In this document: piece by piece, positions 1-30,454 of the stretch | Numbering within the stretch: position 1 is the first letter of the stretch | Layout: every line of letters begins with the position of its first letter | Source: a virus | DNA length: 30,454 nucleotides | Virus record (IMG/VR): IMGVR_UViG_3300020156_000070 | Location: 1 to 30,454 of that record | Strand: one strand, 5' to 3' | The notes under the pieces: model-generated | The model's database searches: none | Seen by the model: only the letters and a program-made list of their open reading frames with translations | What the model was told of the DNA's origin: nothing | Program-made: the position numbers and the translations under genes

Positions 1-105
1 CGGGGCCTGCAGAAGGCCTGCGCGGTGGCCGCGCTGACGGCGACCGTGACCGTGCTGTTCCTGCTCGGCATCGACGTCATGGCCGTGACCTCCGGTGGTG
101 CGTGA
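1..105 (+). CDS. C-terminal end of a membrane protein (5' partial)
   Basis: The frame is open from the first base and ends at TGA 103-105. The visible 34 residues contain a hydrophobic stretch of about 20 residues (ALTATVTVLFLLGIDVMAV), so this is probably the last transmembrane segment of a small membrane protein. The next gene starts at the last base of the stop codon (TGATG), so both should lie in one rightward operon. The start and most of the protein lie outside the window and I do not recognise the family. Confidence 0.55.
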   Translation, partial: RGLQKACAVAALTATVTVLFLLGIDVMAVTSGGA

Positions 106-290
106 TGGAGCCCGTCACCTACTTCTTCTACCCGGTCAGCTACGGCGGCTACGAGGTGGCCACCGCGAGCGGGCGCATGCTCGCCTGGCGGGACACCCAG
201 GCGAAGGCCTTGCAGATGGCCTACCGCTACGCCCGGCACGTCGGACACCGCACCGCCCACTCCCGGGTCCGCGCGCGGCGGCCGAAGTGA
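105..290 (+). CDS. Hypothetical 61-aa protein
   Basis: ATG at 105 overlaps the upstream stop by one base. A GTG at 102 is possible but adds one residue only. The protein begins with an aromatic, Gly/Tyr-rich segment (YFFYPVSYGGYEVA) followed by a helix that looks amphipathic (AWRDTQAKALQMAYRYARH) and ends strongly basic (RVRARRPK). No cysteines and no membrane segment. The basic tail would suit nucleic-acid contact, but that is inference. It is translationally coupled on both sides: the WhiB-like gene starts at GTG 287 inside its stop codon. Confidence 0.65.
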   Translation: MEPVTYFFYPVSYGGYEVATASGRMLAWRDTQAKALQMAYRYARHVGHRTAHSRVRARRPK

Positions 291-661
291 GCACCGCGCC
301 CACCGGCCGATGCCGCTCCGGCCGGCACCCGCAAGCACCCGGTAGCGGCCGGTGCGCCCCCTGCGGTGTGGAGAACGCCGCACGGTCGAAGGAGTTCTGG
401 CAGCGGGTGCACGGCTCGGTGGCGCCGATGCTCGATGCCTTCCAGAACGCGCTGTGCGACCAGGACTGCGCCTGGCAGTACGACCCCACCGACCGCGACG
501 AACTGCGGGACGCCGGTGTGCAACGGCCGGAAGAGCTGCCGCGCATCCAGGCGGCAATCGCCCGGTGCCAGGCCTGCCCCATCCTGCTCGAGTGCCGGTT
601 CTTCGGGCGGGAGCACGATCTGCTCGGCGTGTTCGGCGGCGAATATCTCGGAGTGGCTTGA
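287..661 (+). CDS. WhiB-like iron-sulfur regulator, without the usual basic tail
   Basis: This 124-aa protein has the WhiB signature: C57 or C61, then C94-x2-C97-x5-C103 (ARCQACPILLECR), then the turn GVFGG at 114-118 in place of the usual G[VI]WGG. WhiB proteins bind a [4Fe-4S] cluster through four Cys and act with the housekeeping sigma factor to control transcription in actinobacteria; several actinophages carry copies. The GTG start at 287 overlaps the upstream stop (GTGA). Two oddities are visible. There is an extra N-terminal Cys pair (C23-x2-C26). The protein stops six residues after GVFGG, so the basic DNA-contacting tail typical of the family is missing. It may work through protein contacts, for example on sigma or as an antagonist of a host WhiB. 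The next promoter's -35 box overlaps its stop codon. Confidence 0.85.
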   Translation: MSTAPTGRCRSGRHPQAPGSGRCAPCGVENAARSKEFWQRVHGSVAPMLDAFQNALCDQDCAWQYDPTDRDELRDAGVQRPEELPRIQAAIARCQACPILLECRFFGREHDLLGVFGGEYLGVA

Positions 662-687
662 CAAGGTATGACAAGGCATGACATGAT
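658..687 (+). promoter_or_regulatory. Promoter with 10-bp tandem operator repeats (copy 1)
   Basis: A perfect -35 hexamer TTGACA (658-663) is followed, after an 18-bp spacer, by CATGAT (682-687, 4/6 match to the -10 consensus). The spacer is made of two and a half copies of a 10-bp unit, TGACAAGGTA, TGACAAGGCA, TGACA, so one helical turn separates each unit. The same 26 bases recur at 19639-19664 ahead of another rightward gene. This suggests a promoter under a shared regulator that binds direct repeats. It would transcribe the genes from 718 to 1711. Confidence 0.7.
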
Positions 688-717
688 TCTCTCATCAGCA
701 CGAGAGAGGGAGCACCG

Positions 718-1011
718 ATGACCAGCACGATCGCCACCCAGGAACTGCCGGTGGACCACATCCACTCCGCGACCGCCTACGTCTTCCCGCACGCCGCGGT
801 CAGCCGCACCGAGCTGGACTTCGAGCTGCAGCTCGACGACGCGGTGATCGACGAGGACAGCGCCGCCAAGGTGGCCGAGTCCATCACCCGGCAGGTCCAC
901 GCCTACCTCGGGCTGAGCGAGAAGTACCACGACGGCGACGAGGCCGAGCTCAAGGCGATCCTCATCCGGCTGCTGGCCACCGCCGACCGGCAGCGCGCCG
1001 GCCGCCTGTGA
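718..1011 (+). CDS. Hypothetical 97-aa acidic protein, first gene behind repeat promoter
   Basis: ATG 718 has a good ribosome site (GAGGGAG about 7 bases upstream) and lies about 30 bases after the -10 box of the repeat promoter. The protein is acidic, soluble and shows no Cys. Its centre is rich in Asp/Glu (ELDFELQLDDAVIDEDSA) and its second half looks helical (AELKAILIRLLATADRQRA). I do not recognise the family. Its place directly behind a regulated promoter outside the late operon suggests an early or lysogeny-expressed accessory gene. The next small membrane ORF overlaps its stop codon. Confidence 0.7.
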   Translation: MTSTIATQELPVDHIHSATAYVFPHAAVSRTELDFELQLDDAVIDEDSAAKVAESITRQVHAYLGLSEKYHDGDEAELKAILIRLLATADRQRAGRL

Positions 1012-1115
1012 TCCGGAGGACAGCGCCACTCGCGGCCGTGTTCGCATGGTCGGTGTGGCGCTCTTTCGTCGGGCTGATGGCGGTGTGGGCCGTGCTGAAT
1101 GGCGCGGCTACCTGA
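1008..1115 (+). CDS. Small membrane protein, 35 aa
   Basis: GTG 1008 overlaps the stop of the preceding gene (GTGA), the commonest start arrangement in this window. It encodes a short basic N-terminus (VIRRTAP) followed by one hydrophobic segment of about 25 residues with several Trp (LAAVFAWSVWRSFVGLMAVW), ending at TGA 1113-1115. The positive-inside pattern predicts a single-pass protein with its N-terminus in the cytoplasm. Its function is unknown. Support is the coupled start and the membrane segment; there is no homology evidence. Confidence 0.5.
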   Translation: MIRRTAPLAAVFAWSVWRSFVGLMAVWAVLNGAAT

Positions 1116-1138
1116 TACGGAAGAGAAGAGCAGGACGA

Positions 1139-1279
1139 ATGAGCAGGATTGACAAGATCGTGCAGCGAGCGATCGACGACGTGAAGCGCGAGCAGGCGGC
1201 CGAGCGAGCTTCGGAAGAGTCGTCGGCCGCTCGCACCGAACAGCCCCCCGACTCGCCCACCAGAGAGGAAAACCGCTAG
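1139..1279 (+). CDS. Hypothetical 46-aa charged protein
   Basis: The ATG at 1139 follows GAAGAG and AGGA purine runs 4-14 bases upstream. An in-frame upstream start at 1046 would add an unconvincing segment overlapping the membrane ORF, so I prefer 1139. The product is helical and highly charged (RIDKIVQRAIDDVKREQAAERASEE) with a disordered Pro/Glu tail. The next gene starts at the last base of its stop codon, so these small helical proteins are co-translated. I do not recognise the family. Confidence 0.55.
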   Translation: MSRIDKIVQRAIDDVKREQAAERASEESSAARTEQPPDSPTREENR

Positions 1280-1440
1280 TGGCGCTCACGCCGGAAGAGA
1301 AGGAACGGCTCGAGAAGGAACGAGCCGCAGCAGAGAAAATCCGAGAGGTCGAACGCGCGAAGAACGAGGCCGAGCGAGCCAAGGAAGCCAACAAGCTCGC
1401 GCAGAAGATCATCGACGCCGCGAAGAACGAGAGGGACTAG
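1279..1440 (+). CDS. Hypothetical 53-aa coiled-coil protein
   Basis: GTG 1279 shares a base with the upstream TAG stop and is preceded by AGAGGA. The whole protein is Lys/Glu/Ala-rich with heptad-like spacing (EKERLEKERAAAEKIREVER), which predicts one continuous helix or coiled coil. No Cys, aromatic or Gly residue interrupts it. Together with its neighbours at 1139 and 1448 it forms a set of three small helical proteins that may assemble together. That is inference from composition and coupling only. Confidence 0.6.
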   Translation: MALTPEEKERLEKERAAAEKIREVERAKNEAERAKEANKLAQKIIDAAKNERD

Positions 1441-1447
1441 CAACCAG

Positions 1448-1711
1448 ATGGCAACCTTCGGGGAACAGGCCGAACAGCTCCGGGCGATCGCATCGAGCGA
1501 GAACATCCCGATCGGGGTGCTTCTCTCCGCACAGCAGCAGCTCGACCAGGTCTCCGGTCAGGTAACCGGGCTGATCGACTCCAGCAGCGAGCACTACAAC
1601 AACGTGATCGGGATGTGCAGCGCCGCCCGTGACGCGGTGGGAAACGCGATCGCCGCGCTCAAGCAGATGGAGACCGCCATCCACGACGCGGCCGACCACC
1701 ACAGCCGCTAG
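1448..1711 (+). CDS. Hypothetical 87-aa helical-hairpin protein
   Basis: ATG 1448 is 7 bases after the previous stop. The protein looks like two or three helices (residues about 4-16, 23-48 and 53-83) with Gln/Ala-rich, amphipathic sequence and one Cys. The size and helix-loop-helix outline resemble WXG100-type proteins, but there is no W-x-G motif at the turn, so I do not assign that family. It is the last gene of the rightward block; a strong terminator follows 11 bases after its stop. Confidence 0.65.
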   Translation: MATFGEQAEQLRAIASSENIPIGVLLSAQQQLDQVSGQVTGLIDSSSEHYNNVIGMCSAARDAVGNAIAALKQMETAIHDAADHHSR

Positions 1712-1722
1712 CCTCCCGCACA

Positions 1723-1761
1723 GGAAAGCCCCTCCCTGCTTGGCCGTGGGAGGGGCTTTCC
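1723..1761. terminator. Strong, probably bidirectional terminator between convergent blocks
   Basis: A perfect 14-bp inverted repeat (GGAAAGCCCCTCCC / GGGAGGGGCTTTCC) with an 11-base loop lies between the rightward block ending at 1711 and the leftward late operon ending at 1769. The A-rich and T-rich outer parts of the stem give weak U-tracts in either direction. The position and symmetry fit a terminator serving both transcripts. Confidence 0.85.
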
Positions 1762-1768
1762 GCTGTGC

Positions 1769-2098
1769 TCAGTAGACCTCGACGAGACCGGCGTACCAGC
1801 CGGGTGACACCGCTCCGCCGATGAGCACCAAGTGTGCGTCGTAGAATCCGCGCGCCAGCACGTGCCCGCCGTCACCCACCTTGATCGCCACCGTGGTCGG
1901 CCCGACCCACGTGGCCGCGATCCAGTCCGCGTCGTCCCGGTCCACCGGTGGGGTACCGCCCTGCTCGGTGAAACAGACCTTCGGTGTGAACGATCCCTCG
2001 AGGTTTTCGATGGGCGAGCCCGCCCACGTCTGGGCTGTGATCTCCCAGGCGAGTTCGTCGGTGGCGAACGCCGGAATCCGGTGCTTCATCGGGTGCAT
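1769..2098 (-). CDS. Small tail- or appendage-region protein, 109 aa
   Basis: The start is ATG 2098, preceded by a clear GGGAGGGA site 9 bases upstream, rather than an upstream GTG in the same frame. The sequence is rich in beta-forming and aromatic residues (ADWIAATWVGPTTVAIKVG, SPGWYAGLVEVY) with one Cys. This reads as one compact beta domain, as in the small structural proteins that end many actinophage tail operons. It is the last gene of the leftward late transcript and lies 2 bases after the DUF4082-like gene. I infer a minor virion role from position; no family is recognised with certainty. Confidence 0.6.
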   Translation of the reverse strand: MHPMKHRIPAFATDELAWEITAQTWAGSPIENLEGSFTPKVCFTEQGGTPPVDRDDADWIAATWVGPTTVAIKVGDGGHVLARGFYDAHLVLIGGAVSPGWYAGLVEVY

Positions 2099-2100
2099 GG

Positions 2101-2754
2101 TCAATCCCTCCCCGCGGACGCCCACCGCGGGTTCCGCTGCCGGAGATCGTAGCGGCCAGGGTGGATCTGGCTGCCGAACCGGGGGCGGCGCGGGCGCACC
2201 TGGACCCGCCAGTTCGACGGGTCGGGGTTCGGCTCCTCATCGCCATCGCTGAGCACGACGTCCACCGGGTAGCCACCGCCGTTAAAGAAGCCGGTGGGGT
2301 AGGTGAGCGCGGAGCCGTAGGCGAACGTTCCCTGTCCGCCCTCGACACTGGCATCCGGGGCGCTGAGTGGACCGCTGACGATCCCGCCCACACCGGCCCC
2401 TGTCGCCCAGTACCCGCCCACGGCGGTGAAGCCAGCGGGGAAGTGGGCGACCACCTTGAACGAGCCGGGAGCGAGCGGTACAGGCGCGGGCAGTTCGGCG
2501 CGATGCCAGCCGGTACCGGACAGCTCGAACGCGACCGGAAGCATGATCTGCTCCCCGGTGCCCGGCCCGGTGACCTCGAAGACGGCCGCGTGCACGGGAC
2601 CGCCGATGGACGCAGCGCCACGCCAGAAGCGCAGCGCCACGAGATCGACCGGCTCGAGCACGTCGAATCGGGTGCCCAGCGAGACGGGGGAGTCCGCATC
2701 CGCGGTCAGCGGGAACGGACTCCCCTCGTCAGGCCAGATCGAGAATTCGGCCAC
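2101..2754 (-). CDS. DUF4082-like beta-sandwich protein, probable tail appendage
   Basis: This 217-aa protein resembles DUF4082 domains: an opening IWP motif, then G(T/V)RF with a hydrophobic strand (PVDLVALRFWRGA), a conserved GTGW (HRAEL follows) and the Pro-Gly strand APGSFKVVAHF. DUF4082 is a putative carbohydrate-binding beta-sandwich found in secreted bacterial proteins and actinophage tail or appendage proteins. The last 40 residues are basic and Pro/Arg-rich. The start is a GTG three bases after the holin-like gene's stop, without a convincing ribosome site, so translation is probably coupled. Binding of cell-wall or other glycans is an inference from the domain. Confidence 0.65.
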   Translation of the reverse strand: MAEFSIWPDEGSPFPLTADADSPVSLGTRFDVLEPVDLVALRFWRGAASIGGPVHAAVFEVTGPGTGEQIMLPVAFELSGTGWHRAELPAPVPLAPGSFKVVAHFPAGFTAVGGYWATGAGVGGIVSGPLSAPDASVEGGQGTFAYGSALTYPTGFFNGGGYPVDVVLSDGDEEPNPDPSNWRVQVRPRRPRFGSQIHPGRYDLRQRNPRWASAGRD

Positions 2755-2757
2755 GGG

Positions 2758-3129
2758 TCAGGGGTGCTGCTCGCCGACCCGATGGCCGGTCACGGCGAGT
2801 TTCGGACTGTTGAAGCCGACCACACCGACGCCGGCGAGCGCGGCCACCATCACCTGCAGCCACTCGGTGATGGTGATCCCGCCGTCGAGCAGCGCGCCGC
2901 CACCGGTCACGAGCAGCGTCGCGCCCGCGGTCAGGGAGTAGACGACCAGCTTCGAGTACTTGCCGACCGTGCCGGTGAGGTTCGGCACGATGACTACGCC
3001 GACCGCCGAGAGCACCAGCAGCAGGCCGTTGACCGCTTCGAGCGCACTGATGTGCTCGTCGCCGGTGAGCGCAGCCAGCAGCCACGCGGCCAGCGTCGCC
3101 GCCAGCGCGCTGAAGAACTTCCCGTACAT
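2758..3129 (-). CDS. Holin-like membrane protein
   Basis: This 123-aa protein has three to four hydrophobic segments at about residues 5-21 (FSALAATLAAWLLAALT), 31-50 (LEAVNGLLLVLSAVGVVIVP), 60-80 and 88-105, then a short polar tail. It lies directly downstream of the endolysin gene in the same operon, the usual place for an actinophage holin, which permeabilises the membrane so that the endolysin reaches the wall. The start ATG 3129 has AAAGGAA about 8 bases upstream. Two other membrane proteins lie on the other side of the endolysin, so which one is the true holin is open. Confidence 0.7.
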   Translation of the reverse strand: MYGKFFSALAATLAAWLLAALTGDEHISALEAVNGLLLVLSAVGVVIVPNLTGTVGKYSKLVVYSLTAGATLLVTGGGALLDGGITITEWLQVMVAALAGVGVVGFNSPKLAVTGHRVGEQHP

Positions 3130-3170
3130 GCCTGTGTTCCTTTCGTTGCCCCCGGTGGATGAAGGGTAGG

Positions 3171-4550
3171 TCAGAGGGTGACGCGGAAGCCGAACCCAGC
3201 GTGGTGCTGGGCACCGTCGATGGCGTAAGCGACCTCCACGGTCAGCACGCCGGTGGGGATGGCGAAGCTGTAGGGCTTGGCCGCCGGGATGGTCTCCGTG
3301 CCCTTGATGGTGACCTGCTCCCCTCCGCCCTTGATCCCCTTGATGTGGGTCAACTGGATGTCCTCGTACCCGACGCCGATCACGCCGAAGTACATGCCGG
3401 ACGGAACGACGAACGTGCGGGAGGTGAACTCGCCTTCGGTGGCGAACAGGTCGGCCATTTCGGTCTCCAGATCTCTTGCGAGCGGTTTGGGTTCAGGGAC
3501 GCCGGGGGTACCGCCCCCGCCACCGGCAGTGCCGAGGTTCCAGGCGCTGGTGTCGTCGCACGCCGGGCTGGCCACGACCGACAGGTGCAGGTGGCTCGTG
3601 TGCGGATTCACCCCGTGGTAAGGCTTCCAGCCCTGCGCGGGGTTCCAGATCCGGCGATCCCAGATGATGTACTTGATCCGCCAGTCCCGCAGGCGCGCCA
3701 GCTGACCGGCGAGCCAGTGGCAGTCGAGACCGCCCTCCGGGTCGTGGGTGAAGTCCCGGGCGGTCACGATTCCCGGGCCGTACCACGGGTTGTGATCGCT
3801 GTTGCGATTCTGGTGACTGGTGTCACCGATCGAGCCGTCGCTCCGCTTGTCGCGGTTCGGCGCCATCGCGTTGAGCTGGTCAAGCAGCTTGTTGAGCGAT
3901 TTGGCCACGCGCCATGCCATGGGCGTTCCCTTCCGTGCGGTGATGTCGATGGACACGCGGTCCCGGTCGATGTTGCGCGGCATACCGTAGGCGTCCACGA
4001 CCCCCGGCAGGATCGCCTCATCCGTGTACTGGTGTCCGATGTGGAATATCGATGGCACGCGGGAGTAGTTCGCCACGAGTGGCTTGACCGGGAACCCCCA
4101 CTCGTTGACCCGCATCGCTTTCATGAACGATTCGTTCGAGTAGGTGATCGGGTCGTAGTCGTTCCACTGCATCACCTGGTGGATGTACCGGCCGGTCGCG
4201 CTCGCCAGCGCCGCGCCGGTCATGTCGTTGGTGAAGCCCCATCGGCCTGCCGTGGTCGGCTCGAGGTCGATCATCGGCTTGATGTCGTGCGCGTCGGCCT
4301 GCGCCAGCGCGGCCATGAACTCCTCGGCCTGCTTTTGGGCGATCACGTTGCGGATGAAGCCGTACCCGCCGATCTTGAAACCGGCGTCGCGCAGGATCGG
4401 CACGGCGGACAGGTCGATCGGCCGGTCCGGGTCCGCGTCGTAGACCTTCACCCACACGTAGCCGCCGGTGACCGCGGCACGCAGCGCGGCCAGCTGGTCG
4501 ACCCGGTAGCGCTGCCAGTGCGCAACGTCGATTCCCTCGCCAGTGATCAT
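3171..4550 (-). CDS. Endolysin: GH25-type muramidase plus LAS-type peptidase
   Basis: The 459-aa lysin starts at ATG 4550, behind a GGAGG site; a longer frame from 4604 overlaps a hairpin and is less likely. Residues 1-205 look like a GH25 muramidase (GIDVAHWQ with D8; MIDLEP with D95 and E97 as the acid pair), which cuts the glycan strand. Residues 207-330 form a peptidase of the M15/LAS type common in actinophage lysins: SDH with H253, ARDFTHD with D266, and SHLHLS with H322 as zinc ligands or catalytic residues. A Gly/Pro linker (343-355) leads to a C-terminal beta-rich domain of about 100 residues that I do not recognise; wall binding is a guess. No LysB-type esterase is visible in the window. 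Confidence 0.88.
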   Translation of the reverse strand: MITGEGIDVAHWQRYRVDQLAALRAAVTGGYVWVKVYDADPDRPIDLSAVPILRDAGFKIGGYGFIRNVIAQKQAEEFMAALAQADAHDIKPMIDLEPTTAGRWGFTNDMTGAALASATGRYIHQVMQWNDYDPITYSNESFMKAMRVNEWGFPVKPLVANYSRVPSIFHIGHQYTDEAILPGVVDAYGMPRNIDRDRVSIDITARKGTPMAWRVAKSLNKLLDQLNAMAPNRDKRSDGSIGDTSHQNRNSDHNPWYGPGIVTARDFTHDPEGGLDCHWLAGQLARLRDWRIKYIIWDRRIWNPAQGWKPYHGVNPHTSHLHLSVVASPACDDTSAWNLGTAGGGGGTPGVPEPKPLARDLETEMADLFATEGEFTSRTFVVPSGMYFGVIGVGYEDIQLTHIKGIKGGGEQVTIKGTETIPAAKPYSFAIPTGVLTVEVAYAIDGAQHHAGFGFRVTL

Positions 4551-4581
4551 GCGTCCTCCGTGAGTGGGTTCTCGCAGCATA

Positions 4582-4621
4582 ACGGCCGTGTCCAAGGCTG
4601 ACATCCCCTGGACACGGCCGT
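4582..4621 (-). terminator. Perfect 12-bp inverted repeat upstream of endolysin
   Basis: ACGGCCGTGTCC (4582-4593) and GGACACGGCCGT (4610-4621) pair perfectly around a 16-base loop, in the 81-base gap between the 88-aa gene and the endolysin start. In the leftward transcript the stem is followed by TTATG rather than a long U-run. It could be a partial terminator or attenuator, or a 5' stem that protects or processes the lysin mRNA. Confidence 0.6.
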
Positions 4622-4631
4622 CATAGCCTGG

Positions 4632-4898
4632 TCAGCTACCGAACGTCTCGTTGTGCAGGTCCTCCACCTTCGGCTTGATCTCCTGCACGGCCTCGTGCAC
4701 GTCGGCGAGCCGCTGCTGCGAGCCGGTCTCGCCCATGATCGTGCCGGTGATGTTCTCGAGCCGGTCGTCCATGTTGATCAGCTTCTTCGCCGCGGTCTCC
4801 GGAGCCGTGGAGTGACCGCCGCCGGAAAGCTCCTTCGCCCACACCTTCGCGGCGACGGCGTCGGCGATCTGGTCGATCTCGGTCTGCGTCAGTGCCAT
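4632..4898 (-). CDS. Hypothetical 88-aa coiled-coil protein
   Basis: The start is ATG 4898 with AAGGGG about 7 bases upstream. The longer upstream frame is Arg/His-rich shadow sequence. The product begins with a helix (LTQTEIDQIADAVAAKVWAKEL), has a Ser/Gly-rich linker at about 25-32, then a long charged helix with heptad-like spacing (residues 34-82). No Cys or membrane segment. Small proteins of this plan occur in actinophage tail-lysis junctions, sometimes beside minor tail genes. Function unknown. Confidence 0.65.
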   Translation of the reverse strand: MALTQTEIDQIADAVAAKVWAKELSGGGHSTAPETAAKKLINMDDRLENITGTIMGETGSQQRLADVHEAVQEIKPKVEDLHNETFGS

Positions 4899-4909
4899 GG
4901 GAACCCCTT

Positions 4910-5629
4910 CTACGGTAGGCAGTTCAGCGCGCTGGTGGGCGTGTCCACCTGCGTCGGCGCCTGGTCGTAGATGGTACGCATGACGCAGCCTTCTTCGGTG
5001 GAAACGGGATACGGACCGGTGACGATGCCACGGCCCGGCTCTCCGTCTACCCCGTCCTTGCCGTTGACGCCGTCCTTCCCCTGGCACTGCTGCGGAGTGC
5101 TCAGGCACGGCGGGCTCTGGCCGTCCTCCGGCACCGGAATCTGCAGCACGACGTCGCGGATGATCCGGTCGTAGTCGATGGTCGGGGTCTCGCCGTCCTT
5201 GCCGGGCGCCGGCGCGGGGATCTTCGCCTGGACCTCCCGGACGATCCGGTCATAGTCGACAGCCGGGGTCTCGCCCGCCGGTCCGCGCGGCAGCAGGTCC
5301 GGGTTCTCCCGCAGGGTGTCCTCGATCAGCTTCCGGACCTCGGCGTCCGACCGGCGTGGCGCGGGCACCTCCACGGTGCGCTGTTCGATGACCGTCTTCA
5401 CCTCGGCCGCCTTCTGGCAGGTAGCCGGGTCCGGCGCCACGGTGGGGTTCGAACAATCCGCGATCGTGCGGTCCGCGAGATCGACGGCCACCACCTCGTT
5501 GGTATCTGCGCGCTTCTCTTCCCGATCTGCTTCGGCACCGAGCGAATAGGACGCGGCTGCCACGAACAGCACGGCGACCGCGTATCCGGCGGACCGGACT
5601 TGCTTGTTCGTGCGCGCGTTCCTGATCAT
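4910..5629 (-). CDS. Membrane-anchored collagen-like repeat protein
   Basis: This 239-aa protein starts at ATG 5629 inside the upstream stop (ATGA). A basic N-terminus is followed by one transmembrane segment (residues 12-30, YAVAVLFVAAASYSLGA), so most of the protein should lie outside the membrane. Two adjacent 27-residue repeats occupy 116-142 and 143-169; each has GETPxxDYDRI followed by a valine-rich strand and Pro-rich end. Residues 184-200 are collagen-like Gly-x-y (GKDGVNGKDGVDGEPGR). Six Cys (59, 71, 175, 182, 215, 237) could form disulfides outside the cell. The location in the lysis cluster suggests a wall-spanning or surface role, but no family function is known to me. Confidence 0.75.
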   Translation of the reverse strand: MIRNARTNKQVRSAGYAVAVLFVAAASYSLGAEADREEKRADTNEVVAVDLADRTIADCSNPTVAPDPATCQKAAEVKTVIEQRTVEVPAPRRSDAEVRKLIEDTLRENPDLLPRGPAGETPAVDYDRIVREVQAKIPAPAPGKDGETPTIDYDRIIRDVVLQIPVPEDGQSPPCLSTPQQCQGKDGVNGKDGVDGEPGRGIVTGPYPVSTEEGCVMRTIYDQAPTQVDTPTSALNCLP

Positions 5630-5865
5630 GCCGGTTTCTCCAGATCCGAGGACTTCGGTGGCTGCGGGATCGGATCGTGCTCCAGCCCGTTCCGTGCCGC
5701 AAGCTGCGTCATACCATAGCCCCATTTGAGCAGGTCAGCGACGTAAGCACGAGCCTCGTCACGCTCCGCAGGCGCTCGCCGATCCTTCTTGTCCCGGGTG
5801 CCCAGATACGTGAACAGCGCTACCACCACTCCGGACAGGCTCGCTGCGATCGCTTCCCAGTTCAT
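5626..5865 (-). CDS. Single-pass membrane protein, 79 aa (lysis cluster)
   Basis: ATG 5865 overlaps the upstream stop (ATGA) and the gene's own stop overlaps the next start in the same way. There is one hydrophobic segment near the N-terminus (residues 5-22, AIAASLSGVVVALFTYLG), followed at once by a strongly charged stretch (RDKKDRRAPAERDEA) and a Pro-rich polar tail. Positive-inside reasoning puts the C-terminus in the cytoplasm. Proteins with this plan accompany holins in many actinophages and are sometimes called holin-like or antiholin-like. That role is inferred from topology and neighbours. Confidence 0.65.
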   Translation of the reverse strand: MNWEAIAASLSGVVVALFTYLGTRDKKDRRAPAERDEARAYVADLLKWGYGMTQLAARNGLEHDPIPQPPKSSDLEKPA

Positions 5866-6245
5866 CGGTGCCCCCGATACATCGCAGCCACCAGGAAGTG
5901 TGTGCCCGCGAGTAGCACGAAAACGACCGTGGTGGTGAGGTTTCCCGGTGGCCGGTTCTGCAAGGCGCCCAGCAGTGCCGCGCTGGCGAAGACAGTGCAG
6001 CTGCCCGCACACAGCGCGTGGCCGATCTGCTGCCGGTTACGAGCCGCGGCGGTGAACAGCAGCCCCGCGCCAGCCATCCCGAAGACGACCGGCCACAGCA
6101 CGCTGAGATTGGCGATCCAGGAGACCCGGCCCGCCGGCACGATGGGGTCTCCCTGGATGAGCCACACGAGCATGAGCACCAGCTGCCCGAACGCTAGCAG
6201 CACGGACAGCGTGCGCCGCGGGTGCCGGTCGTTCCGATCGCTCAC
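5862..6245 (-). CDS. Four-helix membrane protein (lysis cluster)
   Basis: The GTG start at 6245 has a strong GGAAGGGG site upstream. The 127-aa product has four hydrophobic segments at about residues 13-31 (SVLLAFGQLVLMLVWLI), 42-66, 77-95 and 103-121, with a charged N-terminus (MSDRNDRHPRR). It is the first of three consecutive membrane genes coupled by ATGA overlaps, just after the tail genes. The position and topology fit a second holin-type or lysis-regulator protein. An unrelated membrane role is equally possible on the sequence alone. Confidence 0.65.
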   Translation of the reverse strand: MSDRNDRHPRRTLSVLLAFGQLVLMLVWLIQGDPIVPAGRVSWIANLSVLWPVVFGMAGAGLLFTAAARNRQQIGHALCAGSCTVFASAALLGALQNRPPGNLTTTVVFVLLAGTHFLVAAMYRGHR

Positions 6246-6260
6246 GGCACCCCTTCCAGG

Positions 6261-6791
6261 TCAGATCGGGCTCACTGCGAGTTCGGCGCTACAGCCCATG
6301 CACGAGATCGGTACAGCGGCGACCGAGGAACCGGCGCCGCCTGTGGTCAGTTTCGCATAAAACTGAACCGTGATCATATTCCCGAATTCCGCGGCGGGAA
6401 TGGCCAGCCCGCGGATGTAGTCGGCAGCCGCTACGCCACCCTGCGGACCCACATTCATCTCCGACATGGTGCCCACCCACCCGGACGTACTGATGGCCTG
6501 AGCGTAGAACGTGCCGTGTGCGAAGGGTGTCGTACCCCCGTACGTGGTGACCGTCGCCACTTTGATGATGAGCCCCGACGTGGCAGCGATGAACCGGCCG
6601 CGCCAGAGCGAGACGTATGCCGCGCCGCTGATCGTGTTGACCATCGTGATCTGCGACGCGTAGAGCGGGATGGCGTCCGAGCTGCCGCTGCTGCTCTTGC
6701 GCGCCAGCTCCTCATCCATGCGCTGCATGGACTGCAGTTCACGGCCGAGAAACTGCCGGGGGTTGGCGGGGCGTCCCGCTGCCTGGACCAT
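6261..6791 (-). CDS. Minor tail protein, 176 aa
   Basis: ATG 6791 shares one base with the stop of the preceding tail gene (TGATG). The N-terminal 40 residues are polar and helical (NPRQFLGRELQSMQRMDEEL); the rest is Gly/Ser/Thr-rich beta sequence with many short hydrophobic strands, typical of actinophage tail-tip or fibre components. One CMGC motif lies near the C-terminus. It is the last of the coupled tail genes before the lysis cluster. Tail assignment rests on position and composition, not on a named domain. Confidence 0.65.
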   Translation of the reverse strand: MVQAAGRPANPRQFLGRELQSMQRMDEELARKSSSGSSDAIPLYASQITMVNTISGAAYVSLWRGRFIAATSGLIIKVATVTTYGGTTPFAHGTFYAQAISTSGWVGTMSEMNVGPQGGVAAADYIRGLAIPAAEFGNMITVQFYAKLTTGGAGSSVAAVPISCMGCSAELAVSPI

Positions 6792-7945
6792 CAGTAGCCT
6801 CCCGGCCGGACCTCGAGCGCGAGCGTCACCGTGCCGTCGTCTTCTCCGGACGCCTGCGCGATGTCGAGTATGCGGGACTCGTACATCCCGTCTGGAATCC
6901 AGCCGTGCCGCTGCATGTTCAGCCGGACACGCCACCCGGGCAGTGCGAGCTCGAGGATGCCCACATGGGCCTTGGCCGTCCACGTGAGGATGCTCCCGTT
7001 CCCGTACGTGGTCTGGTTCGACTCGGCGTAGCCGTTGAGCGTTTCCTGCTGCTCGGCCGAAGAGTGCGACGTGTCCACGTGGTCGCGCAACGGGTATCCG
7101 CGCGAGATCAGGGTGTTGAAGCCGTTCCACGCGAAGTTGGCTGCCCGCTTGTCGCCGCTGCCCTTGACGAAATAGTTCACGGCCAGGTTCTTCGCCGACC
7201 GGACTTCCTTGACCGACCATAGATTCGAGCCGTAGTCGAGTTGCACCGGATCGCCGCCCTGCACGATGTAGGGCTCGCCGATCATCGCCCGGTGGGTGAC
7301 GTACTGCTCGAGATCGTTGTAGCGCCCCCGGAAGAAGATGTCTGGACCATTCTCGACCTGCGTGAGGTCGCGCAGGGCGGAGCCAACCATCTTGAATTCG
7401 TAACCGAAGTAGTTGCGCTCGTTCGTACCGGCCGCCCCGTTTGGGTCGACCGTGATGGGCAGGCTCGCGCCCACGCGGTTCGGTTTGATCAGTGCGTCCC
7501 GGATGATCTGCTTGGCGATGTTCGGCAGGCTGTCCACATAGGACACATCGGCGAACTCGGAGAGAATCGACTGCGTAAGGTGGTTCCAGTCGGGGTGCGT
7601 GAGCAGCCGGTGGTTCAGCTCCTCCCAGATTCCCTTGAACGGCAGCTTGAGCTCGGTGGCCGCTTCATCCACCTCGACGCCGTCACCGACCGGTCCGGCC
7701 AGGCATACGCGGTCCCCGTGGATAACCGCCACCGACGCGAAACCGGACTGCGCGACCGTGCGCGCGGTGTCCATGTCCACGCGCTGGTTGTTCGATGTGT
7801 GTCCTATCGAGACATTCAGTGTGCCGCTGCCCTCCTCGTTGATCCCCGAACTCCACGTAGGCGTTTTCGTGAGCGGCAGCTCGGCGAACACCTTGCCGGT
7901 GTAGGTCTGATAGGCCAGCGCGCTGTACTCGGTCGGGCGGCTCAT
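6791..7945 (-). CDS. Minor tail protein, likely tail hub or base component
   Basis: This 384-aa protein starts at ATG 7945 within the upstream stop (ATGA); the longer open frame to 8125 is a shadow of the neighbour. Near the N-terminus it has the pattern seen in actinophage minor tail proteins that follow the distal tail gene: a Thr/Trp strand, then EEGSGTLNVSIGH, then a switch to mixed alpha/beta sequence. The middle has conserved-looking helices (LTQSILSEFADVSYVDSL) and the C-terminus ends in strands (DDGTVTLALEVRPGG). Its position after the distal tail protein fits a hub that connects tail tube and tip. The exact role is inferred. Confidence 0.7.
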   Translation of the reverse strand: MSRPTEYSALAYQTYTGKVFAELPLTKTPTWSSGINEEGSGTLNVSIGHTSNNQRVDMDTARTVAQSGFASVAVIHGDRVCLAGPVGDGVEVDEAATELKLPFKGIWEELNHRLLTHPDWNHLTQSILSEFADVSYVDSLPNIAKQIIRDALIKPNRVGASLPITVDPNGAAGTNERNYFGYEFKMVGSALRDLTQVENGPDIFFRGRYNDLEQYVTHRAMIGEPYIVQGGDPVQLDYGSNLWSVKEVRSAKNLAVNYFVKGSGDKRAANFAWNGFNTLISRGYPLRDHVDTSHSSAEQQETLNGYAESNQTTYGNGSILTWTAKAHVGILELALPGWRVRLNMQRHGWIPDGMYESRILDIAQASGEDDGTVTLALEVRPGGY

Positions 7946-9057
7946 ACCGGGATCACTTCGACGCGCATCGATGAGTAGCCCGCCCCCGCCATGTCGATGC
8001 CGTTGACGCCTGCCGTCTTCAGCGCTCCCAGGTGGATGGTCTTCGCCCCCGTCAGCGTGCCGCTCGTGCCCTGCACGGTCTTGTAGTAGTAGGTGAAGGC
8101 GGTGTCCGCGCCGCCGCGGTCCCACGTCGTACGGCTGCCAGCGCCGCTGATCTCGGTGCCGGACGCGCTGCCGTCCCGGAAGCTGACCTCGTATTTCGTA
8201 CCCGTTCCCAGCTGCAGGGCGAGGCTGGCATCACACTTGAGCTTGTAATCCCACCCGGGGTCGGCGATCGAGATCGACCCGAGAGAGATATTCGTGGCGC
8301 CACCGCCGATGTTTGCCCCGCCGGCCGGATTCGTGGAATAGACGATCGACTTGGTGCCGTGCCACTTCTGGTCGTAGCCCCAGGTGTCGAGCATGTCCGG
8401 CAAGGTGCCGGTCGCCTTGCGGTAACGCAGCTCTCCCACGCGGTAGCCGGGATCGGTTAGCGAGTCCCCACCGAGCAGGATGCGCACCCCACCGTTGAGC
8501 ATCGTGCCGTTGCGGCCATCGGTGAAGGTGACCGACGCTCCACTCGAAACGTTCGCGTTCACCTGCGCTTGCGCGAGGTGGATGGCGCCGGTGGGCAGCG
8601 CGGGCATGACGTTCGAGCCGTCCTCGGCCCCCTTGACCGCGCGAATCTGCGCGGTCAGCCCGGCGTCGCCGATGCCGCTGTCGAGCACTTCGGCGATGAT
8701 CCGGTCCTTCCGGTTGTTCACCGCGTGCCCGGGGTCCATGGCGAACGTGCCGTTGAGCTGCTGGTAGGCCAGGTACGGCCCCTGACCGGCCCGGCTGCAC
8801 ACCCACGCGCCGGCGTACACGGCCACGTTCATGCCTGAGCCGGACCACCCCACGGTGAGGTCCAGTGGGCTCGAGGTGCCGCCGATGGTCGCGGACTGCG
8901 TGACCAGCACGCCGGAACGCCAGGTCTTCATCGGCACGGTGTTGGCGCCGCCGCTGTCCGCCTGCGCGAGCAGCGCGCCGATCGCCATGCGCCCCTCGAG
9001 CGCGGTGTTGGTGCCCTCGAGCGTCCATGCGCCGGTGGCGGTCAGAGTGGTTGCCAT
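7942..9057 (-). CDS. Minor tail protein, Gly/Thr-rich beta protein (371 aa)
   Basis: ATG 9057 has an AGGTAGGA site. The N-terminal part is strand-rich with Thr/Gly (TATGAWTLEGTNTALEGRMA) and an aromatic, Gly-rich central region. The C-terminal 130 residues look like one beta sandwich (ISIADPGWDYKLKCDASLAL through YSSMRVEVIPV). This composition and its location between the distal tail gene and the hub candidate are typical of a minor tail or receptor-binding component. No catalytic motif was seen. The next gene starts inside its stop codon (ATGA). Confidence 0.68.
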   Translation of the reverse strand: MATTLTATGAWTLEGTNTALEGRMAIGALLAQADSGGANTVPMKTWRSGVLVTQSATIGGTSSPLDLTVGWSGSGMNVAVYAGAWVCSRAGQGPYLAYQQLNGTFAMDPGHAVNNRKDRIIAEVLDSGIGDAGLTAQIRAVKGAEDGSNVMPALPTGAIHLAQAQVNANVSSGASVTFTDGRNGTMLNGGVRILLGGDSLTDPGYRVGELRYRKATGTLPDMLDTWGYDQKWHGTKSIVYSTNPAGGANIGGGATNISLGSISIADPGWDYKLKCDASLALQLGTGTKYEVSFRDGSASGTEISGAGSRTTWDRGGADTAFTYYYKTVQGTSGTLTGAKTIHLGALKTAGVNGIDMAGAGYSSMRVEVIPV

Positions 9058-9069
9058 GGGGTTCCTACC

Positions 9070-9942
9070 TCACATCGTGCTGGCGTCGTACCAGGTGGCA
9101 GACAGGGTGCCGGTGCCGCTCGCCGCGAGCGCCAGAGTGATCGAACTACGTTTCGGGATCTCGAACCACTGCGCGGCCACCATGCTCGAGAACCGGTCGA
9201 TGGTGCCGTTGAACAGCACGGTGTGGTTCTTGTTGTCGATCAGCAGGTAGTCGCCGGAGGCCAGCGCCGGCCCGAAGGTGTGCACCTGCCCGGTCTCCAC
9301 CAGCCGCACGGTCGCGCCCGCGGCGAGTGGGCCGTCCAGCCGGACGACCGGGTATTCGGTACCGGACCCGCCGTTGGTCAGCGTCATCGTCCCCGTGGTC
9401 GACGGCGTGCCCCAGGACAGCCCTGAGCCCCACACCAGGCCACTGCCCCAGGCGAGCCCGGTCCCGATGACCGGGGGCTGCAGCACACCCCCGTGCGGCT
9501 CGAGGGGGGACAGCCAGCGCGGGTCCGCGAACGCGAGGTTCATCAGGTACCGGAAGGTATAGCCGTTCGGCTCCTGCTCGATCTTGAGCTCGCCGTCCTG
9601 CTCGCACATCGCCTTGCGGGTGAGCCACGGCGAGGTGACCACCAGTTCGTGCTGCTCGCCATCGCTGAGCAGTCCGCGCAGCCAGTCCTCTGCCCGCTCG
9701 CGGGCGAGCCGGTCCGGCGCGATGCAGACACCGCGCAGCCACCGCCGCTCGACGTCCTGGTATGACTTGCGCCGGTAGCCGCCGGCGAACGCCGGTTTGC
9801 CGACGATCCGGGTCTTCATCGTCGGGCCGGACAGGATCGTCTGCTTCTCGACGGTCCACCGGCAGCCATCGTCGTCGACCGCGTTGCCCACCCACGCGGT
9901 GCCGTCGATCGCGTAGGTGGGGGAAGCGAAAGAGATCGGCAT
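9070..9942 (-). CDS. Distal tail protein (Dit-like)
   Basis: This 290-aa protein follows the tape measure gene directly, its ATG sharing a base with the tape measure stop (TGATG), which is the usual place of the Dit protein that caps the tail tube. The N-terminal half matches the phage tail domain pattern: strands around a Trp-rich core, a loop with GYRRKSYQDVERR, then WLRGLLSDGEQHELVV. A short tandem motif, GxGLxWGSGL repeated three times, lies at about residues 160-175 (near 9410-9470). The C-terminal half is a beta-rich domain with a Gly/Ser tail. Family assignment is by position and pattern. Confidence 0.75.
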   Translation of the reverse strand: MPISFASPTYAIDGTAWVGNAVDDDGCRWTVEKQTILSGPTMKTRIVGKPAFAGGYRRKSYQDVERRWLRGVCIAPDRLARERAEDWLRGLLSDGEQHELVVTSPWLTRKAMCEQDGELKIEQEPNGYTFRYLMNLAFADPRWLSPLEPHGGVLQPPVIGTGLAWGSGLVWGSGLSWGTPSTTGTMTLTNGGSGTEYPVVRLDGPLAAGATVRLVETGQVHTFGPALASGDYLLIDNKNHTVLFNGTIDRFSSMVAAQWFEIPKRSSITLALAASGTGTLSATWYDASTM

Positions 9943-12900
9943 CAGCCCAGCACCTCCTGCAGCATCCAGTTCATTTCGGCGTCCAGCTTGGACAGGATTT
10001 CGTCAGCCGACCCCGTGTATCCGTGGATGTGTGCCTCCAGATGGACGTTAGGGGCGGGCGCCGTCGGTGCAGGCAGCGTCAACCCGGCCTCCCGCAGCGC
10101 GACCGCGGCGACCTCCGCCGGGTCTGCCCCGCCGTTGATCGTCTTGATCAGCGGCCGATGGTGGCCGGCCGCTCGCGCGTTGACGACCTCTTCGAACGGG
10201 CTCGCTGCGATCAGCGTCTTGTCTTGCCGGGGGCCACCCTCGCCGCGCACGGTGCCCCCGCCGGGAAAGGCCTGTGCCGGGATCGTGCCGCCACCGGCGA
10301 AGGCGGGCACCGTGCCGCCGGCCGCGAGCGCGGCACCCGGCCCGACCTTGTTCACGTAGACGCTGGCCGTCTTGCTGGCGGGCTGCCAGGACGCCCACGC
10401 AGCCATGGCCGGCCCGATGTTCGCCGTGATCGTGCCCTGCGGCTTGCTCGCCCGGACGAACGCCGACCAGGTGGCCAGCGCCTGCAGTGCGGGGTCGTTG
10501 TTGGCGCCGAGCGTGCCGGTGGCCTTGGTGGCGTTCGACTTCGACCACCATGTGGTGGTCGCGCTGTTCGCCGGCGCGGCGTTGGCGCCGAGCGTGCCGA
10601 TGCCGGTGGTCGCGTTCGCCGCCCCCTGCCACTGCCCGGTGGTCGCGTAGGCCGCCGCGGCGTTGGCCGCGAGCTGAGCGGTGATCTGCGCGGTCTCGAT
10701 GTTGCTGCGGAAGGCGCCATAGGTGGACTGCCCACCGCCGATGTTCAGCCCCATGGGCGCGGTGATCGGCGCTCCGGCCATCTCCCGCACGGCGTCCGCG
10801 GCCGAGAGCGCGGGCTGCGGGTTGGCCGTGATCTCCACCTGCCCATCCGGCAGGGTGGTGATCGTGTAGCCGAGCGAGACCAGCGCGGCGTGCACTTCGC
10901 CGGTTGGCGCGGCGATCCGCAGCGTCTTGCCCGCAGGCATGGTGTTCACCTGGTCGGCAATGTCGCTGATCTGGTTCTGCACCGCGCTGGCGCCCGGGGC
11001 GGTCACGCGCACCTGGCCGTTGGGCAGCGCGGTGAGCCGGTAGCCCAGCGTGGCGAGCTGGCCTTCCACTCCGCGGACCGCGCTGGCGTCCAGGTTCACC
11101 GTGCCGTTGGGCATGTTCGTGACCGCGCTGCGGATGTTCAGCAGCTGGTTGGCGACCTCGGTACTGCCTTCGGCGAGCACCTGGATCTGCACGATCTCCG
11201 GGATGAGGCCCATCTCGTTCGCCAGCGTGGCCGCCTGCTCGGCGGTCAGCCCCGCGGCGTCGGCTGCTTCGATGAACTTCGCCCGTGCGCGCTCGACCGG
11301 CGCGGCCATGGCGTCCATCTGCTCGGCCGCGCTGCCGCCGCGCGCCTTGACCTCGACCAGCGCGGCGGAGGCCTCCTGCATCGAGGTGCCCGCCAGGTTG
11401 CTGAACGTGGTGTTGAGCTTCATCCCGGCTTCGGTCAGGCCGTTGATCCCGCCCTGCGCGTTCACCAGGTCGCCGTACGCCGCGGCGGCCGAGTTCTTGA
11501 AGGCCTTGATCTGCTCGTCCGCGGCGCGCAGTGCCTCGCCGCTCTTGGACTGGGCGTCCGACAGGCTGATGTTCGAGCCGGTCAGCTTGTCCAAGATCCA
11601 CATGAGCGCCTGCGCGCTCTCCTTCGCGCTCACGGCGTCCGTGCCGACCTGCGAGAGCGCCTGCCCCATCTGCTGGCTGGCCGCGGCCGAGAGCTTGAGC
11701 GCGCCGCCCATGCCGCTCGCGGCGTCGGTGGTCGCCCGCAGCTGCTCCTGCGCCTTGGCCAGCTGAGCGTTTTGCTCGCGGACCCAGGTGGTCAGATCCC
11801 GCTGTCCCTGCGTCGCGGTGGCCGCTGTCTGCGCCGCTGCGGCCAGGCGCTGTGTGTACTCGTCGGTGCTGCCGCTGGTCTTCTGCACCAGCTCATCCAG
11901 GCTGGCGTACCCGGCGGCCGAGCCCCCCAGCGAGAGCGTGAGTAGATCCGCCTGACTGATGCCGTTCTCGGCGAGGGTGTTCCACTCGCTCTGGCTGAGC
12001 GCCCCCTGTAGCGCAGCGCCCGCGGACCCGCGCATCTTCGACTCGAAGGTGTCCAGGGCTGTGCCGCCGGTGGTCGTGATGTGCGCCAGGTCGTTGAGGG
12101 TGAAGCCGTATTCCTTGCCGAGCTCGATCGCCTTCTTCTGCGACTTGCCCAGGTTCTCCGTCTGCGCGGTGTCGGCCACCGTGGCGCGGGTCTTCGCGGT
12201 GATGGCGCCGGTGGTCTCGTCGAGCGTGGTGCGCAGCGTGCGCACGCCCTGGTCGAAGGCAGCCTGCTTCTGCCGGGCCTCTTCGGACTTCTGCCCGAAC
12301 AGCCCCATCGCCAGGGTGGCCACGCCGAGCGCGATCGCCAGCGGGTTGATGCCGGCGTTGGTCAGTGCATTGAACCCGGCCTTGACCTTGCTCACCGCAC
12401 CATCGGCCTTGCTGATCTGCTGCCCGAAGGTGCCGACCTTGTTGCCCTCGGAGTCCAGTCCGGCACCGAGGTTGCGCACGCCCTTGACCGAATCCCCGAT
12501 GCTCGAGCCGAACAGGCCCATGATCGTGTTCGTGGCGTAGAGCTGGCCGGCCACGGTGCCGAGCGGCTGCGACCACGAGCCGAGCCCAGCGGCGAAGCCG
12601 TTGGCCAGCTGCAGCGCGCCGCCGACCGGCCCCATGAACCCCTGGAACGCGCTGGTGATGGTGGGCATCGCCGTGGTGCCCACCGTCATACCGGTCTGGT
12701 AGACCTTCTCCATCGCACCGTCGAAGGTGACCAGCGCGGGCACGCCCTGATTCGTCACGCTGCCGATGAAGTTGCCCAGGAAGCGGAGCGCGTCCTGCCC
12801 CATGTTCCCCATCTGGGCCAGGCCCTTGCCGGCGCTCTGGCTGCCGGTGGCCACGCCGTCCAGGAACTCGGTAACCCCGTCCCCCAGGTCCTCGGCCATC

Positions 12901-13838
12901 ACCTGCAAGCCGTTGAACACCGGCTGCGCCTTCTCGACCGCGCGCGTCACGCCCGGCATGGCGCGCTCGGCGAACTCGGTGACGATGTCGACCATGTCCT
13001 CGACGTAGGGCTGACTCGCCCCCATCGCCTGCGCGATCTGGGGCTGCAGCCGGTCGAAGCTGGCGCCGATGTCCGCCGACGCCTGCACGAATTCGTCCTT
13101 GAGCGGTCCGGCTGCCGACGCCGTGCCCGCCTTGACGTCCTGCCAGAGCGCTCCGAAGCTGTCCTGGATCTCCCGATTCGACGACAGCGCGACCGCGGCG
13201 AGACCGACGAACCCGGCGCCCGCGCCCGCGAGGATGCCACCGGTGGCGGCAGCGGCCACCAGGGCTGCCGCGGGCAGGCCGGCGAACGCTCCGGCGAACT
13301 GCAGCGCCTTGAACTGTGCCTGTGCCCGGCCGGCCACCTGTTCGGTGGCCTTCTCGGTGGACTTGGTGGCGGTGCGCCGGTAGCCGCGGCCGACCGCTTC
13401 GCCGAGCTCCTCGCCCGCCTGCTCGCCGCCGGACGCGCTGCCCACGCGCACTGAGCTGGACTCGGCGAACCCCTCGGAGTACTCCTGACCGGCGGACCGG
13501 CCGGCGAAGCGGTAGGCCGCGCTCGAGCCTGTCGCGGTTTGCGCGAGCTTGGTCATGGTGACGCGGATGTTCGCACCGTTGCCGAAGCCGGTCGCGTAGT
13601 TCTCGCCCCCGCGGCGGCCGATCGCAGCCCATTCGTTCGAGCGCTTGTCGACGGCGTCGGTGAGCCGGGTGCCGATGCGCTTGGCGAACCCGCTCGAGAA
13701 CGCGTCGGCCGCCTTGTTCCCGGCCTTCTCGAAGTCGGCCGCCTTGCCCTGAATCCGCCGGATCGCGGTATCGATCGCCTGGTCGACCTCCACGCGGAAG
13801 TCGGCGTAGATGTCGGCGACCTTCATGCCTTCAGCCAC
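9942..13838 (-). CDS. Tape measure protein
   Basis: At 1298 aa this is the longest gene, directly downstream of the tail chaperones, as expected for the tape measure that sets tail length and is threaded through the tail tube. It is rich in Ala, Gly, Gln and Thr. A hydrophobic Ala/Gly stretch at about residues 180-225 (AALVAAAATGGILAGAGAGF) is a likely membrane-inserting segment. The C-terminal third holds two related repeats built around LGYxxTxLPxGQV. No lysozyme or peptidase motif was recognised. The start is GTG 13838, inside the GT stop region with AAGGAAAAGG upstream; ATG 13826, four codons later, is an alternative. Confidence 0.93.
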   Translation of the reverse strand: MAEGMKVADIYADFRVEVDQAIDTAIRRIQGKAADFEKAGNKAADAFSSGFAKRIGTRLTDAVDKRSNEWAAIGRRGGENYATGFGNGANIRVTMTKLAQTATGSSAAYRFAGRSAGQEYSEGFAESSSVRVGSASGGEQAGEELGEAVGRGYRRTATKSTEKATEQVAGRAQAQFKALQFAGAFAGLPAAALVAAAATGGILAGAGAGFVGLAAVALSSNREIQDSFGALWQDVKAGTASAAGPLKDEFVQASADIGASFDRLQPQIAQAMGASQPYVEDMVDIVTEFAERAMPGVTRAVEKAQPVFNGLQVMAEDLGDGVTEFLDGVATGSQSAGKGLAQMGNMGQDALRFLGNFIGSVTNQGVPALVTFDGAMEKVYQTGMTVGTTAMPTITSAFQGFMGPVGGALQLANGFAAGLGSWSQPLGTVAGQLYATNTIMGLFGSSIGDSVKGVRNLGAGLDSEGNKVGTFGQQISKADGAVSKVKAGFNALTNAGINPLAIALGVATLAMGLFGQKSEEARQKQAAFDQGVRTLRTTLDETTGAITAKTRATVADTAQTENLGKSQKKAIELGKEYGFTLNDLAHITTTGGTALDTFESKMRGSAGAALQGALSQSEWNTLAENGISQADLLTLSLGGSAAGYASLDELVQKTSGSTDEYTQRLAAAAQTAATATQGQRDLTTWVREQNAQLAKAQEQLRATTDAASGMGGALKLSAAASQQMGQALSQVGTDAVSAKESAQALMWILDKLTGSNISLSDAQSKSGEALRAADEQIKAFKNSAAAAYGDLVNAQGGINGLTEAGMKLNTTFSNLAGTSMQEASAALVEVKARGGSAAEQMDAMAAPVERARAKFIEAADAAGLTAEQAATLANEMGLIPEIVQIQVLAEGSTEVANQLLNIRSAVTNMPNGTVNLDASAVRGVEGQLATLGYRLTALPNGQVRVTAPGASAVQNQISDIADQVNTMPAGKTLRIAAPTGEVHAALVSLGYTITTLPDGQVEITANPQPALSAADAVREMAGAPITAPMGLNIGGGQSTYGAFRSNIETAQITAQLAANAAAAYATTGQWQGAANATTGIGTLGANAAPANSATTTWWSKSNATKATGTLGANNDPALQALATWSAFVRASKPQGTITANIGPAMAAWASWQPASKTASVYVNKVGPGAALAAGGTVPAFAGGGTIPAQAFPGGGTVRGEGGPRQDKTLIAASPFEEVVNARAAGHHRPLIKTINGGADPAEVAAVALREAGLTLPAPTAPAPNVHLEAHIHGYTGSADEILSKLDAEMNWMLQEVLG

Positions 13839-14630
13839 CGGCCATCACCTTTTCCTTGCGTAGCTGGTCGAACAGTTCGGTGTCGCTGACCGTCGAGAAC
13901 TCGGTGTGCTTCGGGAACAGCCTGCGGCGTGACTCCGCCCGCATCCGGGCGACCTCGCTGACCGGGGTGCTGTCCACATCTGTGGATGGCGTGTGGACAG
14001 CCTGCGGAGTGATCGCGGGCTCCGGTTCGTCCGGTTGCTCGAGCCGCTGCAGCGCCCCGGCGAAGGCGCCGCCGTAGTACGGAAGCCGCCGGACCAAGCG
14101 CAGGTACTCGGCCGCGGGAAGTGCGCCCACCGGGCGGATGCGGTGGAACACGGAGAAGTCGCTGGCGATGTCGTCCAGAAACTCACGTATCCACCCCCAT
14201 TCCCGGTAGAAGTTGACGGCGGAGGCTACGGCTTGGCCGCTGCTCGAGCTCGGCTCGAGGTCTTGCGGGGGGTGGCCGTCTTCCGGGGCGCGCGGCGCTT
14301 CGGCTGCGGCTTCTCCGGCGCTTTTGGGACCGCGCCGTCTGCCTCCCGCCCCTCGACCCGGGCGGTCACGATCCGCGTCACCTTGAGCACGTCCTGCTCG
14401 TAGCGCGGCGGGGCGGTGGCCAGCGCACGCAGCGCTTCCCTGCCGAGCGCGGTCTCGAGCGCCCAGCCGACCGCGACGGCCGCGCCCTTCTCCTCGGTCA
14501 GCAGGACGTACTGCAGCGTCCACTGCACCGGAAAGGACTTCGGGATGGTGAATTCCTTGCCGTCCAACGAGAACAGGGGCTCACGATCGAGCGTGTCCTC
14601 GTCGGACGGGTCGGTGGTCATTTCCAGCAT
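13831..14630 (-). CDS. Tail assembly chaperone GT, made by -1 frameshift
   Basis: The downstream frame (13831 to about 14322) has no convincing start of its own but encodes a sensible protein (VNFYREWGWIREFLDDIASD, LRLVRRLPYYGGAFAGAL). Reading the upstream G frame to 14322 and slipping back one base gives complement(join(13831..14322,14322..14630)), 266 aa: 103 from G and 163 from T. G and GT pairs are tail assembly chaperones that coat the tape measure during tube assembly and are absent from the mature virion. The T part has a Pro/Ser linker, then helices and a charged C-terminus. Its stop overlaps the tape measure start. Confidence 0.85.
14226..14630 (-). CDS. Tail assembly chaperone G
   Basis: This 134-aa protein starts at ATG 14630 behind GAGG; an upstream TTG at 14654 is less likely. 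It contains a small globular part at about residues 15-90 (EFTIPKSFPVQWTLQYVLL, GWALETALGREALRALATA) and a basic, Pro/Lys/Arg-rich tail of about 35 residues (KPQPKRRAPRKTATPRK) translated only when the ribosome does not shift. It lies between the tail tube and the tape measure genes, as in other long-tailed phages. Most ribosomes should make G and a minority GT, the usual ratio control in tail assembly. Confidence 0.85.
   Translation of the reverse strand: MLEMTTDPSDEDTLDREPLFSLDGKEFTIPKSFPVQWTLQYVLLTEEKGAAVAVGWALETALGREALRALATAPPRYEQDVLKVTRIVTARVEGREADGAVPKAPEKPQPKRRAPRKTATPRKTSSRARAAAKP
14322..14328 (-). promoter_or_regulatory. Slippery heptamer CCCAAAA for -1 frameshifting
   Basis: On the leftward strand the zero frame reads GTC-CCA-AAA-GCG, that is C_CCA_AAA, a canonical X_XXY_YYZ heptamer. 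Slipping back one base on both tRNAs gives CCC-AAA and continues as AGC-GCC-GGA in the T frame, which stays open to 13831. The sequence after it is GC-rich and could fold into a stimulatory structure. Location in the overlap of the G and T frames makes this the expected tail chaperone frameshift site. Confidence 0.85.
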
Positions 14631-14703
14631 GGCTGGCCTCGTTTCTGCAGGCAACGCGGTGTCTGTTATTCAGTTGTTATGCAGTTGTGGGCGGCGCTGC
14701 AGA

Positions 14704-15285
14704 TCAGGGCAGCGCGGCGACGCGCTTGGTGTAGACCGCGAACGGCGGGATGGAGTCGGAGACGAAATGGCCGGCCCAGTTGCAGGCGAACATCGTCTTG
14801 CCGTCTTTCTTGTAGGCGAACGCAACGTTGTCCACGTTCAGCGCGCGCCGGATCACCACGATGCGGCCGAGTCCGCCGAGCGTCTTGCCCTCGACCGTGA
14901 ACGCGGTGTACTCCTCCTGCGTCCCGATCAGGTCGGTGACCGGCTCGAACTTGTCCCAGATCGCCGCGGTGCCCACGCCCTCCTCGACCGTGCCGCCGTT
15001 CAGCGACAGCTTGAGGTTCTCGAGGGTGGGGTCCGCGAGGTTCACCTCGACCGAGGTGTTCCGCTCGGTGATGGTGGAGGCGACCCAGTCGGGCACCTGG
15101 TCCACGGTGTGATTGGCGTAGCTCTTGGCGACGGCCATGTTCACGCCATCGTCGGTCGGGCCGACGTCTTCCCAGTCGGTGTGGTCCGCCACCGCGGCGG
15201 CGACGATGTCCAGGTCCGGCGTGCCCACCGGCGCGTAGCGCAGGCGGCCCGGACCGACCATCAGGTTTGCGGCAACAACTGCCAT
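14704..15285 (-). CDS. Major tail (tube) protein
   Basis: This 193-aa protein begins at ATG 15285 with GAGGAAA upstream. It shows the actinophage tail tube pattern: an early strand (GRLRYAPVGTPDLDIV), then DWEDVGPTDDGVNMAV, a long middle with ITERNTSVEVNLADPTLEN, and late strands (LGRIVVIRRALNVDNVAFAYK). Hexameric rings of this protein stack around the tape measure to form the tube. The gene lies just before the chaperone pair, as expected. A 73-base gap follows it, and a 7-bp GC stem (14694-14700 with 14709-14715) carries its stop codon in the loop. Confidence 0.88.
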   Translation of the reverse strand: MAVVAANLMVGPGRLRYAPVGTPDLDIVAAAVADHTDWEDVGPTDDGVNMAVAKSYANHTVDQVPDWVASTITERNTSVEVNLADPTLENLKLSLNGGTVEEGVGTAAIWDKFEPVTDLIGTQEEYTAFTVEGKTLGGLGRIVVIRRALNVDNVAFAYKKDGKTMFACNWAGHFVSDSIPPFAVYTKRVAALP

Positions 15286-15304
15286 GGTCGTTTCCTCTCG
15301 GTGA

Positions 15305-15814
15305 TCAGCTCGCCGGGTCCGGCTCGCCTACTTCTTCTGCTGACGGCCCGAACGCGACTCCGCACCGGCAGACGTCTCCGGCTGTTCCGTACCGCTGGCA
15401 CCGGTCGCACCGGAACCACTGCTCGACGGGCTCTCGCCGACCGGCCGGACGCTGCCCGGGTCCGCCTGCGGCTCTTCGGCCGGCGGCAGGTCGGCCGCCT
15501 TCGGCAGCTCCGGGTTCCAGCTGCCGTCCGGCTGCTGCGTCGCGCTGACCTCCTTCAGCGGGAAGCCCGCGTCCCGCAGCGACTGGATCTCCTGGTCGTC
15601 CGTGATCAGGTGGCCGCTCCACATCACGGCGTCCTTGGTCCTGTAGCCCTCGGCCATCTTCCATTCCCTTCTCGTCAAGCGTGATCGCGTCCACCAGCGC
15701 GGACACGAAATAGCTGGTCGCCAGGCACGACAGCCGCATGGATTCGGCCGGATCGCTGGTGACTCCGGCCAGGTAGAGCGCCCGCTCGCCGTCGCGCCTG
15801 TGGTTGTTGGTCAC
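15305..15814 (-). CDS. Overlapping frame: short N-terminal helical domain, zinc-ribbon-like end
   Basis: GTG 15814 overlaps the stop of the tail terminator candidate (GTGA), and the first 50 residues read as a small helical protein (ERALYLAGVTSDPAESMRL, SYFVSALVDAITLDEKG). In similar phage gene sets such a protein usually ends there. Here the frame stays open for 169 codons, passing through the whole 109-aa gene in another frame. Residues about 52-125 look like shadow sequence (Arg/Gly/Pro). The end contains C-x2-C-x8-C-x-C (RCDRCQRYGTAGDVCRCG), a zinc-ribbon-like motif. The start and N-terminus are well supported; whether the C-terminal part is made from this start is uncertain. Confidence 0.5.
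   Translation of the reverse strand: MTNNHRRDGERALYLAGVTSDPAESMRLSCLATSYFVSALVDAITLDEKGMEDGRGLQDQGRRDVERPPDHGRPGDPVAAGRGLPAEGGQRDAAAGRQLEPGAAEGGRPAAGRRAAGGPGQRPAGRREPVEQWFRCDRCQRYGTAGDVCRCGVAFGPSAEEVGEPDPAS
15328..15657 (-). CDS. Connector-tail junction protein, 109 aa, nested in an overlapping frame
   Basis: The start is ATG 15657; GGAAG and AAGGGA lie upstream. Residues 1-45 look like a real compact domain (TKDAVMWSGHLITDDQEIQS, DAGFPLKEV) with nearly every codon ending in G or C. The last 35 residues turn into Ser/Gly/Thr low-complexity sequence, and the G/C third-base bias drops to about two thirds there. At the same point the -1 frame becomes protein-like with a Cys4 motif. Either the low-complexity tail is real, or part of the translation shifts to the other frame. 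The gene lies between the tail terminator and tail tube genes; its function is unknown. Confidence 0.65.
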   Translation of the reverse strand: MAEGYRTKDAVMWSGHLITDDQEIQSLRDAGFPLKEVSATQQPDGSWNPELPKAADLPPAEEPQADPGSVRPVGESPSSSGSGATGASGTEQPETSAGAESRSGRQQKK

Positions 15815-16269
15815 GCCGGTACCTCCCGGGTGATCCAGCCGATCTGGATGTCGACGTCGATGCGGGCGAGGTCGGTAACCGTCTCCGGCGCTTCCCGCGG
15901 CTCGAGCAGCACCGCCAGGTAGGCGATGTAGACCGGACGCAGGTAGGCGGGCAGCTCGATGGTCGGCAGCTCCTCGGCGTAGACAGCGTCTACCAGTCGG
16001 GAGGCGAGCGAGTTGGCAAGTCCCCAGTTCGGCTTTTTGCTCTGCGGCCGTCGTGCGGCGTAGCACGAGAACTGGATCACCGGCCGCCGGATCGGCACGT
16101 TCTTCTCCGGGAATCCGCCGACCACGAGGTGGGTGTCGACGAAACCCGTGGTCTCCCAGTCCTTGACCTCGGCGGGCAGGTGCTCGCCGGCGGGCAGACC
16201 GAGCGAGCGTGCCCACGCGGCGGCCACCGTGGCGTTGCTCGGCGTCACGGATGCGGGTGCCAGTGCCAC
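15811..16269 (-). CDS. Tail terminator-like protein
   Basis: This 152-aa protein (GTG start at 16269, five bases after the upstream stop) lies between the neck protein and the tail tube region, the slot of the tail terminator that ends tube growth and joins tail to head. The sequence is mixed alpha/beta with a strand pair (FVDTHLVVGGFPEK, IQFSCYAARRPQ) and a helix (ANSLASRLVDAVYAEEL), then YIAYLAVLLEPREAPE. These match the general outline of terminator and minor capsid proteins of HK97-type phages. Assignment rests mostly on gene order. Confidence 0.65.
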   Translation of the reverse strand: MALAPASVTPSNATVAAAWARSLGLPAGEHLPAEVKDWETTGFVDTHLVVGGFPEKNVPIRRPVIQFSCYAARRPQSKKPNWGLANSLASRLVDAVYAEELPTIELPAYLRPVYIAYLAVLLEPREAPETVTDLARIDVDIQIGWITREVPA

Positions 16270-16274
16270 GGCGA

Positions 16275-16574
16275 TCAGCCCGCGCTCGAGTAGCAGGCCG
16301 GCCGCAGGTAGGGCTGCGCGGCCATCTTCGAGGTGCCCAGTTCGACGAACCCGGCGTAACCCTGGCCCTGCCGGCCGCGCGGGTTGGCGACGATCTCCCA
16401 GTGCACGTCGCTCACGCGCTCACTGTGGATGCTCGCGGCGAGGGTGCCGGTGTCGACGGGGGCGAGCATCGAGGCTCGAGCCGCCACGCGATCCGGGACG
16501 TAGGCCACGGTGTCGATGGCCTCGGCCCGCAGGCGCGCGAAGGCGCCGTAGTCGATCTCCACGCGCACGCCCAT
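16275..16574 (-). CDS. HK97 gp10-like neck protein
   Basis: The 99-aa product starts at ATG 16574 with AAAGGCGG upstream. It carries the family hallmarks: a helix near the start (FARLRAEAIDTVAYVPDRV), the strand-turn APVDTGTLAASIHSE, a YAGFVELGTSKM strand and the closing motif AAQPYLRPA. HK97 gp10-like proteins sit at the head-tail joint. A 91-base gap precedes the gene and holds nothing I can assign. Confidence 0.82.
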   Translation of the reverse strand: MGVRVEIDYGAFARLRAEAIDTVAYVPDRVAARASMLAPVDTGTLAASIHSERVSDVHWEIVANPRGRQGQGYAGFVELGTSKMAAQPYLRPACYSSAG

Positions 16575-16665
16575 CGCGCACCGCCTTTCCGGGGGTGGTC
16601 TTCCGGCCGTCCCGCTACGGTCTTCCCGATGATCACGGTGGGGCTGGCGTTAGTGTAGGTCCTGC

Positions 16666-17004
16666 TCAGGAAACGTGACGGCACGCGAGCCGGATGGCTC
16701 CGCCGCCGATGCCGCGCCGCACGACGACGGAGTCGATGACCAGCACCTCGCCGGTCGCGCGGTCGCGCAGCCGGTCCGAGCGCCGGAAGTCGAACACACC
16801 CGGCCGGAACTGCACCTTGATCGAATCCACGTGCGCGGCCGACGCGGCGTTCTTCGGCAGCTGTGTGGTGGTCGCCCGGTAGCCGGGCAACCCCTCGACG
16901 ACGGCGGACAGCTCGATCGGGTCGTCTGTCTCGTAGCTGTAGTCGTCCATCGGCGGGGGGTCGTCCGATCGGAGCACGTCGAATGACGCGTTGGGGATGA
17001 TCAC
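16666..17004 (-). CDS. Head-tail connector (stopper-like) protein
   Basis: The start is GTG 17004, overlapping the adaptor gene's stop (GTGA); the longer frame to 17034 is unlikely. The 112-aa protein opens with IIPNASFDVLRSD, has a disordered acidic loop (DPPPMDDYSYETDDP), then strands including HVDSIKVQFRPGVFDFRRSD and TGEVLVIDSVVVRRG. Small beta-barrel stopper proteins of this size follow the adaptor in HK97- and SPP1-type phages and close the connector after packaging. Family is inferred from size, strands and gene order. Confidence 0.68.
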   Translation of the reverse strand: MIIPNASFDVLRSDDPPPMDDYSYETDDPIELSAVVEGLPGYRATTTQLPKNAASAAHVDSIKVQFRPGVFDFRRSDRLRDRATGEVLVIDSVVVRRGIGGGAIRLACRHVS

Positions 17005-17540
17005 CGGGGGTCCCGCTTGTCCCAATGCCGCCACTTCCGCAGCGCACGCCGGATGTGCGTGGGCATCGCCGACCGGCCGCCGAGTTCGTCGCCGCTGAAC
17101 CCCTGGCCGTCGTTCTGCACGGAGGTCGTGCCCGCCGGTACCGCGGTGGTGTCCGCCGGGTTGAGCCGCCGCTCGGCCAGCTCGACGATGATGTCGAACA
17201 GCTCGATCGGGGGCCGGTTCGTCTCCGTGTCGTACCCCGCGAGGTAGGTCAACGGCTCATCCTTGGCCAGCGCGCCGACTACCGCGCTGCCGTCCGTGCT
17301 CGGCGCCAGCCCGATCGGGTCGACCACCGAGCGCACCGGGTACCCGTGCGGGAACACGGCCAGTAGTCCGCCGAACTCGGTGGTCACCGTGCTCAGCGTC
17401 TCGGTGCGCTCGGCCAGGTCGAACAGCCGGCCGGTGACCTCTTCAACGCGTTCCTGCGCGTACTGCAGCGCCCGCTCCACCACCGGGGCGGGCGCGGCGC
17501 TGCCGGTCTCCTGCCGGAACTGCTCGACCGAGACGATCAT
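17001..17540 (-). CDS. Head-tail adaptor protein
   Basis: ATG 17540 overlaps the upstream stop (ATGA). The 179-aa protein starts with a helix-forming segment typical of gp6-like adaptors (SVEQFRQETGSAAPAPVVER, then LQYAQERVEEVTGRLFD), a strand-rich middle (FPHGYPVRSVVDPIGLAPST) and later helices (IELFDIIVELAERRLN). Such proteins form a ring under the portal. The C-terminal 20 residues are basic and Trp-containing (RALRKWRHWDKRDPR). Gene order (capsid, small genes, adaptor, stopper, neck) supports the call. Confidence 0.75.
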   Translation of the reverse strand: MIVSVEQFRQETGSAAPAPVVERALQYAQERVEEVTGRLFDLAERTETLSTVTTEFGGLLAVFPHGYPVRSVVDPIGLAPSTDGSAVVGALAKDEPLTYLAGYDTETNRPPIELFDIIVELAERRLNPADTTAVPAGTTSVQNDGQGFSGDELGGRSAMPTHIRRALRKWRHWDKRDPR

Positions 17541-17716
17541 TCCCGTGGCCGTCCTTCCCGTGGGGCATCCACCCGGACCTCGAGCAGCTGAGCCAGGCGA
17601 CCGAGCCGGTCCTCGACGTCCGAGATCCGTGCTTCCAGCCGCGGGACCGGGCACACGTCGTTGTGATCGGCGCGACCCGGTCCCGGCACGGTGCCGCAGC
17701 AGCCGCAGCGGTTCAC
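17537..17716 (-). CDS. Small Cys-containing coiled-coil protein, 59 aa
   Basis: GTG 17716 overlaps the preceding stop (GTGA) and its own stop overlaps the adaptor start (ATGA), so it is tightly coupled. The N-terminus carries a Cys cluster (C4, C6, C7 and C22 in RCGCC and VCP), possibly a metal-binding knuckle; the rest is a predicted coiled coil (RLEARISDVEDRLGRLAQLL). Only the coupling and this plan support it as a real gene. I do not recognise it. Confidence 0.6.
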   Translation of the reverse strand: MNRCGCCGTVPGPGRADHNDVCPVPRLEARISDVEDRLGRLAQLLEVRVDAPREGRPRE

Positions 17717-18036
17717 TGCTTGGCCTTGCTCTCGGTGGCCTTGTTCGCCGCACGGCCGCTGGCGCTGGCCTGCTCGCGCTTGTCGTTGGCCACCTTGTCG
17801 GTGGTCAGCTGGCTGTTCTCGGACTCCCGGCCCGACGCGACCGCCTTGCGCTTGGCCTCGATCTCCTGGCGCTCGGCCTCCGCGGCGTCGCGCGCTTCCT
17901 GCGTCTTGCCGGCGGCGCCCGGCTCCGGGTCGGGCACGACCTCGTCGTATTCCATCTCGGAACCGTCCGGGTTGCGCACCGGAGCGTGGTAGAAGCGCCA
18001 GTCCTTGTTGATCTCGGTCACCGTGGCCAACTCCAT
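17713..18036 (-). CDS. Hypothetical 107-aa charged protein (capsid-connector junction)
   Basis: The ATG start at 18036 lies inside the preceding Cys-rich gene, an overlap of 19 bases. The first 40 residues contain short strands (TEINKDWRFYHAPV) and a DPEPG turn; the remaining two thirds is a Lys/Glu/Ala/Ser-rich helix or disordered tail (EARDAAEAERQEIEAKRKAV and onwards). Proteins like this between capsid and adaptor genes are often capsid-associated or head-to-tail accessory proteins, but nothing here identifies a family. Confidence 0.65.
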   Translation of the reverse strand: MELATVTEINKDWRFYHAPVRNPDGSEMEYDEVVPDPEPGAAGKTQEARDAAEAERQEIEAKRKAVASGRESENSQLTTDKVANDKREQASASGRAANKATESKAKQ

Positions 18037-18245
18037 TCGTCATCGACGTAGTTCGGACGGCAACAGGCCTTGTCGCAGTCGTCCGGGTGTTGCTTCGGGC
18101 AGGTGCAGTGCTGCTCCACCGTGCCGCCGAGTTCACGCTGCCGGGCCACGCACCGCTGATGCGGGTCGTCGGCCTCGAGAAAGGGGGTGACGCGACGCAT
18201 CCACTCGTCGAGATCCGTTTCACCGGCCCCGTCGTCGTAATGCAT
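18018..18245 (-). CDS. Cys-rich small protein downstream of capsid gene, 75 aa
   Basis: ATG 18245 lies 18 bases after the major capsid stop. The first half is acidic and helical (TDLDEWMRRVTPFLEADD). The second half holds six Cys (32, 47, 49, 57, 61, 62; CTCPKQHPDDCDKACC) with His residues between them, which fits a small zinc site or a disulfide-rich fold. No family is recognised. Its place among head genes suggests a virion or assembly accessory. Confidence 0.65.
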   Translation of the reverse strand: MHYDDGAGETDLDEWMRRVTPFLEADDPHQRCVARQRELGGTVEQHCTCPKQHPDDCDKACCRPNYVDDEWSWPR

Positions 18246-18263
18246 CGCGCCGCCCCCGCCCGA

Positions 18264-19499
18264 TCAGGCTGCGGTCAGGTCGGCCGAGACGAAAAAGTCC
18301 GGCCGGTTGACCGCGAGCGCGAGCCGCTCCTCGGCGCGCAGCAGCACCTTGTTCTCCTCGGCAAACGTGCCGTGCTGCTCGAAGGTCCGCACCTCGACGG
18401 AGCGGCGGTCGAACAGCGTGGCGCCGAGCTGGTAGTTGCCGACCAGCGCGGTGCCCTGAGCGATGGAGTTGGTGCGCACGATCGGCAGGCCCCACACGTA
18501 CTGGATCGGCGCCTGCGTGATCGCACCGGCGTCGAGCTGACCGCCGGCGGTGCCACCCTGGTCGACCCGGTGGGTCATCATGTTCCAGAAGTCGATCGGG
18601 TTCATGGCCACGCCATCGGCGAAGCCGTCCACGACCTCGATCTTGGCGATGGACTGGCCGATGGTCAGCGCCATGTCGGTGAAGAACGCCTGCTCCTGCA
18701 CGTCGGTGTAGGAGAGGATGCCCTTGAGGTTCGGAGTGGTGCCGTTGCCGGAGAGGATCTGCGCTTCCTCGCGGAACTTCACCATGTACGGCAGGCGGCC
18801 GTTGATGTAGCCCATCAGGGTGGCCGCGTCCTCGACGATCTGCGTGGTGACCGGCAGGGTCACGGCGATGACCTGGACAGGCGCGTTGTCCGGGTCGAAC
18901 TGGATGGTCGCCTGGGGCTTGGCCGCGCCCTCGGCGACGGTCGCCGCGCCACCCTCGGTGGTGGTGACGTTCTTCTCGCGGATGTACGGAATGGCCGAGA
19001 GGCCGGTCTGCTGGACCCCGATCAGGTCCCGGATGAACAGCCGGCGGCGCCGGGTGTCCACGAGGTAGGGCTGTCCGACCGGCAGCAGCAGGCCGGAGCC
19101 GTTGGCGTCGCCCTCGGCGACCAGCGCGCGCAGTTCGTGGCGGAACTCGCCGGAGCGGATGCCGCCGTCCTTCACCCACTGCTGGTACCGCTCGGACTCG
19201 ACCACCTGGGCGCCCGCGGACCGCAGTTCGGCACCGTCGCCGCCGATCGCCGGGATGGCGCCTTCCGGGACACGCGGCACGCCGCGCAGGGCCTCGGGCG
19301 CCTTCGCCTTCGAGCGCAACGAGAGGTGGACGTCGATGTCCTCCATCTCGGCGAGGAACTCGGCCTTGCCGCGCTTGAACTCGTCGGTGTCCCGGCCCTT
19401 CTGGACCAGTTCCGTCCACTCGCTGCGCATTTCGGCCGCGCGCTCGCGCAGTTCTTCCTCGCCGGCGTCGCGGCGCCATTCGATCGTCGTCTGGGGCAT
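18264..19499 (-). CDS. HK97-family major capsid protein
   Basis: The 411-aa protein starts at ATG 19499 with AGGAG 8 bases upstream. Residues 1-60 form a charged coiled coil (GEEELRERAAEMRSEWTEL), the delta or scaffold domain expected to be removed by the prohead protease, followed by a linker to about residue 100. The rest follows the HK97 capsid pattern: GSGLLLPVGQPYL near the N-arm, the E-loop region (KNVTTTEGGAATVAEGAAKP), the spine-helix region, and late strands (LFDRRSVEVRTFEQHG, LALAVNRPDFFVSA). The phage head is an icosahedron of this protein. A rightward accessory gene separates it from its protease, which is unusual. Confidence 0.93.
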   Translation of the reverse strand: MPQTTIEWRRDAGEEELRERAAEMRSEWTELVQKGRDTDEFKRGKAEFLAEMEDIDVHLSLRSKAKAPEALRGVPRVPEGAIPAIGGDGAELRSAGAQVVESERYQQWVKDGGIRSGEFRHELRALVAEGDANGSGLLLPVGQPYLVDTRRRRLFIRDLIGVQQTGLSAIPYIREKNVTTTEGGAATVAEGAAKPQATIQFDPDNAPVQVIAVTLPVTTQIVEDAATLMGYINGRLPYMVKFREEAQILSGNGTTPNLKGILSYTDVQEQAFFTDMALTIGQSIAKIEVVDGFADGVAMNPIDFWNMMTHRVDQGGTAGGQLDAGAITQAPIQYVWGLPIVRTNSIAQGTALVGNYQLGATLFDRRSVEVRTFEQHGTFAEENKVLLRAEERLALAVNRPDFFVSADLTAA

Positions 19500-19600
19500 G
19501 TGCCCGCTCCTGTTCGTTCTGAGCATGGTCGATGGACACGCGCCCCGGTGGTCACAAGCGCCCGTTCACCCGGTGGCCGTCTGCCGCGAGTGTAGAAGAT

Positions 19601-19623
19601 CAGCCAGGCGGACGCGCCAACGC
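19601..19623. repeat. Direct repeat, left flank of the 300-bp accessory cassette
   Basis: This 23-bp segment matches 19901-19923 with 20 of 23 positions (ending GACGCGCCAACGC in both), exactly 300 bp apart; all three differences are transitions. Read leftward it encodes ALARPPG-stop, a relic of the protease C-terminus ALARLSG-stop found in the other copy. It lies between the capsid gene and the rightward accessory gene. Confidence 0.7.
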
Positions 19624-19638
19624 GACTCGGACTAACTG

Positions 19639-19668
19639 TTGACAAGGTATGACAAGGCATGACACACT
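19639..19668 (+). promoter_or_regulatory. Promoter with 10-bp tandem operator repeats (copy 2)
   Basis: TTGACA (19639-19644) and the following tandem TGACAAGG-type repeats are identical over 26 bases to 658-683. A weak -10 match (CACACT, 19663-19668) lies 18 bp downstream. Transcription would then begin at or within a few bases of the ATG at 19675, giving a leaderless or nearly leaderless mRNA, a common form in actinobacteria. It drives only the gene 19675-19899, which points against all its neighbours. Confidence 0.7.
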
Positions 19669-19674
19669 CGGTCT

Positions 19675-19899
19675 ATGAGCGAAAACGCCCCCCGAAACGC
19701 CGTCCTGAGCTTCGGTACTGAGCGCGGTAAGCGGATGACCGAAGAGGAAGCAGAGGCACTGCTCAAGAGCCAGGGATTCCACTTCATCCGGTCCCGTATC
19801 ATCACTCACCGTAACCGGCCAGCAGAAACGGTCATCGCCCAGTGGGAATCCGCTGATTACAGCCGGCGTGCCCGCCTGCGGGTGACCTATTCGATCTAG
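19675..19899 (+). CDS. Lone rightward accessory gene (moron-like), 74 aa
   Basis: This is the only rightward gene inside a 27-kb leftward operon. It has its own promoter (TTGACA at 19639) but no ribosome site, so it is probably leaderless. The protein is a mixed basic/acidic alpha-beta product: a helix (MTEEEAEALLKSQGFHFI), a loop and basic strands (RARLRVTYSI). I do not recognise a family. Its stop codon abuts the protease stop with no gap. It is flanked by direct repeats 300 bp apart, suggesting that it was inserted between the protease and capsid genes. Independent promoters and inverted orientation are classic for genes expressed from a prophage, for example in exclusion or host fitness. 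Confidence 0.7.
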   Translation: MSENAPRNAVLSFGTERGKRMTEEEAEALLKSQGFHFIRSRIITHRNRPAETVIAQWESADYSRRARLRVTYSI

Positions 19900-21534
19900 T
19901 CAGCCGGACAGACGCGCCAACGCAGCGAGCACGGCCTCATCGTCGATGTCGTCCGCGGGCGCGGGCTGTTCGGCGGACCGGACCGCGAGCGAGCGCTTCT
20001 CCCCCTCGGCCTTGGCGTAGAAGTAGTACTCGCCGCTGTCGAGCGGTGCGTCCACCATGCCGAGCAGGTAGGACAGCTCCCACAGGCTCGAGGCTGCGTT
20101 CTGGAAGAACCGGCGCGCGGCCACCACGTCGGCACCATCGAGCGACTCGGACAGGTCGGCAAGCTTGGTGTGCACGTCGGCGAGCACGGCCATCGGGTCG
20201 ACGTCGGTCTGTTCGCCGACCGCCCGGAACTCGAATGCCGCACCGGTGCGGGTTTCAGCGGGCGCCTTGCAGGCGTCGAGCGCGTCCGCGAGCGACAGCT
20301 TCCCGGTGGCGAAGCCGGTCAGCAGCTCCTGCGCGCGGGTCCCGGACAGCTCGGCGCCGCCGGGCTGCCGCGAGCGGATCGCGTTGACCGCGGTGCCCGG
20401 CACGCTGCCGTTGAGCACGACGGAGAATTCGTCGACCTCGGCCTCGGTGATCTGAGTGGTGTCGCGCAGTTCGGGGTCCGGGCGGGACTTGCCGCGCAGG
20501 AACGCGAAGCTGAACTCCTTCATCGTGCCGGAGCGGAGCTGCGCATACGCCTGCTTGGCGCGCGGCACGGCGTCGAAGTCGTCGAGTTCCACGTCGATGT
20601 CGAGCCCGTCCGCGCCATCGGTGTAGCTGACCACGCGGCCGATGGGGTCGTTCCAGTCGTGGCCCCACACCACCGGCGGCAGCTTGTCGCGCAGGCTGGC
20701 GCTGAACACACCGGGCGCCCACGATGTGCCGTAGCTGTCGCGCACCCCGTAGTTCAGTGCTCGCGCGGTGAAGCCGGGCGTCTTTCCCTCGCCGGCCTCG
20801 CGGAATTCGGTGATCTGCACGGGCATGGCCCGGGTCTCGATCTGCTTGCCCATGTGCTGCGCCTCTCGCGTCGCGGGGTCGATGTCATCGACCCGGTTGG
20901 TGGTGTTCCAGGGCTCGCCGAACGAGCACTTGCAGTTCGGGTGGACCTGCCCTGGGTAGCCGATGCGCGGGCGCACCAGCGCGTTGAAGTTACGGCCGTG
21001 CGCTTCCCGGCACCCGTGCTCGCACGCCCCCTGCTCGCCGTGCCAGCCGAACAGCACTTCACCGTCGTCGTCCGGATCGACGTCCTCGATCTCGGCGGCG
21101 AGCACCTCGGCCGCTGCCGCGCGCTGCTCCTGCGCGGCGATATGGGCGTCGAAGAGCTGGTCTTCCCGGTCGTGTGCCGCACGCATGGTGTCCGCGTCCC
21201 CGGTGGCGTTCGCCTCGGCGAGCCGGACCGTGGCGGTCACGAGATAGGCGGCTTGGTAGCCCGCGGCCGCCGTGCTGTCGTTAGCGCGCACCCGGTCCGC
21301 CGGCGTGTCCGCGTCCACCGCGGGCAGGAAGGTGCCGGCGGTGTTCTCGATCCAGTCGAACCAACCGCGTTCGGTGAAGACCGGTGCGACCGCGCCCGCC
21401 ACCAGCCCGGGGAGCTCGCCGATCAGGTCGACGATTACCGCGGCCGACTCACCTTCGAGCAGCGCGACGGCCACCGCGGCAATGACTTCCTCGGTGGCCT
21501 CATCCTCGACGGGCGGAGTGGCGGGCTCGGTCAT
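19900..21534 (-). CDS. MuF-like minor head protein fused to HK97-type prohead protease
   Basis: This 544-aa protein starts at ATG 21534 with the upstream stop just before it. The N-terminal 220 residues look like a MuF-type minor head protein: helices, then a Cys/His cluster with CEHGC (171, 175) and the family closing motif HPNCKC (198-203). From about residue 237 it is an S78-type prohead protease: strands, then GHD (H292), EFSFAF (S342) and DEF (E369) as the expected His-Ser-Glu active site. It should trim the capsid delta domain during maturation. A helical C-terminal tail of about 150 residues follows. Such fusions are known in actinophages. The stop codon touches the rightward accessory gene. 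Confidence 0.88.
   Translation of the reverse strand: MTEPATPPVEDEATEEVIAAVAVALLEGESAAVIVDLIGELPGLVAGAVAPVFTERGWFDWIENTAGTFLPAVDADTPADRVRANDSTAAAGYQAAYLVTATVRLAEANATGDADTMRAAHDREDQLFDAHIAAQEQRAAAAEVLAAEIEDVDPDDDGEVLFGWHGEQGACEHGCREAHGRNFNALVRPRIGYPGQVHPNCKCSFGEPWNTTNRVDDIDPATREAQHMGKQIETRAMPVQITEFREAGEGKTPGFTARALNYGVRDSYGTSWAPGVFSASLRDKLPPVVWGHDWNDPIGRVVSYTDGADGLDIDVELDDFDAVPRAKQAYAQLRSGTMKEFSFAFLRGKSRPDPELRDTTQITEAEVDEFSVVLNGSVPGTAVNAIRSRQPGGAELSGTRAQELLTGFATGKLSLADALDACKAPAETRTGAAFEFRAVGEQTDVDPMAVLADVHTKLADLSESLDGADVVAARRFFQNAASSLWELSYLLGMVDAPLDSGEYYFYAKAEGEKRSLAVRSAEQPAPADDIDDEAVLAALARLSG
19901..19923. repeat. Direct repeat, right flank of the 300-bp accessory cassette
   Basis: Partner of 19601-19623, 20/23 identical. 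This copy is the real 3' end of the MuF-protease gene (leftward ALARLSG-stop). The pair suggests an insertion or recombination event at the end of the protease gene that kept its C-terminus intact. Confidence 0.7.
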
Positions 21535-21536
21535 CG

Positions 21537-21758
21537 CTACCGTCCCGCGTCGACTGCCGTGCGCACGAACGCGTCCTTCGCCTCGAGCAGCTTGCGCAGT
21601 CCGACCGTCAGTTCCGGTCCGTCCGGCAGTGCGGCCACCATCTCGTACGCCAGTTCGTAGCACGGTGCGCTGACCCGCTGCAGGTGATCGGGCAGGTGGT
21701 CGAACTCGAAGAAGCGCAGCAGATGCTGCGTACCGGGGTGCCTGCCTTCGGCGCCCAT
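21537..21758 (-). CDS. Acb2/Tad1 hairpin-like small protein (candidate cyclic-nucleotide sponge)
   Basis: The 73-aa protein starts at ATG 21758, sharing a base with the upstream stop. Its pattern, an aromatic segment (LLRFFEFDHLPDHLQ) then two helices joined by a Pro-Asp/Gly turn (CYELAYEMVAALPDGPELTV, GLRKLLEAKDAFVRTAV), resembles phage proteins carrying the Acb2/Tad1 hairpin domain, in which LAxxI-x4-P-x2-RE-x4-ALxxLE-x2-V-x2-A recurs. Acb2 and Tad1 sequester cyclic nucleotides and block CBASS or Thoeris defence. The link here is by remembered sequence pattern only; a structural role is possible because the gene lies between portal and protease genes. Residues that bind nucleotide cannot be judged. 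Confidence 0.5.
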   Translation of the reverse strand: MGAEGRHPGTQHLLRFFEFDHLPDHLQRVSAPCYELAYEMVAALPDGPELTVGLRKLLEAKDAFVRTAVDAGR

Positions 21759-21949
21759 CAGGCGTCGTCCTCGAACCAGAAGTCAGCGACGTGCTCGAGG
21801 TTGACGTAGCGCTCCGGGCTGCCGCTCGACGCCGGGATGATCACGAACACTGGCCCGCCGTCCGCCGACTGCCACGTCTCGAGCCCGGTCAGGTCGGAAA
21901 CGCTCGGCTCGGCCACCGGGTCGCCGGTCTTCAGGGTCATACGCATCAT
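21758..21949 (-). CDS. Hypothetical 63-aa protein downstream of portal
   Basis: ATG 21949 has AGGGAG about 8 bases upstream, which favours it over the nearby ATG codons at 21946 and 21940. It lies 4 bases after the portal stop, and its own stop shares a base with the next ATG. The product has short strands (DGGPVFVIIPASS, YVNLEHVADFWFEDD) and looks like a single small beta domain with an acidic end. No Cys or membrane part; no family recognised. Confidence 0.65.
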   Translation of the reverse strand: MMRMTLKTGDPVAEPSVSDLTGLETWQSADGGPVFVIIPASSGSPERYVNLEHVADFWFEDDA

Positions 21950-21953
21950 GTGG

Positions 21954-23747
21954 CTAGCTCCCTAGTTGTGCGATTGCCTGGTCAGGTGTCAACGAGCCAT
22001 CGGCCAGGGCGAGCAGCGCCTGCTGCACGACCTCTGCGGGCACGCTGCCCACGTACCGGTCGGTGTCGGTCCACTCGTCGAGATCGAGGTTGAATCCGTC
22101 GTCGAGCTGTTCGAGCACGGCGGCCGTGATGTCCTCGCTGTACCGGTCGATCTCCATCGCGCCGAGCGCGCGCAACGCCGGGCCGAAGGTGGCCACCGCG
22201 CGGGCGCGCCAGTGGTCGGCGTCGAAAGCCGTACGTATGTCCTCCTGGGCACGCACCTGCGTGCGCCGGCCGCGACCGCCGGACAACCGCCGGTCCAGCT
22301 CACCGCGGATCTCGCCGCGCCAGCTCTCGATCTGCGAGCGCAGCACGCCGACAAGCGGATCGGCACGCCGGATCGGCACCACGTTGCTCGCGCTGGCCGG
22401 CTTCTGCGTAGGCTCGCCCCCGCCGCTGCCGGACTCGCCGGTCTTCGCGTCGTCGGTGGGCAGGTCGGCCTCCGGCTGCGGGTCGGCCGTCTCCGGCAGC
22501 GGTCCCAGCCCCACGTCTTCGCGCCACTCGTCCGCCAGCAGCAGCCCGGCGTTGACCAGGGCGACCACCGTGGCTGCGTCGCCGTAGCTGGACCGCGGCG
22601 CCAGGGCGGGCACGTCGCTGACGTCGAACCACCCGACGTCCTCGCCACCCCAGGCGGGGGCGAGCGCCAGGTTGATGTGGTCTTCCATCTCCCGCATATG
22701 CTGGCGGCAGGTCTCCCAGAAATTCTGGTCGTCCATCTGCATGTTGGTGAACTTCGAGCGCGTGCTGTCGCCGAGCTTGGACAGCGGCACGCCGAAGGCC
22801 ACGCACATGTCCTGGACCTTCGAGTCCCGGAGCACGGACATCTCCGCGTCCTTCTGCGCCCGGCCCAGCGTGATGACGTTCACCGGGTCCGGCACCGTGC
22901 CGGTCGTGCCCTCGCCGGCCTCGATCTCCCGCTCGGCGAACAGCGTCTTGCCGGCGTTGCGCGCCCCGCCGAAGCGGCCGCGGAACTGGTTGCGGAACGC
23001 CTTGCGTTCTTCGCGGTTCTCGAACGGTTCGTGGATGACCAGGTGTGCGGGGATGCCGCCGTTCTGCAGGAACGCCGCATCGAACTGGGCGATGAGCTGA
23101 GCCACGTTCACGTCGTGCGCGGCGAACTGCAACGGGCTCTCGGGCTGGCGGAAGTCGTGCATCGCCGGGCGCCAGCGGTAGAGCACCTGCTCGTTGGTGA
23201 ACTCCTGGTAGCCGCGCTCCCCCTTGGTGCCGTACTCGAAGCCGTCGAAGTAGTCCGGGCTGGTGCTGTTCGGGTTGGCCATCTTCGGCTTGAGGTGCTG
23301 GGCCATCAGCGGCCACAGGCCGACCACGCGTCCGGCGGCGTCGAACTCCTTCACCGCGGCGAACTTGCCCATGATCAGATAGCTCGCCACCCAGAAGCGC
23401 CAGAGCATGGCCGCGGACCACACCTTGTTGGGACCACCGGGTGCCGGGCCGAGCAGACGCGCCAGCGGGGCGGTGCTCCGGGCTTTCCGGCTGACCGCGT
23501 TGCCCGCCTGGAACGGCTGGCCGGCGATCGATGTGGCGATCTTGTCGATGCAGCGATAGGCGTACATCGTGCGCTGGTAGCCCCGCCGGATGAGCCCGGC
23601 CCCGTCCCAATCGGACTGGATCGGCTGACCGGGCGCGTAGTACTGGCTGGTGTACTGCGCCCCGGGGGGCGCCTGCGTGGAGCGCGGCAGCGGTGGGCGC
23701 GCGCGGAAGCCGGCCAGCGCGGCAGCGGCGTCAATCAGTCTTCCCAT
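21954..23747 (-). CDS. Portal protein (HK97 type)
   Basis: The 597-aa protein (ATG 23747, overlapping the preceding small gene by 17 bases) carries portal features: an early YAYRCIDKIATSIAGQPF helix, a WVASYLIMGKFAAVKEF strand set, then HLKPK and LYRWRP, the wing and stem region with NREERKAFRNQFRGRFG and a conserved VAFGVPLSKLGDS loop ahead of the crown. The last 170 residues are a longer, partly disordered and acidic tail with further helices. Twelve copies form the ring through which DNA is packaged and to which the connector binds. Confidence 0.92.
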   Translation of the reverse strand: MGRLIDAAAALAGFRARPPLPRSTQAPPGAQYTSQYYAPGQPIQSDWDGAGLIRRGYQRTMYAYRCIDKIATSIAGQPFQAGNAVSRKARSTAPLARLLGPAPGGPNKVWSAAMLWRFWVASYLIMGKFAAVKEFDAAGRVVGLWPLMAQHLKPKMANPNSTSPDYFDGFEYGTKGERGYQEFTNEQVLYRWRPAMHDFRQPESPLQFAAHDVNVAQLIAQFDAAFLQNGGIPAHLVIHEPFENREERKAFRNQFRGRFGGARNAGKTLFAEREIEAGEGTTGTVPDPVNVITLGRAQKDAEMSVLRDSKVQDMCVAFGVPLSKLGDSTRSKFTNMQMDDQNFWETCRQHMREMEDHINLALAPAWGGEDVGWFDVSDVPALAPRSSYGDAATVVALVNAGLLLADEWREDVGLGPLPETADPQPEADLPTDDAKTGESGSGGGEPTQKPASASNVVPIRRADPLVGVLRSQIESWRGEIRGELDRRLSGGRGRRTQVRAQEDIRTAFDADHWRARAVATFGPALRALGAMEIDRYSEDITAAVLEQLDDGFNLDLDEWTDTDRYVGSVPAEVVQQALLALADGSLTPDQAIAQLGS

Positions 23748-23895
23748 ACCGGTATCCCGTCACCTTGTCCGCGAGCCGGTCGAGCTGATCACCGGTCATC
23801 CGCGCCATGATATGCGGCCAAGTGGCGATCATGCCCAAACCGCCAGCTGCCAGCCCAGCCAGCAGGCCGAGCACGAACCACAGGATGCCGCTCAC
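23731..23895 (-). CDS. Small membrane protein, 54 aa
   Basis: The GTG start at 23895 overlaps the preceding stop (GTGA). The first 25 residues are hydrophobic and Leu/Gly-rich (ILWFVLGLLAGLAAGGLGMI), one clear transmembrane helix, followed by a basic cytoplasmic-type tail (LDRLADKVTGYRYGKTD). The last 17 bases overlap the portal start. A membrane protein between terminase and portal genes is uncommon for virion assembly and may instead serve host takeover or exclusion. Confidence 0.62.
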   Translation of the reverse strand: MSGILWFVLGLLAGLAAGGLGMIATWPHIMARMTGDQLDRLADKVTGYRYGKTD

Positions 23896-24101
23896 GACTC
23901 GGAATCCAGGAAGCGCTGAAAGTCGTCCGGGTTCGGCGACGGCTCCGGTGCCCATTCACCGTCAACGGCTCGCCGCTGAACCTCCACGCTGTAGTCGAGC
24001 AGCGCCCGCCCTCGCGCTTCCCATTCCGGTACAGGCCCCTTCACCGCGCCTTCTCGCCAGTCGGTGTAGCGGTAGCCGTACTCCCAGCGCGGGCGCTTCA
24101 C
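23892..24101 (-). CDS. Hypothetical 69-aa protein
   Basis: GTG 24101 overlaps the stop of the 28-aa membrane ORF (GTGA); a GTG at 24107 is an alternative. The protein is rich in Trp, Tyr and charged residues (RPRWEYGYRYTDWREG), then a helix (ALLDYSVEVQRRAVDGEW) and a Pro/Asn/Asp tail. No Cys, no membrane segment. It belongs to a chain of four tiny coupled genes between terminase and portal. Function unknown. Confidence 0.6.
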   Translation of the reverse strand: MKRPRWEYGYRYTDWREGAVKGPVPEWEARGRALLDYSVEVQRRAVDGEWAPEPSPNPDDFQRFLDSES

Positions 24102-24184
24102 GACCACAGCCGGTTCATCGCGCGGTGGGTGATGCCGATCATCGCCCCGCAGGTGGCCGCGTACAGGATCACGAACAGTGTCAT
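24098..24184 (-). CDS. Tiny membrane protein, 28 aa
   Basis: ATG 24184 overlaps the stop of the Cys-rich gene (ATGA) and its TGA overlaps the next GTG start (GTGA), so both ends are coupled. The sequence is mostly one hydrophobic segment (TLFVILYAATCGAMIGI) followed by a short basic end (THRAMNRLWS). Supported by perfect coupling on both sides and by the membrane segment; function unknown. Confidence 0.55.
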   Translation of the reverse strand: MTLFVILYAATCGAMIGITHRAMNRLWS

Positions 24185-24414
24185 GACACGTCACCCTCTC
24201 CGGCCGGCTCGCAGGTGCACGCGGCCAGCGGCACGCGCTCGCGGGGGCAGTACGGCACCGGCTGCTCCTGGCACGGGCACCCCTCGACCGGGCATTCGAT
24301 CTCGCGGCGCAGCAGACGGCCGCTGTCCGCCATGAGCTCGACCACCCGGTGGTCACCGTGCGGGTGCTCGCAGGTCGGGCAGGGGATCGGCTCGGTACTG
24401 ATCTGGTCAGTCAT
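24181..24414 (-). CDS. Zinc-finger-like Cys-rich protein, 77 aa
   Basis: ATG 24414 overlaps the terminase stop by 8 bases. The protein has eight Cys and three nearby His: CPTC (12, 15) with HPHGDH (17-22), then CPVEGCPC (41-48), CPRERV (56) and CTC (66-68). These pairs could make two treble-clef or ribbon-type zinc sites. Such small zinc proteins next to large terminase genes are found in many phages, but their role is not settled. DNA or protein binding is a reasonable guess. Confidence 0.7.
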   Translation of the reverse strand: MTDQISTEPIPCPTCEHPHGDHRVVELMADSGRLLRREIECPVEGCPCQEQPVPYCPRERVPLAACTCEPAGEGDVS

Positions 24415-25831
24415 CTTCAAACCTCATTCGTCGTTTGGCTTTCGCTGGTCCGAGCAGCAGTCTGTGTGCAGCCCACACCTCGGCGTCGAGCCGGTTGGGT
24501 GACCAGTCCGAAGGGGGGATCGGGTCGCCCTCGGCGTTGAACCGGCCCGGCGGAATCCAGGTGGTCCACTCCTCGGCGAGTTTGTCGAGCCCGAAGGAAC
24601 GCTCGCCGTCGTCCTTGAAGTCGGCCGCCACCAGGCCGGTGATGTGGTAGACCCGGCCCTGCTCGTAGAGCGAGACGACCGGCGTCGCCCGGATCTCCTT
24701 CCCGCGGGTGGCGTGCACGACCTCGACCGGCACCCGGTCACTACCCGCCCGGATGTTCGACCGCACCATGTCGCCACCGTAGTTGACCTCTGCCACGACC
24801 TCGTCCGCTTCGAACTCTTCGAAGGCGGCGAGCACAGCGGCGCGCCACCCCTCCGGCGAGTACTGCCCGCTCTTGTCCGCCAGAGTGTAGAAGTTCCGGT
24901 CCTTGTCGATGCCGGCCACGATGATCCCGGTCAGGTCGGAGGTCGACCACGCTGTGCCCGCGGGGTCGACGGCCACGACCACGCGCGTAAGCGGCGGTGC
25001 CTCGGGCACGTGCCTGATCAAGCGGTGGGTGATGAGCGCGCCCTCGGCAGCATCGAGGATGCGCCCCTCGAGCTCCTGCATGCCGAGTGTGGTGCCCTGG
25101 TACTGCGACTTGAGCCGGTTCAGCGTCCGTTCCGGCAGGTTCTCCTGGTTGTCGAATGTGGACACACCGTCCACCAGGTGGATATCCGGGTCGCTGGCCA
25201 GTTTCCGGATGAACTTGGTGGGCTTCGGCGTACTGGTGATGATCACCCGCGGGTCCTTGCCGAGCCGGACCGCGAACGTCGTGATATCCCACGCCACCTT
25301 GGCGTACTTCTGTGTAGCGATCTCCTCGAACCACGCGGTGTGGTACTGGTCACCACGCGTCTTCTCGGCGTCAGCCTGCGTGTTGGTGCCAAAGATCTTC
25401 GCCCGGCTGCCGTTGGTCAGCGTCAGCGTTCCGTGGCTGCGGTTCCAGTTCTTCACGTACTCCGGCGGGATGACGGCCAGCAGCCCCGACTCCCCCTCCA
25501 CGCAGACGTCACGGCCGATCGGGAAGTCGGGCACGATGATGGCGACACGGTGGTTCTTCTCGGACAGCATCCGCGTCTTGATCCACTCGGCGGCGCTGCG
25601 GGTCTTGCCGCCACCGCGGCCGTACATCAGGAACCAAGCCCACCAGTCTCCCGGCGGGGCGAGCTGCTTCGGCCTGGCATGGCGATTCGGGTAGAAGGCG
25701 TGCGGCTGGCCGTCGCACCCCGGAATGCCGCAATCCCATGCGTACTTGGCCAGGTAGGCAGCACGGCGCAGCCGAGCAAGCCTCTCATCCGGAGTGGGCG
25801 AGAGGCCTAGTTGCTCGGCTGCGGCGGTCAC
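24407..25831 (-). CDS. terL: Terminase large subunit
   Basis: The GTG start at 25831 overlaps the preceding stop (GTGA). Of 474 residues, 62-210 form the packaging ATPase: Walker A-like YGRGGGKT (70-77), Walker B WFEE (167-170) and the coupling motif STPKPT (200-205). The nuclease domain follows with D289 (AVDPAGT), E348 (VAEVNYGG) and D449 (RLDAEVW), the three metal-binding acids expected. It packages DNA into the prohead and cuts the concatemer. The N-terminus also has a Cys/His stretch (CGIPGCDGQPH, 34-44), a minor oddity. The Walker B has EE where DE is more usual. Confidence 0.94.
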   Translation of the reverse strand: MTAAAEQLGLSPTPDERLARLRRAAYLAKYAWDCGIPGCDGQPHAFYPNRHARPKQLAPPGDWWAWFLMYGRGGGKTRSAAEWIKTRMLSEKNHRVAIIVPDFPIGRDVCVEGESGLLAVIPPEYVKNWNRSHGTLTLTNGSRAKIFGTNTQADAEKTRGDQYHTAWFEEIATQKYAKVAWDITTFAVRLGKDPRVIITSTPKPTKFIRKLASDPDIHLVDGVSTFDNQENLPERTLNRLKSQYQGTTLGMQELEGRILDAAEGALITHRLIRHVPEAPPLTRVVVAVDPAGTAWSTSDLTGIIVAGIDKDRNFYTLADKSGQYSPEGWRAAVLAAFEEFEADEVVAEVNYGGDMVRSNIRAGSDRVPVEVVHATRGKEIRATPVVSLYEQGRVYHITGLVAADFKDDGERSFGLDKLAEEWTTWIPPGRFNAEGDPIPPSDWSPNRLDAEVWAAHRLLLGPAKAKRRMRFEDD

Positions 25832-26073
25832 TGTGGCGCCGACTGCGGGATCTGCGTGGGGTTCTCGGACTGCCAGTGCTCGAAGTCGTAGATCGCGTCC
25901 TGGACACCCTCGACGTGCCTATCCGGCGAACCACTCAGCCGGCAGATCACGGCGTATATGCGCAGCAATGCGACCGACAGTCTGTCCTGTGCCCGCAGCA
26001 CGAATACCCGTTCGTCCTTACCGATCGTCCCGCGCTCGAGCGTGACCCGTCCGTACTTCCGATCCACCGCCAC
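25828..26073 (-). CDS. Small phage protein, 81 aa
   Basis: The GTG start at 26073 shares a base with the preceding stop (TAG). The sequence begins with short strands (KYGRVTLERGTIGKDERVFV) and then a helix pair (RAQDRLSVALLRIYAVIC, HVEGVQDAIYDFEHWQSEN). The VFVLRAQD-type helix and the DFEHWQ segment recur in small proteins near actinophage terminases, which I recognise only as a pattern. No catalytic or metal motif. Function unknown. Confidence 0.62.
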   Translation of the reverse strand: MAVDRKYGRVTLERGTIGKDERVFVLRAQDRLSVALLRIYAVICRLSGSPDRHVEGVQDAIYDFEHWQSENPTQIPQSAPQ

Positions 26074-26417
26074 TAGATTCCACCTCTCTCGCTGATTTCC
26101 TTGAGGATGCAGCCACGCGCCCCGACGACGTGGGTGGGCTCGCCGGGCCGGCAGTTGCACGTCGGGTTGCAGTCCAAACAGGACGCTTTCGGGCCGATGT
26201 GCGTGCCGCCCTGCTCACGACTGCGGAACGCGGTGTGCCCGGTGTCCCTGCGGTGCGCCAGGCCCCAGGCGTTGCGGTGGCCGGCCCGGCTGAAGGTCAG
26301 GATCTCCTGTCGCGGGCACTGCAGGCAGACGAGCAGGTAGTCCGTGTACAGGTGGGTGACCACCTTGTCCCGGATCTGCTCCTGCTCGGCGGCCCACCGC
26401 TCGACGCGCTCATTCAT
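26073..26417 (-). CDS. Cys-rich protein upstream of terminase large subunit, 114 aa
   Basis: ATG 26417 overlaps the upstream stop (ATGA). Seven Cys occur: CLQC (31, 34), then CLDCNPTCNC (80-89) and C103, with several His between (H47, H55, H61, H73). This could hold one or two zinc sites. The first 28 residues form a charged helix (ERVERWAAEQEQIRDKV). I do not recognise the family. It sits between the small and large terminase genes with other Cys-rich small proteins in the cluster. Confidence 0.65.
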   Translation of the reverse strand: MNERVERWAAEQEQIRDKVVTHLYTDYLLVCLQCPRQEILTFSRAGHRNAWGLAHRRDTGHTAFRSREQGGTHIGPKASCLDCNPTCNCRPGEPTHVVGARGCILKEISERGGI

Positions 26418-26764
26418 CCGGTGGCTCGGGTGCCGAGCGCCCGCACCGCCGCGCTGTTCACGCTGGCCGTCACCGGGATGGCTTCCCCCAGGTCCGCCAT
26501 CAGCTCCCGTGCGAAGGCGCGGTTCTCCTGTGCCTGCTTCCCGCACTCCTGCATCCGGGCCTTCTCGAGCAGTTCGTCCATCTGTCCCGTGCTGTAGGTG
26601 ATGTGCGGCCAGTCCTCACCGTCGCCCACGCCGAACAGTTCCCTGCCGAGTTCGGTCAGGCTGCCCACGCTGTTCGCCAGGTAGCGGCCGTACGGCATGC
26701 CCTGCGGTGCGGCCACGTATCCGTTGAACTCGCTGCTGTAGCGGATGTCGTATGCGGTGGTCAC
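26414..26764 (-). CDS. Hypothetical 116-aa protein
   Basis: GTG 26764 overlaps the terminase small subunit stop (GTGA). The N-terminal half has aromatic strands (YDIRYSSEFNGYVAAPQG) and a short helix (SLTELGRELFGV); the C-terminal half is a charged helix (QMDELLEKARMQECGKQAQE) with a Thr/Ala-rich end. One Cys. No family recognised. Translational coupling to the small terminase suggests a packaging-related or co-expressed role, by position only. Confidence 0.6.
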   Translation of the reverse strand: MTTAYDIRYSSEFNGYVAAPQGMPYGRYLANSVGSLTELGRELFGVGDGEDWPHITYSTGQMDELLEKARMQECGKQAQENRAFARELMADLGEAIPVTASVNSAAVRALGTRATG

Positions 26765-27333
26765 TGAGTTTCCCTTTCGTGAGTGGAATCGTTGAGCCCC
26801 AACTGCTCGACCAGTTCGCGCAGTTCTTCATCCGGCGACTTCGCCGGAGCGGTGATCTCGACTTCCTGCTTGACCGGGACATCGGTGCCCCAGAGCTTGC
26901 GCTTGCTCTCGCTCAGCTTCCGGATGGTCTCGATCGCCTGCACGATCGGCCTGCTGTCGAGCAGCGGCTCGCAGGTGCAGTCGTTCACCGCGGTGTGCCG
27001 ATCCGCTGAGCAGTCCGCACTCCACCGGATGACACGCCCCTCGCTGACCACCAGCTGCATCCGCTCGTTGCCGAGCACGTCGTACGCCAGCCGGATCAAG
27101 TCGTCCAGTCGGTCGGACTCGAGCTGCCGGCGTTCGTTCACCAGCGGGTCGCGGACCTCCGCGGTCCAGGCTTTCAAGTCGTTCGCTACCGTCTGGTGCG
27201 ACACACCGAGTTCAGCGGCGATCTGCCGGTAGGACAGACCACGGATCGCCAGCCGGTGCGCCTGCTGCCGCCGTTCGGCCAGGGCAGCCTGCACGGTCGC
27301 GTCCTTGGTCGGGTGCTGCGACGGCTGGGCCAT
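26761..27333 (-). CDS. terS: Terminase small subunit (HTH)
   Basis: ATG 27333 has a strong AGGAGG site 10 bases upstream, better than the TTG at 27357. The 190-aa protein opens with a helix-turn-helix at about residues 30-57 (RGLSYRQIAAELGVSHQTVA), as in small terminases that recognise the packaging site. A charged helical middle with a CTC motif and an acidic C-terminus follow (ITAPAKSPDEELRELVEQL). It lies upstream of the large subunit, separated by three small genes, and likely starts the packaging module. Confidence 0.82.
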   Translation of the reverse strand: MAQPSQHPTKDATVQAALAERRQQAHRLAIRGLSYRQIAAELGVSHQTVANDLKAWTAEVRDPLVNERRQLESDRLDDLIRLAYDVLGNERMQLVVSEGRVIRWSADCSADRHTAVNDCTCEPLLDSRPIVQAIETIRKLSESKRKLWGTDVPVKQEVEITAPAKSPDEELRELVEQLGLNDSTHERETQ

Positions 27334-27385
27334 GATCGTCAATCCTCCTGAATCCAACTACCTGCTTGATCAACGTACCTGTTGA

Positions 27386-27847
27386 CTACGACTCGATGTA
27401 CCGAACAGCCAGCGCCTGCCTCGAGTACCGGTCGGCGTCCTCTGCCAACAGCCAGGTGATCGGCTTGCCCTCGAACGTCGACACCGGCAGTTCGTGCGGC
27501 CGAATCTGCTGCGTCCAGTCCCGCACGATCTGCGCACCCGGTGTCTTCCGGTCCAGCCCGATCGTGTGGTCGATCGCCAGCCGGTCAGCCTCGCCCCGCT
27601 CGCCGGCCGCCCGGCCGAACTCGCAGCGCGCGTCCGTGCACTCGGCGATCCACCGCAGCGTCGGCTCCGACCACCGGACCTGACCGAGGTGCACGACCGG
27701 CGGCACCCACTCCGCTGCCGCCCGTTCCCGCTTGCGCCGCGGTCGCCAGGCGAACAGCCAGAGCAGGCCGAGCCAGGTCGCCGGCACGATGGCCAGCGTC
27801 AGCACGGTGAACAGGATGCCGCCGAGCACAGTCATTACCTCGATCAT
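27386..27847 (-). CDS. Membrane-anchored hypothetical protein, 153 aa
   Basis: ATG 27847 overlaps the preceding stop (ATGA). Residues 5-33 form one long hydrophobic segment (VLGGILFTVLTLAIVPATWL and on), followed by a strongly basic stretch (RPRRKRERAA), so the C-terminal 115 residues should be cytoplasmic. They contain two Cys (ECTDARC) and an alpha/beta-looking end (LPVSTFEGKPITWLLAEDAD). No family recognised. The gene is not coupled to the small terminase, from which it is separated by 52 bases. Confidence 0.6.
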   Translation of the reverse strand: MIEVMTVLGGILFTVLTLAIVPATWLGLLWLFAWRPRRKRERAAAEWVPPVVHLGQVRWSEPTLRWIAECTDARCEFGRAAGERGEADRLAIDHTIGLDRKTPGAQIVRDWTQQIRPHELPVSTFEGKPITWLLAEDADRYSRQALAVRYIES

Positions 27848-28374
27848 GACGGGTCTCCGTATCCGTAGCGGTGCAGCAGCCGGATGAGCATGTCCGCCCG
27901 GATGCGCGCGTGGGCCGGACCGAGCACCGGCTCGAAGGAGACGAACGGCCCGGCGTAGAGCCTGGTCAGCACCGAGAGCCGGGCGTGAATCCACCAGTGC
28001 TCCGGCCGCTTGCGGTCACGCCGCTCGACCAGGAAGACCATGTTCGGCCCCCCGATGGCGTCGGGGGACCAGGCGATCGGGGCCATCTGCTCGGCCTCAT
28101 CCAGGAACTGGGCCACCTCGCCATCGGTCAGCCCGCCGTCACGCATCTTGACCGACCAGATGATGCCGGGCGTGCCGGTGATGTCCCCGGGGTCGGCCGC
28201 CGAGCGCCCGCCCGCGCGCCACCCGGTGACGATGGCCCGGTTCGCGTTCGGCCATCCAGTTGCCCGCAGGAAGCCCGCAAACTGCCGTTCGTAGGTCAGA
28301 CCCCGGGAACGGGCTGAGCGGCCGCGAGCGGACCGACTGGCGGCCTCTGCGTCCACCTCTACGCGGGCGGTCAC
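27844..28374 (-). CDS. PD-(D/E)xK-like nuclease or Holliday-junction-resolvase-like protein
   Basis: GTG 28374 overlaps the preceding stop (GTGA). The 176-aa protein follows the fold seen in phage resolvase/RecB-like nucleases: E29 in an N-terminal helix (LTYERQFAGFLRATGW), then GDITGTPGIIWSVK, where D64 and K76 match the conserved Asp and Lys but the usual Glu two residues before Lys is Ser74. The rest is helices and strands (AQFLDEAEQM, MVFLVERRDRK, WWIHARLSVL). A nuclease that repairs or cuts branched DNA is the likely function, but the Ser replacement may mean reduced or altered activity. It is placed early in the leftward operon. Confidence 0.65.
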   Translation of the reverse strand: MTARVEVDAEAASRSARGRSARSRGLTYERQFAGFLRATGWPNANRAIVTGWRAGGRSAADPGDITGTPGIIWSVKMRDGGLTDGEVAQFLDEAEQMAPIAWSPDAIGGPNMVFLVERRDRKRPEHWWIHARLSVLTRLYAGPFVSFEPVLGPAHARIRADMLIRLLHRYGYGDPS

Positions 28375-28706
28375 GACTGACCCGCCGATTCGAGAGCCAG
28401 CTGGCAGAACTCGCACTCGGCCAGCCGGCCCGAGTGGGTCACGCCCGGGAGCCGCACGTCCTCGTGCGTCGGCCCGACCACGTAGGCCGCGATGCGGATC
28501 GAACGCGAGTCGAGCACCCGGGCGAATCCACGCAGCCCGTGCCGGCGGCACCAGTTCCGCCACGCGTCGGCCGCCTGTGCCGGGCGCTGTTCGAAGTCCA
28601 CGCCCCGGGTCAGCTCCCACTCCGCTCCGTCAGCGAACCGGGGCCAGTCCACCCGGGGTGCGTACGGGGCCGGCTCCGGGGCCACCGGCACGATGCGTTC
28701 TGCCAT
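28371..28706 (-). CDS. Hypothetical 111-aa protein, first gene of the leftward operon
   Basis: The ATG at 28706 lies just after GGTGGAGG. The product has a Pro-rich start, Trp-containing helical stretches (DWPRFADGAEWELTR, ADAWRNWCRRHGLRG) and strands (VLDSRSIRIAAYVV). Three Cys include an ECEFC pair near the end. I do not recognise it. It is the first gene after the repeat-rich region, so the main promoter of this leftward transcript should lie just upstream, but no convincing -10/-35 pair was found. Confidence 0.6.
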   Translation of the reverse strand: MAERIVPVAPEPAPYAPRVDWPRFADGAEWELTRGVDFEQRPAQAADAWRNWCRRHGLRGFARVLDSRSIRIAAYVVGPTHEDVRLPGVTHSGRLAECEFCQLALESAGQS

Positions 28707-28776
28707 GCCTCCACCCTAGCTGATCGGCTGTCGATTGTCGTGTTTCGGTTTGGCTTCCTGCCGACTGCCTGCCAGC

Positions 28777-28812
28777 GCGTACGGCCCCCTCTCCCCCGGA
28801 GGGGCCGTACGC
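28777..28812. terminator. GC-rich hairpin upstream of the leftward operon
   Basis: GCGTACGGCCCC (28777-28788) and GGGGCCGTACGC (28801-28812) form a perfect 12-bp stem with a 12-base loop. No U-tract follows on either strand, so it could be a T-less actinobacterial terminator or a structural or operator element. It lies between the repeat array and the first leftward gene. Confidence 0.5.
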
Positions 28813-28826
28813 GCGCGCGAGGGCGA

Positions 28827-29097
28827 GGTTGTCCAGTGGTTGTCAATGATCTTGTTAGGTTGTCCGTCGCAGGTCAGGGCGGTTGTCCGAAAAACAGGCC
28901 TCTGGTTGTCCGGGAGGTTGTCAATGATCTTGTTAGGTTGTCCGTGCCTGGTCAGGGCGTTTCCGATATGTCCGTTTTGTCCGGTACAACCCCCCTGAAG
29001 ATCCACATCGGTTGTCTGAGCTGTGACCAGCAGAAACAGGGTTGTCCCAAGATCTTTTACTGGCCAGTAGACAACCAGATCAAGATCCCGGACAACC
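28827..29097. repeat. GGTTGTCC iteron-like array (candidate origin or operator region)
   Basis: Copies of GGTTGTC[CAT] occur in the same direction at 28827, 28838, 28858, 28881, 28904, 28916, 28936, 29010 and 29040, and inverted copies (GACAACC) at 29070 and 29091. Spacings in the first seven are 11, 20, 23, 23, 12 and 20 bp, so the sites fall close to one face of the helix. A 77-78-bp unit (from 28827) is repeated in tandem (from 28904), including an AT-rich ATGATCTTGTTA between sites. The stretch is clearly less GC-rich than the genes around it and has no supported ORF. It lies next to a replicative helicase gene. Confidence 0.75.
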
Positions 29098-29140
29098 GGC
29101 TGCCGACGCAGGCCCCTCTGCATGACCATGCACTCTCGGT

Positions 29141-29177
29141 GCAGCGTTTGTTACATCCTGTACGTAACAAACGCTGC
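29141..29177. repeat. Perfect 14-bp inverted repeat with 9-bp spacer
   Basis: GCAGCGTTTGTTAC (29141-29154) and GTAACAAACGCTGC (29164-29177) are exact reverse complements. The centre (ATCCTGTAC) is not symmetric. It lies between the iteron-like array and the helicase gene's 3' end. It lacks a U-tract after the stem, so an operator, origin dyad or recombination site is more likely than a simple terminator. Confidence 0.75.
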
Positions 29178-29206
29178 CACTCGCCGTCGTGACCATGCGT
29201 CCGCGC

Positions 29207-29244
29207 GCATGAAAACGGCCCCTCCCCGTTGCGCCCGGGGAGGG
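29207..29244 (-). terminator. Rho-independent terminator after the helicase gene
   Basis: A 9-bp GC stem (CCCTCCCCG 29220-29228 with CGGGGAGGG 29236-29244, 7-base loop) lies about 20 bases downstream of the helicase stop. In the leftward transcript it is followed by CCGTTTTC, a short U-run. It should end the transcript that comes from the right, separating the replication genes from the late region. Confidence 0.8.
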
Positions 29245-29264
29245 ACCGCCCAGCGCGGAGCCGC

Positions 29265-30454
29265 CTACTCGCGCTGGTCTTCGGGCACCCAGATGGAGCG
29301 CCCCGTCTTCCCGCTGCTGCCCTCCGGCACGATGGCGCCGGCGGCAACGAGCGTGTCCCATGCCCGCCGGATGGACTGGTCCGAGAGCTTGCGCTCGAAG
29401 AAGGTGGCCGCTTCCGCACGCGACCGCCCGGCACTGCCGAACGGGGCGTTGTAGGCCATGTAGCGCGCCAGGTCCGGCACCAGCTTGAGCCCCGGCCCGT
29501 GGACCTCCGCCAGTGCGCCGATGTCCGGTGGCTGCTCGCTGTCCCACTGCTCGGCCAGCCGCGCCATGACCGGCCCGGTGCCGTCGACCAAGACCCCGCT
29601 GTCCGTACCGCCGATCATGGCGAAGGACAGCTCGATCCCCTTGATCTCCTCGTCGTCCTTCTGCTTGACCACGTCCACGGTGACGCCGAGCCCGCCCTTG
29701 TCGCGGTCCGGACGGGTGAACGTCAGCTCGGTGTCGATGGCCGCGGTCACCGAGCTCGAGCCGCGTCCGCGGGCGCCGGAGTGCCCCGTGTGGTGGACCA
29801 GCAGCACGCACGCGCCCGACGCCACCTTGATCCGCTCTAGTACCTGCATGACGCGCCCCATCTCGGCGGCCGAGTTCTCCTCGACGCCGATGGTGTTGCG
29901 TGCCTGCGTGTCGAAGATGACCAGGGCAAACTGCCGTTTGGCCGCGAGCGCAATCAGGCTCTCGCGCTCGAGCTCACCGAGCTGGACCGGCCGCGGCAGG
30001 AAGTACACGCCGGTCATCCGCCGCTGGTGGTAGGCCTCCCAGGCGGTCACGCGCTTGCTCATGCCCTGCGCACCCTCGGCCACCACGTAGAGCACGTCGC
30101 CGCGGCTGGCGCGCTTCCCGGCCCACGCCGACCCCTCACCGATGGCCGCGGCGAGGCCGAGCACGCCAAAGGACTTGAACGACCCGGACGCGCCGGTGAT
30201 CCGGGCTGTCGAGTTACGCACGAGTATCTTGTCCACCAGGTACTCCGGCGCGGGCAGCTGCTGCAGCTGCCAGGGAGAGAGCAGCTCGGCCTCGAGCCCT
30301 TCGGCCGCCTGCTGCGCGGCCGCCCCGCCGGCGGCGAGCGAGGCAGCCATCTGCGGATCACCGTCGATCAGGTCCTCGAGCGATTCGAAGATCCACGGCC
30401 GGCGCAGCCCCTCGGTGACCCCGCGCCCGGCCGCCTTCCGGTCGTTCGCGTCGA
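29265..30454 (-). CDS. RepA/DnaB-like replicative helicase, 5' partial
   Basis: The frame is open to the window edge, so the true start lies further right; an ATG at 30348-30350 is internal. The stop is at 29265. The Walker A motif is GASGSFKS, as in RepA-type AAA_25 helicases. Walker B is VIFDT, and a VHHTG segment followed by ARGRGSSS matches the sensor region of this family. The upstream sequence, DANDRKAAGRG, resembles the end of a Toprim primase domain, so the full protein may be a primase-helicase. A C-terminal winged-helix-like end (RAEAATFFERKLSDQSIRRA) fits family practice. It unwinds phage DNA at replication forks. Confidence 0.8.
   Translation of the reverse strand, partial: DANDRKAAGRGVTEGLRRPWIFESLEDLIDGDPQMAASLAAGGAAAQQAAEGLEAELLSPWQLQQLPAPEYLVDKILVRNSTARITGASGSFKSFGVLGLAAAIGEGSAWAGKRASRGDVLYVVAEGAQGMSKRVTAWEAYHQRRMTGVYFLPRPVQLGELERESLIALAAKRQFALVIFDTQARNTIGVEENSAAEMGRVMQVLERIKVASGACVLLVHHTGHSGARGRGSSSVTAAIDTELTFTRPDRDKGGLGVTVDVVKQKDDEEIKGIELSFAMIGGTDSGVLVDGTGPVMARLAEQWDSEQPPDIGALAEVHGPGLKLVPDLARYMAYNAPFGSAGRSRAEAATFFERKLSDQSIRRAWDTLVAAGAIVPEGSSGKTGRSIWVPEDQRE

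Follow-up and report, generated by a model that had tools for sequence, protein, structure and literature searches.

The window, as we call the whole analysed stretch of DNA, is a single virus record from IMG/VR whose genes and features are listed in Table 1. When its portal protein was compared with named phages we obtained 17 matches, 14 of them in Gordonia phages and 2 in Streptomyces phages, with 23–25% identity among the matches listed. Because most portal matches belong to Gordonia and Streptomyces phages and a WhiB-like ORF is present in the window, an actinobacterial host is suggested. Searches for close relatives of the window phage were negative in viral contigs (queried with the 97-aa and 74-aa products, the capsid and the portal; the capsid gave one weak match), in named phages (queried with capsid and portal, both small products and 8 kb of window DNA) and, with the 87-aa product as query, in plasmids and 394 actinomycete genomes; the portal gave four weak matches in the same 394 genomes. 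The left end (1–1711) may belong either to the phage or to host DNA flanking a prophage. As the window starts there and the ORFs at 718–1011 and 1448–1711 have no PHROGs match, the plus-strand genes at 718–1711 can be assigned to the phage only tentatively; in Pfam and PHROGs the plus-strand genes of the left end gave no match to a phage family except the weak WhiB one. We also observed a cluster of GGTTGTC: the shuffled window has 3.44 copies on average, the real one 13, of which 11 lie within 271 bases adjoining the helicase gene (28827–29097). This cluster includes a 47-bp near-duplicate (28838–28884 and 28916–28962) and may represent an origin of replication or another set of operators. 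TGTTGGAC-type repeats are found in a like place (9040–9300 of locus L314) in another virus record, G401, which is discussed below.

Table 1. Genes and sequence features of the window
Feature	Position	Strand	Remarks
Window (one IMG/VR virus record)	30,454 bases		68% GC
WhiB-like ORF	368–661	+	Stop inside promoter 1; 19.8 of 23.6 bits, below Pfam cut-off
Promoter/operator 1 (putative)	658–687	+	-35 TTGACA 658–663; -10 CATGAT 682–687, TG-extended
Promoter/operator 1, further units	668–673; 678–683	+	Second unit ATGACA; third unit ATGACA
First ORF behind promoter 1, 97 aa	718–1011	+	Unknown function; no Pfam or PHROG match
ORF, promoter 1 set	1046–1279	+	ATG 1139, same frame, likelier start (by eye)
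Small ORF, promoter 1 set, 53 aa	1279–1440	+	
Small ORF, promoter 1 set, 87 aa	1448–1711	+	EspC-like, 14.5 of 23.5 bits, below Pfam cut-off
Endolysin gene	3171–4550	-	Tail genes also on minus strand
Capsid gene	18264–19526	-	
24-bp direct repeat, left copy	19600–19623	+	
Promoter/operator 2 (putative)	19639–19668	+	-35 TTGACA 19639–19644; -10 CACACT 19663–19668, TG-extended
Promoter/operator 2, further units	starts at 19649 and 19659	+	
Moron-like gene, 74 aa	19675–19899	+	phrog_38040 (unknown function), E 4.8e-5
24-bp direct repeat, right copy	19900–19923	+	3' end of protease gene
Protease gene	19900–21534	-	
Portal gene	21954–23747	-	
Terminase gene	24407–25627	-	
HTH protein gene	26761–27357	-	
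Helicase/primase-like gene	29265–30452	-	

The 26-mer TTGACAAGGTATGACAAGGCATGACA occurs identically at 658–683 and 19639–19664, both times on the plus strand, and no third copy exists in the window. Within it, the 10-bp unit WTGACAAGGY is present in full twice, and TGACA follows a third time after one more period. With up to three mismatches allowed, a 25-mer form was found at only those two places, the 25-mer pattern read backwards gave no match in the window, and all four matches of an 18-mer core fell within the two elements; in 100 shuffles the core occurred 0.02 times on average and once at most. The identity of the two copies stops at or near the unit borders, so duplication of a larger cassette is not the explanation. 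The TGA stop codon (659–661) of the WhiB-like ORF falls within the first copy and the second copy is intergenic, and both are located upstream of plus-strand ORFs while the structural genes are encoded on the minus strand. An earlier note on this DNA had claimed these 26 shared bases, their position before rightward genes that oppose the late operon and their location outside coding sequence apart from a stop codon, and all of this was confirmed.

Both elements share one layout, in which TTGACA is followed by an 18-bp spacer containing the second unit and by a YANNNT hexamer with TG one base before it. Searching the whole window on both strands for exact TTGACA-N18-YANNNT, we found only the two elements, and one more place with one mismatch. 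A promoter scan called the first element (10 of 12 matches) and missed the second, the -10 of which is weaker. Both elements are predicted to be near-consensus sigma-70-type promoters. The sequence and the recurrence of the geometry in other records (see below) support the earlier description of two promoters before accessory genes, with direct repeats one helical turn apart and the -35 box inside them. TTGACA is the consensus -35 box, and a partial match between any two ordinary promoters is therefore expected, but 26 identical bases occurring twice contrast with a shuffle expectation near zero. Chance resemblance is thereby refuted for the identity itself, and we regard its probability as negligible. 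Promoter 2 ends 6 nt before the ATG at 19675, so the mRNA of this gene is probably leaderless. Between promoter 1 and the ATG at 718 there are 30 nt with a purine-rich, ribosome-binding-like sequence; leaderless starts are thus not a fixed property of the element.

The gene behind promoter 2 opposes its neighbours in direction and adjoins the protease gene, which ends at 19900. The two copies of the 24-bp direct repeat on either side are identical in 21 of 24 positions and lie 300 bp apart, start to start; a score as high was reached by 2 of 2,972 randomly drawn pairs of window stretches. Such bracketing is what an inserted gene can leave, and suggests that 19600–19899 is an inserted moron-like cassette, the bracketing repeat being the one feature that points to insertion. 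With regard to the further hallmarks of a moron, an own promoter may be seen in the promoter-like element 6 nt before the ATG, and no terminator-like site was listed behind 19899. A similar case is YungJamal gene 60, for which a report on cluster O describes imperfect 24-bp repeats on both sides (PMC4351075).

We then turned to other virus records. Three TGACA units with at most two mismatches were found in 15 of 17 records picked via matches of an earlier pattern scan, with nine matches in G401, all on the plus strand. The form in G401 is TTGACACTCR-TTGACACTCR-TTGCTACACT-N6-ATG, upstream of small plus-strand genes. A scan of viral contigs for the full geometry, including an ATG 6 nt on, gave 33 matches in 31 stretches. 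Thirteen of these matches come from eight records with a GC content of at least 0.65; the remaining 20, among which the record of locus L333 was examined further, come from lower-GC records, and a few sequences are represented among them repeatedly. G401 and three records related to it and to each other (G415, G416 and G417; 104,524 bp together) were searched for leaderless-type sites, defined as TTGACA with at most one mismatch, a spacer of 17–19 bp, TANNNT, 5–7 nt and a start codon with an ORF length of at least 40. We found 12 distinct sites, of which 11 have a spacer of 18 bp and 6 nt to the start codon, and 10 of the 12 have a second TGACA at an offset of exactly 10 bp from the first. In the remaining two, the promoter of an HTH gene and one other site, TGTCA and TGATA respectively are found instead. 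The same search in three control sets yielded 15, 20 and 1 sites, i.e. 36 in about 2.5 Mb, none with TGACA at the 10-bp offset: a single spacer TGACA was seen at another offset, and a 280-kb high-GC subset contained no site. The controls are mostly of lower GC than the G401 family, and as the family itself was found through this pattern, the strength of its evidence lies in the several sites per record and not in the first one. Several sites per record were also seen in other high-GC virus records. G420, the terminase of which is 40% identical to that of the window (E 1e-82), has three sites of the form TTGACA-18-CATACT-6-ATG, with the second unit direct in one and inverted in two, and G418 has one site, TTGACAACCCATGACAAGGTGTGCTAAGGT. 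Two leaderless-type promoters in G420 (1364 and 4757 of locus L351), again with a spacer of 18 bp and the ATG 6 nt on, have a -35 box that opens an almost perfect inverted repeat, TTGACAACTCTTGTCAA. Thus, the architecture recurs in other virus records, although the exact 26-mer does not and a close relative of the phage was not found; taken broadly, the outcome that the earlier note named as refuting, a repeat lacking at other promoters of relatives, did not come about.

These comparisons bear on the possibility that no regulator is involved, and that the elements are a tandem-duplicated strong -35 box or short homology for cassette swapping, with copies that are alike through recent exchange. 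The direct repeat around the moron-like cassette implies that recombination has acted there, and other records have tandem TGACA arrays that lack a promoter context. However, the identity of the two window copies ends with the units and does not extend into neighbouring sequence, and the sites of the G401 family differ in the variable bases and nevertheless keep the spacing and the second TGACA. Moreover, the second TGACA is unlikely to serve as an alternative -35 box, as just 8 bp would separate it from the shared -10 and no suitable -10 is seen further down. We therefore consider an origin without a regulator unlikely.

Near-exact matches of the 18-mer core were found in 7 stretches of viral contigs and 53 of genome contigs, where we estimate that 17 fixed bases would produce about 30 chance matches. 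None of the matches that were read, in one case covering genome-contig loci with a GC content of at least 0.55, has the promoter context of the window, and several are tandem arrays or unrelated. BLAST of both 30-base promoters against named phages returned only matches with E of at least 0.6. With up to three mismatches the element was found in 2 of 394 actinomycete genomes, one of the two matches being a Streptomyces 10-bp array without the promoter layout; three exact TGACA units occurred in none of 197 and the leaderless geometry in none of 89 such genomes. In addition, the element was not seen in Thermobifida phage P1312 and Streptomyces phage Xkcd426 (each to base 50000) or in the whole of Dagobah, which had been chosen for terminases similar to that of G401. 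In P1312 we noted a leaderless-type promoter before a regulator gene (47943, locus L353) with a different 10-bp direct repeat, GCAGGCAACA, occurring twice and, as read by eye, spanning the spacer and the -10. Long arrays were encountered as well: 27 overlapping 10-bp TTGACA-pattern matches fall within less than 400 bases of record G409 (TTGACATGAC-type, 37123–37498 of locus L152), and a genome contig of Singulisphaera sp. GP187 contains a long array of TGACACGGGA 10-bp units (about 3300–3500 of locus L053). A general enrichment of the 10-bp period among phages was considered and dropped, given that the counts in viral contigs were saturated for generic three-unit patterns with 10-bp and with 11-bp spacing alike. 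In the open-licence literature we found no earlier report of this promoter layout.

A candidate for the binding protein emerged in the G401 family. G401, G415 and G416 each have a small HTH gene with weak matches to HTH_17 and phrog_66. In G401 (about 8520–8795 of L314, minus strand) its start lies 7 nt behind TTGTCA-18-TAGTGT, a promoter with the repeat units inverted within the spacer. The G415 homologue is 62% identical and preceded, by eye, by a similar arrangement (TTGCCC-18-TAATCT, 6 nt to the ATG, inverted units). The G401 protein matches phrog_66, ‘excisionase and transcriptional regulator’, with E 4.7e-5, and its matches to HTH_3 and HTH_17 are below the cut-off. No relative was found in named phages or, at 1e-5, in any of 296 genomes, the comparison with solved structures gave one chain only (E 0.91), and with a mean pLDDT of 54.6 the fold model was not of usable quality. 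BldC and RdfS, which are of the HTH_17 type, line up head to tail on DNA, and BldC molecules at smeA-sffA are separated by one DNA turn (PMC5859096, PMC11963761). Considering the inverted units in its own promoter, the phrog_66 match and the head-to-tail binding of HTH_17-type proteins, the simplest reading for the G401 family is that the candidate HTH protein controls itself negatively and also controls the accessory promoters. Strict head-to-tail binding fits G420 poorly, because the second unit is inverted in two of its three sites; either the proteins differ or binding would be looser than head to tail. For the window such a regulator is suggested by analogy only. Searches with Pfam and PHROGs revealed no regulator candidate in the window, including no such small HTH gene, and as the window is a fragment a counterpart would lie outside these 30 kb. 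The small regulon that had been postulated is thus an inference as far as its common regulator is concerned.

We propose that the repeats form a tandem operator placed on the -35 box, at which a phage protein would bind side by side one turn apart, exclude polymerase and co-switch both accessory sets; in our judgement this has an even chance of being correct. A sigma-70-type promoter would serve small accessory genes, and its -35 box would at the same time be the first unit of the operator. The units, (W)TGACA-N4 head to tail every 10 bp, would present themselves on the same face of the helix, with unit 1 as the -35 box, unit 2 filling the spacer and unit 3 reaching into the extended -10. Once two or three units are occupied by a protein encoded by the phage, RNA polymerase would be shut out and the promoter thereby repressed, and when the protein is absent the perfect -35 box and extended -10 would allow strong expression. 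Both accessory sets would be switched together, independently of the opposed late operon. That the elements are transcribed, that one protein binds and represses both of them and that translation at 19675 is leaderless, we infer.

Repression or activation by occupancy had both been considered in the earlier note. The -35 box indeed lies within the repeats, and since the units cover both the -35 box and the extended -10, on which polymerase depends, occupancy should repress; the position of the element hence favours repression over activation. For activation, the WhiB-like product or a host factor would have to cooperate with sigma on these -35 boxes. The primary sigma factor is the partner of WhiB proteins, and the WhiB-like ORF ends inside the first element. 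However, its WhiB match stays below the Pfam cut-off, a perfect -35 box together with an extended -10 leaves little for an activator to add, and the element is not apparent in the actinomycete genomes that were sampled (2 of 394, 0 of 197 and 0 of 89, as given above), which makes activation very unlikely. Alternatively, an L5-like monomeric immunity repressor might bind each asymmetric unit singly, with the array raising occupancy, and the elements would then belong to an immunity system and not to an accessory switch. The 13-bp asymmetric L5 operator, the consensus of which we take to be GGTGGMTGTCAAG, was matched with two mismatches twice in the window (shuffle mean 1.23) and once in L314 (mean 1.00), that is, not beyond chance in either. 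The window has asymmetric units, too, in arrays that are both oriented alike relative to transcription, and cluster A repressors are described as monomers on asymmetric 13-mers distributed over the genome, some at promoters and oriented with transcription (PMC9283540, PMC6550527). Yet there are only two arrays in 30 kb as opposed to more than 20 single sites, and no homologue of such a repressor was seen, so that we regard an immunity system as improbable.

Taken together, our findings suggest a common on/off switch for two small accessory gene sets. If the tandem operator model is true, the regulated accessory genes of a phage group could be found by eye from a sequence signature, and a candidate switch protein would be named in one family (G401). 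It would also explain how inserted genes come under phage control without touching the late operon, and would offer a simple system for studying direct-repeat binders that silence a promoter from inside the -35/-10 region. More tentatively, and as a possibility to which we give less credence, the elements may represent an undescribed operator class of high-GC phages, characterized by a 10-bp tandem on the -35 box, leaderless scattered genes and one small, excisionase-like array former that represses itself via inverted units. Acquired cassettes would then join the regulon by bringing or evolving a tandem -35 box.

Compared with known systems, the elements share features with several. Cluster A phages (L5, TipsytheTRex) likewise have dispersed asymmetric phage sites that are oriented with transcription and in part lie on promoters, but these are single 13-bp sites, 20–30 per genome, many of them within operons where they stop elongation (PMC9283540, PMC6550527); the window, in contrast, has tandem 10-bp units of another sequence in two arrays within the 30,454-base fragment, both promoter-like. 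Cluster O (Corndog) resembles the window in that short repeats are conserved in the genome of an actinophage and leaderless promoters occur there as well, whereas its repeats are 17-bp inverted sequences at 34 sites, mostly not at promoters (PMC4351075). The gene at 19675 is similar to phage morons in being a single gene directed against its neighbours, with its own predicted promoter and a short direct-repeat bracket, and differs from them in that no terminator was seen and that its operator-like element is common to a gene set 19 kb away. With the sites of BldC, RdfS and lambda Xis the elements have in common direct repeats about one helical turn apart and a variable unit number: direct repeats on one face are found here with 10-bp spacing, three units in the window and two to four in G401, and the excisionase-like HTH gene of the G401 family carries units in its own promoter. 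The BldC consensus repeat is AATTNNNN(C) with 9 bp (PMC5859096), whereas the 26-mer contains no AATT and its unit, with TGACA every 10 bp, is 10 bp long. We therefore file the element as a member of neither the L5-operator nor the BldC/Xis family, although it resembles both.

Follow-up and report, generated by a model that had tools for sequence, protein, structure and literature searches.

The stretch of viral DNA that we analysed (30,454 nucleotides, referred to here as the window) carries the late operon of a tailed actinobacterial phage; the operon runs leftward through terminase, portal, protease, capsid and tail genes. Profile matches assign the minus-strand open reading frame (ORF) at 19900..21663 to a prohead protease, with a MuF-like N-terminal part joined to a Peptidase_S78 part, and the minus-strand frame at 18264..19526 to an HK97-type major capsid protein, whose conserved start, MPQTT, lies at 19499. 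(The MuF-like and protease parts, which form one ORF in the window at 19900-21663, are two overlapping ORFs in one related head module, L003, at 2089-3761.) Between the protease and the capsid genes, and running opposite to both of them, lies a small plus-strand gene (19675..19899) for a protein of 74 amino acids. It abuts the protease stop with zero gap—its last base is 19899, and the protease stop anticodon begins with the next base, 19900—as a preliminary description of this DNA had noticed.

That gene and its promoter are bracketed by a direct repeat of 24 bp, one copy at 19600-19623 (TCAGCCAGGCGGACGCGCCAACGC) and the other at 19900-19923 (TCAGCCGGACAGACGCGCCAACGC). The two copies are identical at 21 of 24 positions (~88%), they differ by three transitions and by nothing else, and their starts are spaced exactly 300 bp apart. 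The preliminary description had reported a repeat of 23 bp (20/23) at a distance of 300 bp; the repeat and its spacing stand, and the extent becomes 24 bp because the base at 19600 is common to both copies. On the minus strand, the right copy spells ALARLSG-stop, with which the protease gene finishes, and the left copy spells ALARPPG-stop. Could the likeness be an accident? When both strands of the window were scanned with the protease end, the second-best match was 17/24, which upholds the earlier view of the left copy as a relic of that end. Among simulated neighbourhoods of 600 nt (Markov-1), none of 20,000 reaches 20/24 and one reaches 19, and among some 40 candidate genes in the window, no other gene end has a second copy above the background of 18-19/24. 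No strong hairpin was found in either repeat copy. The right copy keeps a hydrophobic residue (L) that matches the protease end of L003 (LAALGTLG) and is V in a second relative, L024 (NALAKVG), and the left copy deviates there; from this, we take the right copy (19900..19923, minus strand) to be the working protease end and the left copy (19600..19623, minus strand) to be the decayed, presumably non-coding, old one.

Repeats of other kinds occur elsewhere in the window. The region 28790-29130 holds many GACAACC/GGTTGTC units at low GC, among them two 47-bp repeats (at 28838 and 28916) that are 91% identical to each other, beside a primase/helicase-like gene (29265-30350). This array looks like an iteron replication origin, from which it follows that the phage may replicate like a plasmid. 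A tandem 81-bp direct repeat, 74% identical, lies at 5117-5278 inside a leftward ORF (4910-5725).

What, then, does the protease–capsid junction look like in relatives? These were sought with the capsid and the protease in viral contigs, and six head modules were obtained: L003, L004, L008, L009, L020 and L024 (L005 is a duplicate of L008). A search of genome contigs with two capsid alignments as queries found no closer kin. In L020, there is no insert: the protease stop lies at 6083 and the capsid ATG at 6183, and the protease end is present in a single copy, in a relative that is distant from the window (protein identity of 52% for the protease and 54% for the capsid). Nor does any gene separate the protease from the capsid in the more distant Gordonia phages Reyja and Ghobes or in Corynebacterium phage IME1320_01. 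In the other five head modules (L003, L004, L008, L009 and L024), this junction is occupied, directly after the protease, by a glycosyltransferase of about 316-353 residues; that of L009 belongs to phrog_7162, a family in the PHROGs class moron/auxiliary. Neither the 74-residue gene nor a second protease end occurs in any of the head-module relatives. The preliminary description had proposed looking for one repeat copy in relatives that lack the cassette, and a single copy is what L020 has.

With L020 and the named phages free of an insert, and with the relatives devoid of both the small gene and a second protease end, it is most likely that the plain protease–capsid junction is ancestral and that the window's cassette and the relatives' glycosyltransferase are separate additions. 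It is possible that the junction acts as a hot spot for insertions. Since the site holds a glycosyltransferase in five relatives, the immediate ancestor of the window might have had one too, in which case the cassette may have replaced it. As for the left copy being the remnant of a lost glycosyltransferase end, we rejected this idea, since the shared letters come to TGGCGC only.

The left copy also stands in a telling place with respect to the capsid gene. A hexamer, TACACT (19589..19594, minus strand), at -96 from the capsid ATG appears to be a conserved -10 box, in that each of seven related loci (7/7) has one TANNNT at -89 to -109 from the ATG (chance, 2% per random 30 nt). A putative capsid leader element, GTGAACGGGCGCTTGTGACCACC (19547..19569, minus strand; GTGAACGGGCGCTTGTGAC in the window), recurs in five loci—the window, L004, L008, L009 and L020—at 69-71 nt before the ATG. 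Most of the loci (among the window, L003, L004, L008, L009, L020 and L024) also have a GTGAMCGGGCTG-TGTGAC element in the leader of the capsid gene. The stop codon of the preceding gene ends at -100 from the capsid ATG in L020, L004 and L008, and that of the left copy ends at -101. In other words, the left copy's stop has the offset of the L020 protease stop and lies next to the conserved -10, and, judged by position, the left copy is the old protease end in its old place, its stop marking the ancestral one at 101 nt from the capsid ATG. That the left copy might instead belong to a conserved capsid leader had been raised at the outset as a way to refute the relic; it does not, since it sits just upstream of the -10 and the leader, where the preceding stop sits in L020, L004 and L008.

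The -10 and the leader element, being conserved in relatives, make it seem that the capsid has its own promoter and that the upstream part of this promoter overlaps the end of the gene before it. Within the left copy, we saw no convincing -35 box, and for that reason we can only infer that the copy has a part in the capsid promoter. One might imagine that no relic is needed at all and that a capsid promoter region simply favours sequence resembling a protease end, by chance or by functional convergence; the left copy does, after all, overlap the zone just upstream of the capsid -10. That zone varies among relatives, however, and the match of 21/24 is in register with the stop codon, at a level attained in none of the 20,000 simulations, which leaves convergence very improbable.

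The product of the gene within the repeats matches the PHROG_38040 profile (E 4.8e-5) over residues 4-74 of 74, which is to say at full length. It is 37% identical to gp132 of Rhodococcus phage E3, with the alignment running from the first ATG on, and 28% identical to Jflix2 gp50, Madraxi gp54 and REQ1 gp21, also of Rhodococcus phages. Searching by exact peptides found no relatives of the protein in viral contigs, and phages and plasmids gave marginal matches only. The homologues of Jflix2, Madraxi and REQ1 come immediately after the integrase gene, and the E3 homologue has a helix-turn-helix (HTH) gene and a helicase gene nearby. The window's product is thus a remote homologue of a family that, in those three phages, has an integrase-side setting, whereas the window's copy sits reversed in a late head operon. 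The GC content of the cassette is 58%, against 68% for the window, which places it among the lowest 0.7% of 276-nt windows.

The gene has what looks like a strong promoter of its own, TTGACA-N18-CACACT (19639-19668, plus strand), which ends 6 nt before the ATG, so that the mRNA is probably leaderless. The first 26 bp of this promoter (19639-19664) carry TGACAAGG units in 10-bp phase and recur exactly at 658-683, within a second predicted plus-strand promoter (TTGACA-N18-CATGAT, 658..687) upstream of a 97-residue ORF (718-1011). These two, sharing 26 bp exactly, are the only strong promoters of the type in the window. (The ORF at 718-1011 adjoins a weak WhiB-like match at 473-640.) The exact 26-bp core is absent from the viral contigs searched; a 23-bp version of it occurs in a high-GC contig, L121 (GC 65%), in an integrase/excisionase region, between an excisionase-like gene and a divergent gene. 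The shortened core also matched many low-GC contigs, and the matches in L141 and L142 were discarded as low-GC simple repeats. We read the cassette promoter as an early phage promoter, possibly one with a regulator that would bind its phased units, and the cassette gene as a probable early gene, from a PHROG_38040-type family, that was carried over together with its promoter.

This combination—a single extra gene with its own predicted promoter and atypical base composition, lying between genes that are adjacent in relatives—makes the cassette appear moron-like. The preliminary description had called it a moron outright. The label fits with respect to the promoter, as read from sequence, and to the absence of the gene between the same neighbors in relatives, but it fits less well in that no terminator was found (no hairpin with a T-run at 19880-19940), no integrase domain was detected in the record or in its head-module relatives and the promoter core is common to another phage gene.

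How could a gene come to sit here without destroying what lay on either side? The best explanation, and one that we consider probable, is an insertion at the protease 3' end with a duplication of its last 24 bp, which spared the capsid promoter region. In the ancestor, the protease stop codon would have lain some 100 nt upstream of the capsid ATG and the capsid -10 box a few bases beyond that stop, and the last protease codons would have doubled as the upstream part of the capsid promoter region. (We read this ancestral junction from position and not from aligned DNA, the nearest insert-free relative having about 52-54% protein identity.) The extra gene, reversed and furnished with a strong phage promoter, would have gone in precisely where the protease stop codon gives way to the capsid promoter, and from then on the final 24 bp of the protease gene would have been present twice. 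Such an insertion would be tolerated only if the protease end and the capsid promoter region both survived; the protease stop and the capsid promoter region share the same few dozen bases, and doubling the shared 24 bp would preserve both. The right copy would now end the protease, and the left copy, no longer coding, would have drifted by three transitions while still standing before the capsid -10 box. The duplication could have accompanied the insertion through illegitimate or short-homology recombination, through break repair or through a template switch that re-entered 24 nt upstream, and the sparing of the capsid promoter would be the selective reason for it.

For this explanation speak the repeat and its positions, the insert-free relative, the conserved -10 and leader, the homologues of the gene, the low GC of the cassette, the location of those homologues beside integrases and the two promoters that share 26 bp. 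Against a duplication on insertion counts the glycosyltransferase, which entered the same junction without leaving a duplicate in any of the relatives; the missing -35 box, the distance of the nearest insert-free relative and the chance that a glycosyltransferase was replaced weigh against the explanation too. The earlier idea that the cassette entered at the protease 3' end and preserved its function is retained, with the refinement that one copy (the right) is intact, one (the left) is a relic and a single copy stands in the insert-free L020.

Known phages offer two instructive precedents. In the cluster C1 mycobacteriophage LRRHood, 29-bp repeats border a 1.35-kb insertion (genes 43-46), and relatives have just one copy of the repeat; in the cluster I mycobacteriophage Island3, the end of gene 67 is duplicated next to gene 68 (Pope et al. 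2011, PMC3029335). As in these phages, the window's insert lies between short direct repeats, one of which is the end of a gene, and the repeat is single where the insert is lacking (in our case, in L020, at about 52-54% protein identity). LRRHood shares with the window extra DNA between short direct repeats at a gene's 3' end and one copy in insert-free relatives; it differs in that four genes, including an immunity repressor, were gained, whereas the window has one reverse gene with its own promoter at a protease–capsid junction, between diverged copies. Island3 shares a small extra gene (about 85 residues there) beside a duplicated neighbor end (about 50 bp there), but its duplicate lies inside the coding sequence of the new gene, and that of the window appears to be a non-coding relic beyond the new gene's promoter.

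The two mycobacteriophage cases were read as recombination with a partner or as deletion (PMC3029335), and that parallel favors the main rival to duplication on insertion: a crossover between related phages. A partner phage in which the reverse gene already stood behind the protease would have recombined, out of register, with a phage that had the plain junction, the join falling 24 bp short of the protease stop of the recipient; on this view, the donor's end would survive as the right copy and the recipient's own as the left. The three transitions between the copies might be just what homologues from related phages would show. But the crossover merely shifts the first insertion into another phage, and searches of IMG/VR, INPHARED and PLSDB, at the sensitivity used, turned up no such donor. 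We regard it as conceivable, if somewhat doubtful. Insertion with duplication, for its part, needs no donor that already had the arrangement.

Might the 300-bp unit instead move on its own account? A discrete unit, direct repeats and a clean gene-end target are what one would expect of a mobile cassette, shifted either by a trans-acting recombinase that works on the 24-bp site or as a nonautonomous transposon with a 24-bp target duplication. Yet there is no second such cassette in the window and no relative of it in the viral contigs, inverted repeats between its ends do not exceed 7 bp, the copies are just 88% identical and no integrase domain of either main family, nor a resolvase domain, was found in the record (a viral contig, which may be incomplete) or in the head-module relatives. 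A site-specific mobile cassette is therefore unlikely, and even with the transposon version included, we allow a mobile unit only a small chance. The proposal that the cassette brought its own copy of the protease end as an att-like site found no support: no recombinase is encoded, no inverted repeats over 7 bp link the ends and the glycosyltransferase insertions left no duplicate.

Three more specific identities were considered and rejected. MPME1 and MPME2 are ultra-small mycobacteriophage mobile elements, of which MPME1 has 439 bp, terminal inverted repeats and a 6-bp addition. The window's cassette resembles them as a very small one-gene insertion in an actinobacteriophage; its end regions have a longest inverted match of 7 bp, its unit is 300 bp and there is no 6-bp addition. 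A transposon with a target-site duplication fails for want of both a transposase and terminal inverted repeats. An integron gene cassette (with a folded attC site and a tyrosine integrase) fails because the repeat forms no strong hairpin and the record holds no integrase.

The repeat-flanked cassette is genuine, and what it teaches is modest: a known mode of phage gene gain, now in another phage group. What is added here is the reverse gene, together with a conserved capsid promoter, in view of which the duplication makes plausible sense. The entry of single genes into packed, cotranscribed phage operons usually leaves no scar; here, there is one, and it can be set against insert-free relatives and the capsid promoter. 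It suggests a rule, namely that viable insertions would duplicate a gene end wherever that end overlaps the promoter of the next gene. A far broader version, which we think improbable as it stands, would make gene ends that double as the next promoter region preferred landing sites, where inserts would survive only with the shared end duplicated; the protease–capsid junction would be a hot spot (a glycosyltransferase in some lineages and the 74-residue gene in another), and decayed end copies might be readable as scars of gene gain across phage genomes.

Follow-up and report, generated by a model that had tools for sequence, protein, structure and literature searches.

A candidate nucleotide sponge in a divergent, unannotated branch of the Acb2/Tad1 hairpin superfamily

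A 73-residue gene in a head operon

The window analysed here is an entire virus record of 30,454 bases, in which Pfam matches to terminase (PF03237), portal (PF04860), prohead protease (PF04586), and capsid (PF05065) families surround a gene for a protein of 73 residues at 21537-21758 on the minus strand. According to these matches and the coordinates, the order on that strand is portal, a 63-residue gene, the 73-residue gene, and protease. The portal gene (21954-23747; PF04860, 2.5e-36) and the 63-residue gene (21758-21949), for which Pfam and PHROG searches returned no family match, lie upstream, and the gene for the head maturation (prohead S78) protease of 544 residues (19900-21534; PF04586, 6.1e-12; phrog_80, 4.6e-28) lies downstream. 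The start of the 73-residue gene overlaps the stop of the 63-residue gene directly before it in a TGATG, and its own stop codon (21537-21539) is followed after a 2-nt gap by the ATG of the protease gene (21532-21534), which places it in a tightly packed operon. The first-pass annotation, which had located this frame correctly, also described the protein (MGAEGRHPGTQHLLRFFEFDHLPDHLQRVSAPCYELAYEMVAALPDGPELTVGLRKLLEAKDAFVRTAVDAGR) as having an aromatic start, an LAxxM helix, a PDGPE turn, and an RKLLEAKDAFVR helix, and all of these are present, with the aromatic start reading RFFEF.

The gene is real rather than a chance open frame. Its GC content of 0.78, 0.42, and 0.84 at codon positions 1, 2, and 3 is the coding pattern of the window (68% GC). 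Furthermore, its match to phrog_5120 (E = 3.5e-31, residues 1-71, that is, family membership over the whole protein) and the relatives found by tblastn in 362 of 50,697 phage records put the frame far beyond chance. The portal protein of the window has distant relatives only, mostly in Gordonia phages, and a search for close relatives of the phage that would allow gene-present and gene-absent genomes to be compared at the same site found none. Two other features of the window were recorded. On the plus strand, a frame of 74 residues (19675-19899) separates the protease and capsid genes, which belong to the head operon on the minus strand; it matches phrog_38040 (4.8e-5, function unknown) and is a candidate for an opposite-strand insertion. 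In addition, a minus-strand frame at 28716-29129 contains the repeated peptide GQPNKIIDN, which points to a short direct DNA repeat.

Distribution, genomic setting, and predicted fold of the family

Besides phrog_5120, the protein matched phrog_1761 (5.4e-28, residues 7-71), whose longer model of 148 positions carries the domain at its C-terminus. Both families are annotated as function unknown, the annotated members that we examined bear names such as 'hypothetical protein', and a literature search found no papers on phrog_5120, phrog_1761, or phrog_1454. Phages bearing relatives infect Mycobacterium, Gordonia, Rhodococcus, Brevibacterium, Vibrio, Erwinia, Acinetobacter, Alteromonas, and roseobacter hosts. 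Among viral contigs, a single back-translated pattern led to at least 581 confirmed places, and close relatives occur in three actinobacterial genomes (Nonomuraea, Kibdelosporangium, and Actinocrispum). In some of the Brevibacterium phages AGM3, AGM9/10/14, and 4C, features labelled 'repeated sequence in phage genome' overlap with the relative, and a longer tblastn match there indicates that its coding length may vary among sister phages. Across 26 diverse members, F17, H21, L22, L26, S30, E49, R55, K56, L57, E59, A60, K61, D62, V65, and R66 are invariant or nearly so, and aromatic residues are kept at position 17 and, in most members, at position 19. The perfect conservation of LRKLLEAK in our larger alignment is partly due to the use of this motif as the search seed; the motif is also conserved, free of that bias, in the alignment built from phage records through tblastn.

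The relatives are found in very different genomic surroundings. Those of Ab105-3phi, 1.118.A, and DelRio lie between head genes, those of Gustav and NS-I between or beside minor tail genes, and that of AGM3 after the holin gene. In Acinetobacter T4-like phages the relative is near topoisomerase and rIIA or RNA ligase genes, the relative in Sting adjoins early genes for DNA-binding and methyltransferase proteins, and those of BigNuz, Evaa, AlanGrant, and Reynauld are in right-arm or early regions. Some annotated relatives lie near repressor or capsid genes. The 73 downstream neighbours matched 86 different PHROGs with no dominant partner, the commonest being head genes (portal in 7 and major head protein in 3 of the 73). 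A conserved place in the head module was thus not found among relatives, which are spread over head, tail, lysis, and replication regions, and the family behaves as accessory genes do. Given that position and neighbours vary between phages, the location of the 73-residue gene in the head operon is incidental, and its position between portal and protease in this phage is one case among several.

The domain also occurs in fusions. In two viral contigs (L157:2992-4863 and L184:2992-4869) it is fused in frame as the first 70 residues of a prohead protease-capsid polyprotein of 624 and 626 residues, respectively, the domain search having been made on the former polyprotein; in this arrangement, a sponge-like domain would be synthesised together with the capsid precursor and might then be cleaved off it. 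In gp28 of Erwinia phage SNUABM_17 (L118:3731-4183), a Walker-A-like N-terminus (GDVGSGKS) precedes the domain, and gp25 of Gordonia phage Sting (L035:5713-6219) has another N-terminal region ahead of it. An N-terminal fusion partner common to this family and Acb2/Tad1 was sought and the idea dropped, as most long 'extensions' were mere open frames.

The AlphaFold model of the protein, built with 62 sequences, reached a pLDDT of 96 and a pTM of 0.83, and its fold is confidently predicted to be one short helix followed by two long antiparallel helices. The short N-terminal helix (residues 8-17; 21708-21737) bears the aromatic RFF with the invariant F17. The first long helix (residues 24-43; 21630-21689) is followed by a four-residue turn, LPDG (residues 44-47; 21618-21629), then P48-E49, and the second long helix (residues 48-72; 21543-21617) contains the near-invariant motif LRKLLEAKDxxVR. 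On this second helix, R55, E59, D62, and R66 are spaced at i, i+4, i+7, and i+11 and would lie along one polar face, flanked by K56 and K61. Such a face is a sensible place for contact with a ligand or another subunit. The equivalent face in Acb2/Tad1 has T and E, and this difference may point to a different or altered ligand.

Relation to Acb2 and Tad1

The hairpin domain of Acb2 (anti-CBASS 2; Pseudomonas phage p26/gp24 and T4 Vs.4) corresponds to PF24729 (Acb2_Tad1_hairpin) and phrog_1454. Using a reference alignment of approximately 80 hairpins from viral contigs, hhalign related the 73-residue family to Acb2/Tad1 alignments at 91%, 88%, and 93%, and the 73-residue protein alone at 84.5%. 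The confident part covers residues 23-60 (38 columns, 37% identity), and the C-terminal part was not confidently aligned. After 200 column shuffles, the score was at most 18.8 and the value 12%, compared with 35 and 91% for the real alignment. As a further control, 700 other ORFs of the same loci were compared; 699 unrelated ORFs, selected without regard to helicity, reached at most 16%, and the remaining one, at 99.5%, is a true Acb2, namely gp101 of Mycobacterium phage Xandras. Two papers have announced Acb2 in actinophages, one for Xandras and BigBubba and one for Statler, and Xandras gp101 has been assigned a CBASS-antagonising role on the basis of similarity (PMC11953737). It is of the canonical Acb2 type, unlike the family studied here. 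Its matches to phrog_1454 (1.3e-29) and PF24729 (5e-16) identify phrog_1454 as the Acb2/Tad1 family. In PHROGs, phrog_1454 was the first family beyond its own two that the 73-residue protein matched (E = 0.057), and 17 of the 26 members matched it, the best at 3.9e-6. Moreover, a six-frame search of 47 whole Acb2/Tad1-bearing records with the family profile gave 11 matches, all 11 on the Acb2/Tad1 gene.

On the other hand, the 73-residue protein had no match to PF24729, for which the curated cut-off is 27 bits, and only 2 of the 26 members matched this model, the best (E = 0.011, 16.4 bits) under that cut-off. Searches with the single protein against Pfam, NCBIfam, PADLOC, and PDB sequences returned nothing significant, and the family profile found nothing convincing among PDB sequences; weak matches to unrelated Pfam families, such as Occludin_ELL, were also seen. 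We considered mutual exclusion with canonical Acb2/Tad1 (none of 60 family records over the cut-off, and none of 47 Acb2/Tad1 records with a separate family member) and rejected it, since both families are rare and the counts are uninformative. In one family record (L153), another frame, a long way from the family gene, weakly resembles PF24729 (G034:C1:8465-8623, minus strand; 20.7 bits, E = 2.4e-5). Taken over its profile similarity to the superfamily, which goes beyond the controls, a remote homology between the 73-residue family and the Acb2/Tad1 hairpin is supported.

The predicted structures point the same way. A control AlphaFold model of an Acb2/Tad1 hairpin has helices at residues 14-35 and 40-62, and the four-residue turn lies in matching register in both models, PDGPE in the 73-residue protein and PDSRE, in the form (C)PDS-RE, in Acb2/Tad1. 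The Acb2 protomer consists of one short and two long antiparallel helices (PMC12043709), and the model of our protein, with its short N-terminal helix and antiparallel hairpin with a matching turn, has the predicted fold of the superfamily; it did not show the unrelated fold that the first-pass annotation had named as counting against its claim. The Foldseek comparison with Acb2 and Tad1 that it had proposed gave a divided answer. Among viral models, the 73-residue query found its own family first and then Acb2/Tad1 hairpin proteins (ranks 7 and 8, probability 0.99 and 0.98), and, reciprocally, the Acb2/Tad1 query found canonical members and then members of the 73-residue family (A0A6G6XYP8, 0.99; A0A023NHU2, 0.96). 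Nevertheless, the main structural evidence against the relation is that Foldseek, run against the PDB with E values up to 10, returned only noise, with neither Acb2 nor Tad1 among the matched chains.

The likeness to Acb2 includes size, helix arrangement, turn register, and the pattern LxxxLPxxxExxxxLxKLxEA. The 73-residue protein differs in being without the SRE-SLALT-KLEE-MWAN signature and in having invariant H21, R55, K61, D62, and R66 instead; of the Acb2 motif SRExSLALTKLEEAxMWANA, only E49, L54, K56, L57, E59, and A60 have corresponding residues. Y11 and K26 are residues of the cyclic-dinucleotide pocket of Acb2, K26 being its ligand-binding lysine. The position of K26 appears to correspond to the near-invariant S30, and an aromatic residue is present at position 19 in most members, in a region where the alignment is weak. 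With Tad1 (Thoeris anti-defence 1), the protein has in common the class of helical hairpin, which is C-terminal in Tad1. However, Tad1 has about 125-140 residues with an N-terminal beta-sheet domain, and the 73-residue protein is all-helical in the model. As this beta domain is absent, nothing in particular points to Thoeris, and the 'anti-Thoeris' part of the earlier label found no specific support. Judged by sequence, the protein falls outside Acb2 and Tad1 proper and represents a divergent sister branch within the Acb2/Tad1-hairpin superfamily, given that it stays below the Pfam cut-off and that its invariant H21, R55, K56, K61, D62, and R66 are largely the family's own. Because these charged residues are largely unlike those of Acb2/Tad1, the ligand, and even the function, may differ.

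Candidate function and alternatives

We consider it likely that the 73-residue protein, as a divergent member of the Acb2/Tad1-hairpin superfamily, is encoded by an accessory anti-defence gene and sequesters a host nucleotide signal, and the gene probably helps the phage to escape host defence. Acb2 forms a hexamer and binds cyclic di- and trinucleotides in its pockets (PMC12043709). By analogy, the 73-residue protein would be made during infection, its helical hairpin would assemble into an oligomer as in Acb2, and this oligomer would sequester a host nucleotide alarm signal, most likely the cyclic di- or trinucleotides of CBASS. With the signal bound, the defence effector would not be activated. 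A bolder proposal, which we hold only tentatively and as a whole, is that the family is a large, unannotated sponge branch whose own invariant charged residues form a pocket for a signal outside the targets of Acb2 and Tad1. Candidates for this signal would be a further product of CBASS, a signal of type III CRISPR or of Pycsar, and one so far undescribed. The branch would range over phages of Actinobacteria, Vibrio, Erwinia, Acinetobacter, and marine alphaproteobacteria, being borne by a capsid polyprotein in some of them.

A less likely alternative is that the hairpin is homologous to that of Acb2/Tad1 and now serves a different purpose; it might, for instance, act as an inhibitor or adaptor that binds a protein of the host or of the phage instead of a nucleotide. 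This would agree with the difference between its most conserved residues (H21, R55, K61, D62, and R66) and those invariant in the Acb2/Tad1 hairpin, and with the occurrence of the domain behind other N-terminal regions, as in Sting gp25 and the Walker-A-like SNUABM_17 gp28. Nevertheless, the charged residues hardly vary among phages of Actinobacteria, Vibrio, Erwinia, and Acinetobacter, a pattern that would suit a small, conserved ligand better than a protein partner under rapid evolution, and the aromatics at positions 17 and 19 are kept. We regard as improbable a role as an accessory protein of head assembly, either scaffold-like or comparable to a delta domain at the N-terminus of the protease-capsid unit. 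The position between portal and protease, the polyprotein fusions, and the head genes among the commonest downstream neighbours are what such a role would predict, but most annotated relatives lie elsewhere (Gustav, NS-I, AGM3, the Acinetobacter T4-like phages, BigNuz, Evaa, Reynauld, and AlanGrant), in carriers as unlike as T4-like, N4-like, jumbo, and lambdoid-size siphophages. Small helical proteins do match many folds weakly, and the noise in the PDB fold search and matches such as Occludin_ELL are of that kind, but a chance likeness of helical hairpins is very improbable in view of the shuffle and real-ORF controls (the ORFs again taken irrespective of helicity), the phrog_1454 matches, the specificity of the whole-record search, and the identical turn register.

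Sequestration of a nucleotide signal thus stays our preferred reading. The initial assignment to an Acb2/Tad1-type hairpin holds for fold and remote homology, as judged from hhalign, PHROG, and the viral models, and does not hold for Acb2 or Tad1 proper; the nucleotide-sponge function proposed with it is a putative one, put forward here by analogy, so that the first-pass interpretation taken as a whole is partly supported. The fitting name is accordingly a candidate sponge in a divergent, unannotated Acb2/Tad1-hairpin branch; to call it an anti-CBASS or anti-Thoeris protein would claim too much. If the sponge reading is true, the distinct invariant residues make the ligand directly testable with the 73-residue protein, and an unrecognised counter-defence gene would be present in hundreds of phages, among them model mycobacteriophages and Gordonia phages.

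Follow-up and report, generated by a model that had tools for sequence, protein, structure and literature searches.

What is the function of a cluster of short repeats that lies next to a helicase gene in a viral genome? The repeats are at 28827..29097 of the window, the whole stretch of DNA analyzed here, a linear viral record that spans 30,454 bases and has 68% GC. The window is a genome fragment and derives from a tailed phage of a high-GC host, probably an actinobacterium. Few phages have a mapped replication origin, and the initial annotation of this locus proposed two roles for the repeats: the replication origin, or a central operator that separates early (right) from late (left) transcripts. 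The array is best read, with a probability of roughly 0.68, as the phage replication origin, at which the helicase encoded upstream would read GGTTGTC iterons through its own C-terminal winged helix, open the duplex and load directionally. We infer from the DNA and protein sequences all three elements: that the array is an origin, that the helicase itself binds the iterons, and that it loads directionally.

There are a total of 13 exact GGTTGTC copies in the 30,454 bp window, and 11 of these fall within 28827..29097. Nine are on the plus strand, each starting at the first base of its eight-mer: iterons 1 (28827..28834), 3 (28858..28865), 4 (28881..28888), 5 (28904..28911), 7 (28936..28943) and 9 (29040..29047) read GGTTGTCC, iterons 2 (28838..28845) and 6 (28916..28923) read GGTTGTCA, and iteron 8 (29010..29017) reads GGTTGTCT. 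The two inverted copies on the minus strand, at 29070 and 29091 in seven-base coordinates, correspond to iteron 10 (GGTTGTCT, 29069..29076) and iteron 11 (GGTTGTCC, 29090..29097), and a degenerate iteron, GGTTGTAC, lies on the minus strand at 28984..28991. The exact matches bear out the nine direct and two inverted sites initially annotated. The orientation bias is 9:2, and on the helicase-coding strand the predominant word reads GACAACC. Shuffling the 271 bp of the array 20,000 times gave at most three GGTTGTC copies against the 11 observed, the best count for any 7-mer in 3,000 shuffles was five, and the runner-up 7-mer in a scan of the whole window reached a density of five copies per 300 bp. 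As in iteron origins, short direct repeats are thus clustered here far above chance.

The spacings along the array are, in order, 11, 20, 23, 23, 12, 20, 48, 26, 30, 30 and 21 bp. The helical phasing that had been proposed is weak and not significant in this array by itself (at a period of 11 the resultant is 0.54, n = 9) and becomes clear when relatives are pooled, as described below. A tandem duplication of 77–78 bp is present as annotated: 28838..28884 and 28916..28962 (plus strand, repeat family D2) match over 47 nt at 91% with an offset of 78, and the iterons at 28827 and 28904 are 77 bp apart. The lower GC content also holds (52.8% in the array vs. 68.4%), and no other 250 bp of the window have a GC content as low as 28837–29086; iteron origins typically include an A+T-richer stretch, and at 52% GC the array is A+T-rich in a relative sense. 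The minus strand ORF that spans the array has a GC3 of 0.65, compared with 0.84–0.92 in the helicase, HTH, terminase and portal genes, and has no PHROG match, in agreement with the earlier view that the array holds no supported gene. A second motif, GATCTTG, occurs four times in the array, at 28848..28854 and 28926 on the plus strand and at 29048 and 29081 on the minus strand. GATCTTG is common to the arrays of six high-GC relatives (L177, L179, L180, L181, L183 and L187), where it is mostly found as pairs about 25 bp apart.

The array lies 168 bp 3' of the stop of a RecA-fold AAA_25 helicase gene (29265..30452, minus strand; RSF1010 RepA-like; Pfam PF13481, 4.2e-29) whose 5' end is missing at the contig end; the adjoining helicase gene named initially is indeed there. 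A 550-bp non-coding stretch separates the helicase stop (29265) from the next ORF. Proceeding from the helicase, this stretch contains a G+C-rich hairpin directly 3' of the stop (29248–29216, minus strand; inverted repeat I7, 13-bp arms, 92%), which probably terminates the helicase transcript, an inverted repeat with perfect 14-bp arms and a 9-bp loop (29177–29141), the array (29097–28827), and a perfect hairpin with 14-bp arms (28814–28775). The next gene cluster contains a RusA-labelled Holliday-junction-resolvase-like ORF (27844..28620, minus strand; phrog_244, 3.9e-11), which probably has its true start near 28374, and upstream of it a small ORF (28371–28706).

To learn how the array relates to the helicase, relatives were gathered by helicase protein sequence alone, blind to repeats. 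Four loci were followed by 80 viral and 13 genome loci found with a five-protein profile, and grouping at 60% identity gave 33 clusters, the window being in one of them. In 20/33 clusters (19/32 without the window) it was the helicase 3' end that carried the locus's densest 7-mer array, compared with 3.9 expected by length, counts that rest on a simple 7-mer measure and on a clustering that leaves some shared ancestry. Arrays significant against dinucleotide shuffles occurred at 15/33 helicase 3' ends, 2/132 control tiles and 1/31 helicase 5' ends; the window and these 15 clusters have the layout of SaPI and SCC elements, with iterons directly 3' of the helicase gene. Pooled spacings between same-strand neighbours in the relatives fell into two peaks, with 50 at 9–13 bp and 18 at 19–24 bp as against six at 14–18 bp and three at 25–29 bp, and the window spacings of 11, 12, 20 and 23 bp agree with both. 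The distance from stop codon to array is usually 1–30 bp in relatives, as compared to 168 bp in the window and 162 bp in KarlBarth. In the high-GC relatives closest to the window (L177 and L185, 42–46% identity) the array falls within the 3'-terminal part of the helicase ORF, and the diverged relative L006 has the helicase followed by a GGGACAA (TTGTCCC) array and then a RusA-like ORF. That many unrelated phages have such arrays at the 3' ends, not the 5' ends, of helicase genes of this one family supports the origin half of the initial proposal well; the operator half is not supported.

Hairpins commonly lie in or beside the arrays. Arms of at least 8 bp were found in 22/26 array zones vs. 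54/306 control tiles, and in several relatives the hairpin is built of two inverted iterons around CCTATAGG. The strict form CCTATA(TA)nGG, a core noticed after some of these loci had been viewed, is present in 7/33 helicase 3' zones and 0/492 control tiles. It is flanked by two inverted iterons and lies at most 200 bp from the helicase stop in L259, L211, L239, L192, L237 and L276; the window array is without this core.

Several named phages carry an array at the helicase 3' end: Rhizobium phages RHph_N65 (12 copies) and 16-3 (15), Roseobacter phages CRP-823 and CRP-811 (11), Idiomarinaceae phage 1N2-2 (8), EBPR siphovirus 5 (10), and E. coli phages KarlBarth and PaulFeyerabend (7 each, GCGGGACA). 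In 16-3 (L281) about 15 copies of GCGTGACA occupy 5121–5490 directly behind the RecA-like ATPase gene p101, and in KarlBarth (L282) seven copies of GCGGGAC (six of CGGGACA) occupy 5437–5540 behind the helicase gene; neither record has an annotated feature there. No array was seen at the helicase 3' end of BFK20, RW, Hannaconda, Puppers, NS-I, KYD2, BirdsNest, Jflix2, prophi79-1, SETP3 or Vibrio 19E33.1, and no comparable array was seen in the named actinophages whose helicases are closest (NS-I, Puppers, KYD2, Hannaconda and KayaCho). The array module is thus common, not universal, in this helicase family. Corynebacterium phage BFK20 (L269) has a 470-bp unannotated gap (5126–5597) directly behind its RepA-like gene gp43 with no detectable heptamer array, which may be an origin of another design.

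Which protein reads the iterons? The window helicase matches PHROG helicase/primase families, and its family profile matches RepA (1g8y), the closest solved relative, at 2.6e-15. A Pfam search at E up to 1 returned AAA_25 only and no match for the C-terminus. In the C-terminal alignment the last ~85 residues, about 311–395 of the window protein, resemble a winged helix, and the C-termini of some relatives match Pfam winged-helix families, above the IclR cut-off in L214 and below threshold for TrmB and MarR_2 in L256 and L192. Motif similarity tracks the C-terminal domain when the ATPase domain is held constant (partial Mantel 0.34, p 0.0005; reverse 0.10), a correlation present among related proteins only and gone for pairs with less than 50% ATPase identity (r = 0.04).

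The array word differs by lineage; its position and spacing persist. The words are GACAACC in the window, GGGACAA in L006, GTGAGACA in L188, CGGGACA in L244, CGTGACA in L230, GGCGACA in L259 and L264, GCGGAAG in L262, GTCGGAA in L267, CTGCTCC in L223, CCGTATC in L211, GGTACGG in L213 and GTGTGAT in L218, and TGAGACA is also among the lineage heptamers. An R before the conserved A of the recognition helix goes with GACA-type motifs in the window, L006, L244, L230, L259 and L264, and then in 16-3. As a general residue rule this pattern was rejected, since the E. coli phages do not fit; it is post hoc and serves as a lead. L185 and L177 are in the same 60% helicase cluster and have different array words (GGACAGG vs. 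GGGGAGGT), a natural pair for finding the residues that set specificity.

The SaPI/SCCmec-like layout, the winged-helix C-termini of some relatives and the correlation of motif with C-terminus together favor recognition by the helicase itself. The C-terminal winged-helix domain would recognize GGTTGTC iterons, several helicase copies would sit side by side on one helix face where the DNA of the region is least GC-rich, the duplex would be opened, and the 9:2 orientation bias would fix the direction in which the ring helicase is loaded. The main rival accepts the array as origin and assigns the reading of the iterons to a separate initiator, RepC-like as in RSF1010 or an organizer of the lambda O/TP901-1 type, which would then load the helicase. 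RepA, the closest solved relative of the window helicase, is itself no iteron reader in RSF1010, where RepC reads the oriV iterons and loads it. The contig end truncates the helicase gene and cuts off anything to its right, so that the gene for another initiator could be located beyond the window, and an HTH protein is encoded at 26761–27357 (PHROG search). Against a separate initiator, the motif tracks the helicase C-terminus, and the genes flanking the array vary among 12 relatives with no obviously shared second DNA-binding gene, as judged by eye. We consider a separate reader unlikely, and clearly the strongest competitor of self-recognition.

Recognition by the helicase itself has precedents. 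SaPI Rep and SCCmec Cch2 are hexameric initiator helicases that bind short iterons directly 3' of their own gene through the C-terminal domain (PMC7581432), as proposed here for the window. Their helicases are of the DUF927 or D5/Primase_Cterm families, whereas the window helicase matches AAA_25 only, a RecA fold (RepA/DnaB-like) found here in tailed phages, and the arrays of its family have lineage-specific words and, in several lineages, the CCTATAGG hairpin. In pRN1, too, the origin is directly 3' of a replication gene whose product has a winged helix at its C-terminus, and a stem-loop is present; pRN1 differs in being without iterons and in using prim/pol plus SF3 helicase (PMC4234260). 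Phage iterons are also physically linked to their reader in the replisome organizers of lambda (O), TP901-1 and Tuc2009, where they lie inside the initiator gene and where 11-bp GGTTGTC repeats occur in the organizer class too; in the window the linked protein is a helicase, with the array behind the gene and non-coding by GC3 and family search, and so an origin of the lambda O/TP901-1 type was rejected. The P4 alpha protein is a helicase whose C-terminal domain binds type I origin iterons, with another helicase family and another layout. A DnaA-box origin was rejected as well, with no TTGTCCACA in the window.

The array could instead be an operator or stoperator cluster of a phage repressor or late regulator that governs transcription into the leftward genes. 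Clustered and partly phased sites would also suit a repressor, and AGTGGTTGTCAAT at 28835 is within three mismatches of the L5 stoperator consensus. All recognizable genes (helicase, resolvase-like nuclease, HTH, terminase, portal, protease, tape measure and tail) and the small ORFs near the helicase are on the minus strand, however, including both genes that flank the array, and no gene start faces away from it. Since these genes all run one way, the array does not lie between divergent transcripts as the initial annotation supposed. There is no match to a sigma-70-like promoter in 28300–29500, and the suggested look for the word elsewhere, especially at early promoters, gives only two other exact GGTTGTC copies in 30 kb. 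The arrays of relatives are at helicase 3' ends, not 5' ends, and their downstream genes vary. Cluster A stoperators, which are 13-bp sites dispersed over the genome, were rejected, with none within one mismatch and the sites here packed into 271 bp. These results make a transcriptional role improbable. The suggested check by GC skew gave no switch at the array, a result that decides nothing when computed on a genome fragment.

It is more doubtful still that the array serves an extrachromosomal prophage as its partition centromere (parS/parC): tandem phased iterons are typical of parC, and mycobacteriophages with parABS have parS sites made of direct repeats, one of them lying just downstream of repA (PMC7157519), but no ParA/ParM-like gene is among the window proteins scanned, and in phages that differ widely, E. 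coli Dhillonvirus phages among them, the array goes with a replicative helicase. Least probable of all is that the array serves packaging (pac/cos) or recombination. In favor of this, the large terminase gene lies 3 kb away; against it, in none of the listed relatives was a terminase gene seen at the array, and the helicase is the constant neighbour. Used as query against viral contigs, the terminase found no relatives.

Origin recognition by the helicase may extend well beyond the window. There is perhaps an even chance that these loci form a widespread and so far undescribed class of self-contained phage replicon, in which a RecA-fold helicase has its own origin-recognition winged helix, the origin is directly behind the gene, the iteron word is quickly re-specified while spacing and position are kept, and many members have two inverted iterons that form a stem-loop around CCTATAGG. 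We found no description of arrays behind AAA_25 helicases in open-licence papers. The same layout with a lineage-specific word in many unrelated viruses suggests a simple rule for locating start sites; if it is true, the sequences of many phages, laboratory phages of E. coli K-12 among them, would allow origin and reader to be predicted, and a RepA/DnaB-fold ring helicase could do without a separate initiator and recognize the origin through a domain of its own. Its DNA word would then shift rapidly, perhaps averting interference between co-infecting phages.

The word GGTTGTC occurs in other settings. Viral contigs with three copies include many arrays, some in winged-helix phage initiator genes and some beside primase or helicase genes. 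Exact 11-bp GGTTGTC triplets were found in 38 stretches of viral contigs, and the reversed heptamer CTGTTGG, an imperfect control because its repeats can overlap (CTGTTGGTTGTC), gave 18, mostly in similar phage initiator genes. GGTTGTC was therefore rejected as a uniquely conserved universal origin word; the control finds initiator-gene arrays too, and the word alone proves nothing. Arrays with 11-bp spacing in initiator genes are a common kind. Such 11-bp DNA repeats within phage replication-initiator-like genes (L008, L044, L119, L129, L138, L155, L164 and others) encode linkers such as TTNRQPTDNQQ, and their repeat word varies among GGTTGTC, CTGTTGGTTAT and CTGTTGGTTGC.
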